DNA of 64,000 bases from Pseudomonas putida. Its GTDB lineage: Bacteria; Pseudomonadota; Gammaproteobacteria; Pseudomonadales; Pseudomonadaceae. Under the pieces are notes generated by a model, which saw nothing but the letters and a program-made list of their open reading frames with translations, searched no databases and was not told where the DNA came from. Shown in pieces: positions 1-64,000 of this stretch (positions within the stretch are counted from its first letter, which is position 1; the number at the start of each line of letters is the position of its first letter). The translations under genes and the position numbers were made by a program. The DNA lies in NCBI GenBank assembly GCA_041071465.1, contig CP163498.1, positions 930,001-994,000 of the forward strand, written 5' to 3'.

Positions 1-136
1 TGTCGCCATGCAGGCGCTGCTGGTCTTCGCGGAAGGCTTGCCAGAACTGCTTCGAGCGCTCCGCACCGCCCTCGGCATAGACACTGGCGCTGCCCAGGGC
101 AAGGGTGGCCAACAGCAGGTATTTGGTCAGGTTCAT
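1..136 (-). CDS. Small exported protein, 5' part only
   Basis: The minus strand reads from an ATG at 136 out of the left edge of the window. The first 22 residues (MNLTKYLLLATLALGSASVYA, then EGG) look like a Sec signal peptide with an AxA-like cleavage site, so the product is probably periplasmic. The visible mature part is charged and Gln-rich. A GAGG motif lies about 9 bases upstream of the ATG. It is divergent from a heavy-metal-type response regulator, and small exported proteins beside such systems are often their targets; that role is inference. The function is unknown and the C-terminus is outside the window. Confidence 0.6.
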   Translation of the reverse strand, partial: MNLTKYLLLATLALGSASVYAEGGAERSKQFWQAFREDQQRLHGD

Positions 137-204
137 CGTGGTTGCCTCGTGATAACCGATCAGACACGGCCATCCTAGCGAGGGCTAGCTAACGACAAGG
201 TGAG

Positions 205-270
205 GCGGGGATTACAGTCCTGCAATGTGGCCCTGGCAGGCAGCCAGATTACGCCAGGATTACAAATCGG
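205..270. promoter_or_regulatory. Candidate response-regulator boxes (ATTAC repeats) in divergent promoter region
   Basis: Three ATTAC motifs lie at 211-215, 248-252 and 259-263. The last two are exactly 11 bp apart, the spacing at which tandem OmpR/PhoB-family regulators bind. They sit between the exported-protein gene and the response regulator, so autoregulation is plausible. This is pattern-based only. Confidence 0.3.
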
Positions 271-375
271 TTATCTGCGCCGCAGCGCCATTTGCATGCC
301 GTAACATCCTGCAGCTTGACCCTGATGTCACTACAGGGTCGAGAATCGCCCCCCTTTCATCACACCGAGCAACCC

Positions 376-1050
376 ATGCGCCTACTGATCATCGAGGACG
401 AGCTGCGAACCGCCGACTATTTGCAACAAGGCCTGCGCGAGAACGGCTATGTGGTCGACTGCGCCCACACTGGCACCGATGGCCTGCACCTGGCCCGTCA
501 ACAGCCCTATGAGCTGGTCATTCTCGACGTCAACCTGCCTGAACTCGATGGCTGGACCGTGCTGCAACGCCTGCGCGCCGAGTCGGCAACGCGCATCATG
601 ATGCTTACCGCCCACGGCCGCCTGGCCGACCGGGTCAAAGGCCTGGACCTGGGCGCCGACGACTACCTGCTCAAACCCTTCGAGTTTCCTGAGCTGTTGG
701 CGCGCATCCGCAGCCTGCTGCGCCGCAACGACCAGCAACTGCAGCCCAGCACCCTGCGGGTCGCCGACCTGGAACTGGATCCCGGCCGCCACCGCGCTTA
801 CCGCGCCGGACAGCGCATCGACCTGACCGCCAAGGAGTTCGCCCTGCTGCACCTGCTAATGCGCCAGACAGGCGAAGTGCTGTCGCGCACGCAGATCATT
901 TCGCTGGTGTGGGACATGAACTTCGACTGCGACACCAACGTGGTCGAGGTCTCGATCCGGCGCCTGCGGGCCAAGATCGACGACCCGTTCGATAGCAAGC
1001 TGATTCACACCCTGCGTGGCGTGGGCTATGTACTTGAGGCGCGCTTTTGA
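376..1050 (+). CDS. OmpR/PhoB-family response regulator, heavy-metal (CopR/CzcR/IrlR) type
   Basis: The 224-residue protein has a receiver domain (about 1-115) with the acidic pocket E7-D8, phospho-acceptor D51, T78 and K100, followed by an OmpR-type winged helix (about 125-222) ending in the usual RGVGYVLE wing. The start is the ATG at 376, which places MRLLIIEDE at the N-terminus; an in-frame ATG at 292 would add an unrelated leader. Its stop overlaps the start of the downstream kinase, so the two are translationally coupled. Sequence type matches regulators of copper/zinc/cadmium resistance, but no metal efflux genes lie beside it here, so the signal is unproven. Confidence 0.85.
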
Positions 1051-2429
1051 GAAACCCCAGCCTGTCACTGCGCCTGGGCCTGAGCGTGACACTGATGGGC
1101 GCCGCCCTGGTAATGCTGCTGGCCTGCCTGGCCGTGTTCGCCTTGGATCACGAACTGGACAGCCGCGCGCGCAAGGATCTGGCGCGCAAAATGTTGCAGG
1201 TCGAGCACAACCTGCGCGTCGACCTGCGCAGCGAAGACCTGGGCACCCGCGCCCATCCACTGCTCGACCTGGTGATGGGGCATGACAACCTGAGCCTCAG
1301 CGTGCTGGCGCTGGACGGCCGCCACCCGCACCTGCTCAGCCTCGGCCCAGCCCTGGAAGCGCGAGTCGGCGAACTGCACACCGATGCTCGCCTGGCCTTT
1401 CACGAATGGCGCGACAGCAGCGGCAACCAGATGCTCACCGTTACCCGGCAGATGCGCTTGCGCGACAACACGCCGGTCAAGGTGATGATGTCGCTCAACC
1501 GCGCCGACGACAACGCCCTGCTGCAGGCCTACCTGCACTCCACCTTGCTGGCGTTGCCGCTGCTGTTGGTCCTGATTGGTGCGGGTGCCTGGTGGCTGAT
1601 GCAACGTGGCTTGAAGCCGTTGCGGCACTTCCGGCGCATTGCCGGGCAGGTGTCCGCCCAAGACTTGCAACACCGCCTGCCCTCTACCGGCTTGCCGCAA
1701 GAGCTGGCGGAACTGGCCAGCAGCATTAACGTGATGCTCGACCGCCTGGATCAGGGTGTCAGCCAGCTGTCGCAGTTCTCTGACGATTTGGCCCATGAAC
1801 TGCGTACGCCGTTGAGCAACCTGATGGGCAAGACGCAGGTGACACTGGCCCGTGAGCGGGACAATGCGAACTATCGGGAAGTGCTGGAAGACAGCATCGA
1901 AGAGCTGACCCGGCTCAACCGCATCATCAACGACATGCTGTTTCTCGCCCAGGTCAACCAGCCGCAAGCACAAGTCGCGTTAAAACCCTTGGCGCTGGCT
2001 GACGAGACAGCGCGGGTTGTCGAGCTGTTTACTTTCAGTGCCGAGCTGAAGGCAGTTGAGCTACGCGTTCAGGGCTGGGGGACTGCACAGGGTGACCGGC
2101 TGATGTTCCAGCGAGCACTGTCAAACCTGTTGAGCAATGCCATTCGGCACAGCCCGGAAGGTGAGCCCGTCGAACTGCGTATCGAGCGTGCGGGCAACGA
2201 AGTACGGCTAGCGGTGGAGAACCGAGGGCCTGGTATTGCTGCAGAGCACCAGTCACGCTTGTTCGAGCGGTTCTACCGGGTGGGCGCGGGGCGTTCGCGG
2301 CTGGAGGGCGGGACCGGTTTAGGGTTGGCAATCGTCAAATCGATCATGCAGTTGCATGGCGGTCGGGTCGAAGTGCGCAGCAGCCCCTTGGGGCCTACCC
2401 GCTTTACCCTGGTGTTTCCTGGCGAATGA
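1047..2429 (+). CDS. Heavy-metal-type sensor histidine kinase
   Basis: This 460-residue inner-membrane kinase has a first membrane segment at about 8-32, a periplasmic loop, a second segment at about 166-187, a HAMP linker (about 188-241), a dimerisation/phosphoacceptor domain with H250 in [12 protein letters not shown], and a C-terminal ATPase domain with the N box ([10 protein letters not shown]) and glycine boxes ([11 protein letters not shown]). The start is a TTG at 1047 that overlaps the regulator's TGA stop, typical of coupled pairs; no better in-frame ATG is nearby. It belongs to the CzcS/CopS/IrlS kinase family and should phosphorylate the regulator encoded just upstream. Confidence 0.85.
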
Positions 2430-2475
2430 TCAGCTGCCTGTACCTGCGACAAAGCCGGTACAGGCAACCAACAAA

Positions 2476-3216
2476 TCAGCGCGAAGCCGCTACGATCAGG
2501 GCTTTCATCTCCGCCACAGCAGCTTTGAAGCCAACGAACAAGGCATGTGCCACCAGCGCATGGCCGATGTTCAGTTCATTGATGCCTTTGATTGCCGCCA
2601 CTGCCTCGACGTTGTGGTAATGCAGCCCATGGCCAGCATTGACGATCAGCCCCTGCCCCACACCAAACGCCACACCATCGACGATACGCTTGAGCTCTTC
2701 AGCCACTTCGGTTGGGGTTTGGGCATCGGCATAACGCCCGGTGTGCAGCTCGATCGCCGGCGCGCCAACCCGACGCGAGGCCTCGATCTGCCGCTCATCG
2801 GCATCGATGAACAGCGACACCTCGGCACCGGTACGCGCCAGGCGCTCCACGGCAGCCTTGATCCGAGCTTCCTGCCCTGCCACGTCCAGGCCACCTTCGG
2901 TGGTCAGCTCCTGACGGGTTTCGGGTACCAGGCAGATGTGTGCCGGGCGAATCTTCTCGGCAAACGCCATCATCTCTTCGGTAACGCCCATCTCGAAGTT
3001 CATGCGCGTCTGCAGCACATCCTTGAGCACCACCACATCCCGCTCCTGGATGTGCCGGCGGTCTTCGCGCAGGTGCACAGTGATGCCATCGGCGCCCGCT
3101 TCCTCGGCGTCCAGGGCAGCCTTGACCGGGTCAGGGTAACGCGTGCCACGGGCCTGGCGCAGGGTCGCCACGTGGTCGATGTTTACGCCAAGAAGCATGC
3201 GGTTGCTGTGAGTCAC
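2476..3216 (-). CDS. pdxJ: Pyridoxine 5'-phosphate synthase
   Basis: PdxJ condenses 1-deoxy-D-xylulose 5-phosphate with 3-amino-2-oxopropyl phosphate to pyridoxine 5'-phosphate, the last ring-closing step of DXP-dependent vitamin B6 synthesis in the cytoplasm. The 246-residue TIM-barrel protein shows the family N-terminus [16 protein letters not shown], the HLREDRRHI segment and the C-terminal [12 protein letters not shown] motif. The start is a GTG at 3216 with an AGGAGA site 6 bases upstream; the ATG at codon 7 is an alternative. It follows recO by 43 bases and is the last gene of the lepA-lepB-rnc-era-recO-pdxJ run, the usual gammaproteobacterial order. Confidence 0.97.
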
Positions 3217-3259
3217 GAAAGGCTCTCCTGAAGATTGAGCCCCACAGCATACGTCGTGA

Positions 3260-3943
3260 TCAGCGCTTGCGAAACAGTTCCCGGCTGACCAGCGGTTTTG
3301 CCCCCAGGTGAACCGCCAGTGCCTGGCGCATCAGGCGCTTGGCAGCCAGCAAGGCACCTGGGGCCTCCCAGTTGGCTTCGGCCAAAGCCAGCAGTTCAGT
3401 ACCACGGAACAAGCCGGGTTGTGCCAACTCGACCCGCTCCAAGCCGGCATCCACGCGCAAACGGTACAGGCCGTCGGCAGCGACAGGTTGGTCATTAACG
3501 TCCTGTTGCAAGGAAAACGCATAACCGAGCTCGTCCAGCAGCCGCCATTCGAAAGAACGCAGCAGCGGCTCCAGCGGGCGCCCGGCGCCCAAGGCCTGCA
3601 AGGTCAAGGTGTAGTGCTCGAAAAGGGTCGGGAACGGCGCCTCGGCGGGCAGCAGGCGCATCAGCAATTCGTTGAGGTACAACCCGCTGAACAGGGCATC
3701 GCCGTGCAGCCAGGCGGCGGTACCAGCGCTGTCCATACGCCCGACATTCTTCAGCTCACCACGTCCACGCAGCTCCACCTCCAGCGGCACGAACGGCCGC
3801 ACCAGGCTGCCCCCTTTGCTGCGCGCGCGGCGCAACACGGCGCGCACGCGGCCCTGGGGGGTGAAGAAGTCCACCAGCGCGCTGGTTTCCTTGTAGGCTC
3901 GGCTGTGCAGCACATAGGCTGGCTGGGGGGTGGGTTGGTCCAT
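3260..3943 (-). CDS. recO: DNA repair protein RecO
   Basis: RecO works with RecR (and RecF) to load RecA on SSB-coated single-stranded DNA and to anneal complementary strands. The 227-residue protein has the N-terminal OB fold (about 1-80; [20 protein letters not shown] is typical) and an alpha-helical C-terminal part. It lacks the Cys4 zinc motif seen in Gram-positive RecO, as is normal for Pseudomonas. The ATG at 3943 is the first start. It lies between era and pdxJ, separated from era by a REP palindrome that could uncouple their expression. Confidence 0.96.
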
Positions 3944-3972
3944 GCACTATCTCTGGGGGGCCAGATGTAATT

Positions 3973-4043
3973 GTGGGAGCGGGCTTGCCCGCGAAAGCGC
4001 CAGTGAGTCCACTATCGCATTCGCGGGCAGGCCCGCTCCCACA
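3973..4043. repeat. REP-type inverted repeat pair between era and recO
   Basis: GTGGGAGCGGGCTTGCCCGCGAA starts at 3973 and its near-complement (TTCGCGGGCAGGCCCGCTCCCAC) ends at 4042; each arm also folds on itself. This is the common P. putida REP sequence, arranged head to head in an intergenic gap. Confidence 0.85.
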
Positions 4044-4067
4044 GGACGACCCGTGCGCTGAGGTAAC

Positions 4068-4970
4068 TTACAGGTCGCCGTAGCCCAGAGAACGCAGGGC
4101 GCGCTCGTCGTCGGACCAGCCGCCTTTCACCTTGACCCACAGGTTGAGCATGACCTTGGAGTCGAACAGCACCTCCATGTCCTTGCGCGCCTCAGAGCCG
4201 ATACGCTTGATACGCTCGCCCTTGTCGCCAATGATGATTTTCTTCTGGCCGTCGCGTTCAACCAGGATCAGCGCGTGAATGTGCAGCACATGGCCCTGCT
4301 GCTTGAACTCCTCGATCTCCACGGTGATCTGGTAAGGCAGCTCCGCACCCAACTGGCGCATGATTTTCTCGCGCACCAGCTCGGCAGCCAGGAAGCGGCT
4401 GCTGCGGTCGGTGATCTGGTCTTCCGGGAAGAAGTGATCGTTCTCGGGGAGGTGCTTGGCGATCTGTGCTTCCAGCGCGTCGAGGTTGTGCCCCTGCTGC
4501 GCGGAAATCGGCATGACTTCGGCGTTCGGCAGTTGCTCCTGCAGCCACTGCAGGTGCGGGATCAACTCGGCCTTCTCTTCCATGCGGTCGGTCTTGTTGA
4601 CCGCAATGATCAACGGGCCGGTCACGTACTGCACACGCTCCAGCACCAGTTGATCCTCGTCGGTCCACTTGGTGCGGTCGACCACGAAGATCACCACGTC
4701 GACGTCCTTCAGGGCCGCCGAGGCGTTGCGGTTCATGTAGCGGTTCAAGGCCTTGTCGTTGGCCTTGTGCATACCAGGGGTATCAACGTAGATCGCCTGT
4801 ACATCACCCTCGGTCTTGATGCCGAGCATGTTGTGGCGGGTGGTCTGCGGCTTGCGCGAAGTGATCGCGAGCTTCTGGCCCAGGATGTGGTTGAGCAGGG
4901 TCGACTTGCCCACGTTGGGGCGGCCGACAATGGCCACGTAGCCGCAGCGAGTCGGGTTGTTATCAGTCAT
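4068..4970 (-). CDS. era: GTPase Era
   Basis: Era is an essential GTPase that binds the 3' end of 16S rRNA and helps mature the 30S subunit. The 300-residue product has the G1 loop GRPNVGKS at 16-23, DTPG near 64, NKTD near 126, and a C-terminal KH domain with the [13 protein letters not shown] loop. The start is taken as the ATG at 4970, which overlaps the end of rnc in an ATGACTGA junction; an ATG two codons earlier (4976) is possible. The coupling to rnc matches the conserved rnc-era arrangement, since both act in rRNA processing. Confidence 0.97.
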
Positions 4971-5651
4971 TGCCATTCTCCACGCCCAGGGCGATCAGTG
5001 CAGACGCGGCGGCGACTTGCTCGGCGATACGCCGGCTAACGCCCTGACCACGGCTCTTGTTGTTCAGCAGTACCACTTCGCATTCGACGAAGAAGGTGCG
5101 GCAGTGCGGTTCACCCTGGATATCCACTACTTCGTAACGCGGCAGCTCACAGCTGCGCGACTGCAGGAACTCTTGCAGGCGGGTTTTCGGGTCCTTGTTG
5201 GTGTCGACCAGGGTCAGGCCCTCGAACTCGTCGGCCAGCCAGGCCAGGACGCGTTCCCGGGCAGTGTCCATGTCAGCGTCCAGGTAGATGGCACCAATCA
5301 GTGCCTCCAGGGCGTCGGCCAGGATCGACTCGCGACGGAAACCGCCACTTTTGAGCTCACCCGAACCCAGGCGCAGGTATTCGCCCAGGTCGAAACCACG
5401 GGCCAGGCGGGCCAGGGTCTCGCCCTTGACCAAGCGCGCGCGCAGGCGCGAAAGCTGGCCTTCGCGGGCCTGCGGAAGCGCTCGAACAGCGCTTCGCCGG
5501 CGACGAAGTTGAGAATGGCATCGCCGAGAAACTCCAGGCGCTCATTGTTGCGCCCGGCGTAACTGCGATGGGTCAGCGCCAGGAGCATCTGGTCCTGGTT
5601 CTTGAAGGTGTAACCGAGCTTTCGCTCCAGACGGGCAAGGGAAGCACTCAT
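4963..5651 (-). pseudogene. rnc: Ribonuclease III, frameshifted as sequenced
   Basis: RNase III cleaves double-stranded RNA, including the 30S rRNA precursor. The N-terminal part (from ATG 5651) carries the signature [14 protein letters not shown] with E40 and D44; the rest, in another frame, carries [18 protein letters not shown] (second acidic pair) and the C-terminal dsRNA-binding domain. The frames meet near 5474-5475: adding one G there on the plus strand (TGCGGGAA instead of TGCGGAA) restores [15 protein letters not shown] and a 229-residue protein of normal length. As written, translation goes out of frame after residue 59. All catalytic residues are intact on either side, so a sequencing error is more likely than decay. 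It is coupled to era downstream. Confidence 0.9.
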
Positions 5652-5781
5652 GCGGCCACCCGTTGGTTGTTCAACGCGTTGTTCAAATCAACATCCTGAA
5701 AGACTGTTTGGCTGTGGTGCGCCGCGCGATGTGCGGCGAATCTCCCGATCCCTGAGAACACAGCCTATGTCAGAAATGCAT

Positions 5782-5808
5782 TCGGCGCTGTCTGCTGGAC
5801 AGCGCCGA
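5782..5808 (-). promoter_or_regulatory. 11-bp-stem hairpin in the lepB-rnc gap
   Basis: TCGGCGCTGTC and GACAGCGCCGA form a perfect 11-bp stem with a 5-base loop, 130 bases upstream of rnc and just after the lepB stop. No strong U tract follows, so it may be a weak terminator or attenuator. In E. coli the rnc leader contains a hairpin cut by RNase III itself; this one is placed to do the same, but that is inference. Confidence 0.5.
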
Positions 5809-5814
5809 TGGGTA

Positions 5815-6669
5815 TCAATGGATCAGACCGACCCGCGACAGGTTGGGCAGATGGCTGAGTTTGGGCTCTGGCCAGCTCATCCACACCGCGAAGGCCTTGC
5901 CGACAATGTTCCTGTCCGGAACCATGCCGTGCAGTTCCTTGGGAATGTTCGGGTCATCCCAGAAACGGCTGTCGTTGGAGTTGTCGCGGTTGTCGCCCAT
6001 CATGAAGTAATGGCCTGCCGGCACGGTCCACTGCTGGTCCGGTGGCATGCGATAACGGCTCATCTCCTTGCGGATCAGGTGTTCGGCCTCGCCGAGCTTT
6101 TCCTTGTACAGCTGCGCGCTGCCCAAGGTGCCCGGTTCGCTGCCCACCAGTTGTTCGGCAATCGGCTGGCCGTTGACGAACAACCGCTTGTCGTTGGTGT
6201 AGCGGACCACGTCGCCCGGCAGGCCTACTACACGCTTGATGTAGTTGACGTTCGGGTCGCTCGGGTAACGGAACACCATCACATCACCGCGTTGCGGATC
6301 ACCGACCTCGATGACCTTCTTGTCGATCACCGGCAGACGAATGCCGTACGAGAACTTGTTCACCAGGATGAAGTCGCCCACTTCCAGCGTTGGTTTCATC
6401 GAACCCGACGGGATCTGGAACGGCTCGACCAGGAACGAACGCAGCACCAGCACGATGAACAGCACCGGGAAGAACGACTTGCCGTACTCGACCAGCAACG
6501 GCTCCTTGTTCAGGCGTTCGACCACCGCCATCTCGGGCTGGCTGACGCTGCCCTGATAGTTGGCGATTGCCGCACGCCGGCGCGGGGCCAGGAACAGCAG
6601 GTCGATCAAGCCCAGCAGACCGCAGACGAAGACGGCGATGACTAGCAACAGCGGGAAATTTAGCGACAT
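5815..6669 (-). CDS. lepB: Signal peptidase I
   Basis: LepB removes signal peptides from exported proteins at the outer face of the inner membrane. The 284-residue protein has two N-terminal membrane segments (about 4-28 and 65-82), the catalytic Ser90 in QIPSGSMKPTL, the general base Lys145 in VNYIKRVVG, and the box E motif MMGDNRDNSNDSR. The ATG at 6669 follows the lepA stop by 5 bases, so the two are probably one operon. In P. aeruginosa a small DUF4845 gene sits between lepB and rnc; here that gap is only 163 bases and holds no such gene. Confidence 0.97.
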   Translation of the reverse strand: MSLNFPLLLVIAVFVCGLLGLIDLLFLAPRRRAAIANYQGSVSQPEMAVVERLNKEPLLVEYGKSFFPVLFIVLVLRSFLVEPFQIPSGSMKPTLEVGDFILVNKFSYGIRLPVIDKKVIEVGDPQRGDVMVFRYPSDPNVNYIKRVVGLPGDVVRYTNDKRLFVNGQPIAEQLVGSEPGTLGSAQLYKEKLGEAEHLIRKEMSRYRMPPDQQWTVPAGHYFMMGDNRDNSNDSRFWDDPNIPKELHGMVPDRNIVGKAFAVWMSWPEPKLSHLPNLSRVGLIH

Positions 6670-6674
6670 AGGAC

Positions 6675-8474
6675 CTAGCTATCCAACCTGAGCACGGCGA
6701 GGAAGGCTTCTTGTGGAATCTCCACGTTGCCCACCTGTTTCATGCGTTTCTTACCGGCCTTCTGCTTCTCCAGCAGTTTCTTCTTACGGCTGACGTCACC
6801 GCCGTAGCACTTGGCCAGTACGTTCTTTCTGAGCGCCTTGACGGTTGTCCGCGCAATGATCTGGCCGCCAATGGCTGCCTGGATCGCCACGTCGAACATC
6901 TGCCGAGGGATCAGTTCCTTCATCTTCTCGGTCAACGCTCGGCCTTTGTAGGCCGCGTTGTCACGGTGCACGATCAATGCCAAGGCATCGACCTTGTCGC
7001 CGTTGATCAGTACGTCCAGCTTGACCAGGTTGGCCGACTGGTAGCGATCGAAATGATAGTCCAGCGAAGCATAGCCGCGGCTGGTGGACTTGAGACGGTC
7101 GAAGAAGTCGAGCACCACTTCGTTCATCGGCATGTCGTAACGCACCTGCACCTGGCTGCCGAGGAACTGCATGTCGCGCTGAACGCCACGCTTCTCGATG
7201 CACAGGGTGATGACGTTGCCCAGGTGCTCCTGCGGCACCAGGATGGTCGCGGTGACGATCGGCTCGCGGAAGTCGGTGACGGACGAGACATCCGGCAGCT
7301 TCGACGGGTTGTCGACGACGATGGTTTCGCCGGTCTTGAGCTCGAGCTCGTAGATCACGCTCGGCGCCGTGGTGATCAGGTCCAGGTCGTATTCGCGCTC
7401 CAGGCGCTCCTGGATGATCTCCATGTGCAGCATGCCCAGGAAGCCGCAACGGAAGCCGAAGCCCAGTGCGTCGGAGCTTTCCGGCATGTACTGCAAGGAC
7501 GAGTCGTTCAGGGTCAGCTTCTGCAGTGCATCGCGGAAGTCCTCGAAGTCGTCGGAGCTGACCGGGAACAGGCCGGCATAAACCTGTGGCTGGATTTTCT
7601 TGAAACCAGCCAGCACTTCGACCTCAGGGGTCGACGACAGGGTCAGGGTGTCACCCACCGGCGCACCATGAATGTCCTTGATGCTGGCGATGATGAAGCC
7701 CACTTCACCGGCTTTCAGATCTGCGGTCTGGGTGTGTTTCGGGGTGAATACACCGACGCTGTCGACCAGGTGCACCTTGCCGGTGGACTTGACCAGAATC
7801 TTGTCGCCTTTCTTTACACGGCCATGGCGCACGCGCACCAGCGAGACCACGCCCAGGTAGTTGTCGAACCAGGAGTCGATGATCAGCGCTTGCAGCGGTG
7901 CATCGATTTCGCCTTCCGGCGCTGGGATGGTGTGCACCAGGCGCTCGAGCACCTCGTCCACGCCCATGCCGCTCTTGGCGCTGCAGGCCACGGCGTCGGT
8001 AGCGTCGATACCGATGATCTTCTCGATCTCGTCCTTGACGCGGTCCGGGTCGGCCTGGGGCAGGTCCATCTTGTTCAGGACCGGCATGACTTCCAGGCCC
8101 TGCTCGATGGCGGTGTAGCAGTTGGCCACGGACTGGGCTTCAACGCCCTGGCCAGCATCGACCACCAGCAGTGCACCTTCACAGGCCGCCAGCGAGCGCG
8201 AGACTTCGTAGGTGAAGTCGACGTGACCGGGGGTGTCGATGAAGTTCAGCTGGTAGGTTTTGCCGTCCTGCGCCTTGTAGTGAAGCGTGACGCTGTGGGC
8301 CTTGATGGTGATACCGCGCTCACGCTCCAGGTCCATGGAATCGAGCACCTGGGCTTCCATTTCGCGTGCCGACAGGCCACCGCACATCTGGATGAAACGG
8401 TCGGCCAGCGTCGACTTGCCATGGTCGATGTGGGCGATGATGGAGAAATTGCGGATATGACTCAAATCACTCAC
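6675..8474 (-). CDS. lepA: Elongation factor 4 (LepA)
   Basis: LepA is a ribosome-associated translational GTPase implicated in 30S assembly/initiation and in back-translocation under ionic stress. The 599-residue length is standard. The G1 motif is in [13 protein letters not shown] near the N-terminus, with DTPGHVD and NKMDLP following, and the LepA-specific C-terminal domain ends in [17 protein letters not shown]. The start is a GTG at 8474; homologues begin at the same place ([15 protein letters not shown]). It is the promoter-proximal gene of lepA-lepB, followed by rnc-era. Confidence 0.97.
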
Positions 8475-8611
8475 AGGTCAACACTCGAAAAGGCTGCGAG
8501 CCGGACGCCCGCCGAAAAATAGCCGGGAATTGTACCTTAAGCTGCTGGGATATGGGAGATTCCTCTGTCCGACTGTACACAGCAATCACCCCCGCAATTG
8601 TGAAGATTCAT

Positions 8612-8641
8612 GAAAAAGGGCAGCCGAAGCTGCCCTTTTCG
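8612..8641 (-). terminator. Rho-independent terminator after mucD
   Basis: On the minus strand AAAAGGGCAGC-TTC-GGCTGCCCTTTTT forms a GC-rich stem with a GCTTCGGC loop and a T run, 15 bases after the mucD stop. The A-rich other side makes it usable from both strands. Confidence 0.85.
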
Positions 8642-8655
8642 CCTTGCGAAACCGC

Positions 8656-10089
8656 TTATTCAGCAAGCTTGAAGGTGATGAAGCTGGCGCGCCCCTGACG
8701 CAGGACGCGCATCGATACCGAACGGTTCTTCGGCAGCTCCTTGGCGATTTCGGTGAATTCCTTGGCCGAACCGATGGCCTGGTTGTTCAGGTGGCTGATG
8801 ACATCACCCGGGCGCAGGCCAATCATGGCTGCGGGGCCATCCTGCACTTCCTTGATGACCACGCCTCCCTTGAGTTCCAGGGATTTCTTCTGCTCGGCGG
8901 TCAGGTCGGCCACCGATACGCCCAGGCGGTTGCTGCTGCGCTCGGCGCTGCCTTCGGCGCCAGTGCCAATGTCGACATCGTCGTCCGGCAGTGCGCCCAC
9001 GCTGATGTCCAGGTTCTGACGCTTGCCGTTGCGGATGATTTCCAGCTTGGCCTTCTCGCCATCCTTGAGGCCGCCAACCAGGTGCGGCAGGTCGGCCGAC
9101 ATGACGATAGGCTGGCCGTTCATGCTGAGGATCACGTCACCCACCTGCAGGCCGCCCTTGGCAGCCGGGCCGTTTTCCAATACCTGGGCCACCAGGGCAC
9201 CCGCAGGCTTGTCCAGGCCGAAGGATTCAGCCAGGTCCTTGTTGACCTCCTGAATCACTACACCCAGCCAGCCACGGCTGACCTTGCCGTCTTTTTTCAG
9301 CTGGTTGGAGACATCGATCGCCACATCGATCGGGATGGCGAACGACAAGCCCATGAAACCGCCAGAACGGGTGAAGATCTGCGAGTTGATACCCACCACT
9401 TCGCCCTTCATGTTGAACAGCGGACCACCGGAGTTACCCGGGTTGATGGCCACGTCGGTCTGGATGAACGGTACGTAGGTGTCATTGGGCAGGGTCCGGC
9501 CCTTGGCGCTGACGATACCTTTGGTCACCGAATGGTCGAAGCCGAACGGCGAACCGATGGCCAGTACCCACTCACCCACCTTGAGCTTCTCGGAATCACC
9601 CAGCTTCACGATCGGCAGGTTCTTGCCCTCGACCTTCAGCAGGGCCACGTCGGTACGCGGGTCGGTGCCGACCAATTTGGCCTGCAGCTCGCTGCGGTCC
9701 GACAGGCGGACGATGATCTCGTCGGCGTCGGCGACCACGTGGTTGTTGGTGAGCACGTAGCCATCACTGGAAATGATGAAGCCCGAGCCCAGCGACTGCG
9801 CCTCGCGCTGGCGGTCACCGCGTGGCGAGCGCGGTTGTTGCGGCATGTTGCGTTCGAAGAACTCGCGGAACATCGGCGGCAGGCCTTCCAGGTCCGGCAT
9901 CTGCCCTGCAGCGATGCGGCGATCCGGCAGCTTCTGCTTGGTACTGATGTTGACCACCGCCGGCGAGGCCTGCTCGACCAGGGTGGTGAAGTCCGGCAGG
10001 GCTTCCTCGGCCTGGGCGGTGAGCACCTGGCCGAGCATGAGCACGGCGGCGAACATCGTTAGGTAGGATTTCAAGCGTGGTATTGACAT
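8656..10089 (-). CDS. mucD: Periplasmic serine endoprotease MucD (DegP/HtrA family)
   Basis: MucD is an HtrA-type protease/chaperone that degrades misfolded envelope proteins and dampens AlgU activation. The 477-residue precursor has a signal peptide (about 1-27, cut after TAQA), a trypsin-like domain with catalytic H117 (NNHVVAD), D147 (RTDVALL) and S220 (NPGNSGGPL), and two PDZ domains (about 270-360 and 385-470). The ATG at 10089 is the first start. It is the distal gene of the algU-mucA-mucB-mucD cluster; mucC, present in P. aeruginosa, is absent here. Confidence 0.95.
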   Translation of the reverse strand: MSIPRLKSYLTMFAAVLMLGQVLTAQAEEALPDFTTLVEQASPAVVNISTKQKLPDRRIAAGQMPDLEGLPPMFREFFERNMPQQPRSPRGDRQREAQSLGSGFIISSDGYVLTNNHVVADADEIIVRLSDRSELQAKLVGTDPRTDVALLKVEGKNLPIVKLGDSEKLKVGEWVLAIGSPFGFDHSVTKGIVSAKGRTLPNDTYVPFIQTDVAINPGNSGGPLFNMKGEVVGINSQIFTRSGGFMGLSFAIPIDVAIDVSNQLKKDGKVSRGWLGVVIQEVNKDLAESFGLDKPAGALVAQVLENGPAAKGGLQVGDVILSMNGQPIVMSADLPHLVGGLKDGEKAKLEIIRNGKRQNLDISVGALPDDDVDIGTGAEGSAERSSNRLGVSVADLTAEQKKSLELKGGVVIKEVQDGPAAMIGLRPGDVISHLNNQAIGSAKEFTEIAKELPKNRSVSMRVLRQGRASFITFKLAE

Positions 10090-10144
10090 ACGGCTCCCGT
10101 CACAACGAGCGGTAGTTTAGAAAGACCCCTGCACAAAGCAGGAA

Positions 10145-10170
10145 AGGCCAGGCTCCAAGAAGCCTGACCT
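10145..10170 (-). terminator. Hairpin between mucB and mucD, possible attenuator
   Basis: Arms AGGCCAGGCT and AGCCTGACCT pair over 10 bp (one G-U in the minus-strand RNA) around a 6-base loop. The following sequence is only moderately T-rich, so it probably attenuates rather than fully stops transcription into mucD. Confidence 0.45.
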
Positions 10171-10265
10171 ATAGAAAATTTGCCGAAGGATTGCAAATGA
10201 CAATGCTTTAATTTCATTTCAGCCGTATGTCCACCTGCCTTGGCATGGCCCGCAAAAGCACGCCA

Positions 10266-11231
10266 TTACTGACGTGCCTGGGCATCCTGTGGGCGCATCG
10301 ACAAGGCGACACGTTCTGCCGTACCCAGTGGTATTTCGCCAACCACGGTCACCATCACTTTGCCTTTGGGCGTGTTCAGACGGCGCGAGACAGCGGAAGT
10401 CGGGCCCAGCTGGGTGCGCATGTCCGTACCGCCATCATCGTTCACTTGTTCGAGGAACACTGAGAAACGCGCCAGGCCATCGTCATACATAAGGCTGCTG
10501 ACCGAGCTGTTGCGTTTGGAGTCCTGGCGCACCGAACTGTTGACCAGTTCGAAACCAGGTGGCAACCAGTCCGAACGCCAGCCGGCGACCGTGTCATTGC
10601 TGCCGGACGCCACATGCTGCACCGGTTTGCACGCGGCACTGGGGCGCAGGTCAGCATCACTGGGTAATTCGTCGGTATCGAGGCGAGTCATCTGGAAGCG
10701 CTCCAGCAACTGCCCCTTGTCGTTGAGCATCAACGAGCGCAGCGGCAGGCCAGTGTTACGGTCCAGATGCAATTCGAACGCATAGCGGTGCTGGTCGCGT
10801 GGCGTGAGCGTGACGATCACGGCGTCGCGCCCGGCGACCCGTGACTTGCCTGCCACACTCAAATCGTACCAGCCCATCAGTTTCAGCGGATCAAGTACAC
10901 GTGGCGCGGTATCCGGCGGCGTCGTAACACCGCTGACCAAGGCCCCGCTGACACACGCCACCTTGCCATCCACGCGCACGATTTCCTGGGCGGCGCCATC
11001 GAGCTGCAACAGCCGCTCGCTGACCTTGCCGTCCTCGACCCTGTGCCAGATATCGTGGGAAGAGAAGCTGCCGTTGCGTTCGTAGACGAAAGAGCCTTGA
11101 TAGCTCTGTTTTTGCTCGGCCTGTGCCAGCTTGTTCAGCCATTCACTCGCCTCGGGCGAGGAGTTGGCCGCCAATGCTGGCACCGTCATGCAGCTGCCAA
11201 TCAGCAGCGACAGGAGAGGTAGCGCGCGCAT
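10266..11231 (-). CDS. mucB: Periplasmic regulator MucB (RseB family)
   Basis: MucB binds the periplasmic part of the anti-sigma factor MucA and protects it from AlgW cleavage until lipopolysaccharide or misfolded-protein signals displace it. The 321-residue precursor has a signal peptide (about 1-21, cut after ALA) and the two RseB domains, a large lipid-binding-like N-terminal beta domain (QGSFVYERNG onward) and a smaller C-terminal domain. The ATG at 11231 has an AGGAGGA site. It starts 12 bases after mucA and belongs to the same transcript. Confidence 0.93.
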   Translation of the reverse strand: MRALPLLSLLIGSCMTVPALAANSSPEASEWLNKLAQAEQKQSYQGSFVYERNGSFSSHDIWHRVEDGKVSERLLQLDGAAQEIVRVDGKVACVSGALVSGVTTPPDTAPRVLDPLKLMGWYDLSVAGKSRVAGRDAVIVTLTPRDQHRYAFELHLDRNTGLPLRSLMLNDKGQLLERFQMTRLDTDELPSDADLRPSAACKPVQHVASGSNDTVAGWRSDWLPPGFELVNSSVRQDSKRNSSVSSLMYDDGLARFSVFLEQVNDDGGTDMRTQLGPTSAVSRRLNTPKGKVMVTVVGEIPLGTAERVALSMRPQDAQARQ

Positions 11232-11243
11232 GATCCTCCTTAC

Positions 11244-11834
11244 TTAACGGTTTTCCAGGCTGGCGGCGCGGGCATACGGCAATGCCGTTTCAGTGCCTTT
11301 GAGCGCGGATTCCTGGGCATGCTGGCGCAGGTAACCTGGCAGACGCTGATCCCAGCCGGCCTGGTTCTGCAGCACGCCATTGGCCATTGGCCCGGTCGGT
11401 TGCTCACTGCTCTCACTATAGCCTGCCAAAACAGCCGGGCCCTGTGCTTGTGGCACGCTCAGACCTTGCTGGACAGGTTGCTGGGCAGCCAGCTCGGCAC
11501 CCGTGATTTCGTCCTGGTTGTACATGCGTACACCGGCCAGCACCGCTACGGTCACCGAGGCGGCTACCGCAAGGCGCCCAATGCTGCGCCACGGGCCTTT
11601 CTTGACCTTGGCGGGCACGGCTTCGTCGGCCAGCGCAGCAGACACCGCCGAGGCGATATCCAGGTTGGGCAGCAGCAACTCCTTGTGCATGGCTGCACGG
11701 GCGACCTGGTAACGCGACCAGGTGGCACGGGTTTCGGCATCGTCGACGGCGTTCAACACCCGACGCAGTTCCAGTTCGTCCGCTTCGTTATCCATCACCG
11801 CGGACAGCGATTCCTGCAAAGCTTCACGACTCAT
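11244..11834 (-). CDS. mucA: Anti-sigma factor MucA (RseA family)
   Basis: MucA is the inner-membrane anti-sigma factor that sequesters AlgU. The 196-residue protein has the N-terminal sigma-binding domain (EALQESLSAVMDNEADELEL; about 1-80), a single membrane span near 88-104 (LAVAASVTVAVLAGV) and a Gln/Pro-rich periplasmic tail that AlgW would cut. The frame is intact, with no truncation of the kind that makes P. aeruginosa mucoid. It lies 31 bases after algU and 12 bases before mucB. Confidence 0.94.
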   Translation of the reverse strand: MSREALQESLSAVMDNEADELELRRVLNAVDDAETRATWSRYQVARAAMHKELLLPNLDIASAVSAALADEAVPAKVKKGPWRSIGRLAVAASVTVAVLAGVRMYNQDEITGAELAAQQPVQQGLSVPQAQGPAVLAGYSESSEQPTGPMANGVLQNQAGWDQRLPGYLRQHAQESALKGTETALPYARAASLENR

Positions 11835-11865
11835 GGCGGTTCCTCTCTTGGCTGTCGCCGCTGTC

Positions 11866-12447
11866 TCAGGTTTCCTGCAACAACGGCTGCAGGGCTTTGT
11901 CTATGGCCTCCCGAGCGCGGAAGATTCGAGAGCGCACGGTACCCACCGGACATTGCATGACACTGGCAATGTCTTCGTAACTCAGTCCGTCGAACTCGCG
12001 CAGGGTCAATGCCGTACGCAGGTCTTCGGGCAGCTGCTGGATGGTGCGATGGACAGTGCCTTCGATTTCATCCCGCAACAACGAGCGCTCTGGGGACTCG
12101 AGATCCTTGAGACCATGATCGCCGTCGTAAAACTCCGCATCCTCGGAGCTCACATCGCTGTCTGGCGGCCGTCTTCCACGGGACACCAGGTAGTTCTTCG
12201 CCGTGTTGATGGCGATGCGGTACAGCCACGTATAAAACGCACTGTCGCCGCGAAAGTTGCCAAGCGCACGGTAGGCCTTGATAAAGGCTTCCTGTGCTAC
12301 ATCCTGGGCCTCGTGGGTGTCGTGAACGAACCGCACGATCAACCCGAGAATCTTGTGCTGATACTTCAGCACCAACAGATCGAACGCTCGCCTGTCGCCG
12401 CGCTGAACGCGCTCGACAAGCTGCTGATCCTCTTCCTGGGTTAGCAT
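11866..12447 (-). CDS. algU: RNA polymerase sigma factor AlgU (RpoE/sigma-22)
   Basis: AlgU is an ECF sigma factor for envelope stress and exopolysaccharide genes. The 193-residue protein shows region 2 (QHKILGLIVRFVHD..EAQDVAQEAFIKAYR, YTWLYRIAINTAKN) and region 4 (LREFDGLSYEDIASVM, GTVRSRIFRAREA). The start is the ATG at 12447, giving MLTQEEDQQLVERV as in homologues, with GAGGAG just upstream; a GTG two codons earlier is less likely. It leads the algU-mucA-mucB-mucD cluster and has an AlgU-type promoter of its own. Confidence 0.97.
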   Translation of the reverse strand: MLTQEEDQQLVERVQRGDRRAFDLLVLKYQHKILGLIVRFVHDTHEAQDVAQEAFIKAYRALGNFRGDSAFYTWLYRIAINTAKNYLVSRGRRPPDSDVSSEDAEFYDGDHGLKDLESPERSLLRDEIEGTVHRTIQQLPEDLRTALTLREFDGLSYEDIASVMQCPVGTVRSRIFRAREAIDKALQPLLQET

Positions 12448-12506
12448 GAACACTCCTCAGTGAACTCGAAGGAGCGCTGCAACAGCCATCGTTCAGGCTT
12501 GCAACC

Positions 12507-12533
12507 ATAGACTCGGGCTTTGCGCAAAAGTTC
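12507..12533 (-). promoter_or_regulatory. AlgU-dependent promoter of algU
   Basis: On the minus strand GAACTT (12533-12528), a 16-base spacer and TCTAT (12511-12507) match the AlgU/sigma-E consensus GAACTT-N16/17-TCTGA. It lies 60 bases upstream of the algU ATG, consistent with the autoregulated P1 promoter known in P. aeruginosa. Confidence 0.85.
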
Positions 12534-12882
12534 TCCCCTCCAAGCAAGTTTCCTGCAGCCCTTGGTCGGCTTGCACGGAAGACGCTGCGCGGTCACGGCC
12601 GGCTAACGTCGATAATCAGGTTTCGAATACGCAGGAGCAGCCCGGACAGGCCTGCCGCCCTGCGTCGCCGCGGCAAATTGTGGCGTACGGGCAGCCTTCA
12701 TAGGATTTCCGGCCATGCCGGAAAGTTCCCACAAAGGTTGCCGCAACCTGGCAAGTGGCATGGAAATTGGCCACCCGGGGCTGCTATAAAGGCATCCCGG
12801 CCAAGTTTAACGATAGTTTCACAATGCCATCTGCGCGTGACTATTGTGCCGCGCCCCTTCCAAAGATTACTAGTGTCCCGAC
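12534..12882. other. algU-nadB divergent intergenic region
   Basis: About 350 bases without a convincing gene. It holds a small hairpin (TTTCCGGC-CAT-GCCGGAAA at 12706-12724). No clear -35/-10 pair for nadB is evident; no repeat or small gene is visible. Confidence 0.5.
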
Positions 12883-14487
12883 ATGAGCCAACAATTCCAA
12901 CATGATGTCCTGGTGATCGGCAGCGGTGCCGCCGGTCTCAGCCTGGCACTTAACCTCCCCAGCCACCTGCGCGTTGCCGTGCTCAGCAAGGGCGACCTGG
13001 CCAACGGCTCGACCTTCTGGGCCCAAGGCGGCGTCGCGGCGGTGCTGGACAACACTGACACCGTCCAGTCGCATGTCGAAGACACCCTCAATGCTGGCGG
13101 CGGCCTTTGCCATGAAGAAGCGGTGCGTTTTACCGTCGAGCACAGCCGTGAAGCCATCCAGTGGTTGATCGAGCAAGGCGTGCCCTTCACCCGCGACGAG
13201 CACTACAGCGTCGATGATGGCGGCTTCGAGTTCCACCTCACCCGTGAAGGCGGCCATAGTCACCGGCGCATCATCCATGCCGCCGACGCCACTGGCGCGG
13301 CCATTTTCACCACGCTGCTGGAGCAGGCTCGCCAGCGCCCGAATATCCAGCTGCTGGAGCAGCGCGTGGCGGTCGACCTGATTACCGAACGTCGCCTGGG
13401 CCTGCCCGGCGAACGCTGCCTTGGCGCCTACGTGCTCGACCGCAACACCGGTGAGGTAGACACCTTTGGTGCGCGCTTCACCGTGCTGGCCACTGGCGGT
13501 GCGGCCAAGGTCTATCTCTATACCAGCAACCCCGACGGCGCCTGTGGCGACGGCATCGCCATGGCCTGGCGGGCCGGTTGTCGGGTGGCGAACCTGGAAT
13601 TCAACCAGTTCCACCCGACCTGCCTGTACCACCCACAGGCCAAGAGCTTCCTGGTCACCGAAGCCCTGCGCGGCGAGGGCGCCCTGTTGCGCCTGCCCAA
13701 CGGCGAACGCTTCATGCCACGCTTCGACCCACGCGAAGAGCTGGCCCCCCGCGACATCGTGGCCCGCGCCATTGACCACGAAATGAAGCGCCTGGGCGTG
13801 GACTGCGTCTACCTGGACATCACTCACAAGCCAGCCGATTTCATCAAGAGCCACTTCCCTACCGTATACGAGCGCTGCCTGGCCTTTGGCATCGACATCA
13901 CTCGTCAGCCCATCCCGGTGGTACCTGCTGCGCACTACACCTGCGGCGGGGTGATGGTCGACGACCGCGGCCATACCGACGTGCCAGGTTTGTATGCCAT
14001 CGGTGAAACCAGCTTCACCGGCCTTCACGGCGCCAACCGCATGGCGAGCAACTCGCTGCTGGAATGCTTCGTCTATGGCCGCGCTGCCGCCGCTGACATC
14101 CAGGCAAATCTGGAGCAAGTGCCCATGCCCAAAGCCCTGCCCGGTTGGGATGCCAGCCAGGTCACCGACTCGGACGAAGACGTGATCATTGCGCACAACT
14201 GGGACGAATTGCGGCGGTTCATGTGGGACTACGTGGGCATTGTGCGCACCAGCAAGCGCCTGCAGCGGGCCCAGCACCGCATTCGGCTGCTGCTGGATGA
14301 AATCGACGAGTTCTACAGCAACTACAAGGTCAGCCGTGATCTGATCGAATTGCGCAACCTGGCGCAGGTCGCCGAGCTGATGATCTTGTCGGCGATGCAG
14401 CGCAAGGAGAGCCGTGGGTTGCATTACACCCTGAATTACCCGGGGATGTTGGACGAGGCCAAGGATACCGTTCTCAGTCCGGTCTGA
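12883..14487 (+). CDS. nadB: L-aspartate oxidase
   Basis: NadB oxidises L-aspartate to iminoaspartate with FAD, the first step of de novo NAD synthesis; NadA uses the product. The 534-residue protein has the dinucleotide-binding GSGAAGL at 13-19, the succinate dehydrogenase/fumarate reductase flavoprotein fold ([54 protein letters not shown]) and a helical C-terminal domain. The ATG at 12883 is the first start. It stands alone, convergent with ygfX, with a large palindrome between them. Confidence 0.97.
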
Positions 14488-14492
14488 CATTT

Positions 14493-14548
14493 GCAGCGCC
14501 TGTGAGATCGAGCGCCGCGCGGGCGGCCCTCGATCTCACAGGCGCTGC
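14493..14548. terminator. Long inverted repeat between convergent nadB and ygfX (bidirectional terminator/REP-like)
   Basis: Perfect 20-base arms (14493-14512 and 14529-14548, GCAGCGCCTGTGAGATCGAG and its complement) flank a GC-rich 16-base loop. Its GATCGAGCGCCGCGC core recurs at 43849-43874, so it is also a repeat family member. Confidence 0.7.
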
Positions 14549-14569
14549 CCCCGCTATGTCGAACACTTC

Positions 14570-15034
14570 TCAGCCCTGCCCCATTCCCACCTCAGCCCAG
14601 CGCCGCCGACTGAACTTCAACCGCACCCGCAAGCGCCGATGCTCATCAGCCCCCAGCGCATCCCGCGGTATGCACTGGCTCTCCCCCCACCATCGCCCCG
14701 CCCGCTCGAAGCGCACCACCACCAACCCCGGCAACGCCACGCTATCCCGACACAGCCGCACCGGCTGCCACCCGCAGGCACGGCTGAACACCTGCCAGCC
14801 GCGCGCATCACGCCGCAGGCCGACAACGGCATGCTCATGGGTCAACAAGATACGACGAGGAATGGCCCAGCTAGCGTGGGCAAGACAGGCAGCGACAACA
14901 AAAAAAGCCAACCACCCAGGCAGCGCGCTCGCCCACACGGCAAGCCACGCCACTGCCTGGCAGGCCAAGTAGGCCGTCAGCAGCAGGCGCGAGCCTTGCC
15001 AACGGCACTCGAAGCACTCACTTGGGCTGGACAC
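14570..15034 (-). CDS. ygfX: YgfX-family small membrane protein (toxin CptA-like)
   Basis: This 154-residue protein has two adjacent membrane segments (about residues 14-50, [20 protein letters not shown] then [11 protein letters not shown]) and a basic soluble tail, the layout of YgfX, which in E. coli is encoded after sdhE and was proposed to affect FtsZ/MreB or to act with SdhE. The start chosen is the GTG at 15034 ([11 protein letters not shown] follows), which overlaps the last 17 bases of sdhE; there is no ATG nearby. Family assignment rests on layout and context. Confidence 0.75.
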
Positions 15035-15272
15035 GGTCCAGAATGATGCGGACCATGCGCTGCAGCTCCGGGTCTTCCGACTCGGTGCGCTCCATGAACC
15101 AGCCGAACATGTCCTGATCCTCACAGCTCAACAGACGCACATAAAGCTCACGATCAGTCTCGTTGAGGGTGGGGTAGACTTCCTGGGTGAAAGGCACCAG
15201 CAGCACGTCCAGTTCCAGCATGCCGCGGCGGCTGTGCCAGAAAAGCCGGTTGAGTTCAGTTTGTTCGACCAT
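15018..15272 (-). CDS. sdhE: FAD assembly factor SdhE
   Basis: SdhE promotes covalent flavinylation of succinate dehydrogenase SdhA (and fumarate reductase). The 84-residue protein has the family motif RRGMLELD near residue 16 and the all-helical length expected. The ATG at 15272 gives [12 protein letters not shown] and has a strong GAGGAGG site 5-6 bases upstream; a longer frame to 15344 is not needed. It is translationally coupled to ygfX and divergent from ygfZ, another gene with a role in cofactor/Fe-S assembly. Confidence 0.93.
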
Positions 15273-15405
15273 GGGGCCCTCCTCGAATGGCCCGCCAGTA
15301 TACAGCCAGGCGCGCCAGGCGACACCGGGCGTTGGTCTAGTCACCTACCTATTTTGTTACCGGCGTTCTATGATGGCCGCCAGTCTTTAGCCACCGCGAT
15401 GACCC

Positions 15406-16346
15406 ATGGCCGATTCCGCTTTCTTCTGCCCCCTGTCCCACGAGGGCATCCTCGCTGTCCGCGGCTCCGATGCAGGCAAGTTCCTGCAAGGCCAGCTGAC
15501 CTGCAATATCAACTACCTCAGCCAGGAGCACGCCAGCCTCGGTGCCCGCTGCATGGTCAAGGGGCGCATGCAGTCGAGCTTCCGCATCGTGCCTGAAGGC
15601 AACGGCTACCTGCTGGCCATGGCCAGCGAACTGCTCGACGCACAACTGGCGGACCTTAAGAAGTACGCTGTGTTCTCCAAGGCCACGCTGACCGACGAAA
15701 GCAGCGCCTGGGCACGCTTCGGCCTGCAGGGTGGAGACGCTGCGCTGCAGGCGCTGGGGCTCGATGTGCCCGCGGCCGCCGGCAGTACTGTGCGCCATGC
15801 CGGGCTGATCGCTGTTGCGGTATCCGCTGGCCGCGTGGAGCTGTGGGTACCTGCGGCCGACGCCGAGCCTGTACGCCAGGCCCTCGCCGCAGCCCTGCCC
15901 GAGGGCAGTGTCAACGATTGGCTGCTGGGCAGATTCGCGCCGGTATCGGCCAGGTCATGGGGCCGACCCGTGAACTGTTCATCCCACAGATGATCAACCT
16001 GCAGGCTGTCGATGGCGTCAGCTTCAAGAAAGGCTGCTACACCGGCCAGGAAATCGTCGCCCGCATGCAGTACCTGGGCAAGCTCAAACGCCGTCAGTAC
16101 CGCCTGGCACTGGACCAGCAGGCCATTCCGGCCCCGGGTGCCGAGATTTTCTCGCCCACCCATGGTTCGTCGGTCGGTGAAGTGGTCATTGCGGCCAGCA
16201 ACGGTCCGGGCTGCGAACTGCTCGCGGTGCTCAGCGCCGATGCGGTGGCAGACGACAACCTGCACCTGGGCAGCCTCGAAGGCCCGCGCCTGCAAGTGCT
16301 GACCCTGCCTTACGAACTGGACCGCGACCGGGAAATCCAACGCTGA
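15406..16346 (+). pseudogene. ygfZ: tRNA-modifying/Fe-S protein YgfZ, frameshifted as sequenced
   Basis: YgfZ is a folate-binding protein that supports Fe-S enzymes such as MiaB. The N-terminal part (ATG 15406; ADSAFFCPLSHEGILAVRG) and the C-terminal part with the family signature KGCYTGQE (about 16030-16053) are in different frames. Inserting one C between 15930 and 15931 (GGCCAGATT for GGCAGATT) restores [17 protein letters not shown] and a 313-residue protein of normal length. As written, the reading frame ends after about 195 residues, before the KGC motif. It is divergent from sdhE. A sequencing error is the simpler explanation. Confidence 0.88.
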
Positions 16347-16395
16347 CCAGCCTGCCCCGTCCCTGTGGCGGGGCCGCACCACCACTGCGGTAGAC

Positions 16396-17208
16396 ATGCC
16401 CATGAACAAGCTGGCCGAGATGGTTCAAGCACAATTGCTCGACGCCATCGAAAAGGATGACCTGGTCCTGCCCACCCTGCCCGAGGTTGCCTTGAGCATC
16501 CGCGAGGCAGCGGAAGACAGCGAGATCAGCGTAGCGGCCCTGAGCAAGGTGATCGGTCGTGACGCGGCCCTTTCAGCGCGCCTGATCAAGGTCGTCAACA
16601 GCCCGCTGCTGCGCGCGGCGGTCGAGGTTACCGACCTGCACACCGCCATCACACGGCTGGGCATCAACTACAGCTGCAACCTGGCCATCGGCCTGGTGAT
16701 CGAGCAGATTTTCCATGCCCGCTCGCCGGCGGTTGAGCAAAAGCTGCGAGACATATGGGCTAACAGCCTGGAGGTGGCGGGCATCAGCTACGAAGTGTGC
16801 CGCCGATACACGCAACTCAAGCCCGACCAGGCGACCTTGGGCGGCCTGGTCAACCAGATTGGCGCACTGCCGGTACTGATCTATGCCGAAGAACACAACG
16901 AGCTGTTGTCCGACCCGGTTTGCCTGCATTACGTGATCGAGCAGATTCAGCCGGTGCTGGGGGACAAGATCCTCAAGGCTTGGGAGTTTCCGGAACAACT
17001 TGTCAACCTGCCGAGCCAGGTTCAGGACCTGGACCGGCAGACCGACAAGATCGACTACATCGACATCGTGCAGATCGCCCGCTGCATCAGCCAGCGCGGC
17101 CGCCACCGGCCGTTGGCGGCACTGCCGGCGTACCGCCATCTGGGGCTGCCGTTTGGCACCGAGCTGGAGGTGGACGAACTGCTTGAGGCGCGGAGCATGT
17201 TGCGCTGA
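16396..17208 (+). CDS. HDOD-domain protein
   Basis: The 270-residue protein consists of an HDOD domain (about 20-215: VLPTLPEVALSIREAAED, DAALSARLIKVVNSPLL, ITRLGINYSCNLAIG, LVNQIGALPVL), a catalytically inactive relative of HD phosphohydrolases found in signalling proteins. Such proteins often modulate regulatory complexes, chemotaxis or c-di-GMP circuits. No second domain is present. ATGs at 16396 and 16402 are both possible. It follows ygfZ by 49 bases on the same strand. The specific role is unknown. Confidence 0.82.
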   Translation: MPMNKLAEMVQAQLLDAIEKDDLVLPTLPEVALSIREAAEDSEISVAALSKVIGRDAALSARLIKVVNSPLLRAAVEVTDLHTAITRLGINYSCNLAIGLVIEQIFHARSPAVEQKLRDIWANSLEVAGISYEVCRRYTQLKPDQATLGGLVNQIGALPVLIYAEEHNELLSDPVCLHYVIEQIQPVLGDKILKAWEFPEQLVNLPSQVQDLDRQTDKIDYIDIVQIARCISQRGRHRPLAALPAYRHLGLPFGTELEVDELLEARSMLR

Positions 17209-17233
17209 CCGGTGCGAAGCCCTGGCAGGGCCA

Positions 17234-18613
17234 TCAATCTGCGATAAAACTTACCCGCACCCGCAACCCGCCCTTCTCGCCATCATGCAGGCTCACCTGC
17301 GCCAGATGCGCCCGGCAGATTTCGCCAACAATCGCCAACCCAAGCCCACTGCCCTGGGCACTGCGGCGGTAGAACCGCTCGAACACCCGCTCGCGCTCAG
17401 CCTCGGGAATACCGGGCCCGTCGTCCTCCACTTCCAGCACCGCCGGCGCAACGACCCGCAAAATCACGTTGCCTCCCGCTGGCGTATGCGCCAAGGCGTT
17501 GTCCACCAGGTTGCTCAACAGCTCGTTCAACAGTGTCGGCTCACCCTTGAGCCACACGGGTGCCTCGGCTTCCAGCGCCAGCGCCACTCCACGCTTGTGC
17601 GCCAGGGGCGCCATGGCCATGCCCAGCTCGCGCGCCAACTGGCTCAGGTCCAGGCGCTGCGCGCCACCTTCGGCAATTGCCCGTGCGCCATTCTCGACCC
17701 GCGCCAACGACAGCAACTGGTTGGCCAGATGGGTCAACCTGTCGGTGCCCTGGGCCGCTGACTCCAAGGTCTGTCGCCACTCCTGCGGCTCGGACGAGCG
17801 CAAACCCAACTCGACCCGCGCCTTCAGCGCTGCCAGCGGCGTACGCAGTTCGTGGGCGGCGTCGGCAATGAACTGCGCCTGGCGCTCGAACTGGCCACGC
17901 AAGCGCTCGGTAAAGTGGTTCAAGGCCCGCACCAGCGGGCTCAGCTCGCGCTGCACCTGCACCACCGGCAAGGCCCGCAAGTCGTCAGGCTGGCGCTCTT
18001 CTACCGCTGTGCGCAGGCGCTCCAACGGCCGCAACGCGGCACTCACGGCAAACCACACCATCACCAGCGCAGCCAACGCCAGCATGCCCAGGCGCAGCAG
18101 GGTATCGGCCATCAATCCACGGGCCATGCGCACCCGCGCTTCCTCGGTTTCGGCCACGCGGATTTCCGCCATGCCGTTCATGTTCGGCTCACTTACCGGC
18201 TTCAGCAGGCTCACCACGCGCACGTCCTGGCCCAGGTAAGTGGCGTTGTAGAACCGCGCCAAGGCCGGGTAGTCGTCGGTGCGCGGCGTGCCGGGCGGTG
18301 GCGGCGGAAGGTTCTCGTAGCCGGAAATCAGCCGCTGCTTGATGTCCAGTACCTGGTAGTAAATGCGGCCGGCACTGTCGTAGGCGAATGTGTCCAAGGC
18401 TACGTAGGGCACATCCGCGCTCAACGAGCCATCGCGTTGCGACAGGCCTGCGGCGATGGTTCGTGCCGAGGCCAGCAAGGTGCGGTCGTAGGCGGTGTCG
18501 GCGGCTTCGCGGCCGTTCCAGTAGGCACTCAGGCCGCTGGCCAGCATCAGTACCACCAGCAGCAACGCCAGGTTGCCCAGCAAGCGCCCGCGCAGGCTAC
18601 CGTTGTCACGCAT
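17234..18613 (-). CDS. tctE: Sensor histidine kinase TctE-like
   Basis: This 459-residue membrane kinase has a membrane segment near 14-33, a periplasmic sensor region, a second segment near 172-192, a HAMP linker, the phospho-acceptor H254 in [13 protein letters not shown] and an ATPase domain (LLSNLVDNALAHT, GSGLGLAIVGEICRAH). The ATG at 18613 overlaps the tctD stop in ATGCGTGA, which favours it over an upstream in-frame codon. The TctDE pair controls tricarboxylate (citrate-type) uptake in Salmonella and Pseudomonas, and the transporter genes lie directly divergent here, so it should sense an external tricarboxylate. Confidence 0.87.
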   Translation of the reverse strand: MRDNGSLRGRLLGNLALLLVVLMLASGLSAYWNGREAADTAYDRTLLASARTIAAGLSQRDGSLSADVPYVALDTFAYDSAGRIYYQVLDIKQRLISGYENLPPPPPGTPRTDDYPALARFYNATYLGQDVRVVSLLKPVSEPNMNGMAEIRVAETEEARVRMARGLMADTLLRLGMLALAALVMVWFAVSAALRPLERLRTAVEERQPDDLRALPVVQVQRELSPLVRALNHFTERLRGQFERQAQFIADAAHELRTPLAALKARVELGLRSSEPQEWRQTLESAAQGTDRLTHLANQLLSLARVENGARAIAEGGAQRLDLSQLARELGMAMAPLAHKRGVALALEAEAPVWLKGEPTLLNELLSNLVDNALAHTPAGGNVILRVVAPAVLEVEDDGPGIPEAERERVFERFYRRSAQGSGLGLAIVGEICRAHLAQVSLHDGEKGGLRVRVSFIAD

Positions 18614-19277
18614 CGCGGTGCTCGAGCAGGTAGCCAAGGCCACGGAAAGTAACGATAGCCACCGGGTGGCCGTCGAGCTTCTTGCGCAGCCGGTGGATGT
18701 AGATTTCGATGGCGTCGGGGCTGGCCTCTTCGTCCAGGCCGAACACCTGGGCAGCCAGTTGCTCCTTGCTCATCACCCGGCCCGGCCGGGCGATCAGCGC
18801 TTCCAGCACGCTTTGCTCGCGCGAGGTGAGGGTCAGGTTATCTGCACCGAGGGTAAAGCGCCGGGTGTCCAGGTCATAGACCAGCGGCCCGCAACGCTGC
18901 TGGCGCTCGCCACCGAGCACGCTGCGGCGCAGCAAGGCCTTGACCCTTGCTTCCAGCTCAGTGAGCTCGAACGGCTTGGCCAGGTAATCGTCGGCGCCAA
19001 GGTTCAGGCCATGAACACGGTCCTTGACGTCGCTGCGCGCGGTCAGCATCAGCACTGGCAAGGTCTTGCCACGGCCGCGCAGACGCGCCAGCACCTCGAA
19101 GCCGTCCATGCGCGGCAAGCCGACATCCAGCACGGCCACAGCGTATTCCTCGCTGGCCAGGGCCAGGTCGGCAGCCACGCCATCATGCAGCACATCCACG
19201 GTCAGGCCGTGGCTTTTCAAGGCCAGGGCCACGCTTTCGGCCAGTTGCAGGTGGTCTTCGACCAGCAGTACACGCAT
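18606..19277 (-). CDS. tctD: Response regulator TctD-like
   Basis: The 223-residue OmpR-family regulator has a receiver domain with D8, phospho-acceptor D51 and K101 and a winged-helix DNA-binding domain (LTSREQSVLEALIARPG, IYIHRLRKKLDG, RGLGYLLE). The start is ATG 19277 (MRVLLVEDH). It is coupled to tctE and divergent from the porin-tctCBA operon; the 200-base gap contains 11-bp direct repeats suitable as its binding site. It probably activates the tricarboxylate uptake operon. Confidence 0.88.
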   Translation of the reverse strand: MRVLLVEDHLQLAESVALALKSHGLTVDVLHDGVAADLALASEEYAVAVLDVGLPRMDGFEVLARLRGRGKTLPVLMLTARSDVKDRVHGLNLGADDYLAKPFELTELEARVKALLRRSVLGGERQQRCGPLVYDLDTRRFTLGADNLTLTSREQSVLEALIARPGRVMSKEQLAAQVFGLDEEASPDAIEIYIHRLRKKLDGHPVAIVTFRGLGYLLEHRDA

Positions 19278-19353
19278 CGGATTCTCCCTGCTCGGGTGGG
19301 GCAGTGGCGCGGAGTGTACCGCTGTCACCCCGCCTGTGAAGCCCCTTGTAACA

Positions 19354-19385
19354 AACCTTTCTCGCTGAAAGGTTAGCGAAAGGTT
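19354..19385. promoter_or_regulatory. Candidate TctD operator
   Basis: GAAAGGTT occurs at 19367-19374 and 19378-19385, exactly 11 bp apart, and AACCTTTC at 19354-19361 is its inverted copy. Tandem 11-bp-spaced repeats are typical of OmpR/PhoB-family sites. It lies about 90 bases from both tctD and the porin gene. Confidence 0.55.
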
Positions 19386-19477
19386 CGTTGCCTAGCATCG
19401 CACCACGGTCGCCCTTCGCGCCGAAAAAAGCACCAGCAAGGTGCAACGAATAAGAACAATAAACGGAGTCATCGACG

Positions 19478-20767
19478 ATGCTGTCATCGCAGCCGCAGGC
19501 GTTCGCGCCTACCCGTTCCTTTGCCGCACGCCCCTCTGCCATCGCCAGCGCCCTCGCGCTTGCCGGTGTCGCCCCGATGAGCCAGGCCGCCTTCTTCGAA
19601 GACAGCACGGCCACCTTCGAAACCCGCAACATGTACTTCAACCGCGACTTCCGCGACGGCACCAGCGCGCAGCAGTCCAAGCGCGACGAATGGGCCCAGG
19701 GCTTCATCCTCAACTTCGAGTCCGGCTACACCGATGGCACCGTGGGCTTTGGCCTGGACGCATTGGGCATGCTCGGCATCAAGCTCGACTCCAGCCCCGA
19801 CCGTACCGACACTGGCCTGCTGCCGACCCACGATGACGGCAAGGCTGCCGATGAGTATTCCAAGCTGGGCCTGACCGGCAAGGTGAAGATCTCCCAAACC
19901 GAGCTCAAGATCGGCACCCTGATCCCCGAGCTGCCAACGCTGCAGCCCAACGACGGGCGTATCCTGCCGCAAACCTTCGAGGGCGGCCTGCTTACTTCCA
20001 AGGAGATCAAGGGCCTGACCTTCACCGGTGGCCGCCTGGACAAGGCCAAGGACCGCAACGACACCAACTGGGAAGACTTGGCGCTGAACAACAAGAACGG
20101 CCGCTTCGGTGGCACCTTCAGCGCCGACAACCTGGCCCTGGGCGGGCTCGACTACCAGTTCACCGACCGTATCACCGGCAGCTACCACTTCGCCCAGCTC
20201 GACGATATCTACCGCCAGCACTTCATCGGCATGGTCGCCACCCAGCCATGGGGCCCAGGCACCTTGGGCGCCGACCTGCGCCTGGCGGTGAGCGACGACG
20301 CCGGCGCCGCCAAGGCCGGCAACATCGACAACACCACCTTCAACGGCATGCTCAGCTACGCCTTGGGCGGGCACAAGGTCAGCGCCGCCTGGCAGCAGCT
20401 GTCTGGCGACAGCGCCTTCCCCTATGTCGATGGCGCCGACCCGTACCTGGTCAACTTCGTCCAGATCAACGACTTCGCCGGTGCCGACGAACGCTCCTGG
20501 CAGGCGCGCTACGACTACAACTTCGCCGCGCTCGGCGTGCCCGGCCTGACCTTCATGACCCGCTACATCAGCGGTGACAACGTCAGCCGTGCGGCCGGCG
20601 GTGAAGGCAAAGAGTGGGAACGCAACACGGAACTTAAGTACGTGGTACAAAGCGGCCCGTTGAAGAACGTCGCCGTGCGCCTGCGCAACGCCACCTTCCG
20701 CTCCAACTTCGCCCGCGACGCCGACGAAGTGAGGCTGTTGGTCAGCTACAGCGTGGCGCTGTGGTAA
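19478..20767 (+). CDS. opdH: OprD-family outer-membrane porin, probably tricarboxylate-specific
   Basis: The 429-residue precursor has a long signal region (about 1-37, cut near SQAAFFED), and the mature part shows OprD-family features: TFETRNMYFNRDFRDG near the start, EWAQGFILNFESGYTDGTVGFG, DDIYRQHFIGMV and a terminal aromatic residue after a beta strand (LLVSYSVALW), as needed for 18-strand barrels. Its place in front of tctCBA and divergent from tctDE matches OpdH, the tricarboxylate porin of P. aeruginosa. Substrate is inferred from context. Confidence 0.8.
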   Translation: MLSSQPQAFAPTRSFAARPSAIASALALAGVAPMSQAAFFEDSTATFETRNMYFNRDFRDGTSAQQSKRDEWAQGFILNFESGYTDGTVGFGLDALGMLGIKLDSSPDRTDTGLLPTHDDGKAADEYSKLGLTGKVKISQTELKIGTLIPELPTLQPNDGRILPQTFEGGLLTSKEIKGLTFTGGRLDKAKDRNDTNWEDLALNNKNGRFGGTFSADNLALGGLDYQFTDRITGSYHFAQLDDIYRQHFIGMVATQPWGPGTLGADLRLAVSDDAGAAKAGNIDNTTFNGMLSYALGGHKVSAAWQQLSGDSAFPYVDGADPYLVNFVQINDFAGADERSWQARYDYNFAALGVPGLTFMTRYISGDNVSRAAGGEGKEWERNTELKYVVQSGPLKNVAVRLRNATFRSNFARDADEVRLLVSYSVALW

Positions 20768-20813
20768 CCCCATAGCGGTAATCCAATAACAACAACGCTC
20801 ACGGAGATAGACG

Positions 20814-21794
20814 ATGACCTTTTCACTGCGCCGCCTCGTCCTCGCAACCGGTTGCCTGCTGTTGGCCGGCAACGCCCTCGCTGCAGAACCCAAACGCCCC
20901 GAATGCATCGCCCCCGCCTCACCCGGCGGAGGCTTCGACCTGACCTGCAAACTGGTGCAAAGCGCCCTGGTGCAGGAAAAGATCCTCAGCAAGCCCATGC
21001 GCGTCACCTACATGCCCGGCGGTGTCGGCGCGGTGGCCTACAACGCCGTGGTCGCCCAGCGCCCAGCCGATGCAGGCACTTTGGTGGCCTGGTCCAGCGG
21101 CTCGCTGCTGAACCTGGCCCAAGGCAAGTTCGGCCGCTTCGACGAAAACGCGGTGAAATGGTTGGCTGCTGTCGGCACCAGCTACGGTGCCATTGCGGTG
21201 AAAAGCGATTCGCCTTACAAAACCCTCGATGACCTGGTCGCGGCACTGAAGAAAGACCCAAGCAAGGTGGTGATCGGCTCGGGCGGTACGGTCGGCAGCC
21301 AGGACTGGATGCAGACTGCGCTTATCGCCAAGGCGGCCGGCATCAACCCGCGTGACCTGCGCTACGTGGCCCTGGAAGGCGGTGGCGAAATTGCCACGGC
21401 GCTGCTGGGCGGCCATATCCAGGTCGGCTCTACCGACATCTCCGACTCCATGCCGCACATCCAAAGCGGCAACATGCGCATCCTCGCGGTGTTCTCGGAA
21501 AACCGCCTGGACGAGCCGGAAATGAAAAACATCCCTACCGCCAAGGAGCAAGGCTACGACATCGTCTGGCCGGTGGTGCGCGGCTTCTACCTGGGGCCGA
21601 AAGTGAGCGACGAAGACTACGCCTGGTGGAAGGCTTCGTTCGACAAGATGCTGGCCTCGGAAGACTTCGCCCAGCTGCGTGATCAACGTGAGCTGTTCCC
21701 GTTCGCCATGACCGGTGAAGAGCTGGACGGCTATGTGAAAAAGCAAGTGGCCGACTACAAGGCACTGGCCAAGGAATTTGGCCTGATTCAGTAA
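20814..21794 (+). CDS. tctC: Tripartite tricarboxylate transporter substrate-binding protein TctC
   Basis: TctC is the periplasmic binding protein of a TTT system. The 326-residue precursor has a signal peptide (about 1-24, cut after ALA) and the TctC/Bug fold, with APASPGGGFDLTCKLVQ at the N-lobe and VIGSGGTVGSQDW in the ligand region. It follows the porin by 46 bases. A REP-containing gap of 184 bases separates it from tctB, which may raise tctC expression above the membrane subunits. Confidence 0.92.
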   Translation: MTFSLRRLVLATGCLLLAGNALAAEPKRPECIAPASPGGGFDLTCKLVQSALVQEKILSKPMRVTYMPGGVGAVAYNAVVAQRPADAGTLVAWSSGSLLNLAQGKFGRFDENAVKWLAAVGTSYGAIAVKSDSPYKTLDDLVAALKKDPSKVVIGSGGTVGSQDWMQTALIAKAAGINPRDLRYVALEGGGEIATALLGGHIQVGSTDISDSMPHIQSGNMRILAVFSENRLDEPEMKNIPTAKEQGYDIVWPVVRGFYLGPKVSDEDYAWWKASFDKMLASEDFAQLRDQRELFPFAMTGEELDGYVKKQVADYKALAKEFGLIQ

Positions 21795-21817
21795 GCCTGT
21801 CGGACTCACCACCACCC

Positions 21818-21937
21818 CTGTGGGAGCGGCCTAGTGTCGCGATGGGCCGCACAGCCGATGCAATGCTTCGGACACATCGCAGTGGCAGGTTTTGCGGCCG
21901 CTTCGCGCCCGATCGCGACGCAAGGCCGCTCCCACAG
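21818..21937. repeat. REP-type inverted repeat between tctC and tctB
   Basis: CTGTGGGAGCGGCC at 21818 and GGCCGCTCCCACAG ending at 21937 are perfect complements flanking about 90 bases that include GTCGCGATGGGCC and CGATCGCGACGC. This is the P. putida REP arrangement within an operon, where it can stabilise the upstream mRNA. Confidence 0.8.
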
Positions 21938-21978
21938 GATTTGCATCTCACTTGAGCAATCCCAACGAGGATTCCCCA

Positions 21979-22437
21979 ATGATCCTGCAACGCATCTTCG
22001 CCCTGGCCCTGCTGGCGGTGTGCGCCGCCCTGGCCGTGATGGCCTGGCCCTACCAGGCAGCGTTTTCCTATGAACCGGTAGGCCCGCGCGCCTACCCGCT
22101 GCTGATGCTCGGCCTGATGAGCCTGGGCCTGCTGTATCTGGTGTTCCGCCCCACCCCCATCGTGCGCAAGGACGACGAGCCGGAGCTGGACCGCGAGACC
22201 CTGACCAAGATCGCCGCCTGCGTAGGCCTGCTGATCGTCTTCGCCGCCACCTTCGAGACCCTGGGCTTCATCCTCAGCGCCATCCTCGTTGGCCTGCCCA
22301 TGGCCCGCCTGTATGGCGGCCGCTGGCTGTACAGCGCCATCGTGGTGGTCGGCATGAGCGTCTTCCTCTACTGGCTGTTCGACCGCGTGATGGATGTGCC
22401 CCTGCCCCTTGGCCTGCTGAGCGTACTGGAGAACTGA
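21979..22437 (+). CDS. tctB: Tripartite tricarboxylate transporter small membrane subunit TctB
   Basis: TctB is the small, poorly conserved membrane subunit of TTT transporters. The 152-residue protein has four predicted membrane segments (about 5-23, 36-56, 74-96, 108-140). The ATG at 21979 has an ACGAGG site and gives MILQRIFALALLAV; an in-frame upstream ATG at 21892 lies in the REP region and is rejected. It ends 3 bases before tctA. Confidence 0.88.
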   Translation: MILQRIFALALLAVCAALAVMAWPYQAAFSYEPVGPRAYPLLMLGLMSLGLLYLVFRPTPIVRKDDEPELDRETLTKIAACVGLLIVFAATFETLGFILSAILVGLPMARLYGGRWLYSAIVVVGMSVFLYWLFDRVMDVPLPLGLLSVLEN

Positions 22438-22440
22438 CAC

Positions 22441-23955
22441 ATGGATACCTTGAGCTACCTGGGCCAGGGCTTCGGCGTTGCCCTGACCCCCTACAACCTG
22501 GTCACCGCCCTCTCCGGCACCCTGATCGGTACCGTGGTCGGCCTGTTGCCGGGCCTGGGGCCAATCAACGGCGTGGCCCTGCTGATCCCCATCGCCTTTG
22601 CCCTCGGCCTGCCGCCAGAGTCGGCACTGATCCTGCTGGCCGCGGTGTACCTGGGCTGTGAGTACGGCGGGCGCATCAGCTCGATCCTGCTGAATATCCC
22701 GGGCGAAGCCTCGACCGTGATGACCACCCTCGACGGTTACCCGATGGCCCGCCAGGGCCTGGCCGGCGTGGCCCTGTCGCTGTCGGCCTGGAGTTCGTTC
22801 ATCGGCGCCTTCATCGCCACCTGCGGCATGGTGCTATTCGCCCCGCTGCTGGCGAAATGGGCCATCGCCTTCGGCCCGGCGGAGTACTTCGTGCTGATGG
22901 TCTTCGCCATTGTCGCGCTTGGCGGCATGGCCGGTGACAAACCCCTGAAAACTTTCATTGCCGCACTGATCGGCCTGTTCCTGTCGGCGGTCGGTATCGA
23001 CGCCAACAGCGGCGTGTACCGCTTCACCGGTGACAGCGTGCACCTGGCCGACGGTATTCAGTTCGTGGTCCTGGTGCTGGGTCTGTTCTCCATCAGCGAA
23101 ATCCTCCTGCTGCTGGAAAAGACCCACCATGGCCACCAGGCGGTCAAGGCTACCGGCCGCATGCTGTTCAACTTCAAGGAAGCGGCCTCGGTGTTCGTGG
23201 TCAACATCCGTTGCGGCCTGCTCGGTTTCATCATGGGCGTGCTGCCGGGCGCCGGCGCGACGTTGGCCAGCGCCGTGGCCTACATGACCGAGAAGCGCCT
23301 GGCGGGTGAAAGCGGCAAGTTCGGCAAGGGCGATGCCCGTGGCCTGGCCGCGCCGGAAACCGCCATTGGTGCGTCCTGCTGTGGCGCCCTGGTACCGATG
23401 CTGACCCTGGGTGTACCAGGTTCCGGCACCACCGCCGTGATGATCGGCGCCCTGACCCTGTACAACATCACCCCCGGCCCACTGCTGTTCGAACAGCAGC
23501 CGGACATCGTCTGGGGCCTGATCGCCTCGCTGTTCATCGCCAACATCATGCTGGTGATCCTCAACATCCCGATGATCCGCATCTTTACCCGCATCCTCGC
23601 CGTGCCGAACTGGGCGCTGGTGCCGGTAATCGCCATCATCACCGCGATCGGCGTGTATGCCGTGCATGCCACCACCTTCGACCTGTTCCTGATGGTCGGT
23701 ATCGGCATCATGGGTTACATCCTGCGCAAGCTGGACTTCCCGCTGTCGCCAATCCTGCTCGGCTTCATCCTCGGCGGGTTGATGGAGCAGAACCTGCGCC
23801 GGGCGCTGTCGATCTCCAACGGTGAACTGGGCATCCTCTGGTCGAGCCCGATCAGCATGGGCGTCTGGGCACTGGTCATGGTCATGTTCGCCCTGCCGCT
23901 GCTGCGCATCTGGCGCAAACGTAGCCAGCAGCGCCGGGCCCTGGCTGATGCCTGA
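22441..23955 (+). CDS. tctA: Tripartite tricarboxylate transporter large membrane subunit TctA
   Basis: TctA is the main permease of the TTT system, an ion-gradient-driven carrier with about 10-12 membrane spans. The 504-residue protein carries the family motifs GLLPGLGPINGVALLIP near residue 35 and its repeat GVLPGAGATLAS near 265, matching the internal duplication of TctA. It is followed by an AbrB-family gene in an 8-base overlap. Confidence 0.93.
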   Translation: MDTLSYLGQGFGVALTPYNLVTALSGTLIGTVVGLLPGLGPINGVALLIPIAFALGLPPESALILLAAVYLGCEYGGRISSILLNIPGEASTVMTTLDGYPMARQGLAGVALSLSAWSSFIGAFIATCGMVLFAPLLAKWAIAFGPAEYFVLMVFAIVALGGMAGDKPLKTFIAALIGLFLSAVGIDANSGVYRFTGDSVHLADGIQFVVLVLGLFSISEILLLLEKTHHGHQAVKATGRMLFNFKEAASVFVVNIRCGLLGFIMGVLPGAGATLASAVAYMTEKRLAGESGKFGKGDARGLAAPETAIGASCCGALVPMLTLGVPGSGTTAVMIGALTLYNITPGPLLFEQQPDIVWGLIASLFIANIMLVILNIPMIRIFTRILAVPNWALVPVIAIITAIGVYAVHATTFDLFLMVGIGIMGYILRKLDFPLSPILLGFILGGLMEQNLRRALSISNGELGILWSSPISMGVWALVMVMFALPLLRIWRKRSQQRRALADA

Positions 23956-24979
23956 TCGTTCGTTGCCGTTGTTTGTCGCGACCGGGCTGGTCGGCCTTGC
24001 TGGCGGTTTTGCCGCCAGCAAGGTCGGCTGGCCTTTGCCGTGGATGGTCGGCTCATTGCTGGCGATCATCCTGGTGCGCTGCCTGACCCCCTGGCAGCTG
24101 TCGGAAATACCCAATGGCCGCAAGTGCGGGCAGTGGATCATCGGTATCGGCATTGGCCTGCATTTCACGCCGGCGGTGATCGAGCAGGTGGCCAGTCATT
24201 TCGCGCTGATCTTTTTCGGCGCGTTGTTCACCACCCTGTCCAGTGTGATCAGCGTATGGTTGCTGCGGCGAACCGGCGAAGACCGCGCCACGGCGTTCTT
24301 CGCCAGCATGCCCGGCGGTTCGGGGGAGATGGTCAACCTTGGCGCGCGCAATGGTGCGGTGCTCAGCCAGGTCGCGGCAGCGCAGAGCTTGCGCGTGCTG
24401 GCTGTGGTGCTGTGCGTGCCTGCGCTGTTCAAGTTTTTGCTGGGTGACGGGGTGCCGCTGAACCACACCGGTAGCGTGAGCTGGGGTTGGTTGGCCTTGA
24501 TTGCCCCGCTGGGCGTTGCCGTTGCGTTGCTCTGGCAGCGTTTGCGCCAGCCTAACCCGTGGCTGTTCGGGCCATTGCTGGTGGCGGCCACGGTCAGCCT
24601 GGCCGGTAACCTGCAGATCGCCCTGCCCAATGGCGCCAGCCAAATCGGCCAGTGGCTGATAGGCAGTGGCCTGGCCTGTCACTTCAACCGCGCGTTCTTC
24701 CGCCGCGCACCGTCGTTCCTCGGGCGCACCCTGGTGGCCACGGCATTGTGCATGGCGATTGCCGCCAGCGCCGCATGGGTGCTGAGCGTGATGACTGCGC
24801 TGGACTTGCGTTCGCTGACACTGGGGATGATGCCGGGTGGGATTGCCGAGATGAGCCTGACGGCGGAGACACTGCAGTTGTCGGTGCCTTTGGTGACGGC
24901 ACTGCAGGTGATGCGCTTGCTGTTCGTGCTGTTTCTGGCGGAGCCTTTGTTCCGCTTGTGGAATGCGAACCCGCAATAA
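23948..24979 (+). CDS. AbrB-family (AbrB duplication) membrane protein
   Basis: The 343-residue protein is strongly hydrophobic, with about ten membrane spans and two related halves: FASMPGGSGEMVNLG (about 118-132) and LGMMPGGIAEMSLTA (about 294-308). This duplication defines the family named after Bacillus AbrB/AimB (once misnamed ammonia monooxygenase regulators). The ATG at 23948 overlaps the tctA stop (ATGCCTGA), so it is coupled to the tricarboxylate transporter. The function of the family is unclear; the coupling hints at transport or export of related acids. Confidence 0.85.
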   Translation: MPDRSLPLFVATGLVGLAGGFAASKVGWPLPWMVGSLLAIILVRCLTPWQLSEIPNGRKCGQWIIGIGIGLHFTPAVIEQVASHFALIFFGALFTTLSSVISVWLLRRTGEDRATAFFASMPGGSGEMVNLGARNGAVLSQVAAAQSLRVLAVVLCVPALFKFLLGDGVPLNHTGSVSWGWLALIAPLGVAVALLWQRLRQPNPWLFGPLLVAATVSLAGNLQIALPNGASQIGQWLIGSGLACHFNRAFFRRAPSFLGRTLVATALCMAIAASAAWVLSVMTALDLRSLTLGMMPGGIAEMSLTAETLQLSVPLVTALQVMRLLFVLFLAEPLFRLWNANPQ

Positions 24980-25037
24980 TCACGTTGCCTTCTGTGCGGG
25001 CTTGCCCGCTCAGAAAGCAACGCGGTAGTTCAGGTGA

Positions 25038-25730
25038 TCACAGCGGTGGCAATGCCCAGTTGATCGGCGCCATGCCCCGTTGTTCGAGGAAGCTGTTGGT
25101 CCGGCTGAAATGCCCACAGCCGAGGAACCCACGGTAAGCCGACAACGGCGAAGGATGCACCGACTTCAGCACCAGGTGCTTGGTCCCGTCGATCAGCTTC
25201 TGCTTGCTCTGCGCATGCGCGCCCCACAGCAGGAACACGACATTCGGGCACTGCTCGCTGACCACCTGAATGACGCGATCGGTGAAGAACTCCCACCCCT
25301 TCTTGGCATGCGATGCCGCATTGGCACGCTCCACGGTCATGGTGGTGTTGAGCAGCAGCACGCCCTGCTCAGCCCAGCTCTGCAGGTAGCCGTGGCTGGC
25401 AATCGGGATGTTCAGGTCGCGCTGCAGCTCTTTGTAGATATTGACCAGCGACGGTGGCGTGGCCACGCCCGGTTGCACCGAGAAGCACAAGCCATGTGCC
25501 TGGCCCGGCCCGTGGTAAGGGTCCTGACCGAGGATCACCACCTTCACCTGGTCCAGCGGCGTCGAGTTGAGCGCGTTGAAGATCAGCGGCCCTGGTGGGT
25601 AGATCTCCTTGCCGGCAGCATACTCACCCCGCAAGAACTCGCGCAGCTGATGCATGTAGGGTTGGTCGAATTCGCCGCGCAATGCGGCCTTCCAGCTGGG
25701 TTCGAGTTTGATGCGATCGTCGTCAGTCAT
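25038..25730 (-). CDS. ung: Uracil-DNA glycosylase
   Basis: Ung excises uracil from DNA at the start of base-excision repair. The 230-residue protein has the catalytic motif [13 protein letters not shown] with D70 as the water-activating residue, the NTTMTVE region, [10 protein letters not shown] and the DNA-intercalation motif [10 protein letters not shown]. The ATG at 25730 gives [13 protein letters not shown]; longer reading in the same frame has no support. It is convergent with the AbrB-family gene and divergent from an enoyl-CoA hydratase-like gene. Confidence 0.97.
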
Positions 25731-25856
25731 GGGGCCTTCCGTAAACAATGGCGCGACACTAGGTAAGCCCTTCCCGCTTGTCAAACGATCCGACCGACGA
25801 CCGGCATGATCGGCCAGGCCAGCCATACTTGAGCGATGACTTGCGAGAGGTAGTCC

Positions 25857-26963
25857 ATGGCCATTCATTGCGAGGTACTTACCGGCGTCGATGGCGCCCG
25901 CATCGGCATTGCCACCCTGGATGCGCCCAAGGCGCTCAATGCCCTGAACCTGCCGATGATCGAAGTACTGGGCGAACAACTGCATGCCTGGGCCCGCGAC
26001 CCGGGCGTCGTCTGCGTGCTGCTGCGCGGCAACGGTGCCAAAGCCTTTTGCGCGGGTGGCGATGTACGGGCGCTGGTGCAAGCCTGCCGCGACCACCCCG
26101 GCAGCGTGCCACCGCTGGCGGCCTCTTTCTTCGCCGCCGAATACCGCCTGGACTTTGCCCTGCACACCTACCCCAAACCATTGCTGTGCTGGGGCCATGG
26201 GCATGTGCTGGGCGGTGGCATGGGGCTGCTGCAGGGCGCCAATGTGCGTATCGTCACACCCAGTAGCCGCTTGGCCATGCCGGAAATCAGCATCGGCCTG
26301 TACCCGGACGTCGGTGCCAGCTGGTTCCTGGCCCGGCTGCCAGGCAAGCTGGGCTTGTTCCTCGGCCTGACCGGTGCGCCGATCAATGCGCGCGACGCCC
26401 TGGATCTGGGCCTGGCCGACCGTTTTTTGGGTGAGCACCAGCAGGAAGCCCTGATCGAGGAATTACTGCAACTTAACTGGCAAGAACAGACTGCCGTGCA
26501 ACTGTACAGCCTGCTCAAGGCCGAGCAGCATCGAGCTTGCGCCGAGCTGCCAGAGGCCCAGTGGCTGCCGCGACGGCAGGAGATCGATCAGTTGCTCGAC
26601 GTGCCCGATGCGGCCTCGGCCTGGTGTGCGCTGGAAAGGCTCAAGCAGCATGACGACCCCTTGTTGGCAACTGCCGGCCAACGCCTGCACGAAGGCTGCC
26701 CGCTGACGGCACACCTGGTGTGGGAGCAGATCCGCCGGGCGCGGTACCTGTCGTTGGCGCAAGTGTTCCAGATGGAATACCGCATGAGCCTGAACTGTTG
26801 CCGCCACCCTGAATTCAGCGAAGGCGTGCGCGCCCGCCTGCTGGACAAGGACAACCAGCCGCGCTGGCACTGGCCGGATGTGGCGCAGGTGCCGGCAGCG
26901 GTGGTCGAGGCGCATTTTGCCAAGGCGTGGGAGGGGCGGCACCCGTTGGCAGACCTGGCATAG
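25857..26963 (+). CDS. Enoyl-CoA hydratase/isomerase family protein (3-hydroxyisobutyryl-CoA hydrolase-like)
   Basis: The 368-residue protein is a crotonase-fold enzyme. It has the oxyanion-hole segments [17 protein letters not shown] (about 60-76) and [17 protein letters not shown], the [14 protein letters not shown] motif with a Glu typical of 3-hydroxyisobutyryl-CoA hydrolases, and a C-terminal extension (about 270-368) like HIBYL-CoA hydrolase in valine catabolism. The ATG at 25857 follows a GAGAGG site. Substrate is inferred from length and motif; an enoyl-CoA hydratase role is the alternative. Confidence 0.82.
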
Positions 26964-27004
26964 CCTTGTGTCGCGACAGGGGCGCTAGGCGCCCCCGCTT
27001 CGAT

Positions 27005-27457
27005 TTACCTACCGCTGCCAGTTTCCTCCCGGCCCTGCCCCCGCTGACCCTCCCAGCGCCCGCCGTCATTTCTCTGCCCATTGGAGTGCCAGTCGCCATG
27101 CTGGTAACGCTGGCTGTTATTGCGATAGTCATGGCGATCGCGGTCCTGACCGTAGTCTTGCCGCTGGCGGTTGCCATAGTCATAACGCGGGTTACCGTGC
27201 CACTGGTTCATCCCTGGCTGCGGATGCGGTCGATAATAAGGCGCCGGTGCCGTCCGATAGTAATAACGTGGTGCCGGCTGGTAGTAGTAGCGCGGCTGTG
27301 GCGTCACGTAGTAGCGGTCGTAGCGGTAATACCCCGGCGCTACATAGCGATCGGTGGAGTAGTAGTCCGAACGGTGATCGCCCCCGCTCTCGTAATAAGG
27401 GGCGCAGGCAGAAGTCATCAGCCCCAGCAGGGCGATCAACAGAATTCGATAGGACAT
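27005..27457 (-). CDS. Tyr/Arg-rich low-complexity lipoprotein
   Basis: The 150-residue precursor starts at ATG 27457 with a strong AGGAGG site and carries a lipoprotein signal ending in the lipobox LMTSAC (Cys18). The mature part is almost entirely Tyr, Arg, Asp, Gln, Asn, Pro and Gly, with many YYxxP and RYxY pieces (PRYYYQPAPRYYYRT). No known catalytic domain is visible. Such disordered, aromatic-rich lipoproteins are found in many pseudomonads but have no assigned role; an envelope-associated location is inferred from the lipobox. Confidence 0.75.
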   Translation of the reverse strand: MSYRILLIALLGLMTSACAPYYESGGDHRSDYYSTDRYVAPGYYRYDRYYVTPQPRYYYQPAPRYYYRTAPAPYYRPHPQPGMNQWHGNPRYDYGNRQRQDYGQDRDRHDYRNNSQRYQHGDWHSNGQRNDGGRWEGQRGQGREETGSGR

Positions 27458-27669
27458 GGCGGCCTCCTGGACCGCTGGAGTGCCCGAACAGCGGCGCTGG
27501 CGAGCGTCGATGCGAAATGCGTTCATCGACACTGAATAAGACAGTGGCGCCAAGGTGCAGTGCCATTTCTGCAACAATTTGATACAGGTGCAATACCCCT
27601 GAAAAACTTGCAGTCATTTGCCGGTCATCTCACTAGAATGGGCGGCTGGGCACACATCACGGGAAGATC

Positions 27670-29151
27670 ATGCCATTACGTTCCGCTCTGTTCTCGCAGC
27701 GCTCGCTGATCTTTACCCTGTTGCTGCTGCTTGCCTGCGGCTTCCTCGCCACTTCACTGCTCAGCTACTTCGCCTCGCGCAGCGCCATCCGCGACGGCAT
27801 CGTCAATACCGAATTGCCACTGACCTCCGACACGGTCTACTCGGAAATCCAGAAAGACCTGATTCGCCCGGTGCTGATTGCCTCGATGATGGCCCAGGAC
27901 ACCTTCCTGCGCGACTGGGTGCTGTCCGGCGAGCAGGATACCGGGCGCATGACCCGCTACCTGGGCGAAGTCATGGGCAAGCAGGACACCTTCACCTCAT
28001 TTTTCGTGTCCGACCGCACGCTGACCTATTACCAGGCCAAGGGCGTACTCGAACATGTCGAGCCGGGCACCTGGCGCGATGCCTGGTATTTCCGCCTGCG
28101 TGACCTCAAGGCCCCCTATGAGATCAATGTCGACCTGGACATGGCCAACCACGACAGCTTGACCGTGTTCATCAACTACCAGGTGCATGACTACCAACAG
28201 CGCTTCATCGGCGCCGCAGGCGTAGGGCTGAGCGTATCGTCGGTGGTCAAGCTGATCGACCAGTATCAACGCCGCTACCAGCGGGCGGTGCTGTTCACCG
28301 ATGCCAAAGGCAAGGTGCTGCTGACCGGCTCCGAAGGTGGCCCGCATGGCTTGCGGGTCGGCCAGTCACTGCGCGACAACCCCGAACTGAATGACGTGCT
28401 GGCCGAGCAGCGAGTGCCAGGCGAAGGCAGCCACGAGTACCGTGACAGCGAAACCCAAAGCCACTTTCTCAACGTGCGCCACCTGCCCGAACTGGACTGG
28501 TACCTGCTGGTGGACAAACGCGAAACCGGCGCCCTCGACCGCATTCGTCACTCCCTGTACCTGAACCTGGCGATCTGCGCCATGATCACCTTGGTGGTGC
28601 TGGCGCTGGTGCATGCCATGGTCCGCCGCCACCAGGCCAGCACCGAAGCCTTGGCTACCCTCGACAGCCTCACCGGCCTGCCCAACCGGCGCAGCTTCGA
28701 CCTGCTCGCCGCCCAGGCACTGCACGAAGCCCAGCGCGACAGTGGCCCGCTGGTGGCCTTGCTGATCGACCTGGACCACTTCAAGGCACTGAACGACACC
28801 CACGGCCACCTGGCAGGCGACGAAGTGCTGCGCCAATTCGCCAATGTGCTGCAAGGCAGCCTGCGCCAGTCGGATATACTGTGCCGCTGGGGCGGTGAGG
28901 AATTCATCGTACTGCTGCGTGAAGCCGAAGGCCGGCAGGCGGTCGAGGTGGCGGAAAAGATCCGCCGGCGCACCGAACAACTGACCTTCAGCTACGACGA
29001 CCAGCCGTTGCGCCTGACTACCAGCATCGGGCTGAGCAGCCTGCAACCGGAGGATACCCTGCACACCCTGCTGACCCGCGCCGACCGTGCGCTTTATCGT
29101 GCCAAGCAGGCAGGCCGCAACCGTGTCTGCAGTGATGCCAACCATGAATGA
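27670..29151 (+). CDS. Membrane-bound diguanylate cyclase with Cache-type sensor
   Basis: The 493-residue protein has an N-terminal membrane segment (about 13-35), a periplasmic region of Cache type (about 40-290), a second segment (about 297-317) and a GGDEF domain. The active motif is GGEEF at 408-412, so c-di-GMP synthesis from GTP is expected, and the inhibitory I-site RxxD is present at 399-402, five residues before it. The start is ATG 27670. Its stop overlaps the next small gene. The ligand of the sensor is unknown. Confidence 0.9.
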   Translation: MPLRSALFSQRSLIFTLLLLLACGFLATSLLSYFASRSAIRDGIVNTELPLTSDTVYSEIQKDLIRPVLIASMMAQDTFLRDWVLSGEQDTGRMTRYLGEVMGKQDTFTSFFVSDRTLTYYQAKGVLEHVEPGTWRDAWYFRLRDLKAPYEINVDLDMANHDSLTVFINYQVHDYQQRFIGAAGVGLSVSSVVKLIDQYQRRYQRAVLFTDAKGKVLLTGSEGGPHGLRVGQSLRDNPELNDVLAEQRVPGEGSHEYRDSETQSHFLNVRHLPELDWYLLVDKRETGALDRIRHSLYLNLAICAMITLVVLALVHAMVRRHQASTEALATLDSLTGLPNRRSFDLLAAQALHEAQRDSGPLVALLIDLDHFKALNDTHGHLAGDEVLRQFANVLQGSLRQSDILCRWGGEEFIVLLREAEGRQAVEVAEKIRRRTEQLTFSYDDQPLRLTTSIGLSSLQPEDTLHTLLTRADRALYRAKQAGRNRVCSDANHE

Positions 29152-29356
29152 CAGCCTACACTGCCCCGCTTGCGGCGCTCTCAACCAATGTGCCCTGGCC
29201 GACCCGCGCCGCGCCACACAGGCCTGCTGGTGTTACAGCGTAAGCATCGACCCGGCCGTGATCCAGGCCCTGCCTGACGCATTGCGCAACAAGGCTTGCC
29301 TGTGCCCGCGCTGCGCCGCTGTCGAAGACCAGCTCCGCTCACCCGCTGACCACTGA
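29144..29356 (+). CDS. Small cysteine-rich CWC-type protein
   Basis: The 70-residue protein begins at ATG 29144, overlapping the end of the diguanylate cyclase by 8 bases. Its cysteines fall as CPxC near the start, then C, the CWC triplet, then CLCPRC near the end, resembling the cysteine-rich CWC family thought to bind metal. An ATG 9 bases earlier is an alternative start. It lies 8 bases before the RsuA-like gene, so it may be co-transcribed with both. Function unknown. Confidence 0.75.
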   Translation: MNDSLHCPACGALNQCALADPRRATQACWCYSVSIDPAVIQALPDALRNKACLCPRCAAVEDQLRSPADH

Positions 29357-29364
29357 CTGTTTCC

Positions 29365-30057
29365 ATGCGCCTTGACCGTTTTCTCGCCAACCTGCCCAGC
29401 CACAACCGCCAGCAAGCCCGACTGATGCTGGCGCAACGCCGCGTGCGGGTGGACGGCCAGATTGTCAGCGACCCACTGGCCGAAGTGCGTGAATTCAGCC
29501 GCGTGGAGCTGGACGAGCAACTGCTGCAGGCCGGCCGCCCGGCCCGCTACCTGATGCTGCACAAGCCCACTGGCTGCGTCAGCGCCACCCAAGACCCACA
29601 GCACCCGACCGTGCTCGACCTGCTGCCTGCAGCGTTGCGGGATGACCTGCACATAGCCGGGCGCCTGGACTTCAACACCACCGGCCTAATGATCCTGACC
29701 AACGATGGCCAGTGGTCAAGGCGCCTGACCCAGCCTGCCACCAAGCTGCCCAAGCATTACCTGGTGGACACCGAGGACGAAATTGGCGAGCACTATGTGG
29801 CCAGGTTTCGCGAGGGGTTCTATTTCGCCTTCGAAAACCTCACCACCCAACCTGCCCAGCTGGACATCCTCGGCCCGCGCCAGGCCCGGCTGGCGATCGT
29901 CGAAGGGCGTTATCACCAGGTCAAGCGCATGTTCGGGCACTTCAACAACAAGGTGGTGGGGTTGCACCGGGAAAGCATGGGGGCAATCTGTCTGGACCCT
30001 GGTTTGGCGCCCGGGGAGTTTCGTGAACTGACGGCTGATGAAATAGCCACTGTCTAG
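29365..30057 (+). CDS. rsuA: RsuA-family pseudouridine synthase
   Basis: The 230-residue protein has an N-terminal S4 RNA-binding domain (about 1-55), then the RsuA-type catalytic domain with the nucleophilic D102 in AGRLDFNTTGL and the C-terminal EGRYHQVKRMF motif. RsuA makes pseudouridine 516 in 16S rRNA; RluE/RluB/RluF relatives act on 23S rRNA, and the length and motifs best fit RsuA. ATG 29365 is the start. Confidence 0.88.
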   Translation: MRLDRFLANLPSHNRQQARLMLAQRRVRVDGQIVSDPLAEVREFSRVELDEQLLQAGRPARYLMLHKPTGCVSATQDPQHPTVLDLLPAALRDDLHIAGRLDFNTTGLMILTNDGQWSRRLTQPATKLPKHYLVDTEDEIGEHYVARFREGFYFAFENLTTQPAQLDILGPRQARLAIVEGRYHQVKRMFGHFNNKVVGLHRESMGAICLDPGLAPGEFRELTADEIATV

Positions 30058-30068
30058 ACTGCCTGTTC

Positions 30069-30166
30069 TGGCCTCTTCGCGGGTAAACCCGCTCCCACAG
30101 GAGGTCCACTGTCATTGGGTACAGTGCAATACCTGTGGGAGCGGGTTTACCCGCGAAGAGGCCGGA
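30069..30166. repeat. REP-type inverted repeat pair after rsuA
   Basis: GGCCTCTTCGCGGGTAAACC (from 30070) and its complement ending near 30164 form long arms around about 30 bases. Both arms carry the GCTCCCACAG/CTGTGGGAGC ends of the P. putida REP family. It could also act as a terminator for rsuA. Confidence 0.85.
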
Positions 30167-30505
30167 ACAGACGGCGCGGAGTCGTCATACGACCGCTCAG
30201 CGACAAAAGTCACATTTCTCCCCGAACGGCACTTGCGCGATCCACGACCCACTGCTTGAATCCAAATCGTCAGTCTGCATGTGACTACCAAGTCACGACC
30301 GCAGTCGAAGACACCTTTTTGCCGGCCACCCAAGGCCTCGATGCCTTGGGGCACGGCGAATTGCCCGCCAAAAACAATACCGTCGACGCACGTGCCAAGG
30401 ATCGACACAGGGCCCCCGGTTTCTCTTCAGGCAAATGCCTACCTGTCATAAAGAACGTGCACCCTAGGTGACGCGAATACCCTTTTTGCGCCAGGAGTCG
30501 ATGAC
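30167..30505. other. phaG upstream region
   Basis: About 340 bases without a gene. A small hairpin CCCAAGGC-CTCGAT-GCCTTGGG lies at 30329-30350. An AGGAG site precedes the phaG ATG. No convincing sigma-70 or sigma-54 promoter was found. Confidence 0.45.
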
Positions 30506-31393
30506 ATGAGGCCAGAAATCGCTGTACTTGATATCCAAGGTCAGTATCGGGTTTACACGGAGTTCTATCGCGCGGATGCGGCCGAGAATACGATCATCCT
30601 GATCAACGGCTCGCTGGCCACCACGGCCTCGTTCGCCCAAACGGTACGTAACCTGCACCCGCAGTTCAACGTAGTACTGTTCGACCAGCCGTATGCCGGC
30701 AAGTCCAAACCACACAACCGTCAGGAACGGCTGATCAGCAAGGAGACCGAGGCGCATATCCTCCTGGAGCTGATCGAGCACTTCCAGGCGGACCACGTGA
30801 TGTCCTTCTCGTGGGGAGGTGCAAGTACGCTGCTGGCGCTGGCGCACCAGCCGCGGTACGTGAAGAAGGCCGTGGTGAGTTCGTTCTCGCCCGTGATCAA
30901 CGAGCCGATGCGCGACTACCTGGACCGTGGCTGCCAGTACCTGGCCGCTTGCGACCGCTATCAGGTCGGCAACCTGGTCAACGACACCATCGGCAAGCAC
31001 CTGCCGTCACTGTTCAAGCGCTTCAACTACCGCCACGTCAGCAGCCTGGACAGCCACGAGTACGCGCAGATGCACTTCCACATCAACCAGGTGCTGCATC
31101 ACGACCTGGAACGTGCACTGGATGGCGCGCGCAATATCAACATCCCGGTATTGTTCATCAACGGCGAACGCGACGAATACACCACGGTGGAAGATGCACG
31201 GCAGTTCAGCAAACACGTGGGCAGAAGCCAGTTCAGCGTGATCCGCGATGCGGGCCACTTCCTGGATATGGAGAACAAGGTCGCCTGCGAGGATACCCGC
31301 AGTGTGATGCTGGGGTTCCTCAAGCCAGCCGTGCGTGAACCCCGTCAACGTTACCAGCCTGTTCAACAGGGGCAGCATGCATTGGCCATCTGA
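30506..31393 (+). CDS. phaG: PhaG, (R)-3-hydroxyacyl-ACP transacylase/thioesterase for PHA synthesis
   Basis: PhaG links fatty-acid synthesis to medium-chain polyhydroxyalkanoate formation by taking 3-hydroxyacyl groups from ACP (originally described as transfer to CoA, more recently as an ACP thioesterase). The 295-residue alpha/beta-hydrolase protein has the N-terminus MRPEIAVLDIQGQYRVYTEF known for PhaG, a nucleophile elbow with S102 (SFSWGG, the usual first Gly replaced by Ser), Asp in NGERDEYT and His in DAGHFLDM. ATG 30506 follows AGGAG. It stands alone; the pha synthase genes lie elsewhere. Confidence 0.93.
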   Translation: MRPEIAVLDIQGQYRVYTEFYRADAAENTIILINGSLATTASFAQTVRNLHPQFNVVLFDQPYAGKSKPHNRQERLISKETEAHILLELIEHFQADHVMSFSWGGASTLLALAHQPRYVKKAVVSSFSPVINEPMRDYLDRGCQYLAACDRYQVGNLVNDTIGKHLPSLFKRFNYRHVSSLDSHEYAQMHFHINQVLHHDLERALDGARNINIPVLFINGERDEYTTVEDARQFSKHVGRSQFSVIRDAGHFLDMENKVACEDTRSVMLGFLKPAVREPRQRYQPVQQGQHALAI

Positions 31394-31504
31394 GCAGCTC
31401 GGCGTCCTGTAGCTGACACCCGCAAGCCATGGGGCGCCGACAAGCTTTTTTATAACTTGGGCTTCTAATTCGTTGAGGGTTCTGGTAAAAAGTCGAGCTC
31501 AGAT

Positions 31505-31578
31505 GCGGGTATAGTTTAGTGGCAAAACGAAAGCTTCCCAAGCTTTAGTTGAGGGTTCGATTCCCTCTACCCGCTCCA
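31505..31578 (+). tRNA. tRNA-Gly (anticodon CCC)
   Basis: A 74-base cloverleaf including encoded CCA: acceptor GCGGGTA paired with TACCCGC, D arm, anticodon stem AAAGC/GCTTT with loop TTCCCAA (anticodon CCC, reading GGG), and T arm AGGGT-TCGATTC-CCTCT. Discriminator base T. It is a single tRNA gene followed by a terminator. Such tRNA 3' ends are common integration sites, but no integrase or duplicated end is seen. Confidence 0.95.
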
Positions 31579-31620
31579 CATCGCATTCCCGCATGGCGTT
31601 CCAGCAACGTCATCGCAGTC

Positions 31621-31645
31621 AAAAGGAGCCATGGCTCCTTTTTTC
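31621..31645 (+). terminator. Rho-independent terminator after tRNA-Gly
   Basis: AAAAGGAGCCATGGCTCCTTTT is a perfect palindrome followed by more T residues, about 43 bases after the tRNA. Confidence 0.85.
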
Positions 31646-31790
31646 GTTTCTCCCCCTCTGCTTTGATCTGGCCCATGGCCATTTACCCGCCGATCCGCTT
31701 CAATGCGCAGCGGGCGTATGCGCGTGCAAGCGAAACGGCTTTTGGCGGATATGCTCAATGGATTCGTGAAACATTTCGAAAGGACAACGC

Positions 31791-33497
31791 ATGTTTCTCT
31801 CCCGCTGGTTACCAGGCCTTGCCAACTTGCTGCATTACCGCCGCGAGTGGTTCCACGCCGACATGCAAGCTGGCCTGTCGGTAGCCGCGATCCAGATCCC
31901 CATTGCCATCGCCTACGCACAGATCGTCGGCCTGCCACCGCAATATGGCCTTTACGCCTGTGTGCTGCCGATGATGGTCTACGCGCTGATCGGCAGCTCA
32001 CGCCAATTGATGGTCGGCCCCGACGCCGCTACCTGCGCGATGATTGCCGGCGCCGTGGCGCCGCTGGCCATGGGCGATCCGCAGCGGATTGCCGAGCTGT
32101 CAGTTATCGTCACGGTGCTGGTCGGGGTGATGTTGATCGCCGCAGGCTTGGCGCGGGCCGGTTTCATCGCCAGCTTCTTCTCGCGGCCAATCCTGATCGG
32201 GTACCTCAACGGTATCGGCCTCAGCCTGATCGCCGGCCAGTTGTCCAAGGTAGTGGGGTTCAAGATCGAGGGCGACGGCTTCATCCTCAGCCTGATCAAC
32301 TTCTTCCAGCGCCTGGGCGAAATCCACTGGGTAACATTGATCATCGGCCTGGCCGCCCTGGGCTTGCTGATCTGGCTGCCACGTCGCTACCCGCGCCTGC
32401 CTGCAGCCCTCACGGTGGTGGCGCTGTTCATGCTGCTGGTCGGCCTGTTCGGCCTTGACCGCCTTGGCGTTGCCATCCTCGGTCCGGTGCCTGCCGGCAT
32501 CCCGAAACTGGCCTGGCCGCACAGCAACCTGGCGGAAATGAAAAGCCTGCTGCGCGATGCCTTGGGTATCGCAACCGTCAGTTTCTGCAGCGCCATGCTC
32601 ACTGCACGCAGCTTTGCCGCCCGGCATGGCTATGCGATCAATGCCAACCACGAATTCGTCGCCCTGGGTGTGAGTAACCTGGCGGCCGGTATTTCCCAGG
32701 GCTTTGCCATCAGCGGCGCCGACTCGCGCACGGCGGTCAACGACATGGTCGGTGGCAAAAGCCAGCTGGTGGGCATCATCGCTGCACTGGTGATTGCCCT
32801 GATCCTGCTGTTCTTCACCGCGCCCATGGCGTGGATCCCGCAAGCGGCGCTGGGCGCCGTGCTGCTGATGGCCGGCTGGGGGCTGATCGACATCAAGTCG
32901 CTGGGGCGTATCCGACGCCTAAGCCGCTTCGAGTTCTGGCTGTGCCTGCTGACCACGGCGGGAGTGCTGGGCCTGGGCGTGCTGCCCGGCATCGTGTTTG
33001 CCGTGACCCTGGCGATCCTGCGCCTGCTCTACAGCATCTATCAGCCCACCGATGCCGTGCTGGGCTGGCTGCCGGGCACCGAAGGCCAGGTCGACATCCG
33101 CAAATTCAAGGACGCGCGCACCGTGCCTGGCCTGGTGGTGTACCGCTTCGACGACGCCATCCTGTTCTTCAACGCCGACTACTTCAAGATGCGCCTGCTA
33201 GAAGCCGTGCAAAGCCAAAACCAGCCAAAGGCCGTGCTGTTCGATGCCGAAGCCGTCACCAGCATCGATGTCAGCGGCATCGCCGCCCTGCGCGAAGTGC
33301 GCGACACCTTGGCCGCCCAGGGCATTTTCTTCGCCATCGCGCGCGCGCGGGGTACCTTCCTGCGCATGCTGGTGCGCTCGGGGATGGCGCGGGAGATGGA
33401 AGACAAACTGCTGTTCGGCTCGGTGCGGGCAGGCATTCGGGCGTATCGGGTTTGGCGCAACAGAAATCGAAGTGTGCAAACAGCTGAACAGCGCTGA
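31791..33497 (+). CDS. SulP-family anion transporter with STAS domain
   Basis: The 568-residue inner-membrane protein has the SulP transmembrane core (about 15-420, with PIAIAYAQIVGLPPQYGLYA near the start and the GISQGFAISGADSRTAVND segment) and a cytoplasmic STAS domain (about 440-550; VLFDAEAVTSIDVSGIAAL). SulP proteins carry sulfate, bicarbonate or dicarboxylates; the substrate cannot be read from sequence. The ATG at 31791 has an AAGGA site. It stands alone after tRNA-Gly. Confidence 0.9.
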   Translation: MFLSRWLPGLANLLHYRREWFHADMQAGLSVAAIQIPIAIAYAQIVGLPPQYGLYACVLPMMVYALIGSSRQLMVGPDAATCAMIAGAVAPLAMGDPQRIAELSVIVTVLVGVMLIAAGLARAGFIASFFSRPILIGYLNGIGLSLIAGQLSKVVGFKIEGDGFILSLINFFQRLGEIHWVTLIIGLAALGLLIWLPRRYPRLPAALTVVALFMLLVGLFGLDRLGVAILGPVPAGIPKLAWPHSNLAEMKSLLRDALGIATVSFCSAMLTARSFAARHGYAINANHEFVALGVSNLAAGISQGFAISGADSRTAVNDMVGGKSQLVGIIAALVIALILLFFTAPMAWIPQAALGAVLLMAGWGLIDIKSLGRIRRLSRFEFWLCLLTTAGVLGLGVLPGIVFAVTLAILRLLYSIYQPTDAVLGWLPGTEGQVDIRKFKDARTVPGLVVYRFDDAILFFNADYFKMRLLEAVQSQNQPKAVLFDAEAVTSIDVSGIAALREVRDTLAAQGIFFAIARARGTFLRMLVRSGMAREMEDKLLFGSVRAGIRAYRVWRNRNRSVQTAEQR

Positions 33498-33580
33498 CGG
33501 GAACTGGACAGCGGCTCTCGAGAACCTCGCTCGACATGCTAAAGTCGCCCCGTTCCCCGCTCCACCCAACGGACCCCAGC

Positions 33581-34591
33581 ATGCCTGCACTCGACGCCAC
33601 CCTCACCTCCTGGCCAGCACTCGCCGCCCGCCACCCCTGCGACGCCCTGCTGCTGGGCAACGGCGCCAGCCGCGCAGTGTGGAAACCGTTCGGCTACTTC
33701 TCGCTGTTCGAGGAAGCGCAACGCGCCGGCCGCAAGAAAGGCCTGGCGGTCAGCGACCAGGCATTGTTCAAATCCTTGGGCACGGAGCTGTTCGAGCCCG
33801 TACTCAGCACCCTCAACATCACAGTACGCGCCAACGCCGCACTGGCCATCAACTCCACCGCGCCGCTGAACCGCTACTACTCGATCAAGGAAGCGCTGAT
33901 CCACGCCGTGCGTACCGTGCACCTGCCCTGGCCACTGATGCCTGCCACCACCCTGGCCGCGCTCAACCAGGCCCTGCGCGGCTACCGCTGCGTCTACACC
34001 AGCAACTACGACCTGCTGCTGCCGTGGGCCGTGCAATACGCCCCGCAGGGCTTCGCCGAACTGTTCGACGAGCAAGGCTACTTCGACGTGCGCCGCACCC
34101 GCAGCGAAGGCACCCGCGTGCTGCACCTGCATGGCGGCCTGCACCTGCTCAAGCTGCCCGACGGCACCACCCGCCAACGCAGCGCCGAAAGCGCCGAGCT
34201 GCTCGATGGGTTTGCCGTGAACATCCCAGGTGAAGTACCGCTGTTCGTCAACGAAGACCGCAGCGACGAGAAACTGCGTGCCATCCGCCACTCGGACTAC
34301 CTGAGCTGGTGCCTGGGGCAGCTGGCACGGGAAAGCCAGGGGCTATGCCTGTTCGGGCAGCATCTGGACAGCAGTGACCAGCACCTGCTCGACGCCATTC
34401 GCCTGGCTCGGCCGAAGCAGCTTTCGATTGCTATCCGGCCGTTGAGCGAGGCTTCGGTGATCAACCAGAAGCAGCATTTCGTGGATCGGTTCGCCGACTT
34501 GGTGAGTACCACGCTGCACTTCTTTGATGCCAGTACGCATCCGCTGGGGCAGGCGACATTGGCGATCGAGCCACCCTCTGCTCGACGCTGA
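33581..34591 (+). CDS. DUF4917 protein, SIR2-like fold
   Basis: The 336-residue protein shows, in order, the motifs of SIR2-type NAD-binding domains: GNGAS (26-30), YTSNYDLLL (139-147), LHLHGG (181-186) and FGQHLDSSD (258-266). These correspond to the nucleotide-binding loop, the TTNYD motif, the HLHG histidine and the FxGxSxxD motif of bacterial SIR2/SIR2_2 NADases. I assign it to DUF4917 from memory of that family. The ATG at 33581 is preferred over 33536 because the extra 15 residues look noncoding. It has no partner gene typical of a defence system. NAD hydrolysis is an inference. Confidence 0.75.
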   Translation: MPALDATLTSWPALAARHPCDALLLGNGASRAVWKPFGYFSLFEEAQRAGRKKGLAVSDQALFKSLGTELFEPVLSTLNITVRANAALAINSTAPLNRYYSIKEALIHAVRTVHLPWPLMPATTLAALNQALRGYRCVYTSNYDLLLPWAVQYAPQGFAELFDEQGYFDVRRTRSEGTRVLHLHGGLHLLKLPDGTTRQRSAESAELLDGFAVNIPGEVPLFVNEDRSDEKLRAIRHSDYLSWCLGQLARESQGLCLFGQHLDSSDQHLLDAIRLARPKQLSIAIRPLSEASVINQKQHFVDRFADLVSTTLHFFDASTHPLGQATLAIEPPSARR

Positions 34592-34624
34592 CACGTCCTC
34601 CACAGACCTGCAGGTGGGTGGCCG

Positions 34625-35839
34625 TCAGAGCAACCCATCCGCCCGCAACAACGTCTCCAGGCAATGCTCCTGCACCCCGTAGAACGCCTTGAGCTGGGCG
34701 ATCTTCTCCAGCAGCGCGCCGTTGTCCACCGCCTGCCGCCGCTTCACCGCAAGAATCATCTTGTTCTTGTTGGTGTGCTCCAGCGAGATGAACTCGAACA
34801 CCTTGGTTTCATAGCCGCAGGCTTCCAGGTACAGCGCGCGCAGGCTGTCGGTGAGCATTTCGGCCTGCTGGCCCAAGTGCAGGCCGTACTGCAGCATCGG
34901 TTGCAGCAACCCTGGGCTGTGCAGTTGCGGACGGATCTGTTTGTGGCAGCACGGCGAACACATGATGATCGCAGCGTTGCAGCGGATGCCGGTGTGAATG
35001 GCGTAGTCGGTGGCGATGTCGCAGGCATGCAGGGCGATCATCACCTCGATGGCCGCAGGCACGACGCTGCGCACGTCACCGCACTGGAACTCCAGCCCTG
35101 GGTGCTCAAGGCGCGAGGCGGCGGCGTTGCACAGGTCGACCATGTCCTGGCGCAACTCCACGCCAGTCACCTGTGCATCGCGGCCCAGGCTGTTGCGCAG
35201 GTAGTCATGCATGGCGAAGGTCAGGTAACCCTTGCCCGAACCGAAGTCGGCGACCCGCAGCGCCTGCTGCGCCGGCACCGGCGCGCTGGCCAGGGCGTGG
35301 TCGAAGACCTCGATGAACTTGTTGATCTGCTTCCACTTGCGCGACATGGACGGGATCAATGCGCCTTGTGCGTCGGTCACGCCAAGGTCGCGCAGGAACG
35401 GCCGCGACAGCTCCAGGTAGCGCTTTTTCTCGCGGTCGTGGCCGCTGCCTGCGACGGCCTCGCGCGGTGCTTGTGCACCGTGACGCTGAAGCATCGGTTT
35501 GCCCTTCTTGCTGAATGTCAGCTGCACTTCGCCGTCAGCGTCGAACAGGTGGGCATTGCGAAAGCTGTCCGGCAGCAGCTCGGCGACCAGCACCTGGGCC
35601 TGCTCCAGCGGCAGGTTGCGGGTGATGTCGCGTGTCTGGTGGCGGTAGACCAGCGACAGGCATGGCTGGCCCTTGACCTGCAGCGGCTTGGCAATGATCC
35701 GTTGCAAGGTCTGGTCGGCACCGACATGGCGCGCCAGCACCAGCTTGACCAGGGTGTTGCCGTGCAAGGCGGCGTTCAGCAGGTCGAGAAACTGGGTGCG
35801 CGCATCTGGCGCACAGGGGGCGGAAGTACTGGCGGACAT
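34625..35839 (-). CDS. SAM-dependent methyltransferase of the Methyltransf_32 type
   Basis: The 404-residue protein has a class I SAM-binding motif VADFGSGKGYLTFAM (196-210), acidic loop GVELR and a CSPCCHK motif at 294-300 that is typical of the family related to eukaryotic METTL25/RRNAD1. The N-terminal 150 residues form a separate domain that may bind the substrate, probably RNA. The ATG at 35839 is the first start. It is convergent with the SIR2-like gene. The substrate is unknown. Confidence 0.8.
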   Translation of the reverse strand: MSASTSAPCAPDARTQFLDLLNAALHGNTLVKLVLARHVGADQTLQRIIAKPLQVKGQPCLSLVYRHQTRDITRNLPLEQAQVLVAELLPDSFRNAHLFDADGEVQLTFSKKGKPMLQRHGAQAPREAVAGSGHDREKKRYLELSRPFLRDLGVTDAQGALIPSMSRKWKQINKFIEVFDHALASAPVPAQQALRVADFGSGKGYLTFAMHDYLRNSLGRDAQVTGVELRQDMVDLCNAAASRLEHPGLEFQCGDVRSVVPAAIEVMIALHACDIATDYAIHTGIRCNAAIIMCSPCCHKQIRPQLHSPGLLQPMLQYGLHLGQQAEMLTDSLRALYLEACGYETKVFEFISLEHTNKNKMILAVKRRQAVDNGALLEKIAQLKAFYGVQEHCLETLLRADGLL

Positions 35840-35901
35840 GGAGAAACGGTGCCTCGAATAGCGGGAAGCGCATTCTACACCCTATGCTGCCGGCTTCCGA
35901 C

Positions 35902-36519
35902 TCAATCGAGAATCACCAGGCGGTTGGGCAACTCGTTACGGGCATGGGTTGGCGGCACGTGCTCGCTCAATAACTCGCCGCAGGCCTCGATGCACTCGAC
36001 AAAGCCCTGCAAGGTCCGGCCCTGGCGCACCTGCTCGGCAAAGCGGGCCACGATGGCCGCGCGGGCGGTGGTATCCAGGTAATGTTCGATACCACGGTCG
36101 ACCAAAATCTCCACATGCCGCTCCGCTTCGCTGACAAAGATCAGCACGCCCGTGGCGCCTGCAGTGCGCTGCAGGTTCTGCTCGCGAAACTGCTGCCGGG
36201 CCAGGCGCGAGGCACGCCAGCGGCGCAGGCCCCGAGGGATCAGCCAGCCGGCCAGGCGTGGGTTGCGCAGCAGCAGGCACAGGCCGACGAACAGCAACAC
36301 ATTGGCCACCAGCAAGCCTCGCACGCCAGGCCAGCCCAGCAGCCAGTGCAACAGCCCAGGCACGGCCAGCGCCAGTACGGCGGCCCAGAACAAAGGCCAA
36401 TAGGCGTAGTCGTCGGCACGGCGGGCCAGCACCGTCACCAGTTCGGCATCGGTACGCCGTTCGGCACGGGCAATGGCTTCGGCAATCTGCCGCTGATGGT
36501 ATTCATCGAAAGGGGTCAT
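35902..36519 (-). CDS. TPM-domain membrane protein
   Basis: The 205-residue protein has a short N-terminal cytoplasmic part (RQIAEAIARAERRTDAELVTVL), two membrane segments (about 42-62 and 67-85) and a C-terminal TPM-like part (GVLIFVSEAERHVEILVDRGIEHYLD). This matches the smaller TPM (Psb32/YgcG-like) proteins that often pair with LemA genes; no lemA is next to it here. The ATG at 36519 is the first start. It is divergent from bglX. Biochemical role unknown. Confidence 0.8.
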   Translation of the reverse strand: MTPFDEYHQRQIAEAIARAERRTDAELVTVLARRADDYAYWPLFWAAVLALAVPGLLHWLLGWPGVRGLLVANVLLFVGLCLLLRNPRLAGWLIPRGLRRWRASRLARQQFREQNLQRTAGATGVLIFVSEAERHVEILVDRGIEHYLDTTARAAIVARFAEQVRQGRTLQGFVECIEACGELLSEHVPPTHARNELPNRLVILD

Positions 36520-36705
36520 GCCGTCGGTCTCTTGAGCGTTCTTATAGTTGTTGTCCCGGCATTCGGGGCTTCATCCGCTAGCGACATATTCAGGCATAAT
36601 CCGCCGCTGGAAGAAATGCCTGCAAATCGTACAACAATAGCCGCCTGAAAACTTCGGTCGCGCACGTATCACCGTGGATACGGCAGAGGCCCCACAACGG
36701 AATTG

Positions 36706-38997
36706 ATGATGAAACTGTCTTTGCTGGGCCTGGCCATGGGCCTTGCCAGTCAGGCGGCCCTCGCCGCCCCCACCGCCCCGCCCCTGCAGGACAAGCAGGC
36801 ATTCATCGACCATCTGATCAGCCAGATGACCGAAGCCGAGAAAATCGGCCAGTTGCGCCTGATCAGCATCGGTCCAGAAATGCCCCACGACAAGATTCGC
36901 GAGGAAATCGCCGCCGGCCGCATCGGTGGCACTTTCAACTCACGCACCGCCCCGGAAAACAGGCCGATGCAAGACGCCGCCATGCGCAGTCGCCTGAAGA
37001 TCCCGATGTTCTTCGCCTACGACACCATCCACGGCGAACGCACCATCTTCCCGATCGGCCTGGGCATGGCTGCCACCTGGGACATGGACGCGGTTGCCAA
37101 GGTCGGTCGCACCGCCGCTATCGAAGCCTCGGCCGACGCCTTGGACATGACCTTCGCACCGATGGTCGATATCGCCCGTGACCCGCGCTGGGGCCGCACC
37201 AGTGAAGGCTTCGGCGAAGACACCTACCTGACCTCGAAAATCGGCCAGGTGATGGTGCGCTCGTTCCAGGGCAGCAGCCCGGCCAACCCCGACAGCATCA
37301 TGGCCATCGTCAAGCACTTCGCCCTGTATGGCGCGGTGGAAGGCGGGCGCGACTACAACACAGTCGATATGAGCCTGCCGAAAATGTACAACGACTACCT
37401 GCCGCCCTATCGCGCCGCACTCGATGCGGGTGCCGGCGGGGTAATGGTGGCGCTGAACTCAATCAATGGCGTGCCGGCCACCTCCAACACCTGGCTGATG
37501 AACGACCTGCTGCGCAAGGAGTGGGGCTTCAAGGGCGTGACCATCAGCGACCACGGTGCAATCCAGGAGTTGATCCGCCACGGCGTCGCCCGCGACGGCC
37601 GTGAAGCCGCCAAGCTGGCGATCAAGGCCGGCATCGACATGAGCATGAACGACACCCTGTACGGCGAAGAACTGCCGGGCTTGCTGAAGTCTGGCGAAGT
37701 GACCCAGCGCGAGCTGGACCAGGCGGTGCGTGAAGTGCTGGGTGCCAAGTACGACATGGGCCTGTTCAAAGACCCGTACGTGCGTATCGGCAAGGCCGAA
37801 ACCGACCTGAAAGACTACTACGGCAACGACCGCCTGCACCGCGAAGCCGCGCGTGACGTGGCCCGCCGCAGCCTGGTGCTGCTGGAAAACCGCAACCAGA
37901 CCCTGCCACTGAAAAAAGCCGGCACCATTGCCTTGGTCGGCCCGCTGGCCGATGCCCCGATCGACATGATGGGCAGCTGGGCCGCCGACGGAAAACCCGT
38001 GCACTCGGTAACCGTTCGCGAAGGCTTGCGCCGTGCCATGGAGGGCAAGGCCAAGCTGGTCTATGCCAAAGGCTCCAACGTCACAGGCGACAAGGCGATC
38101 CTCGATTACCTGAACTTCCTCAACTTCGATGCCCCGGAAATCGTCGACGACCCACGTCCGCCTGCGGTGCTGATCGATGAAGCGGTCAAAGCGGCCAAGC
38201 AGTCCGATGTGATCGTGGCAGTGGTCGGCGAGTCGCGCGGCATGTCCCACGAGTCGTCGAGCCGTACCACCCTGGAAATCCCGGCCAGCCAGCGCGAGCT
38301 GATCAAGGCCCTCAAGGCAACCGGTAAACCACTGGTGCTGGTGCTGATGAACGGCCGCCCGCTGTCGATCAGCTGGGAACGCGAGCAGGCCGACGCGATC
38401 CTCGAAACCTGGTTCGCCGGCACCGAAGGCGGCAATGCCATCGCCGACGTACTGTTTGGCGATTACAACCCCTCTGGCAAGCTGGCCATCACCTTCCCGC
38501 GCTCGGTCGGGCAAATCCCGATGTACTACAACCACACCCGTATCGGCCGGCCATTCACGCCGGGCAAGCCGGGCAACTACACCTCGCAGTACTTCGAAGA
38601 GCCCAACGGGCCGCTGTACCCGTTCGGCTATGGCCTGAGCTACAGCAGCTTCGAGTTGTCGGGCCTGGCGCTGTCGAGCAAAGACCTCAAGCGCGGCGAT
38701 ACGCTGGAAGCCAAGGTAACGGTCAAGAACACCGGCAAGGTGGCAGGCGAGACGGTGGTGCAGCTGTACCTGCAGGATGTGTCCGCCTCGATGAGCCGCC
38801 CGGTGAAGGAGCTGAAAAACTTCCAGAAGCTTATGCTCAAGCCTGGCGAGACGCGCACATTGACCTTCAGCATCAGCGAGGACGACCTGAAGTTCTACAA
38901 TGGCCAGCTACAGCGGGTTGCCGAGCCCGGGGAATTCAATGTCCAGGTCGGGCTGGATTCCCAGGCGGTGCAGCAACAGAGTTTCGAGCTGCTGTAA
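36706..38997 (+). CDS. bglX: Periplasmic beta-glucosidase
   Basis: BglX is a GH3 exo-beta-glucosidase acting in the periplasm on oligosaccharides. The 763-residue precursor has a signal peptide (about 1-21, cut after ALA), the GH3 TIM-barrel domain with RDPRWGRTSEGFGED and the nucleophile Asp in KGVTISDHGAI (near residue 283), the alpha/beta sandwich domain (VGESRGMSHESSSRTTLEIP) and a C-terminal fibronectin III-like domain (VTVKNTGKVAGETVVQLYL). The length matches the family. ATGs at 36706 and 36709 are both possible. It stands alone and ends in a strong hairpin. Confidence 0.95.
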   Translation: MMKLSLLGLAMGLASQAALAAPTAPPLQDKQAFIDHLISQMTEAEKIGQLRLISIGPEMPHDKIREEIAAGRIGGTFNSRTAPENRPMQDAAMRSRLKIPMFFAYDTIHGERTIFPIGLGMAATWDMDAVAKVGRTAAIEASADALDMTFAPMVDIARDPRWGRTSEGFGEDTYLTSKIGQVMVRSFQGSSPANPDSIMAIVKHFALYGAVEGGRDYNTVDMSLPKMYNDYLPPYRAALDAGAGGVMVALNSINGVPATSNTWLMNDLLRKEWGFKGVTISDHGAIQELIRHGVARDGREAAKLAIKAGIDMSMNDTLYGEELPGLLKSGEVTQRELDQAVREVLGAKYDMGLFKDPYVRIGKAETDLKDYYGNDRLHREAARDVARRSLVLLENRNQTLPLKKAGTIALVGPLADAPIDMMGSWAADGKPVHSVTVREGLRRAMEGKAKLVYAKGSNVTGDKAILDYLNFLNFDAPEIVDDPRPPAVLIDEAVKAAKQSDVIVAVVGESRGMSHESSSRTTLEIPASQRELIKALKATGKPLVLVLMNGRPLSISWEREQADAILETWFAGTEGGNAIADVLFGDYNPSGKLAITFPRSVGQIPMYYNHTRIGRPFTPGKPGNYTSQYFEEPNGPLYPFGYGLSYSSFELSGLALSSKDLKRGDTLEAKVTVKNTGKVAGETVVQLYLQDVSASMSRPVKELKNFQKLMLKPGETRTLTFSISEDDLKFYNGQLQRVAEPGEFNVQVGLDSQAVQQQSFELL

Positions 38998-39014
38998 CTG
39001 AAAGGTCGCCTGTA

Positions 39015-39050
39015 CCGGCCCTTTCGCGGGCTTCCCCGCGAAAGGGCCGG
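39015..39050 (+). terminator. Strong hairpin after bglX
   Basis: A perfect 16-bp stem (CCGGCCCTTTCGCGGG and its complement) with a CTTC loop begins 18 bases after the bglX stop. No T run follows, but stems of this kind recur after Pseudomonas genes (also at 47794-47825 here) and probably end or stabilise transcripts. Confidence 0.65.
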
Positions 39051-39082
39051 CCCCGACATCCCAATCATCCGGATCCGCCCCC

Positions 39083-40839
39083 ATGCCCTTTTCCTTTCGC
39101 GCCCTGCGTCTGGGGCTGATCACCCTGCTGATCGTGCTGGGTACCGCCCTCAGTGCCGGCTGGGCCATGCACCAGGCCAAGCGCCAGGCCATGGAAGACG
39201 ACGCCCAGCGTGCCAGCCAGCAGTTGGGCCTGTACGCCAACGCCCTGCACACCCTGATCGACCGCTACCGCGCCCTGCCCGCCGTGTTGGCGCTGGACCC
39301 GAGCTGATCGCCGCGTTGCGCGGTCCGGTCACCGAACACGTACAGGACGCCCTGAACCACAAGCTCGAACGCATCAACGGCGCCGCCAATTCCTCCACCC
39401 TCGAACTGCTCGACCGCACCGGCCTGGCCATTGCCGCCAGCAACTGGCGGCTGCCCAGCAGCTACGTGGGTTCCAACTACGGCTTCCGGCCCTATTTCAA
39501 GCAAACCCGCAGCCAAGGCAGCGGCCGCTTCTACGCCGTGGGGGTGACCAGTGGCGTGCCGGGTTACTTCCTCGCCAGCGCGGTCAACGATGAGCATGGC
39601 CGCTTCCTCGGCGCCATGGTGGTGAAGCTGGAGTTCCCCGAGCTGGAACGCGAATGGCGCCAGGGCAGCGATACCCTGCTGGTCAGCGACGCCCGCGGCA
39701 TTACCTTCATTGCCAACCAGGACGGCTGGCGCTACCGCGAGCTGCAGCCGCTCAGTGGCGCCGACCGGGCCGAACTGGCCGAAACCCGCCAGTACGACAA
39801 GCAACCGTTGGTGCCGCTGCAACATCAGGTGCTGACGCGCTTTGCCGCCAACAGCACCCTTAGCCGCGTGCAAGGCCCGGAGGGCAGCGCCGAGTACTTG
39901 TGGGAGAGCCTGCCGCTGGAAGGCGAAAACTGGACGTTGCACCTGCTGCGCAAACCGCAGGTCGCCGCCGATGGCCGCAATGCCGCCCTCGGCGCCGCCG
40001 CCGTCTGGCTGAGCCTGGTGTTCGCTGCGCTGTTCGTCAGCCAGCGCCTGCGCCTGGCCCGCCTGCGCCAGCGCAGCCGACAAGAGCTCAAGCGCCAGGT
40101 CGAGGAGCGCACGCGCGAGCTGCGTACCGCCCAGGAAGGCCTGGTGCAATCCGCCAAACTGGCCGCGCTCGGGCAGATGTCGGCGGCCATGGCCCACGAA
40201 ATAAACCAACCGCTGACCACCCAACGCATGCAGCTGGAAACCCTGCGCCTGCTGCTTGACCATGGCCGCCATGACGAAGCGCGGCAGGCGCTGGAGCCGC
40301 TGGAACAAATGCTCACACGCATGGCAGCGCTTACCAGCCACCTGAAAACCTTCGCCCGCAACAGCCCGGTGGGCCTGCGCGAGCGCCTCGACCTGGCCAC
40401 CGTGGTCGACCAGGCCTTGCACCTGCTCGAAGCGCGCATTCGCAGCGAAGAAGTAGAGGTGGCCCTGTACCTGGCACGCCCGGCCTGGGTACGTGGCGAT
40501 GCCATCCGCCTGGAGCAGGTACTGATCAACCTGCTGCGCAATGCCCTCGACGCCATGGCCGACAAGCGCTACAAACGCCTGGAAATCCGCATCGAGCCCG
40601 ACGGCGAGCTGTGGCGCCTTAGCGTGCTCGACTCCGGTGGCGGCATTGCCGAAGCCGACCTGGCCAAGGTCTTCGACCCATTCTTCACCACCAAGCCAGT
40701 GGGTGAAGGGCTGGGGCTGGGCCTGGCCATTTCCTATGGCATCGTGCACGAGGCCGGTGGCCAGCTACAGGCCGAAAACCTGCCCGGCGGCGCGCGCCTG
40801 AGCCTTACCCTGCCCCGTGACCTGGAGCCTGTATGTTGA
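39083..40839 (+). pseudogene. DctB/MifS-like sensor histidine kinase, frameshifted as sequenced
   Basis: The N-terminal part (ATG 39083) has a membrane segment (about 8-28) and stops at a TGA at 39305-39307; the rest continues in another frame. Adding one G after 39300 (CCCGGAGCTG for CCCGAGCTG) gives LALDPELIAALRGPVTEHVQ and a 585-residue kinase: Cache-type periplasmic domain (about 30-290), second membrane segment near 300-318, coiled linker, H372 in AMAHEINQPLTT and an ATPase domain (NLLRNALDAMADK, GLGLGLAISYGIVHEAGG). It overlaps the regulator gene downstream. The DctB/MifS type senses C4/C5-dicarboxylates. Confidence 0.87.
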
Positions 40840-42167
40840 ATTCGGTGATCGTCGTCGATGATGAAGCCAGTATCCGCACGGCTGTCGAGCAATGGCTGAG
40901 CCTATCCGGCTTCAGCGTGCAGTTGTTCGCCCGCGCCGAAGAGTGCCTGGCACACCTGCCGCGGCACTTTCCCGGGGTGATCATCAGCGATGTCCGCATG
41001 CCGGGCATGGATGGCCTGCAATTGCTCGAACGCCTGCAGGCGGATGACCCCGACCTGCCCGTGATTTTGCTCACCGGCCACGGTGATGTGCCCATGGCGG
41101 TAGAAGCCATGCGCAACGGGGCCTATGACTTCCTTGAAAAACCCTTTACCCCGCAACACTTGCTGGGCAGCCTGCGCCGAGCCCTGGAGAAGCGCCAGCT
41201 GGTGCTGGAGAACCGCCGGTTGCACGAGCAGGCCGACCTCAAGTCACGCCTGGAGGGGACGCTGCTTGGCATGTCCCAAGGCCTGCAGCAACTGCGCCGG
41301 CAAGTGCTGGAGCTGGCCAGCCTGCCGGTCAATGTGCTGATTCGTGGTGAAACCGGCAGTGGCAAGGAGCGTGTCGCCCGCTGCCTGCACGATTTTGGCC
41401 CGCGCGCCGACAAGCCGTTCGTTGCCCTCAACTGTGCAGCAATCCCAGAGTCGCTGTTCGAGGCCGAGCTGTTCGGTCACGAGAGCGGCGCCTTTACCGG
41501 CGCCCAGGGCAAGCGCATCGGCAAGCTGGAGTACGCCAACGGTGGCACGGTGTTCCTTGACGAAATCGAGAGCATGCCACTGGCGCAGCAGGCCAAGCTG
41601 CTACGGGTGATTCAGGAACAGAAGGTGGAGCGCCTGGGGGCCAACCAGAGCATCAGCGTCGACTTGCGAATCATTGCCGCGACCAAGCCCGACCTGCTCG
41701 ACGAAGCCCGTGCCGGGCGCTTTCGCGAAGACCTGGCCTACCGCTTGAACGTGGCCGAGCTGCGCCTGGCACCATTGCGTGAACGGCGTGAGGACATCGC
41801 GCTGCTGTTCGACCACTTTGCCCGTGCGGCAAGCGAAAAGCTTGGGCGTGCCGCGCCGCCGCCGTCGGGAGCACAGCTGGCGCAACTGCTGTCGCATGAC
41901 TGGCCGGGCAATGTGCGTGAACTGGCCAATGCGGCGGAGCGGCATGCATTGGGTTTGGGTTCGCCGAACATCGAGGTGGCGCCTGCCGGGCAATCGCTGG
42001 GCGAGCAAATGGAAGCGTTCGAGGCGCAATGCCTACGCGCGGCGTTGCGCCAGCATGGTGGGGCGATCAATGCAGTGATGGAGGCGTTGCAGCTGCCACG
42101 GCGCACACTGAACGAGAAGATGCAGCGGCATGGGTTGGTACGTGAGGATTTTGTCGGGCGGGAATGA
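40833..42167 (+). CDS. Sigma-54-dependent response regulator, DctD/MifR-like
   Basis: The 444-residue protein has a receiver domain with D53 and K103, an AAA+ domain with Walker A GETGSGKE (172-179), the sigma-54-contact loop GAFTGA (219-224) and Walker B VFLDEIES, and a C-terminal Fis-type helix-turn-helix (INAVMEALQLPRRTLNEKM). ATG 40833 overlaps the kinase end. The next gene is an MHS-family dicarboxylate permease with a sigma-54 promoter in front of it, so this regulator probably activates that gene, as MifR does for alpha-ketoglutarate uptake in P. aeruginosa. Confidence 0.9.
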   Translation: MLNSVIVVDDEASIRTAVEQWLSLSGFSVQLFARAEECLAHLPRHFPGVIISDVRMPGMDGLQLLERLQADDPDLPVILLTGHGDVPMAVEAMRNGAYDFLEKPFTPQHLLGSLRRALEKRQLVLENRRLHEQADLKSRLEGTLLGMSQGLQQLRRQVLELASLPVNVLIRGETGSGKERVARCLHDFGPRADKPFVALNCAAIPESLFEAELFGHESGAFTGAQGKRIGKLEYANGGTVFLDEIESMPLAQQAKLLRVIQEQKVERLGANQSISVDLRIIAATKPDLLDEARAGRFREDLAYRLNVAELRLAPLRERREDIALLFDHFARAASEKLGRAAPPPSGAQLAQLLSHDWPGNVRELANAAERHALGLGSPNIEVAPAGQSLGEQMEAFEAQCLRAALRQHGGAINAVMEALQLPRRTLNEKMQRHGLVREDFVGRE

Positions 42168-42177
42168 GCGGAAATCC

Positions 42178-42201
42178 GCTTATTGGTAATGACTAATAAG
42201 C
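42178..42201. promoter_or_regulatory. Candidate enhancer site for the DctD/MifR-like regulator
   Basis: GCTTATT (42178-42184) and AATAAGC (42195-42201) form an inverted repeat with a 10-base spacer, and a further CCGCTTA half lies at 42208-42214. It sits about 135-155 bases upstream of the sigma-54 promoter, the usual enhancer distance. Confidence 0.5.
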
Positions 42202-42229
42202 AAACATCCGCTTACTTCTCGGCGATCTT

Positions 42230-42275
42230 GGGGCTGCTTTGCAGCCCATCGCGACGCAAGGCCGCTCCTACAAGG
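42230..42275. repeat. Single REP-like element upstream of the permease gene
   Basis: GGGCTGC-TTT-GCAGCCC followed by CATCGCGACGCAAGGCCGCTCC matches one arm of the P. putida REP family (compare 21901-21937). Confidence 0.6.
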
Positions 42276-42333
42276 CCACTAACATGCGGGGTCTGGGCAG
42301 ACTACGCCCTCAAATGAATCAGCCTGCACCCAT

Positions 42334-42350
42334 TTGGCACACCTTCTGCA
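42334..42350 (+). promoter_or_regulatory. Sigma-54 promoter of the dicarboxylate permease
   Basis: TGGCAC (42335-42340) and CTGCA (42346-42350) have the exact -24/-12 spacing (GG and GC ten bases apart). It lies about 60 bases before the ATG at 42410 and directly follows a sigma-54 activator gene. Confidence 0.8.
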
Positions 42351-42409
42351 ATCACCTGTGCAAGCTGCGCCACGGCGCGCTCCACAAAAACAACGAGAAG
42401 GTATCCCTG

Positions 42410-43729
42410 ATGGATAACGCCACCTCCCTGCCCGCCGGGGCGGCCACCGCGCCTGCCGCAGAAAAAACCACCGCCAGCCGCCTGAAGTCGATTTTCAGCG
42501 GGTCCATCGGCAACATGGTCGAATGGTACGACTGGTACGTCTACGCCGCGTTCTCGCTGTACTTCGCCAAGGCCTTCTTCCCGGCCGGCGACTCCACCGC
42601 ACAACTGCTCAACACCGCCGCGATCTTCGCCGTGGGCTTTCTGATGCGCCCGATCGGCGGCTGGCTGATGGGCCTGTACGCCGACCGCAAGGGCCGCAAG
42701 GCCGCGCTCATGGCTTCGGTACTGCTGATGTGCGCAGGCTCGTTGGTCATCGCCCTGACCCCGGGTTACGAAACCATCGGCGTCGCCGCGCCTATCCTGC
42801 TGGTCATCGCACGCCTGCTGCAGGGCCTGTCGGTAGGTGGTGAATACGGCACCTCGGCCACCTACCTCAGCGAAATGGCCAGCAAGGAACGCCGTGGCTT
42901 CTTCTCCAGCTTCCAGTACGTGACCCTGATCTCCGGCCAGCTCATCGCCCTGGCGGTATTGATCGTCCTGCAGCAGACCCTGACCACCGAGCAGCTGTAT
43001 GCCTGGGGCTGGCGCGTGCCGTTCGTGATCGGTGCGCTGTGCGCCGTAGTGGCCCTGTACCTGCGTCGCGGCATGGAAGAAACCGCATCGTTCACCAAGA
43101 AGGAAAAGGCCAAGGAAAGCCTGATGCGCACCCTGCTGCGTCACCCCAAGGAGCTGATGACAGTGGTCGGCCTGACCATGGGCGGCACCCTGGCCTTCTA
43201 CACCTACACCACCTACATGCAGAAGTACCTGGTCAACACCGTGGGCATGAGCATCAGCGACTCGACCACCATCTCGGCCGCCACGCTGTTCCTGTTCATG
43301 TGCCTGCAGCCGGTGATCGGCGGGCTGTCCGACAAGATCGGCCGACGTCCGATCCTGATCGCCTTCGGTGTGCTCGGCACCCTGTTCACCGTACCGATCC
43401 TCAGCACCCTGCACACCATCCAAACCTGGTGGGGCGCGTTCTTCCTGATCATGGCTGCTTTGATCATCGTCAGCGGCTACACCTCGATCAACGCCGTGGT
43501 CAAGGCCGAGCTGTTCCCAACTGAAATTCGCGCACTGGGCGTAGGCCTGCCATATGCGCTGACCGTGTCGATCTTCGGCGGTACCGCTGAGTACGTGGCC
43601 CTGTGGTTCAAGAGCGTCGGCATGGAAAGCGGCTTCTACTGGTACGTTACCGCCTGCATCGCTTGCTCGCTGCTGGTTTACGCAACCATGAAGGACACCA
43701 AGCAACACTCGCGAATTACTACTGATTGA
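42410..43729 (+). CDS. kgtP: MHS-family MFS permease, probably alpha-ketoglutarate
   Basis: The 439-residue protein has 12 predicted membrane spans and the metabolite:H+ symporter motifs GNMVEWYDWYVYAAF near residue 38, RPIGGWLMGLYADRKGRKAAL and LLQGLSVGGEYGTSATYLSE. It resembles KgtP/PcaT, importers of alpha-ketoglutarate or related dicarboxylates. The ATG at 42410 (MDNATSLPAG) has a GAGAAGG site; an upstream in-frame ATG at 42239 lies before the sigma-54 promoter and is rejected. Expression is probably controlled by the adjacent kinase/regulator pair. A Rho-independent terminator follows. Confidence 0.88.
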   Translation: MDNATSLPAGAATAPAAEKTTASRLKSIFSGSIGNMVEWYDWYVYAAFSLYFAKAFFPAGDSTAQLLNTAAIFAVGFLMRPIGGWLMGLYADRKGRKAALMASVLLMCAGSLVIALTPGYETIGVAAPILLVIARLLQGLSVGGEYGTSATYLSEMASKERRGFFSSFQYVTLISGQLIALAVLIVLQQTLTTEQLYAWGWRVPFVIGALCAVVALYLRRGMEETASFTKKEKAKESLMRTLLRHPKELMTVVGLTMGGTLAFYTYTTYMQKYLVNTVGMSISDSTTISAATLFLFMCLQPVIGGLSDKIGRRPILIAFGVLGTLFTVPILSTLHTIQTWWGAFFLIMAALIIVSGYTSINAVVKAELFPTEIRALGVGLPYALTVSIFGGTAEYVALWFKSVGMESGFYWYVTACIACSLLVYATMKDTKQHSRITTD

Positions 43730-43748
43730 CGCAGGCCTGGTAATACTG

Positions 43749-43784
43749 AAAGGGGCGCACCATTGTATGGGGCGCCCCTTTTTA
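43749..43784 (+). terminator. Rho-independent terminator after the permease gene
   Basis: AAGGGGCGC and GCGCCCCTT arms around a short loop, followed by TTT, 20 bases after the stop codon. Confidence 0.85.
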
Positions 43785-43848
43785 TGCCCGCTCTGATAAA
43801 GGATCTCGGCTGCCAAGTGCTTGTCAAAACAGGTTTATCGCCTTCGAG

Positions 43849-43874
43849 ATCGAGCGCCGCGCGCGGCGCTCGAT
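43849..43874. repeat. 26-bp perfect palindrome, second copy of a repeat family
   Basis: ATCGAGCGCCGCG joined to its exact complement. The same core appears in the palindrome at 14493-14548, also between genes. It lies 55 bases before the convergent membrane-protein stop and may serve as a bidirectional terminator. Confidence 0.6.
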
Positions 43875-43928
43875 TTCAGCAACACCGCAAACATCAAGCC
43901 ATACCTCCAAAGCCCCTGATGAGCCGAT

Positions 43929-44681
43929 TCAAGACACCTCCAACGCCTGACGCGGTTCACGGCGCTGGTACCAGTTGGCCATCAGCACCAGCACCAGCAG
44001 CACCCCGCCCAGCACTGCCGAAGAGCCGACCGTGCCAAAGTCCAGGCCGCCCTTCTCATGCGGCTTGGTCAGGAAGTCACCCAAGGTGGCGCCAAACGGC
44101 CGGGTGAGCACGAACGCGACCCAGAACAACACAACGCCTGGGATGCGGGTCCAATATCGAGCCACCACCACCAATGCAATGGCACTGCCAATCAACAGTG
44201 CGCCACCGGCAAAGCCCAGCCCCGAGTCATCGGCCAGGTAATCGCCCAGCGCGGTGCCGAGGGTGTTGGAAAACAGGATTGCCACCCAGTAGAACAGCTC
44301 GCCCGTGCGGTTCTTGATACGGGTGACATCCAGCGGGTTGCCACTCAGACGCCAGACCAGGAAGGTCAGTAACAGGATGCCGATGAGCAGCGCCGAACCC
44401 GTGGCATAACCCAGCCCCAGGGTACGGTCCATGAAATCGGACATGGTGGTGCCAGCGGTACTGGTGGAGAGAATAACCAACCAGTACAGCATCGGGTGAT
44501 AGCGGCGCGAGTACAACTGGCCCAGCAACGTCAGCAGAAACACGCTGATCAGCAGCAGCGAGCTAAGTGCATAGCCGATGTTCAGGGTCATCGACAGCAA
44601 GTCGCCTGCTGTTTCACCCAGGGTGGTAGCGCAGATCTTCATGACCCAGAAGGCCAAGGTGATTTGCGGGAGTTTGTTCAT
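43929..44681 (-). CDS. Four-repeat integral membrane protein (COG4705-like)
   Basis: The 250-residue protein is nearly all membrane, with about eight spans. It consists of four copies of a two-helix unit; each begins with an aromatic pair and ends in a Gly/Ser-Asp motif: FWVMKICATTLGETAGDLL (11-29), YWLVILSTSTAGTTMSDFM (66-84), YWVAILFSNTLGTALGDYL (131-149), FWVAFVLTRPFGATLGDFL (186-204). The conserved acidic residue in each unit could line a pore or metal path. ATG 44681 is the start. Family name from memory; function unknown. Confidence 0.8.
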   Translation of the reverse strand: MNKLPQITLAFWVMKICATTLGETAGDLLSMTLNIGYALSSLLLISVFLLTLLGQLYSRRYHPMLYWLVILSTSTAGTTMSDFMDRTLGLGYATGSALLIGILLLTFLVWRLSGNPLDVTRIKNRTGELFYWVAILFSNTLGTALGDYLADDSGLGFAGGALLIGSAIALVVVARYWTRIPGVVLFWVAFVLTRPFGATLGDFLTKPHEKGGLDFGTVGSSAVLGGVLLVLVLMANWYQRREPRQALEVS

Positions 44682-45022
44682 TGTTGTGCCGCTCCAGTTT
44701 TAGGTGCGGCGATGGTGCTGAGCAGCGTCTGAAAAATCGGTTGGTGATAGATGAAAAATACGTTCATCGGCCATCTGCTTCAGATTTTTCCTTCTTAACG
44801 CCCTATTAATTCCACCTCATCAAGCTGCAATGGCTGGCAGAACGTTGGTGCAAGCACCGACGTACCTTGGGCCAGGCTGCTGCCTGATTGACGGTATGCG
44901 CACCCATATATATCTATTTATTAGATTTTTAACCGCTATTTTTTGCGCTTTTTAATCGAATTAATAGGCGTAGCATTTAACCCATAGAAACAAACAACTC
45001 ACGAACCCCTGGAGCAACGACC
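44682..45022. other. AT-rich divergent intergenic region with candidate TTAA-repeat box
   Basis: This 341-base gap separates two divergent genes of unknown function. TTAA at 44795-44798 and 44806-44809 are 11 bp apart, like PmrA/ColR-type boxes. The stretch 44905-44990 is unusually AT-rich for this genome and could hold an UP-type promoter for the repeat-protein gene. No gene is seen. Confidence 0.45.
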
Positions 45023-45349
45023 ATGAAAAACAAACTGATCCTCACCCTGGCCCTCTCGGTTCTCGCAACGGGCGCCTTTGCCGAAGATGGCTTCGATCGC
45101 ACCAACGCCCACACCTTCGCCGCAGCCCAGACTCAATCCGCTAATTACGTTGAAGACGGCTTTGACCGCACCGGCGGCCAACGCTTCGCCGAAGACGGCT
45201 TCGACCGCACCGGCGGCCAACGCTTCGCCGAAGATGGCTTCGACCGCACCGGCGGCCAACGCTTCGCCGAAGACGGCTTCGACCGCACCGGTGGCCAACG
45301 CTTCGCCGAAGATGGCTTCGACCGCACCAACGCCCACCGCATCAGCTGA
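45023..45349 (+). CDS. Small exported protein made of 13-residue repeats
   Basis: The 108-residue precursor has a signal peptide (1-20, cut after AFA) and a mature part built of the unit EDGFDRTGGQRFA: a diverged copy at 21-33, a 10-residue linker, four identical copies at 44-95 and a final variant at 96-108 (EDGFDRTNAHRIS). It resembles small pseudomonad exported proteins with GSDRT-type repeats, some of which carry the label phage infection protein, but that label has no clear basis. ATG 45023 follows GGAGC. Function unknown; probably periplasmic and disordered. Confidence 0.82.
   Translation: MKNKLILTLALSVLATGAFAEDGFDRTNAHTFAAAQTQSANYVEDGFDRTGGQRFAEDGFDRTGGQRFAEDGFDRTGGQRFAEDGFDRTGGQRFAEDGFDRTNAHRIS
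45152..45307 (+). repeat. Four tandem 39-bp repeats within the exported-protein gene
   Basis: Four consecutive 39-bp units starting GAAGACGGCTT / GAAGATGGCTT differ by only single silent changes, and all encode the same 13 residues. A fifth, diverged unit follows in frame. Copy number could vary by slippage without breaking the frame. Confidence 0.95.
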
Positions 45350-45365
45350 TCCCTGATGCGAGCAC

Positions 45366-45396
45366 CCAGCCCGGCTTTAGCCGGGCTTGATCATTT
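45366..45396 (+). terminator. Probable terminator after the repeat-protein gene
   Basis: AGCCCGGC-TTTA-GCCGGGCT forms an 8-bp GC-rich stem 18 bases after the stop, followed by a modest T-rich stretch. Confidence 0.65.
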
Positions 45397-45467
45397 GCAG
45401 GCGAGCTCAGGCTTGGCACACTAGGCACCTTGTCCACCAGGAGGTAGGGCCAGCAAGCCCAGCACAG

Positions 45468-46073
45468 ATGTATTACTACGAACCCGCCAAAGGCCACGGC
45501 CTGCCCCACGACCCGTTCAATGCCATCGTCGGTCCCCGCCCTATCGGCTGGATCTCCTCTCAAGACCGCGACGGTCGCCTGAACCTGGCGCCATACAGCT
45601 TCTTCAACGCCTTCAACTACATCCCGCCGATCATCGGTTTCTGCAGCGTCGGGCGCAAAGACAGCCTGAACAACATCGAGCAGACCGGTGAATTCGTCTG
45701 GAACCTGGCCACCCGCCCACTGGCCGAGCAAATGAACCTGAGCTGCGCGCCAGTTGCTGCCGATGTGAGCGAATTTGAACTGAGCGGCCTCACTGCCGCA
45801 CCGTCGAGCATCGTCAAGGTGCCGCGCGTGGGCGAAACCCCGGTAGCCTTCGAGTGCAAGGTCAGCCAGATCGTCCAGCTCAAGCGGGCCGACCAGGCAT
45901 TGGTGCCTAGCTGGCTGATCCTCGGGGAAGTCGTGGCGGTGCACATTGCCGAGCACCTGTTGAACAACGGCATCTACGATACCGCTGCCGCCGAGCCGAT
46001 CCTGCGTGGCGGTGGCCCGGCGGACTATTTCGAACTGGGCAATCTGTTCAAGATGGCCCGGCCGCCAGCCTGA
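45468..46073 (+). CDS. Flavin reductase-like FMN-binding protein
   Basis: The 201-residue protein has the flavin-reductase-like split-barrel motif (NAIVGPRPIGWISSQDRDGRLNLAPYSFFNAFN near 16-48, with the usual NLAPYS) and a mid-protein KDSLNNIEQTGEFVWNL segment. Relatives bind FMN and reduce flavin for partner oxygenases, or act on small substrates. The ATG at 45468 gives MYYYEPAKGHG; the nearest AGGAGG is rather far (about 24 bases), so the start is not fully certain. No partner oxygenase is adjacent except a small ABM-domain gene. Confidence 0.8.
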   Translation: MYYYEPAKGHGLPHDPFNAIVGPRPIGWISSQDRDGRLNLAPYSFFNAFNYIPPIIGFCSVGRKDSLNNIEQTGEFVWNLATRPLAEQMNLSCAPVAADVSEFELSGLTAAPSSIVKVPRVGETPVAFECKVSQIVQLKRADQALVPSWLILGEVVAVHIAEHLLNNGIYDTAAAEPILRGGGPADYFELGNLFKMARPPA

Positions 46074-46307
46074 TCACCAGACCAGCTCGCCCTCTTCGCT
46101 GACGCCCTGCAGGCGTTGCAGCTCGGCGGTGGCCGCTTCGTCGGCGGCCACGGCGCCCTTGAACACCTGCCCGTCGAGCACCTTGTGAAAGCGTGGTGCA
46201 CCGCCCATGCCCAGGGCCTTGACCGCGATGGCCGCGTTGTAGCCACCCCCCTCCACCGGCACCATCGCCGAAACCGCTTCGAAATGAGTAAATTCCCTAC
46301 GTGCCAT
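46074..46307 (-). CDS. Small conserved-looking protein of unknown function
   Basis: The 77-residue protein starts at ATG 46307 (MARREFTHFEAVSAMVPVEG) and ends exactly where the convergent flavin-reductase-like gene ends. It has no signal peptide, membrane segment or known motif; the Gly-rich centre (EGGGYNAAIAVKALGMGGAP) suggests a compact beta fold. It is followed upstream by an ABM-domain gene on the same strand. I do not recognise it; the length and codon pattern support a real gene. Confidence 0.6.
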   Translation of the reverse strand: MARREFTHFEAVSAMVPVEGGGYNAAIAVKALGMGGAPRFHKVLDGQVFKGAVAADEAATAELQRLQGVSEEGELVW

Positions 46308-46356
46308 GTCGCTATCCGCTTGGTTGAACAAGTGCGTCACTTTACCTCATCCACCC

Positions 46357-46650
46357 TCAATCGAAGGTATGCAAGTCCAGGCTACTGACCACACGTGCCT
46401 GCACCAGCTCACCAAACACCTCCAGCGTCGGCGAAGCAAAGTAGCCACTCATCGCCTGCTGGTCCTGCCAGCTACCACTGAGCAGCCACAGGTCAGCATC
46501 AGCCTGCGAACGCTGCACGGTGAAACTCAGGCAACCCGGTGCACGCAGCGAGGGCTCGAGCAGGTCACGCAGGCGCGCGCCCAGCTCTGCAGAACGCCCG
46601 CTGCTGGCACGAATGAAAGCAAGATGGGTGACCGGTTGTTTTAGGGTCAT
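46357..46650 (-). CDS. ABM-domain (antibiotic biosynthesis monooxygenase-like) protein
   Basis: The 97-residue protein has the ferredoxin-like ABM layout: VTHLAFIRASSGRSAELGARLRDL at the N-terminus, LRAPGCLSFTVQRSQADADLWLLSGSWQDQQAM in the middle. Such dimeric proteins oxidise quinols or degrade small signals, or act only as binding proteins. ATG 46650 is the start. It is divergent from an AraC-family regulator across a 200-base gap that contains a 56-bp palindrome, so it may be the regulator's target. Confidence 0.75.
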   Translation of the reverse strand: MTLKQPVTHLAFIRASSGRSAELGARLRDLLEPSLRAPGCLSFTVQRSQADADLWLLSGSWQDQQAMSGYFASPTLEVFGELVQARVVSSLDLHTFD

Positions 46651-46733
46651 TGCACAATCTCCTTGAAGCGGGCGGACGGAAAAGCCAGGCTGCCAAGGTT
46701 AGGGGCTCACCCGCGCGGCGCGTTAGGCCAATA

Positions 46734-46789
46734 CTGCACGTCGATTGCCTGATCCTGCAGCGCTGCAGGATCAGGCAATCGACGTGCAG
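46734..46789. repeat. 56-bp perfect palindrome
   Basis: The two 27-base arms (CTGCACGTCGATTGCCTGAT then CCTGCAG, and its exact complement) meet at a central CG, so the whole 56 bp reads the same on both strands. It lies in the 202-base gap between the divergent ABM-domain and AraC-family genes. No T run follows on either side. Confidence 0.97.
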
Positions 46790-46852
46790 CTTTCGACTAG
46801 CGCCCGTCTGTGCCCAAACCTATGCTGCGTCGGTCAGTAGAGGAAAGCCATC

Positions 46853-47773
46853 ATGACCACCGCCACGTCCACCGACCCCACCCTGGAACTGCAGCGCCTG
46901 GAACTGGCCGAATTGATTACCCGCCACGCCGGCGAGCCCCACGGCCCGGCCTCGGCCATCGATGACCTGTACCTGGTGCGCTACACCGAGAACGTGCGCT
47001 CGGTGCCGACCCTTGCGCAACCCGCCCTGTGCATCCTTGCCCAAGGCAGCAAAAGCCTGTTTCTCGGCGACGAGCAGTACGCCTACGACCCACTGCATTA
47101 CATGGTGGTCTCGGTGACCTTGCCGCTAAGCGGCGTGAAGCTCGATGCCAGCCCGCAGAACCCCAGCCTGGGCCTGCGCATGGACCTGGACCCGGCCGAA
47201 ATCAGCCAGCTGATCGCCGAGAGCGGACCGATGCTGGTACCCAATAGACCTTCGGGCCGTGGCTTGTACGTGGAAAGGACTGATGCGGCGTTGCTTGACG
47301 CCCTGCTACGGCTGATCCGCCTGCTGGACACACCGCGTGATATCGCGATGTTGGCACCGCTGTTCCGCCGCGAGATTCTCTACCGTTTGCTGCGTGGGCC
47401 GCAGGGTTGCCGGCTGTATGAAATCGCGTTGGCCAACAGCCAGACCCACCGGGTTTGCCAAGCCATAACCTGGCTTAACAACAACTACCAGCAGCCGCTG
47501 CGTATCGAGGACCTGGCCCGTGAGGTCAACCTCAGCACCTCGACCTTGCACCACCGCTTCAAGGCCGTGACGTCGATGAGCCCGTTGCAGTATCAGAAGC
47601 AGTTGCGCCTGCAGGAGGCCCGGCGGCTCATGCTGAACGACGGGCTCGAGGCGGCGGTGGCGGCCTATAGGGTGGGGTATGAAAGCCCGTCGCAGTTCAG
47701 CCGTGAATACAGCCGGCTTTACGGCGCGCCACCGATTCGGGATGTGGCCAGGTTGCGGGCTACTGCTGGCTAA
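46853..47773 (+). CDS. AraC-family transcriptional regulator
   Basis: The 306-residue protein has an N-terminal AraC_N-type ligand domain (LVRYTENVRSVPTLAQPALCILAQGSKSLFLG near 39-70) and a C-terminal pair of helix-turn-helix motifs (about 210-300; DLAREVNLSTSTLHHRFKAVTSMSPLQYQK, AAYRVGYESPSQFSREYSRLYG). The ATG at 46853 is the start. It is divergent from the ABM-domain gene and probably regulates it or itself. The ligand is unknown. Confidence 0.88.
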   Translation: MTTATSTDPTLELQRLELAELITRHAGEPHGPASAIDDLYLVRYTENVRSVPTLAQPALCILAQGSKSLFLGDEQYAYDPLHYMVVSVTLPLSGVKLDASPQNPSLGLRMDLDPAEISQLIAESGPMLVPNRPSGRGLYVERTDAALLDALLRLIRLLDTPRDIAMLAPLFRREILYRLLRGPQGCRLYEIALANSQTHRVCQAITWLNNNYQQPLRIEDLAREVNLSTSTLHHRFKAVTSMSPLQYQKQLRLQEARRLMLNDGLEAAVAAYRVGYESPSQFSREYSRLYGAPPIRDVARLRATAG

Positions 47774-47793
47774 AGTCGGGCTGATCCTGTACT

Positions 47794-47825
47794 GGCCACT
47801 TCGCGGGTAACCCCGCGAAGTGGCC
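47794..47825. terminator. Bidirectional hairpin between convergent genes
   Basis: A perfect 14-bp stem (GGCCACTTCGCGGG and complement) with a TAAC loop lies between the AraC-family gene and the convergent TPP-enzyme gene. It is the same kind of element as at 39015-39050. Confidence 0.65.
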
Positions 47826-47845
47826 GTAACAGGTTAAGCGCTACA

Positions 47846-49483
47846 TCATCGCAGCACTGTTTCTTGCCACTGGTTCTGGTCAACCTGGATCAAGGTCGGC
47901 CCCTTGCGCTCCAACGCCAGCCCCAGTGCTGCCTGTAGCTGCACCACATCCGTCACATGCTCCGCCGCCGCGCCCAACGCCCGCGCCACACCGATGAAGT
48001 CCGGGGTATGGATATCCACGCCTACCGGCTCGATCGCCCGGTTGACCATGTACTTCTTGATCTCCTCGTACCCCTGGTTATTCCACAACAGCACGACCAG
48101 CGGCACCTGCGCCTCCACCGCACTGGCCAGCTCCGGCAGGGTGAACTGCAAGCCGCCATCACCAATCAAGCACACCGCTGGCGCACGTTGGTCGGCCTGT
48201 TCGGCACTGCCCAACCAGGCGCCCATGGCCGCAGGCAGTGCATAACCCAGGGTGCCGTAACCGGTCGAGGCATTGAACCAGCGACGTGGCTGATGCATGT
48301 CCAGGGTCAGGTTGCCGGTGTACACCGGTTGGGTGGAATCGCCCACCAGAATGGCATTGGGCAGGCGTTCGAGAATGGCGTTCAGCAAACGCGTCTGGCT
48401 CAAGGTCGGCTGGTCCCAATCTGCTGCCAGAGCCTGGCGCAGCTTGGCCACGCGGGCCACACCCCAAGTGCTTTCGTGCACCGGTTGCGGCTGGGCCTGC
48501 AAGGCACCGAACAACGCTTCGGCGGCCAGCTCGGCATCGGCGACCAGCGCCAGCTCCGGCAGGTAGTTGCGCACCGTCTGGTCCGGGTCGATATCGATGC
48601 GCAGCAGGCTGCCCGGGATCTCGAAACCGCCCTTGAAGGTCACGTCGTAATCGGTTTCGGCAAGTTCGGTGCCAATCGCCAGCACCACGTCGGCCTCGGC
48701 CACCAACTCACGTGTGGCCGGCAGCGACTGGGTCGAACCGATCTGCAACGGGTGGCTGGCCGGCAGCAAGCCTTTGGCATTGATGGTCAGCGCCACCGGG
48801 GCCTGAAGGTGTTCAGCCAGGCGTGCCAGCGCAGCCCCCGCAGCCAATGCCCCGCCACCGGCAAGGATCAGCGGCCGACGCGCACTGGCCAGGCGTTCAG
48901 CCATCTGCGCCACCGCCTGCGGAGCCGCCCCTGCCCGGCTGCCACGTACCGGGCGGCCCGGCAATCGGAAGTCAGCCGGTTCGACCAGTACATCGAGCGG
49001 TATCTCGATGTGCACCGGGCGCGGCCGGGCACTGTCGAACACGGCAAATGCTCGGGCCAGCACCTGCGGCAAGTCTGCGGCACTCATCAAGGTGTGGGAA
49101 AACGCAGCCACACCCGCTACCAGCGCGGCCTGGTTGGGCAGCTCATGCAGCTTGCCACGGCCACCGCCCAAGTGGTCGCGGGTCTGCACGCTGGAAATTA
49201 CCAGCATCGGAATCGAATCGGCATAGGCCTGGCCCATGGCCGTGGTGATGTTGGTCATGCCAGGGCCGGTGATGATGAAGCACACCCCGGGTTTGCCACG
49301 GGTGCGCGCATAGCCGTCAGCCATGAACCCGGCCCCCTGCTCGTGACGCGGGGTGATGTGGCGAATGGACGAACCCGCCAGGCCACGGTAGAGCTCCACG
49401 GTATGTACACCGGGAATACCGAAGACATGGTCCACGCCATAGCCTTCAAGGAGTTTGACCAGTACTTCACCGCAGGTTGCCAT
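47846..49483 (-). CDS. TPP-dependent enzyme, acetolactate synthase-like (AruI-type decarboxylase possible)
   Basis: The 545-residue protein has the three domains of the acetolactate synthase family: the PYR domain with the catalytic E48 in RHEQGAGFMADGYAR, a central domain, and the PP domain with the TPP/Mg motif GDGGLQFTLPEL...NNQGYEEIKKY. It most resembles 5-guanidino-2-oxopentanoate decarboxylase (AruI) of arginine transaminase catabolism, but an acetolactate synthase role or another 2-oxoacid substrate cannot be excluded. ATG 49483 is the start. A LysR regulator is divergent from it. Confidence 0.8.
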   Translation of the reverse strand: MATCGEVLVKLLEGYGVDHVFGIPGVHTVELYRGLAGSSIRHITPRHEQGAGFMADGYARTRGKPGVCFIITGPGMTNITTAMGQAYADSIPMLVISSVQTRDHLGGGRGKLHELPNQAALVAGVAAFSHTLMSAADLPQVLARAFAVFDSARPRPVHIEIPLDVLVEPADFRLPGRPVRGSRAGAAPQAVAQMAERLASARRPLILAGGGALAAGAALARLAEHLQAPVALTINAKGLLPASHPLQIGSTQSLPATRELVAEADVVLAIGTELAETDYDVTFKGGFEIPGSLLRIDIDPDQTVRNYLPELALVADAELAAEALFGALQAQPQPVHESTWGVARVAKLRQALAADWDQPTLSQTRLLNAILERLPNAILVGDSTQPVYTGNLTLDMHQPRRWFNASTGYGTLGYALPAAMGAWLGSAEQADQRAPAVCLIGDGGLQFTLPELASAVEAQVPLVVLLWNNQGYEEIKKYMVNRAIEPVGVDIHTPDFIGVARALGAAAEHVTDVVQLQAALGLALERKGPTLIQVDQNQWQETVLR

Positions 49484-49504
49484 TGGGGTTCACCATGAAT
49501 CTTG

Positions 49505-49530
49505 TTGGGTTATGCCCTTATTGGACCCAA
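49505..49530. promoter_or_regulatory. Candidate LysR operator
   Basis: TTGGGT (49505-49510) and ACCCAA (49525-49530) form an inverted repeat with a 14-base spacer in the 114-base gap between the TPP enzyme and the LysR regulator, a plausible regulator site. Confidence 0.45.
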
Positions 49531-49597
49531 GCCACGGCTATCCCCACAATGTAAAAAAACACATACTAGCCATGTCCTGTGATCATGGCTTACTGCA

Positions 49598-50473
49598 ATG
49601 AAACGCCTCCCGCCTCTGCCTGCCCTGTACACCTTTCTGGTCACTGCCCAGCACTGCAATTTCACCCGTGCAGGGCAACAGTTGCACATCACCCAGGGCG
49701 CCGTCAGCCGGCAGATCGCAGCCCTCGAAGAGCACCTGGGTTATGCGCTGTTCAAGCGCGAGGCCCGCGGTTTGAGCCTGACCCGTGAAGGCCAGGACTG
49801 GCTGCCTCGGGTGCAGCAGGTGTTCGCGCTGATCGATCAAGGCGTGCGCGAGGTGGGCGAGCACAGCACGACCTTGCAGCTCAAGGCGCCGACCTGCGTG
49901 ATGCGCTGGCTACTGCCACGCCTGATGGAATGGCAAGCCCTGCGCCCGGACATACCGGTCGAACTCACCACCACCGTGCAGCATGGGGTGGATTTTCGCC
50001 GCGAGGGCTTTGACGCCGCGGTGGTCTATGGCGATGCACCGAACCACGGGCTGCACGTGCGCAAGTTGTTCGATGAGCAACTGACACCGGTATGCGCACC
50101 GTCACTGCTTCAAGGGCCGCTGCCCTTGCAGCAGGTGGAAGACCTGGCGCGGCATATGCTGCTGCACCCGTCACGAGATGAGCATGATTGGCGGTTGTGG
50201 TTGCAGGCAGCAGGTGTGACGCTGGCCAGTCATGGGCCCAAGCAGCATTTCGAGACGCTGGACATGGCAATGGCCATGGCCTCGCAGGGGACTGGCGTGG
50301 CTATCGGTGATTGGTCGCTGATTGGCGATGACTTGCGCGGGGGGCGGCTGTGCATGCCGTTTGCGCTGAAGGTGCTGACGGGTAAAGGTTATTACCTGGT
50401 AAGCCAGGCCAGAAGCTTGCCACCGGGTTTAACGGAGTTGCTGGATTGGCTGCAGCGCCAGGCTAGCCAGTGA
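49598..50473 (+). CDS. LysR-family regulator (GcvA-like)
   Basis: The 291-residue protein has an N-terminal winged helix (PALYTFLVTAQHCNFTRAGQQLHITQGAVSRQIAALEEHLG, about 8-48) and a C-terminal type 2 periplasmic-binding-like effector domain. The phrase TQGAVSRQIAALEE is typical of the GcvA/AmpR branch. The ATG at 49598 is the start. It is divergent from the TPP enzyme and probably controls it. Confidence 0.87.
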   Translation: MKRLPPLPALYTFLVTAQHCNFTRAGQQLHITQGAVSRQIAALEEHLGYALFKREARGLSLTREGQDWLPRVQQVFALIDQGVREVGEHSTTLQLKAPTCVMRWLLPRLMEWQALRPDIPVELTTTVQHGVDFRREGFDAAVVYGDAPNHGLHVRKLFDEQLTPVCAPSLLQGPLPLQQVEDLARHMLLHPSRDEHDWRLWLQAAGVTLASHGPKQHFETLDMAMAMASQGTGVAIGDWSLIGDDLRGGRLCMPFALKVLTGKGYYLVSQARSLPPGLTELLDWLQRQASQ

Positions 50474-50483
50474 GGGCCCATAC

Positions 50484-50560
50484 ACGGGCACGCACGCTCC
50501 TACAGGTACAGCACAGGGCTTGGAATTTGTGCAATACCTGTGGGAGCGTGCGTGCCCACG
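50484..50560. repeat. REP-type inverted repeat
   Basis: CGGGCACGCACGCTCCTACAGGTA and TACCTGTGGGAGCGTGCGTGCCCACG are imperfect complements around about 25 bases, between two convergent genes. It is a variant REP with GTGCGT in place of GGGCTT. Confidence 0.75.
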
Positions 50561-50571
50561 AAGCAGGCGAC

Positions 50572-51186
50572 TCAGTAACCGACTGTGAAGCGCTGCCGTG
50601 AATGCGCAGGCTTTTCCAGCTCGTCGAGCATGGCAATCGCATAATCGGCAAAGGTGATCCAGCTCTTGCCGTCCGCACCGATCAGCAGGTGATCCTTACC
50701 CAACGTGTAGCGCCCGCTACGCTCACCTTCAACGAACTCCGCCGACGGCGAGAGAAAGGTCCAGTCCAGGTTTGGCTCGCGCTGCAACGCCTCCAGAAAA
50801 CGCACCCCGGCAGTGGCCTCGGCCTTGTAGGCTTCCGGGAAGTCCGGGCTGTCGATCACCCGGTGCCCCGACGGCAACAACAGGCTGCCGGCCCCCCCCA
50901 CCACCAGCAACCGCTTGACCCCGGCGCGCTTGACTGGCTCGATGATCGCGTGCGGCTCGATGGTCGAAAAATGCGCCGCGCTCAACACCGCGTCCACACC
51001 CTCGACAGCCGCTTGCAGGGCCGCGCTATCCTTGGCATCCAGCGCTTTGACGGTCACCCCGTCACGCCCCTGCAAACGGGAAGGGTCGCGGGCAATGGCC
51101 AGCACACTATGGCCACGGCGCAGGGCCTCTTCCAGCAACTGGCTGCCAGCGCGGCCAGTGGCACCGATGATTGCAATCTTGCTCAT
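50572..51186 (-). CDS. NAD(P)H-binding Rossmann-fold protein
   Basis: The 204-residue protein has the N-terminal dinucleotide motif IGATGRAGSQLLEEALRRGH (GxxGxxG, residues 8-14) and the LLVVGGAGSLLLPSG segment of NmrA/YwnB-like atypical short-chain dehydrogenases. Relatives are flavin reductases, quinone reductases or redox sensors; the exact reaction is not clear. ATG 51186 is the start. It follows the metallo-beta-lactamase-fold gene by 27 bases, so the two are probably one operon. Confidence 0.85.
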   Translation of the reverse strand: MSKIAIIGATGRAGSQLLEEALRRGHSVLAIARDPSRLQGRDGVTVKALDAKDSAALQAAVEGVDAVLSAAHFSTIEPHAIIEPVKRAGVKRLLVVGGAGSLLLPSGHRVIDSPDFPEAYKAEATAGVRFLEALQREPNLDWTFLSPSAEFVEGERSGRYTLGKDHLLIGADGKSWITFADYAIAMLDELEKPAHSRQRFTVGY

Positions 51187-51213
51187 GGGAAACTCTCCAT
51201 CAGTTGAACGGAA

Positions 51214-52089
51214 TTACCACTTCATCTCGCCCTTGGCGACCTTGGCCCCAAGCTCCAGGGAGCTTTCATCGGCCAGGCCTGGGTAACGATGCTTCATGGC
51301 CTCGATCAAGACGCCAGCATCTTTTGCTTTGACGGTTTCGGCATCGAAATCACGAATGTAGTTCGCAGTGAAACGCACAGCTTGCAATGAACGGCTGCTG
51401 TCCCCCAGATAATGGCCCGGGACGACTGTGCGCGGCGCCAGCGCTTCGATCCGCGCCAGGGTGGCGAGCCAATCGGCATGCGACTTGGCTGTTTGGGTAT
51501 CGGCCATCCACACATGAATATGCTCGGACACCACTACCCCACCGACCACCGCCTTGATCGACGGGATCCAGACAAAGCTGCGGTCTGGCTGTGGGCCGTC
51601 AAGGCCAACCACGTCCAAGGCCTGCCCTTCCAGCATCAGGCGGTTGCCTTCGAGCACTTGCGGCAGCACCAGCCGCGCGGGCTTGTCCGCCCCCATCTGC
51701 GGCCCCCAGTACGCCAGCTTGGCGCCCATGGTCTGGCGAATATGCGCAACGGTCGCGGCTGAAGCCAGCACCTTGGCGTCGGGGAAAGCCTGGGTCAGGG
51801 TATCCAGGCCGAAATAGTAATCCGGGTCGCCATGGCTGATGTAGATGCTGGTCAGGTGCTTGCCACCGGCTCGCAAGCGCTGCACCAACTGCTCGGCCTG
51901 GGCTTTGCCGAACTGGGCATCGACCAGCACGGCGTCATGTTGACCACTGACGATCACCGAGCTGACCGGGAATATCGCTTCGTGCCCGGGGTTGTAGACC
52001 TCCAACTGCAAGGGCTCGGCAGCCAGCACCGGGCCGGCCAGGGCAACGCAGGCCAGCAGCAGGCCACGCAAAGGAGAGAACAGGGACAT
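51214..52089 (-). CDS. Exported metallo-beta-lactamase-fold protein with altered metal motif
   Basis: The 291-residue precursor has a signal peptide (about 1-24, cut after VLAA) and a metallo-beta-lactamase fold. The usual HxHxDH motif reads HGDPDY (86-91): His, Asp in place of the second His, Asp, and Tyr in place of the last His. A later VPGHYLGD supplies one more His. So metal binding is changed or partial. ATG 52089 gives MSLFSPLRGLLLA; longer in-frame extension to 52404 overlaps the divergent LysR gene and is rejected. It is divergent from that regulator and upstream of the Rossmann-fold gene. Confidence 0.8.
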   Translation of the reverse strand: MSLFSPLRGLLLACVALAGPVLAAEPLQLEVYNPGHEAIFPVSSVIVSGQHDAVLVDAQFGKAQAEQLVQRLRAGGKHLTSIYISHGDPDYYFGLDTLTQAFPDAKVLASAATVAHIRQTMGAKLAYWGPQMGADKPARLVLPQVLEGNRLMLEGQALDVVGLDGPQPDRSFVWIPSIKAVVGGVVVSEHIHVWMADTQTAKSHADWLATLARIEALAPRTVVPGHYLGDSSRSLQAVRFTANYIRDFDAETVKAKDAGVLIEAMKHRYPGLADESSLELGAKVAKGEMKW

Positions 52090-52191
52090 GAGCAACGCCT
52101 TCAGCTGAACAATGCCCAACAGCTTAGTTGCCCAATCCGTCACAAAAAATGCGATGCTCGAACATAGTTTGTTTCTGAAATCGGGCAAATC

Positions 52192-53100
52192 ATGGACCGT
52201 CTGAACGCCATGCGCGTATTCGTAACCGTCGTCGACCTGGGCAGCCAGTCGGCGGCAGCGGATCATCTGCAATTGTCGCGACCGGTAGTATCGCGCTATC
52301 TGGCCGAGCTGGAGGACTGGGTTGGCGCGCGGCTGATGCAGCGCACCACGCGCAAGCTCAGCCTCACGGCCGCCGGCCAGGAAACCCTGCCCCGCTGCCG
52401 GCAACTGCTGGAACTGGCCGGCGACCTGCAGGCCGCCGTGCAGCAGCCGGAAGACGCACCAAAGGGTGCACTGCGTATCAGCGTCAGTACCTCATTCGGC
52501 CAAGCACAGTTGGTAGACGCCGTAGCAGCCTACGTGCAGCGTTACCCTGGAGTGAAGGTGGAACTGCAAATGCTCGACCGCACCGTCAACCTGGTGGACG
52601 AGCGCATCGACCTGGCCATTCGTACCAGCAACGACCTGGACCCCAACCTGATCGCCCGGCGCCTGAGCGTGTGCCGCTCGGTGGTGTGCGCGGCACCGGC
52701 CTACCTGCACGAGCACGGCACGCCACAACGGGTCGAGGAACTGAGCCGACACAACTGCCTGACCCACGCCTACTTCGGCCACAGCCTGTGGCATTTCGAG
52801 GTGGCCGGGCAGCACGTCGCCGTGCCGGTGGCGGGGAACATCAGCGCCAACGAGGCGATGACCCTGCAGAAGGCAGCACTGGCTGGCGCGGGTATCGCCA
52901 TGCTGCCGACCTATCAGGCAGCCGAGGCCCTGCGCCGAGGCGAACTGATGCGCCTGCTGCCCGAGGCGAGGCCGCGTGAATTGAACCTGAATGCGGTGTA
53001 CACGTCGCGCAAACACATGCCGGCAACCTTGCGGAGCATGCTGGATTTTCTAGTGCTGCGGTTCAAGGACGAGCCGGAGTGGGACCAGGATCTATACTAA
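52192..53100 (+). CDS. LysR-family regulator
   Basis: The 302-residue protein has the winged helix (MDRLNAMRVFVTVVDLGSQSAAADHLQLSRPVVSRYLAELE) and an effector domain of the PA0477/AaeR-like type that often controls divergent oxidoreductase genes. The ATG at 52192 is the start. It faces the metallo-beta-lactamase-fold gene over a 102-base gap and probably regulates that gene and the Rossmann-fold gene behind it. Confidence 0.88.
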   Translation: MDRLNAMRVFVTVVDLGSQSAAADHLQLSRPVVSRYLAELEDWVGARLMQRTTRKLSLTAAGQETLPRCRQLLELAGDLQAAVQQPEDAPKGALRISVSTSFGQAQLVDAVAAYVQRYPGVKVELQMLDRTVNLVDERIDLAIRTSNDLDPNLIARRLSVCRSVVCAAPAYLHEHGTPQRVEELSRHNCLTHAYFGHSLWHFEVAGQHVAVPVAGNISANEAMTLQKAALAGAGIAMLPTYQAAEALRRGELMRLLPEARPRELNLNAVYTSRKHMPATLRSMLDFLVLRFKDEPEWDQDLY

Positions 53101-53139
53101 TGCTGTACACCCCTATCGCTGTAATGGGAGGTGAGCACC

Positions 53140-53313
53140 ATGGGTATCAAATCAAGAAGAGTCGCCGTTGTCATGGCCCTGACCGCAGTCGCAGGGCTGT
53201 ATGGCTCGGCCTGCTGGCGCGTCGAGCTGCTGCGCAGCCAGCCTAGCGCCGCCAACAGCTGCGAGCGGGCACATTGCGTGCCCCACACCGCAACCTTGAG
53301 CGCCGTCCGTTGA
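53140..53313 (+). CDS. Small membrane-anchored or exported peptide
   Basis: The 57-residue product starts at ATG 53140, 6 bases after a strong GGGAGGTG site; a GTG at 53131 overlaps that site and is less likely. It has a basic N-terminus and a hydrophobic segment (VAVVMALTAVAGLYGSACW, about 9-27) that could be a signal anchor, then two CxxxxC-like cysteines (CERAHC). No family recognised. The strong ribosome-binding site argues for a real gene. Confidence 0.55.
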   Translation: MGIKSRRVAVVMALTAVAGLYGSACWRVELLRSQPSAANSCERAHCVPHTATLSAVR

Positions 53314-53332
53314 GTCGACGGCGCCCTGCCGG

Positions 53333-54203
53333 TCACTCTTCGACGCTCATGTATTCCTTGGCCCAGCGGATGTAATCTTCAGGCTGGGTGTAGGTGTGCG
53401 AGAGTTCGGTGGCACTGAGGTTTTCCGACTTGTTTTGCTGGCCACGCTGCAGCCGCAAGCAATCGTAGGTGGCCTTGATCGCGGCAAAGTAGGCCGCGTG
53501 ACCATCGACCCACAATGCGCACGCCCAAGCGCGCCAGGCGCTCGTCGTCGCGCAGGTTCGGGTTGCCATAGGTGACCAGCATCAGCGGCACAGTCAAGTG
53601 CTCGGCAATCTGCTCGAGCTGTTCGAAGTCCTTAACCCCCACCATGCAGATAGCATCGGCACCGGCCTTCTGGTAGCTCTGGGTACGCACAATGATTTCT
53701 TCGGTGCTGAGTACCCCAGCGTTGGTACGGGCAATGATCGACAGCGACGAATCGACCCGCGCCTCCAGGGCCGCACGGATCTTGCCAACGCCCTCTTCGA
53801 CCGGGATCAGGTCGGTGGACTTGCGCCCGAACTGGGCTGGCAGCAGCGTGTCTTCGATGGTCAGTGCGGCCACACCGGCGCGCTCCAGTTCGATCACCGT
53901 GCGCATCACGTTCAGCGCATTGCCATAGCCGTGGTCAGCGTCGGCCAGCACCGGCAGTTGCGCGACCCGACCGATACGGGTGGCCTGCTCGACGAACTCG
54001 CTGAGGGTGATCAGGGCGAAGTCCGGTGCGGCCAGCACCTGCAAGGATGCAACGGAACCACCGAGGATACCGACCTCGAAGCCCAGGTCTGCGGCAATGC
54101 GTGCCGACATCGGGTCGAACACCGATGCCGTGTGGAAACAGGAACCTGAAGCGAGCAGCTCGCGGAAGGCAAAACGCAGATCTTGATGGGAAGCCTTGGG
54201 CAT
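53333..54203 (-). pseudogene. Oxaloacetate decarboxylase of the PEP mutase/isocitrate lyase family, frameshifted as sequenced
   Basis: The N-terminal 235 residues (ATG 54203, [17 protein letters not shown]) include the metal-binding DADHGYG (D88, D90) and the TIM-barrel segments [14 protein letters not shown] and [10 protein letters not shown]. The C-terminus [20 protein letters not shown] onward is in another frame. Removing one C from the CCC at 53509-53511 joins them (RIVVDGHAAY) to give 289 residues, the length of P. aeruginosa PA4872, an oxaloacetate decarboxylase. As written, 42 unrelated residues follow residue 235. A homopolymer error is likely. It is convergent with the small peptide gene. 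Confidence 0.85.
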
Positions 54204-54585
54204 GATCACTCCGCAATTAAGTTGAAATTTGAACGGTAACTACCGACCCCTGTAATCGGGTCTACCTGACCTGTTCCAACCGTCGCCATCTGGGCGGTCA
54301 TGCTCGACATGCAGGCAGAGGAATAAAAGGTGTGGGAGACAGCGGCCTGAAAAACCTGCGGCAGAATGTTGCACCAACCTGGTGCAAGCCCCGGATTTCA
54401 GCCCCTGTGGCATACCAACGATATCACGCGGCCATGCAGCACTGGATGAATGCGCCAATGCCGATTCGGCATAGGGGATGCAGATAGTACATAGGAAGCT
54501 ACCTAACTCAGGTTACAATTCGTGGGCCTCTATGGGAGTGGGCTTGCCCACAAAGAGGCTTGCATAGACAAGACAAGGTATTCCC
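54204..54585. other. Intergenic region upstream of the MFS exporter
   Basis: About 380 bases with no supported gene. It contains a partial REP at 54526-54560 (GCCTCTATGGGAGTGGGCTTGCCCACAAAGAGGC). No strong promoter match was seen. Confidence 0.5.
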
Positions 54586-56037
54586 GTGACTGCTGCCCTG
54601 CCCCCCACCACCCTGCGCAACGTGCTCACCGCCCTGATGCTGGCCATCTTCCTCGGCGCACTGGACCAGACCATCGTCGCCGTCTCGCTGCCGGCCATCT
54701 CGGCCCAGTTCAACGACGTCGGCCTGCTGGCCTGGGTGATCTCCGGGTACATGGTGGCAATGACCGTGGCCGTACCAATCTACGGCAAGCTGGGCGACCT
54801 TTACGGCCGGCGCCGGATGATCCTCACCGGGATCAGCTTGTTCACCCTGGCCTCGATTGCCTGTGCCATGGCCCAGGACATGCAGCAGTTGGTGCTGGCC
54901 CGGGTACTCCAGGGCATTGGCGCGGGCGGTATGGTCTCGGTGAGCCAGGCGATCATCGGCGACTTCGTACCGCCGCGTGAACGCGGCCGCTACCAGGGCT
55001 ATTTCAGCAGCATGTACGCCGTGGCCAGCGTCGCTGGGCCAGTGCTGGGCGGCTGGCTGACCGAGTACTTGTCGTGGCGCTGGGTATTCTGGATCAACCT
55101 GCCGCTGGGGCTGGTCGCCTTGTGGGCCATACGCCGCGCCCTCGCCGGCATGCCGGTGCAGCGTCGCGAGGCCCAGGTCGACTACCTTGGCGCCGTGCTG
55201 TTGATCCTCGGCCTTGGCAGCCTGCTGCTGGGGATCACCTTGGTCGGCCAGGGCCAGGCCTGGGCCGACTCGGCCGTGCTGGCGCTGTTCGCCTGCGCCC
55301 TACTCGGCCTGGCGTTGTTCATCGCCCACGAACGCCGCTGCCCAGAGCCGCTGCTGCCGCTCGGGCTGTTCGGCAACCGGGTGGCGGTACTTTGCTGGGG
55401 GGTGATCTTCTTCGCCAGCTTCCAGTCGATTTCCCTGACCATGCTCATGCCCTTGCGCTACCAGGGCATCACTGGCGCCGGTGCCGACAGCGCTGCCCTG
55501 CACCTGCTGCCACTGGCCATGGGGTTGCCCATGGGGGCCTTCACAGGCGGGCGCATGACCAGCCGGACCGGGCGCTACAAGCCGCAGATCCTGGCCGGTG
55601 CGCTGCTGATGCCAGTGGCCATTTTCGCCATGGCACTGACGCCGCCGCAGTCAACGTTGCTCAGTGCACTGTTCATGCTGCTGACCGGCATTGCTTGCGG
55701 GCTGCAGTTTCCGACCTCGCTGGTGGGCACGCAAAGCGCGGTGGCCAGCAAGGACATTGGCGTGGCCACCAGCACCACCAACCTGTTCCGCTCGCTGGGC
55801 GGGGCCATGGGCGTGGCGTGCATGTCCAGCCTGTTGCTGGCACTGCTGCACCAAGGTGGTTTCGAATTGCTGGGTAACCCGTTGCTGGGGAGCCTGAAGG
55901 CCGGTGAAGTGGACCTGGTGACACAGGGACGCTTGCTGGAGACATTCCGGCAGTTGCTGATGGGCAGCGCGCTGATTGCGGTACTGGGGCTTTTTGCCGC
56001 ATTGGCGTTGCCTGACAGACGACTGCGCGGGTACTAA
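54586..56037 (+). CDS. MFS drug exporter, EmrB/QacA (DHA2) family
   Basis: The 483-residue protein has 13-14 predicted membrane spans and the DHA2 motifs LGALDQTIVAVSLPAI near residue 24, GKLGDLYGRRRMIL (motif A), LQGIGAGGMVSVSQA and GPVLGGWLTEYLSWRWVFWINLP (motif C). The start is a GTG at 54586 with an AAGG site. Such proteins export drugs by proton antiport. It is convergent with ttgR, so it could lie in the same resistance region, but no co-regulation is shown. Confidence 0.88.
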   Translation: MTAALPPTTLRNVLTALMLAIFLGALDQTIVAVSLPAISAQFNDVGLLAWVISGYMVAMTVAVPIYGKLGDLYGRRRMILTGISLFTLASIACAMAQDMQQLVLARVLQGIGAGGMVSVSQAIIGDFVPPRERGRYQGYFSSMYAVASVAGPVLGGWLTEYLSWRWVFWINLPLGLVALWAIRRALAGMPVQRREAQVDYLGAVLLILGLGSLLLGITLVGQGQAWADSAVLALFACALLGLALFIAHERRCPEPLLPLGLFGNRVAVLCWGVIFFASFQSISLTMLMPLRYQGITGAGADSAALHLLPLAMGLPMGAFTGGRMTSRTGRYKPQILAGALLMPVAIFAMALTPPQSTLLSALFMLLTGIACGLQFPTSLVGTQSAVASKDIGVATSTTNLFRSLGGAMGVACMSSLLLALLHQGGFELLGNPLLGSLKAGEVDLVTQGRLLETFRQLLMGSALIAVLGLFAALALPDRRLRGY

Positions 56038-56111
56038 TATCCCAGGGGCCGCAAGGCGGCCACGCTGTTAATCCCCTCTTAACACAAAGGGGAAACACTC
56101 CCTCACAATCC

Positions 56112-56756
56112 TTAACAAAGTGTCATTTGCGCAACGCCGGGCTCAAGCGCAGCATATCCAGCCCGGTGTCGACCCGATTTTTCGACATCACCCAACAGAT
56201 CGACACTGTCAGGCAGCAGCAGCCAGCGCCCGATCAGGCCATCGACATAGGCGAACATGGCCACCGCCGCGCGCTCGACATCCAGCTCGCCAGGCAACTG
56301 GCCCCGGCGTACGGCATTGGCCAACGCCAGGGTGATGCCCTTGTGGCAATCCAGCACCGCACCCTGGCGCTGCTGGCGAATTTCACACATGTCATCGGTG
56401 AACTCGCACTTGTGATGCAGGATTTCATTGATACGCCGGGTTCGGGCATCGAGCACCAGCTCGTTGAACACTTGCAACAGCAGCTTGCGCATGCAGCCAA
56501 GCGGATCGAGTTCGTCCTCGCTTTCGCTCGCCCGCGCCAAATGGTCATGGGTCTCGTGCAGGCTGTCGAGCAACGCCTGCACCAACTCGGCCTTGTTGTT
56601 GAAGTGCCAGTAGATAGCCCCGCGCGTCACACCCGCGAGTTCGGCGATGTCAGCCAGTGTGGTTCGCGCAACCCCGCGCTTGTAGAAGGCCTTTTCCGCC
56701 GCCTCGATGATCTGGGCGCGGGTTTCCTGGGCTTCTTCTTTGGTTCGACGGACCAT
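56112..56756 (-). CDS. ttgR: TetR-family repressor TtgR with a frameshifted C-terminus
   Basis: TtgR represses ttgABC and itself and is released by antibiotics, flavonoids and solvents. The N-terminal 190 or so residues are typical, with helix-turn-helix [21 protein letters not shown] and the ligand-binding core. After LLGDVEK the sequence changes to [15 protein letters not shown] and ends at 214 residues. Removing one base near 56176 restores [20 protein letters not shown] and a stop at 56123, a 210-residue protein as in known TtgR. The lost part is the final helix. Either a sequencing error or a mutation that weakens repression. Confidence 0.9.
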
Positions 56757-56882
56757 GGCAGTACAACCTCATCTGGCCCGAACGCGCAGCGCGTGCGGGG
56801 AACGCTCCGGTGGCACCTCTGCAGGGGGCCTCACGGATGAGCTAATCAAGGGCTGTGGCAGTACCCAAGTACAACCCAGCGG

Positions 56883-56912
56883 TATTTACAAACAACCATG
56901 AATGTAAGTATA
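56883..56912. promoter_or_regulatory. TtgR operator in the ttgR-ttgA gap
   Basis: TTTACA (56885-56890) and TGTAAG (56903-56908) form the imperfect palindrome reported for TtgR binding in P. putida, overlapping the ttgA promoter region between the divergent ttgR and ttgA. Confidence 0.8.
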
Positions 56913-57013
56913 TTCCTTAGCAAGCTATTTATCCACCGGATAGCAATTTTTCCAGATCAAGTCTCTTCCATTACTCTTGAGCGTCTCCCTGCTCCTGCGA
57001 CCCGAGGATCCTC

Positions 57014-58167
57014 ATGCAATTCAAGCCAGCCGTTACCGCTCTGGTTTCCGCCGTCGCCCTGGCAACCCTGCTCAGTGGCTGCAAGAAGAAGAAGCAGCGC
57101 CAGCGGCGCAGGCTCCTCAGGTCGGCGTCGTGACCATCCAGCCCCAAGCCTTCACCCTGACCTCGGAATTGCCGGGGCGTACCACTGCCTACCGCGTTGC
57201 CGAGGTGCGCCCGCAGGTCAACGGCATCATCCTCAAGCGCCTGTTCAAGGAAGGCAGCGACGTCAAGGAAGGCCAGCAGCTGTACCAGATCGACCCTGCC
57301 GTGTACGAAGCCACCCTGGCCAATGCCCAGGCCAACCTGCAGGCTACCCGCTCGCTGGCCGAGCGCTACAAGCAGCTGATTGACGAGCAAGCCGTCTCCA
57401 AACAGGAATACGACGACGCCAATGCCAAACGATTGCAGGCCGAGGCTTCGCTCAAGAGCGCCCAGATCGACCTGCGCTACACCAAGGTTCTGGCACCGAT
57501 CAGCGGCCGTATCGGTCGTTCTTCGTTCACCGAAGGTGCACTGGTGAGCAACGGCCAGACCAACGCCATGGCCACCATCCAGCAACTCGACCCGATCTAC
57601 GTCGACGTTACCCAGTCCACCGCCGAGCTGCTCAAGCTGCGCCGTGACCTGGAGAGCGGCCAGTTGCAGAAGGCCGGCGACAACGCCGCCTCGGTTCAGC
57701 TGGTGCTGGAAGACGGCAGCCTGTTCAAGCAGGAAGGTCGCCTGGAGTTCTCCGAAGTCGCGGTCGACGAAACCACCGGCTCGGTCACCCTGCGCGCCCT
57801 GTTCCCCAACCCTGACCACACCCTGCTGCCAGGCATGTTCGTGCATGCGCGGCTGAAGGCCGGGGTCAACGCCAACGCCATCCTGGCGCCGCAACAAGGC
57901 GTGACCCGCGACCTGAAAGGCGCGCCGACCGCACTGGTGGTCAACCAGGAAAACAAGGTCGAACTGCGTCAGTTGAAGGCCAACCGTACCCTGGGCAGCG
58001 ACTGGCTGATCGAAGAAGGCCTCAACCCAGGTGACCGCCTGATTACCGAAGGGCTGCAGTACGTGCGCCCAGGTGTCGAGGTGAAGGTCAGCGAAGCCAC
58101 CAACGTCCAGAAGCCGGCCAGCCCTGATCAGGCCAACGCGGCAAAAGCAGACGCCAAAGCGGAGTAA
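57014..58167 (+). pseudogene. ttgA: RND efflux periplasmic adaptor TtgA, frameshifted as sequenced
   Basis: TtgA is the membrane-fusion lipoprotein of the TtgABC pump. From ATG 57014 the frame reads a lipoprotein signal with lipobox LLSGC (Cys23) then KK, after which one G is missing between 57088 and 57089 (AAGAAGAAG for AAGGAAGAAG). With it restored the protein continues EEAAPAAQAPQVGVVTIQ, has the lipoyl, alpha-hairpin (LANAQANLQATRSLAERYKQL) and beta-barrel parts, and is 384 residues, the normal length. As written, the signal is cut off from the mature protein. ttgB follows after 3 bases. Confidence 0.92.
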
Positions 58168-58170
58168 ACC

Positions 58171-61100
58171 ATGTCGAAGTTCTTTATCGATCGCCCGATC
58201 TTCGCCTGGGTGATCGCCTTGGTGATCATGCTGGTCGGGGCCTTGTCGATCCTGAAGTTGCCGATCAACCAGTACCCCAGCATCGCACCGCCGGCCATCG
58301 CCATCGCCGTGACCTACCCGGGCGCCTCGGCGCAAACCGTGCAGGACACCGTGGTGCAGGTGATCGAGCAGCAGCTCAACGGTATCGACAACCTGCGTTA
58401 TGTGTCGTCGGAAAGTAACTCCGACGGCAGCATGACCATTACCGCCACCTTCGAACAGGGCACCAACCCCGACACCGCCCAGGTTCAGGTACAGAACAAG
58501 CTGAACCTGGCCACCCCACTGCTGCCACAAGAAGTGCAGCAGCAAGGTATCCGCGTCACCAAGGCTGTGAAGAACTTCCTGCTGGTGATCGGCCTGGTGT
58601 CCGAAGACGGCAGCATGACCAAGGATGACTTGGCCAACTACATCGTCTCCAACATGCAGGACCCGATCTCGCGTACAGCGGGTGTGGGTGACTTCCAGGT
58701 GTTCGGTGCACAGTACGCCATGCGTATCTGGCTCGATCCGGCCAAGCTGAACAAATTCCAGCTGACCCCGGTCGACGTCAAGACCGCCGTGGCCGCGCAG
58801 AACGTGCAGGTGTCCTCCGGCCAGCTCGGCGGCCTGCCGGCCATGCCGGGCACCCAGCTGAACGCCACCATCATCGGCAAGACCCGCCTGCAAACCGCCG
58901 AGCAGTTCGAGAAGATCCTGCTCAAGGTCAACAACGACGGTTCGCAGGTGCGTCTGGGTGATGTCGCCCAGGTAGGTCTGGGGGGTGAAAACTACGCGGT
59001 CAGCGCTCAGTTCAACGGCAAGCCGGCTTCCGGCCTGGCAGTAAAACTGGCTACCGGCGCCAACGCCCTGGACACCGCCAAGGCACTGCGCGAGACCATC
59101 AAAGGCCTGGAACCGTTCTTCCCGCCTGGGGTGAAAGCGGTATTCCCGTATGACACCACTCCGGTGGTCACCGAATCGATCAGCGGCGTGATCCACACCC
59201 TGATCGAAGCCGTGGTCCTGGTGTTCCTGGTGATGTACCTGTTCCTGCAGAACTTCCGCGCCACCATCATCACCACCATGACCGTACCGGTGGTGTTACT
59301 GGGTACCTTCGGCATCCTTGCCGCCGCGGGCTTCAGCATCAACACCCTGACCATGTTCGCCATGGTCCTGGCCATCGGTTTGCTGGTGGACGACGCCATC
59401 GTCGTGGTGGAAAACGTCGAGCGGGTGATGTCCGAGGAAGGCTTGCCGCCCAAGGAAGCCACCAAGCGTTCGATGGAACAGATCCAGGGTGCCCTGGTGG
59501 GTATCGCCCTGGTACTGTCGGCCGTACTGCTGCCGATGGCGTTCTTCGGCGGTTCCACGGGTGTGATCTACCGGCAGTTCTCCATCACCATCGTCTCGGC
59601 CATGGGCCTGTCGGTGCTGGTTGCGCTTATCTTCACCCCGGCGCTTTGCGCCACCATGCTCAAGCCGCTGAAGAAGGGCGAGCACCACACTGCCAAAGGC
59701 GGCTTCTTCGGTTGGTTCAACCGCAACTTCGACCGCAGCGTGAACGGCTACGAGCGCAGCGTGGGCACTATCCTGCGCAACAAGGTGCCGTTCCTGCTGG
59801 CCTATGCGCTGATCGTGGTCGGCATGATCTGGCTGTTCGCTCGCATCCCAACCGCGTTCCTGCCCGAGGAAGACCAGGGCGTGCTGTTCGCCCAGGTGCA
59901 AACCCCGGCAGGCTCCAGTGCCGAGCGCACCCAGGTGGTGGTCGACCAGATGCGTGAGTATCTGTTGAAGGATGAAGCCGACACCGTAGCGTCCGTGTTC
60001 ACCGTCAACGGCTTCAACTTTGCCGGTCGCGGGCAGAGTTCGGGCATGGCATTCATCATGCTCAAACCCTGGGATGAACGTTCCAAGGAGAACAGCGTGT
60101 TCGCCCTGGCCCAGCGTGCCCAGCAGCACTTCTTCACCTTCCGTGATGCAATGGTGTTCGCCTTCGCCCCACCTGCGGTACTCGAACTGGGTAACGCCAC
60201 CGGTTTCGACGTGTTCCTGCAGGACCGCGGTGGTGTCGGCCACGAGAAGTTGATGGAAGCGCGCAACCAGTTCCTGGCCAAGGCCGCGCAGAGCAAGATC
60301 CTCAGCGCTGTGCGCCCTAACGGCCTGAACGATGAACCGCAGTATCAGTTGACCATCGATGACGAGCGTGCCAGCGCCCTGGGCGTGACCATTGCCGACA
60401 TCAACAACACCCTGTCGATTGCCCTGGGTGCCAGCTACGTCAACGACTTCATCGACCGTGGCCGAGTCAAGAAGGTGTACATCCAGGGCGAACCCAACGC
60501 CCGAATGAGCCCTGAAGACCTGCAGAAGTGGTACGTGCGCAACGGCAAAGGCGAGATGGTGCCGTTCTCCTCCTTCGCCAAAGGCGAATGGACCTACGGC
60601 TCGCCGAAACTGTCGCGTTACAACGGCGTCGAGGCGATGGAAATCCTCGGTGCGCCGGCGCCGGGCTACAGTACCGGTGAAGCCATGGCCGAGGTCGAGC
60701 GTATCGCTGGCGAACTGCCAAGCGGTGTAGGCTTCTCCTGGACCGGCATGTCCTACGAGGAAAAGCTCTCCGGTTCGCAGATGCCGGCGCTGTTCGCCCT
60801 CTCGGTACTGTTCGTGTTCCTGTGCCTGGCAGCCCTGTACGAAAGCTGGTCGATCCCGATCGCCGTGGTACTGGTAGTACCGCTGGGTATCATCGGTGCA
60901 CTGATCGCCACCAGTCTGCGCGGCTTGTCCAACGACGTGTACTTCCTGGTCGGCCTGTTGACCACCATCGGCCTGGCGGCGAAAAACGCCATTCTGATCG
61001 TCGAGTTCGCCAAGGAACTGCACGAGCAAGGCCGCAGCCTGTACGACGCGGCGATCGAGGCGTGCCGCATGCGTCTGCGCCCGATCATCATGACCTCGCT

Positions 61101-61323
61101 GGCGTTCATCCTTGGCGTGGTACCGTTGACCATCGCCAGCGGCGCCGGCGCCGGCAGCCAGCACGCCATCGGTACGGGTGTGATCGGCGGCATGATCAGT
61201 GCGACCGTACTGGCTATCTTCTGGGTACCGCTGTTCTTCGTCGCAGTGTCGTCGCTGTTCGGCAGCAAAGAGCCGGAAAAAGACGTCACCCCTGAAACTC
61301 CACGTTATGAGGCTGGGCAATGA
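58171..61323 (+). CDS. ttgB: RND efflux transporter TtgB
   Basis: TtgB is the inner-membrane proton-antiport pump of the TtgABC system, which exports solvents such as toluene and antibiotics including chloramphenicol and ampicillin. The 1050-residue length and the HAE1 features are standard: [22 protein letters not shown]-terminus, the proton-relay Asp pair in [17 protein letters not shown] (near 407-408), and two large periplasmic loops. ATG 58171 is the start. It overlaps ttgC by 4 bases. Confidence 0.97.
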
Positions 61324-62774
61324 CCAAGTCTTTGTTGTCCCTGGCGGTAACCGCTTTCATTCTTGGCGGCTGCTCGCTGATCCCTGACTACCAGACCCCG
61401 GAAGCGCCGGTGGCTGCGCAGTGGCCGCAAGGCCCTGCGTACTCGCCAACGCAATCGGCGGATGTTGCCGCCGCCGAACAGGGCTGGCGCCAGTTCTTCC
61501 ACGATCCGGCGCTGCAACAGCTGATCCAGACCTCGCTGGTGAACAACCGCGACCTGCGCGTCGCGGCGCTGAACCTGGACGCCTACCGCGCGCAGTACCG
61601 CATTCAGCGTGCCGACCTGTTCCCGGCGGTTTCGGCCACCGGCAGCGGCAGCCGCCAGCGCGTCCCGGCGAACATGTCGCAAACCGGTGAATCTGGCATC
61701 ACCAGCCAGTATTCGGCAACCCTGGGTGTCAGCGCCTACGAGCTGGACCTGTTCGGCCGCGTGCGCAGCCTGACCGAGCAAGCCTTGGAAACCTATCTGT
61801 CCAGCGAGCAGGCGCGTCGTTCCACGCAAATCGCCCTGGTGGCCAGCGTGGCCAATGCCTACTACACCTGGCAGGCCGACCAGGCCCTGTTCAAGCTGAC
61901 CGAAGAAACGCTGAAGACCTACGAGGAAAGCTACAACCTCACCCGTCGCAGCAATGAAGTCGGCGTCGCTTCTGCACTCGACGTCAGCCAGGCACGCACC
62001 GCCGTGGAAGGCGCCCGGGTCAAGTACTCGCAGTATCAGCGCCTGGTCGCCCAGGACGTCAACAGCCTGACCGTGCTGCTGGGCACCGGCATTCCAGCCG
62101 ACCTGGCCAAGCCGCTGGAGCTCAATGCCGACCAGTTGGCCGAAGTGCCGGCCGGCCTGCCGTCGGATATCCTCCAGCGCCGCCCGGACATCCAGGAAGC
62201 CGAGCACCTGCTCAAGGCCGCCAATGCCAACATTGGCGCGGCCCGCGCAGCGTTCTTCCCGAGCATCAGCCTGACCGCCAACGCGGGCAGCCTGAGCCCC
62301 GACATGGGCCACCTGTTCGCAGGTGGCCAGGGCACCTGGCTGTTCCAGCCGCAGATCAACCTGCCGATCTTCAACGCCGGCAGCCTGAAGGCCAGCCTGG
62401 ATTATTCGAAGATCCAGAAGGACATCAACGTCGCCAAGTACGAAAAAACCATCCAGACCGCCTTCCAGGAAGTCTCCGATGGCCTGGCGGCGCGCAAGAC
62501 CTTCGAAGAGCAGCTGCAGGCCCAGCGCGACCTGGTGCAGGCGAACCAGGATTACTACCGCCTGGCCGAACGCCGTTATCGCATCGGGATCGACAGCAAC
62601 CTGACCTTCCTCGACGCCCAGCGCAACCTGTTCAGCGCCCAACAGGCACTGATCGGCGACCGTCTTTCGCAGCTGACCAGCGAGGTCAACCTGTACAAGG
62701 CGCTCGGCGGTGGCTGGTACGAGCAGACCGGGCAGGCCAACCAGCAGGCGTCGGTGGATGCACCGAAAGGCTGA
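61320..62774 (+). CDS. ttgC: Outer-membrane efflux channel TtgC
   Basis: TtgC is the TolC/OprM-type outer-membrane lipoprotein channel of the TtgABC pump. The 484-residue precursor has a lipobox LGGC (Cys18), two OEP repeats ([24 protein letters not shown] and the C-terminal [19 protein letters not shown]) and [25 protein letters not shown] 61320 overlaps the ttgB stop (ATGA). A terminator follows, so ttgABC is one operon. Confidence 0.97.
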
Positions 62775-62794
62775 TTGAGTTCGCAGCAACGTCA

Positions 62795-62821
62795 AGCCCA
62801 CCTTCACGGTGGGCTTTTTAT
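62795..62821 (+). terminator. Rho-independent terminator of ttgABC
   Basis: AGCCCACC-TTCAC-GGTGGGCT followed by TTTTTA, 20 bases after the ttgC stop. Confidence 0.92.
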
Positions 62822-63025
62822 TCGTCGGTACAGAAAGAATTAACCAACCGGAACATTCCGTTCGATTATCGCCCCGTTCCGTTTGCGGCGAATTGCCTCA
62901 CCCCCGCCCAACCCCGCACCATCCCCCACGCAACGTTGCCCAAGTTCATCACTAAAGACCCGCACCTGCCGGCTCGATCCAGCAGTGCACCGGCTCGCCC
63001 CATAAAAACAAGAGATCCACGACAG

Positions 63026-64000
63026 ATGAGCACTTTGCAACCCGCACGCCAGCTGCTGCCCGGCTTGTTAGCCATGTCCTGCGCCCTCCCCGTGTTCGCC
63101 GCCAACGAAGGTGGATTCATGGAGGACGCCAAGGCCACCCTCAACCTGCGCAACTTCTACATCAACCGCAACTTCGTCGACCCGGCCCATCCGCAGGGCA
63201 AGGCCGAGGAATGGACGCAAAGCTTTATCCTCGACGCCCGTTCCGGGTTTACCCAGGGCACCGTCGGTTTCGGCGTGGACGTCCTGGGCCTGTATTCGGT
63301 CAAGCTCGACGGTGGCAAAGGCACCACCAACACTCACCTGCTGCCCGTGCATGACGACGGCCGCCCTGCCGATGACTTTGGCCGGTTGGGTGTAGCACTG
63401 AAAGCCAAGCTGTCCGAAACCGAACTGAAAGTCGGTGAATGGATGCCGGTACTACCGATCCTGCGCTCGGACGATGGCCGTTCGCTGCCGCAAACCTTCC
63501 GCGGTGGCCAGCTGACCTCCAAGGAAATCGCCGGCCTGACCCTGTACGCCGGCCAGTTCCGCGGCAACAGCCCGCGCAATGACGCCAGCATGGAAGACAT
63601 GTCGCTGAACGGCAAAGCCGCGTTCACCTCCGACCGATTCAACTTCGGCGGCGGTGAGTACACCTTCAACGACAAGCGCACCATGATTGGCCTGTGGGAC
63701 GCCCAGCTCAAGGACATCTACCGCCAGCAGTACCTCAACCTGACGCACAGCCAGCCGCTGGGCGACTGGACCCTGGGCGCCAACCTCGGCTACTTCATCG
63801 GCAAGGAAGACGGCGGCGAACGTGCCGGCAAGCTGGACAACCGCACCGCTTCCGCCCTGCTTTCGGCACGCTACCAAGGCCATACCTTCTATGTCGGGCT
63901 GCAGAAGGTGAGCGGCGACGATGCCTGGATGCGGGTCAATGGCACCAGTGGCGGCACCCTGGCCAACGACAGCTACAACTCGAGCTTCGACAATGCCAAG
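63026..64000 (+). CDS. OprD-family porin (BenF-like), 5' part only
   Basis: The reading frame from ATG 63026 runs open for 325 codons to the window edge. The precursor has a signal peptide (about 1-25, cut after VFA), then NEGGFMEDAKATLNLRNFYINRNF, EWTQSFILDARSGFTQGTVGFGVDVLG, LRSDDGRSLPQTFRGGQLTSKEIAGL and KDIYRQQYLNL, the conserved segments of OprD-family porins. P. putida has a BenF-like porin beside ttgABC, which fits. The substrate, possibly an aromatic acid, is inferred. The C-terminal third is outside the window. Confidence 0.88.
   Translation, partial: MSTLQPARQLLPGLLAMSCALPVFAANEGGFMEDAKATLNLRNFYINRNFVDPAHPQGKAEEWTQSFILDARSGFTQGTVGFGVDVLGLYSVKLDGGKGTTNTHLLPVHDDGRPADDFGRLGVALKAKLSETELKVGEWMPVLPILRSDDGRSLPQTFRGGQLTSKEIAGLTLYAGQFRGNSPRNDASMEDMSLNGKAAFTSDRFNFGGGEYTFNDKRTMIGLWDAQLKDIYRQQYLNLTHSQPLGDWTLGANLGYFIGKEDGGERAGKLDNRTASALLSARYQGHTFYVGLQKVSGDDAWMRVNGTSGGTLANDSYNSSFDNAK

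What the first reader, a model, noticed from the sequence alone, without database searches (positions are those of the whole stretch)
46734..46789. 56-bp perfect palindrome with no spacer between divergent genes
Both 27-base arms are exact complements around a central CG. Perfect palindromes this long are normally unstable in bacteria, and this one lacks the T run of a terminator and does not match the REP families elsewhere in the window. It lies between an ABM-domain gene and an AraC-family regulator, so it may be an operator with stacked half-sites, a recombination or cruciform site, or an assembly artefact (foldback).
Basis: seen in the sequence. Interest (0 to 1): 0.7.

Follow-up and report, generated by a model that had tools for sequence, protein, structure and literature searches.

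The report
Mirror-image operator with coupled arms
The 56-base palindrome is real: it looks like two back-to-back binding sites for the neighbouring regulator, one for each of two opposite-facing genes, and across related Pseudomonas species its two halves have repeatedly become identical again, as if one half were copied onto the other during DNA replication.

Summary
The 56-bp perfect palindrome is confirmed. It is unique in its genome, and its core stands at the same place in many relatives, so it is no assembly artefact. It is best read as the centre of a divergent AraC-type operator. Each promoter carries one module: half-site GCAGGATCAGGCAA, a 7-bp linker, and a weaker half-site 21 bp on, ahead of a conserved -10-like element. 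Of 141 loci with both modules, 81 hold them 23-211 bp apart and 60 at 5-7 bp, head to head; only the latter make the palindrome. The regulator is probably the CmrA/Afr orthologue.

Binding does not explain the mirrored linkers. They differ between species, yet both arms match 7/7 in 17 of 59 close-spaced species and in 0 of 81 others. Independent evolution, simulated, gives 0.3 on average and at most 6. Same-branch double changes ending matched: 16, against 1-2 in slid controls. Best explanation: repeated template-switch (quasipalindrome) correction. Both ingredients are known; the combination, with its wide-gap control group, is a new variant. Protein binding was not tested.

The parts
46734..46789 (.). 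56-bp perfect palindrome: both I1 half-sites, both linkers, the 6-bp centre and the first 4 bases (GCAG) of each I2
46765..46778 (+). I1, strong half-site, regulator-gene side (GCAGGATCAGGCAA)
46779..46785 (+). 7-bp linker, regulator side (TCGACGT)
46786..46799 (+). I2, weaker half-site 21 bp after I1, regulator side (GCAGCTTTCGACTA); reaches the expected -35 region
46821..46826 (+). putative -10 element TATGCT of the regulator promoter; conserved at fixed distance from I1 in 59 close-spaced loci
   Evidence: inferred, no consensus promoter was found
46759..46764 (.). 6-bp centre between the two I1 sites (gap 6)
46745..46758 (-). I1', strong half-site, ABM side
46738..46744 (-). 7-bp linker, ABM side (TCGACGT on the minus strand, identical to the other arm)
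46724..46737 (-). I2', weaker half-site, ABM side (GCAGTATTGGCCTA)
46696..46701 (-). putative -10 element TAACCT of the ABM promoter, conserved at fixed distance from I1'
   Evidence: inferred
46853..47773 (+). AraC-family regulator, AraC_N (PF06719) + HTH_18; probable CmrA/Afr orthologue
46357..46650 (-). ABM-domain (putative quinol monooxygenase-like) gene, the divergent target

Best explanation
The palindrome is the middle of a divergent operator of the adjacent AraC-type (CmrA/Afr-like) regulator. Each promoter has its own module: a strong half-site I1, a 7-bp linker, and a weaker half-site I2 that starts 21 bp after I1 and reaches the -35 region. Regulator bound to I1-I2 would activate the ABM gene on one side and its own gene on the other (inferred). 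In this lineage the modules lost roughly 100 bp between them and stand head to head, which makes an inverted repeat. Such a repeat can fold into a hairpin during replication; template switching then copies one arm onto the other and repeatedly restores symmetry, also in linker bases whose sequence is otherwise free to vary. Shown here by sequence: module architecture, its conservation, the change of spacing, the coupled change of the arms. Inferred: protein binding, activation, the replication mechanism.
For: Half-sites at a 21-bp period: seeds chosen on I1 alone show invariant bases in I2 in 84 of 84 cases. The module is found on both sides in 141 of 162 loci; the best of 100 random 610-bp sequences scored -14, the sites counted above 12. 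The DNA-binding half of the regulator is better conserved than the N-terminal half (mean top-residue frequency 0.90 against 0.74, 161 proteins). Wide spacing is basal on a tree of 144 regulator genes, 3 changes. Linkers match 7/7 in 17 of 59 close-spaced species and 0 of 81 wide-spaced loci; simulated independent evolution mean 0.31, maximum 6 of 1000 runs; with one side kept as observed, mean 0.40, maximum 7; reshuffled partners mean 2.2, maximum 7. Same-branch double changes in mirrored linker columns: 20, 16 ending matched; six slid registers 4-12, with 1-2 matched. Linker covariation score 0.251 against 0.115 shuffled, 0 of 500 as high. Three further mirrored linkers not used in these tests (L257, L260, L283). 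Template switching turning quasipalindromes into better palindromes is established in E. coli (PMC7202029, abstract and introduction).
Against: No binding or expression data. No consensus sigma-70 promoter. The site matrix was trained on the same loci it scored. Two of the pair-count measures do not exceed shuffles: linker pairs with a change on both sides 5 against 4.3 (182 of 500 as high) and further pair types 12 against 10.6 (128 of 500). In simulation, mean linker identity reached the observed value once in 1000 runs. The tree rests on the regulator gene alone, by a quick method, with some weak forks. Parallel selection on both linkers is not strictly excluded.
Confidence: 0.7

Rival explanations
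1. The operator is as described, but linker symmetry is kept by selection for a hairpin or cruciform in DNA, or an RNA hairpin, that has a regulatory function of its own.
For: The strand folds far better than shuffles (-39.4 against -13.8 kcal/mol), and the arms covary.
Against: Symmetry is not held: in linker pairs 58 changes break and 32 make a match, and near relatives of fully mirrored species often match poorly. Relatives with modules 23-211 bp apart lack it. The palindrome lies upstream of both putative -10 elements, so it should not be in either mRNA. The G.T/A.C mismatch count does not settle a strand: 11 to 38 in linkers, but 14 to 54 in the little-mirrored I2 too.
Confidence: 0.15
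2. The regulator reads the linker, and both linkers follow its species-specific preference; symmetry is convergent selection on two copies of one site.
For: The two sites serve one regulator; the first linker bases are less variable than the later ones (fitted rates).
Against: Wide-spaced loci have the same regulator family and the same modules, yet 0 of 81 have identical linkers. Linkers differ between species whose regulators are 92-98% identical to the window's.
Confidence: 0.08
3. A fold-back assembly artefact.
For: Exact 56-bp symmetry around a central CG.
Against: Same place in 49 gap-6 species (window included) with different arm sequences, also in single-contig genomes, and in a second genome of the same species, G310, probably the named P. 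hunanensis xwS6 record L269.
Confidence: 0.01
4. A REP element, terminator or mobile-element end.
For: An inverted repeat between genes.
Against: One place in the genome; no terminator-like site; between divergent starts, not gene ends; three loose Rfam matches, all far below the gathering score; no similar plasmid DNA.
Confidence: 0.02

Closest known systems
CdhR/caiX operator of P. aeruginosa (AraC family, divergent gene pair)
   Same: Direct-repeat half-sites with a 6-bp element and 15-bp spacer, that is a 21-bp period, a 34-bp footprint, regulator divergent from its target (PMC5806209, passages).
   Different: CdhR is called a class I activator there, with one site upstream of caiX. Here there are two modules in mirror orientation, I2 reaches the -35 region, and the half-site sequence differs.
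CmrA (PA2047) and PA2048 of P. aeruginosa; Afr (PP1395) of P. putida
   Same: AraC-family regulator; CmrA is reported to induce PA2048, called a putative quinol monooxygenase (PMC11200565 and PMC10269722, passages). Afr is given as 63% identical to the PA14_38040 product (PMC8091024, passages), which is cmrA = PA2047 (PMC7950407, passage). A 78% relative of the window's protein bears the name CmrA (P0097).
   Different: P. aeruginosa and KT2440 loci were not compared directly. In the P. nitroreducens/citronellolis group only the ABM-side module is found, so no palindrome. No second good module exists in the window's genome, whereas CmrA is reported to act on mexS too.
AraC of E. coli at araBAD (I1, I2)
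   Same: Two half-sites next to the polymerase site, dimer on I1-I2 activates (PMC8151288, passage).
   Different: No sign here of a distant looping site; two mirrored modules serve two promoters.
Quasipalindrome template-switch correction (E. coli) and template switching in RNA stems
   Same: Imperfect inverted repeats become more perfect by copying one arm (PMC7202029, abstract and introduction); paired changes in stems explained by template switching (PMC8794818, abstract and introduction).
   Different: There: reporter genes and functional RNA stems. Here: double-stranded operator DNA whose linker pairing has no known function, recorded across species, with wide-spaced relatives as a natural control.

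Membership tests
AraC/XylS regulator, AraC_N subfamily | PF06719 N-terminal domain and C-terminal double helix-turn-helix | tested here: met
   PF06719 E 1.4e-50, HTH_18 E 7.4e-22
CmrA/Afr orthologue | Close similarity to CmrA (PA2047) or Afr (PP1395) | tested here: inconclusive
   64% identity to the P. nitroreducens-type protein; a 78% relative is named CmrA; no NCBIfam model above its cut-off; PA2047 and PP1395 themselves not compared
CmrA/Afr orthologue | Divergent ABM-domain (PA2048-like) neighbour with a regulator site in front | tested here: met
   ABM PF03992; divergent ABM match in 156 of 162 loci, a few of these over 500 bp away
CmrA/Afr orthologue | Induction by electrophiles | not testable with these tools
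   Only an invariant cysteine, position 60, in 161 of 161 proteins
AraC-type direct-repeat operator | Two same-direction half-sites at a 21-bp period | tested here: met
AraC-type direct-repeat operator | Regulator binds and activates | not testable with these tools
   no binding or expression data
Quasipalindrome (template-switch) correction | Arms change together, several bases at a time, towards a better palindrome | tested here: met
Quasipalindrome (template-switch) correction | Effect depends on close arms | tested here: met
   7/7 linkers in 17 of 59 close-spaced, 0 of 81 wide-spaced
Quasipalindrome (template-switch) correction | Dependence on replication and nucleases | not testable with these tools
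   needs a reporter assay
Intrinsic terminator | Stem followed by a T run | tested here: not met
   none found in 46500-47000
REP element | Many copies in the genome | tested here: not met
   only this place, up to 3 mismatches

The most novel reading that the evidence does not exclude
Two divergent promoters whose activator sites meet head to head undergo concerted evolution: replication hairpins copy one promoter's regulatory sequence onto the other, patch by patch and in either direction, so that part of the operator's symmetry comes from mutation rather than selection. Whole half-sites could be carried from one promoter to the other in this way.
Probability: 0.6. Interest if true: 0.65.

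Novelty: new variant of a known kind. Interest (0 to 1): 0.5.

Why it matters
Palindromic symmetry in regulatory DNA is usually read as a sign of selection for a dimer site. Here part of the symmetry lies in bases that are free to differ between species, and it appears in some species but not in their near relatives, which points to a mutational origin. The lineage offers a natural experiment: the same modules with close gaps (59 species, linkers coupled) and wide gaps (81 loci, linkers uncoupled). It also gives a concrete operator and target to test for a little-studied CmrA/Afr-type regulator.

Tried and rejected
Assembly artefact, REP family, terminator, mobile-element end and RNA hairpin were considered and set aside. 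The loose Rfam scan gave three matches to unrelated hairpin families, all far below the gathering scores. Plasmid records gave no match. A search for further modules in the genome gave only one more site, with 3 mismatches, at genome position 2453241-2453275; its neighbours were not examined. One-mismatch copies of the half-site elsewhere in the genome (46 places) were listed but not followed up. Gap sizes between the modules were looked at by eye for a 10.5-bp helical period and showed no clean one; not tested formally. Of 80 named loci, 24 have both modules, 20 only the ABM-side one, 1 only a weak regulator-side one and 35 none at the cut-off used; the 35 are mostly Stutzerimonas and other homologues under 62% identity. 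P. aeruginosa is not among the 80 named loci. Papers: the searches that bear on a CmrA or Afr site and the passages opened showed no described CmrA binding site, but the original CmrA paper (10.1128/AAC.00585-17) is not held and most subscription papers are not in the library, so no claim is made that none is in print. The searches on template switching showed no operator case in the listings seen. PMC8091024 prints PA2074 for the PAO1 homologue of PA14_38040, whereas PMC7950407 tabulates PA14_38040 as cmrA = PA2047.

Sampling: the 162 loci are not random. They are 4, 30 held, 100 fetched out of the places listed (353 of 398 genomes had a match), mostly the best-scoring, and 28 of the loci. 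L135 was dropped as a duplicate genome; L045 (same species as the window) was left out of tree-based counts; a hit cut by a contig end (G413) was not fetched. The 81 wide-spaced loci include L130 with a gap of 23.

Full report
Observation. The 56 bases 46734-46789 are exactly self-complementary. The next longest such palindrome in the window has 26 bases. The 27-base arm, with up to 3 mismatches, occurs nowhere else in the 6.32 Mb genome, and the exact half-site GCAGGATCNNGCAA occurs only in these two arms (2 exact of 48 matches with up to 1 mismatch). An imperfect dyad runs on to 84 bp, 46720-46803. The neighbours are an ABM-domain gene (minus) and an AraC_N/HTH_18 regulator (plus), with about 203 bp between their starts.

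Not an artefact. A 212-bp query of the intergenic region matched in 6 of 57 genomes, the window's own included; four of the five others keep the two arms within a few bases of each other, and in the fifth (G009) they lie about 107 bp apart. The regulator has relatives at E 1e-70 or better in 353 of 398 genus genomes. I examined 162 loci (how they were chosen is told under Tried and rejected). G310, marked by the tool as the same species, has the identical 56 bp; it appears to be the named record P. hunanensis xwS6, L269, whose regulator and ABM proteins are 100% identical, so the window is P. hunanensis-like. An exactly perfect 56-bp palindrome stands in 3 of 49 gap-6 species, the window's included.

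Anatomy. Sites seeded only on GCAGGATCAGGCAA (one mismatch allowed) show a second, weaker copy 21 bp further on, GCAG(c/g)(a/t)T...G.CTA, with several bases invariant in 84 of 84 seeds. The 7 bp between the two copies vary. So each promoter has a 35-bp module I1-N7-I2 pointing at its gene. In the window the modules are 46765-46799 (plus, regulator side) and 46724-46758 (minus, ABM side), with 6 bp between the I1 sites. At fixed distances lie a conserved TATGCT on the regulator side and TAACCT on the ABM side (59 close-spaced loci). I2 then reaches the expected -35 region, as I recall for class II AraC activators. A consensus promoter scan found none; this suits an activator-dependent promoter but supports nothing by itself. 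CdhR of P. aeruginosa has the same direct-repeat period, 6 + 15 bp (PMC5806209, passages). Scanning 100 random 610-bp sequences gave at best -14 bits, while sites were counted from 12 bits; the matrix was trained on the same loci.

History. Of the 162 loci, 60 have both modules 5-7 bp apart, 81 have both 23-211 bp apart and 21 have one or none at the cut-off. On a tree of 144 regulator genes the wide spacing is basal and three changes suffice, though some forks near the change are weak. The palindrome is therefore best seen as a collapse of two separate promoters. In the P. nitroreducens/citronellolis group 13 of 13 named loci have only the ABM-side module (12 of the unnamed loci agree), which suggests that the ABM gene is the constant target. 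That agrees with reports that CmrA induces PA2048, a putative quinol monooxygenase (PMC11200565 and PMC10269722, passages).

Coupled arms. If symmetry came only from binding, the half-sites should match and the linkers need not. In the close-spaced set the two linkers match 7/7 in 17 of 59 species (18 of 60 with the second same-species genome), with nine different linker sequences; in the wide-spaced set 0 of 81 match. Simulating both linkers independently on the tree gave 0.31 full matches on average and at most 6 in 1000 runs; with the regulator-side linkers kept as observed, 0.40 and at most 7; reshuffling partners among species, 2.2 and at most 7. The fully matched state needs 13 changes by parsimony; by reconstruction, 10 branches lead to a full match, with copies in both directions. 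Mirrored linker columns show 20 same-branch double changes, 16 ending matched; six slid registers show 4-12, with 1-2 matched. The separate pair counter gives a linker covariation score of 0.251 against 0.115 shuffled (0 of 500 as high) and 0.024-0.118 slid; its two measures that count pairs or pair types do not stand out (182 and 128 of 500 shuffles as high). Of 18 named close-spaced loci 8 have fully mirrored linkers, three of them with linker pairs not seen in the test set (L257, L260, L283).

The window's own case. It differs from its near relative L049 at four places in the 76-bp stretch, and at all four the window's base makes a mirror pair that L049 lacks. A naive chance estimate is 2.4e-5, but this was chosen after seeing the data, and at three of the four places some other near relatives share the window's base.

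Against selection for a hairpin: in the linker, changes that break a mirror pair outnumber those that make one, 58 to 32; near relatives of fully mirrored species often match poorly; and the palindrome lies upstream of both putative -10 elements. The excess of A.C over G.T mismatches in the linker (38 to 11) is found in I2 as well (54 to 14) and so does not point to an RNA strand. Template switching at quasipalindromes is established in E. coli (PMC7202029, abstract and introduction) and has been proposed to maintain RNA stems (PMC8794818, abstract and introduction).

Limits. Binding, activation and the replication route are inferred. The tree is from one gene by a quick method, and exchange between species was not modelled. 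The P. aeruginosa and KT2440 loci were not compared directly. An invariant cysteine at position 60 (161 of 161 proteins) fits an electrophile sensor but proves none. No second good module was found in the genome, so a wider regulon like the one reported for CmrA is not supported here.

Noticed in passing
window 45023-45349 (+): Small ORF (108 aa) with a signal-peptide-like start and near-identical repeats AEDGFDRTGGQRF.
   Followed up: no
window 30063-30170: Long imperfect inverted repeat, 50-base arms 90% complementary around 8 bases, REP-like.
   Followed up: no
window 47846-49483 (-): TPP enzyme downstream of the regulator matches NCBIfam 5-guanidino-2-oxopentanoate decarboxylase above its cut-off (NF005712, 895 bits against 500).
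   Followed up: no
window 46074-46310 (-): 78-aa ORF just downstream of the ABM gene, without Pfam or NCBIfam match; possibly co-transcribed with it.
   Followed up: no
window 46853-47773, regulator residue 60: Cysteine 60 is invariant in 161 of 161 regulator proteins compared; the other two cysteines of the window's protein are not.
   Followed up: partly
G000:C1:2453241-2453275 (L286): Only other module-like site found in the genome, with 3 mismatches; neighbours not examined.
   Followed up: no
L098, L101, L102, L103: Loci close to the palindromic clade whose modules are 106-108 bp apart; their regulator-side I1 reads GCAGGATCGTGCAA while the ABM-side I1 reads GCAGGATCAGGCAA, as if the arms drift when apart.
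   Followed up: partly
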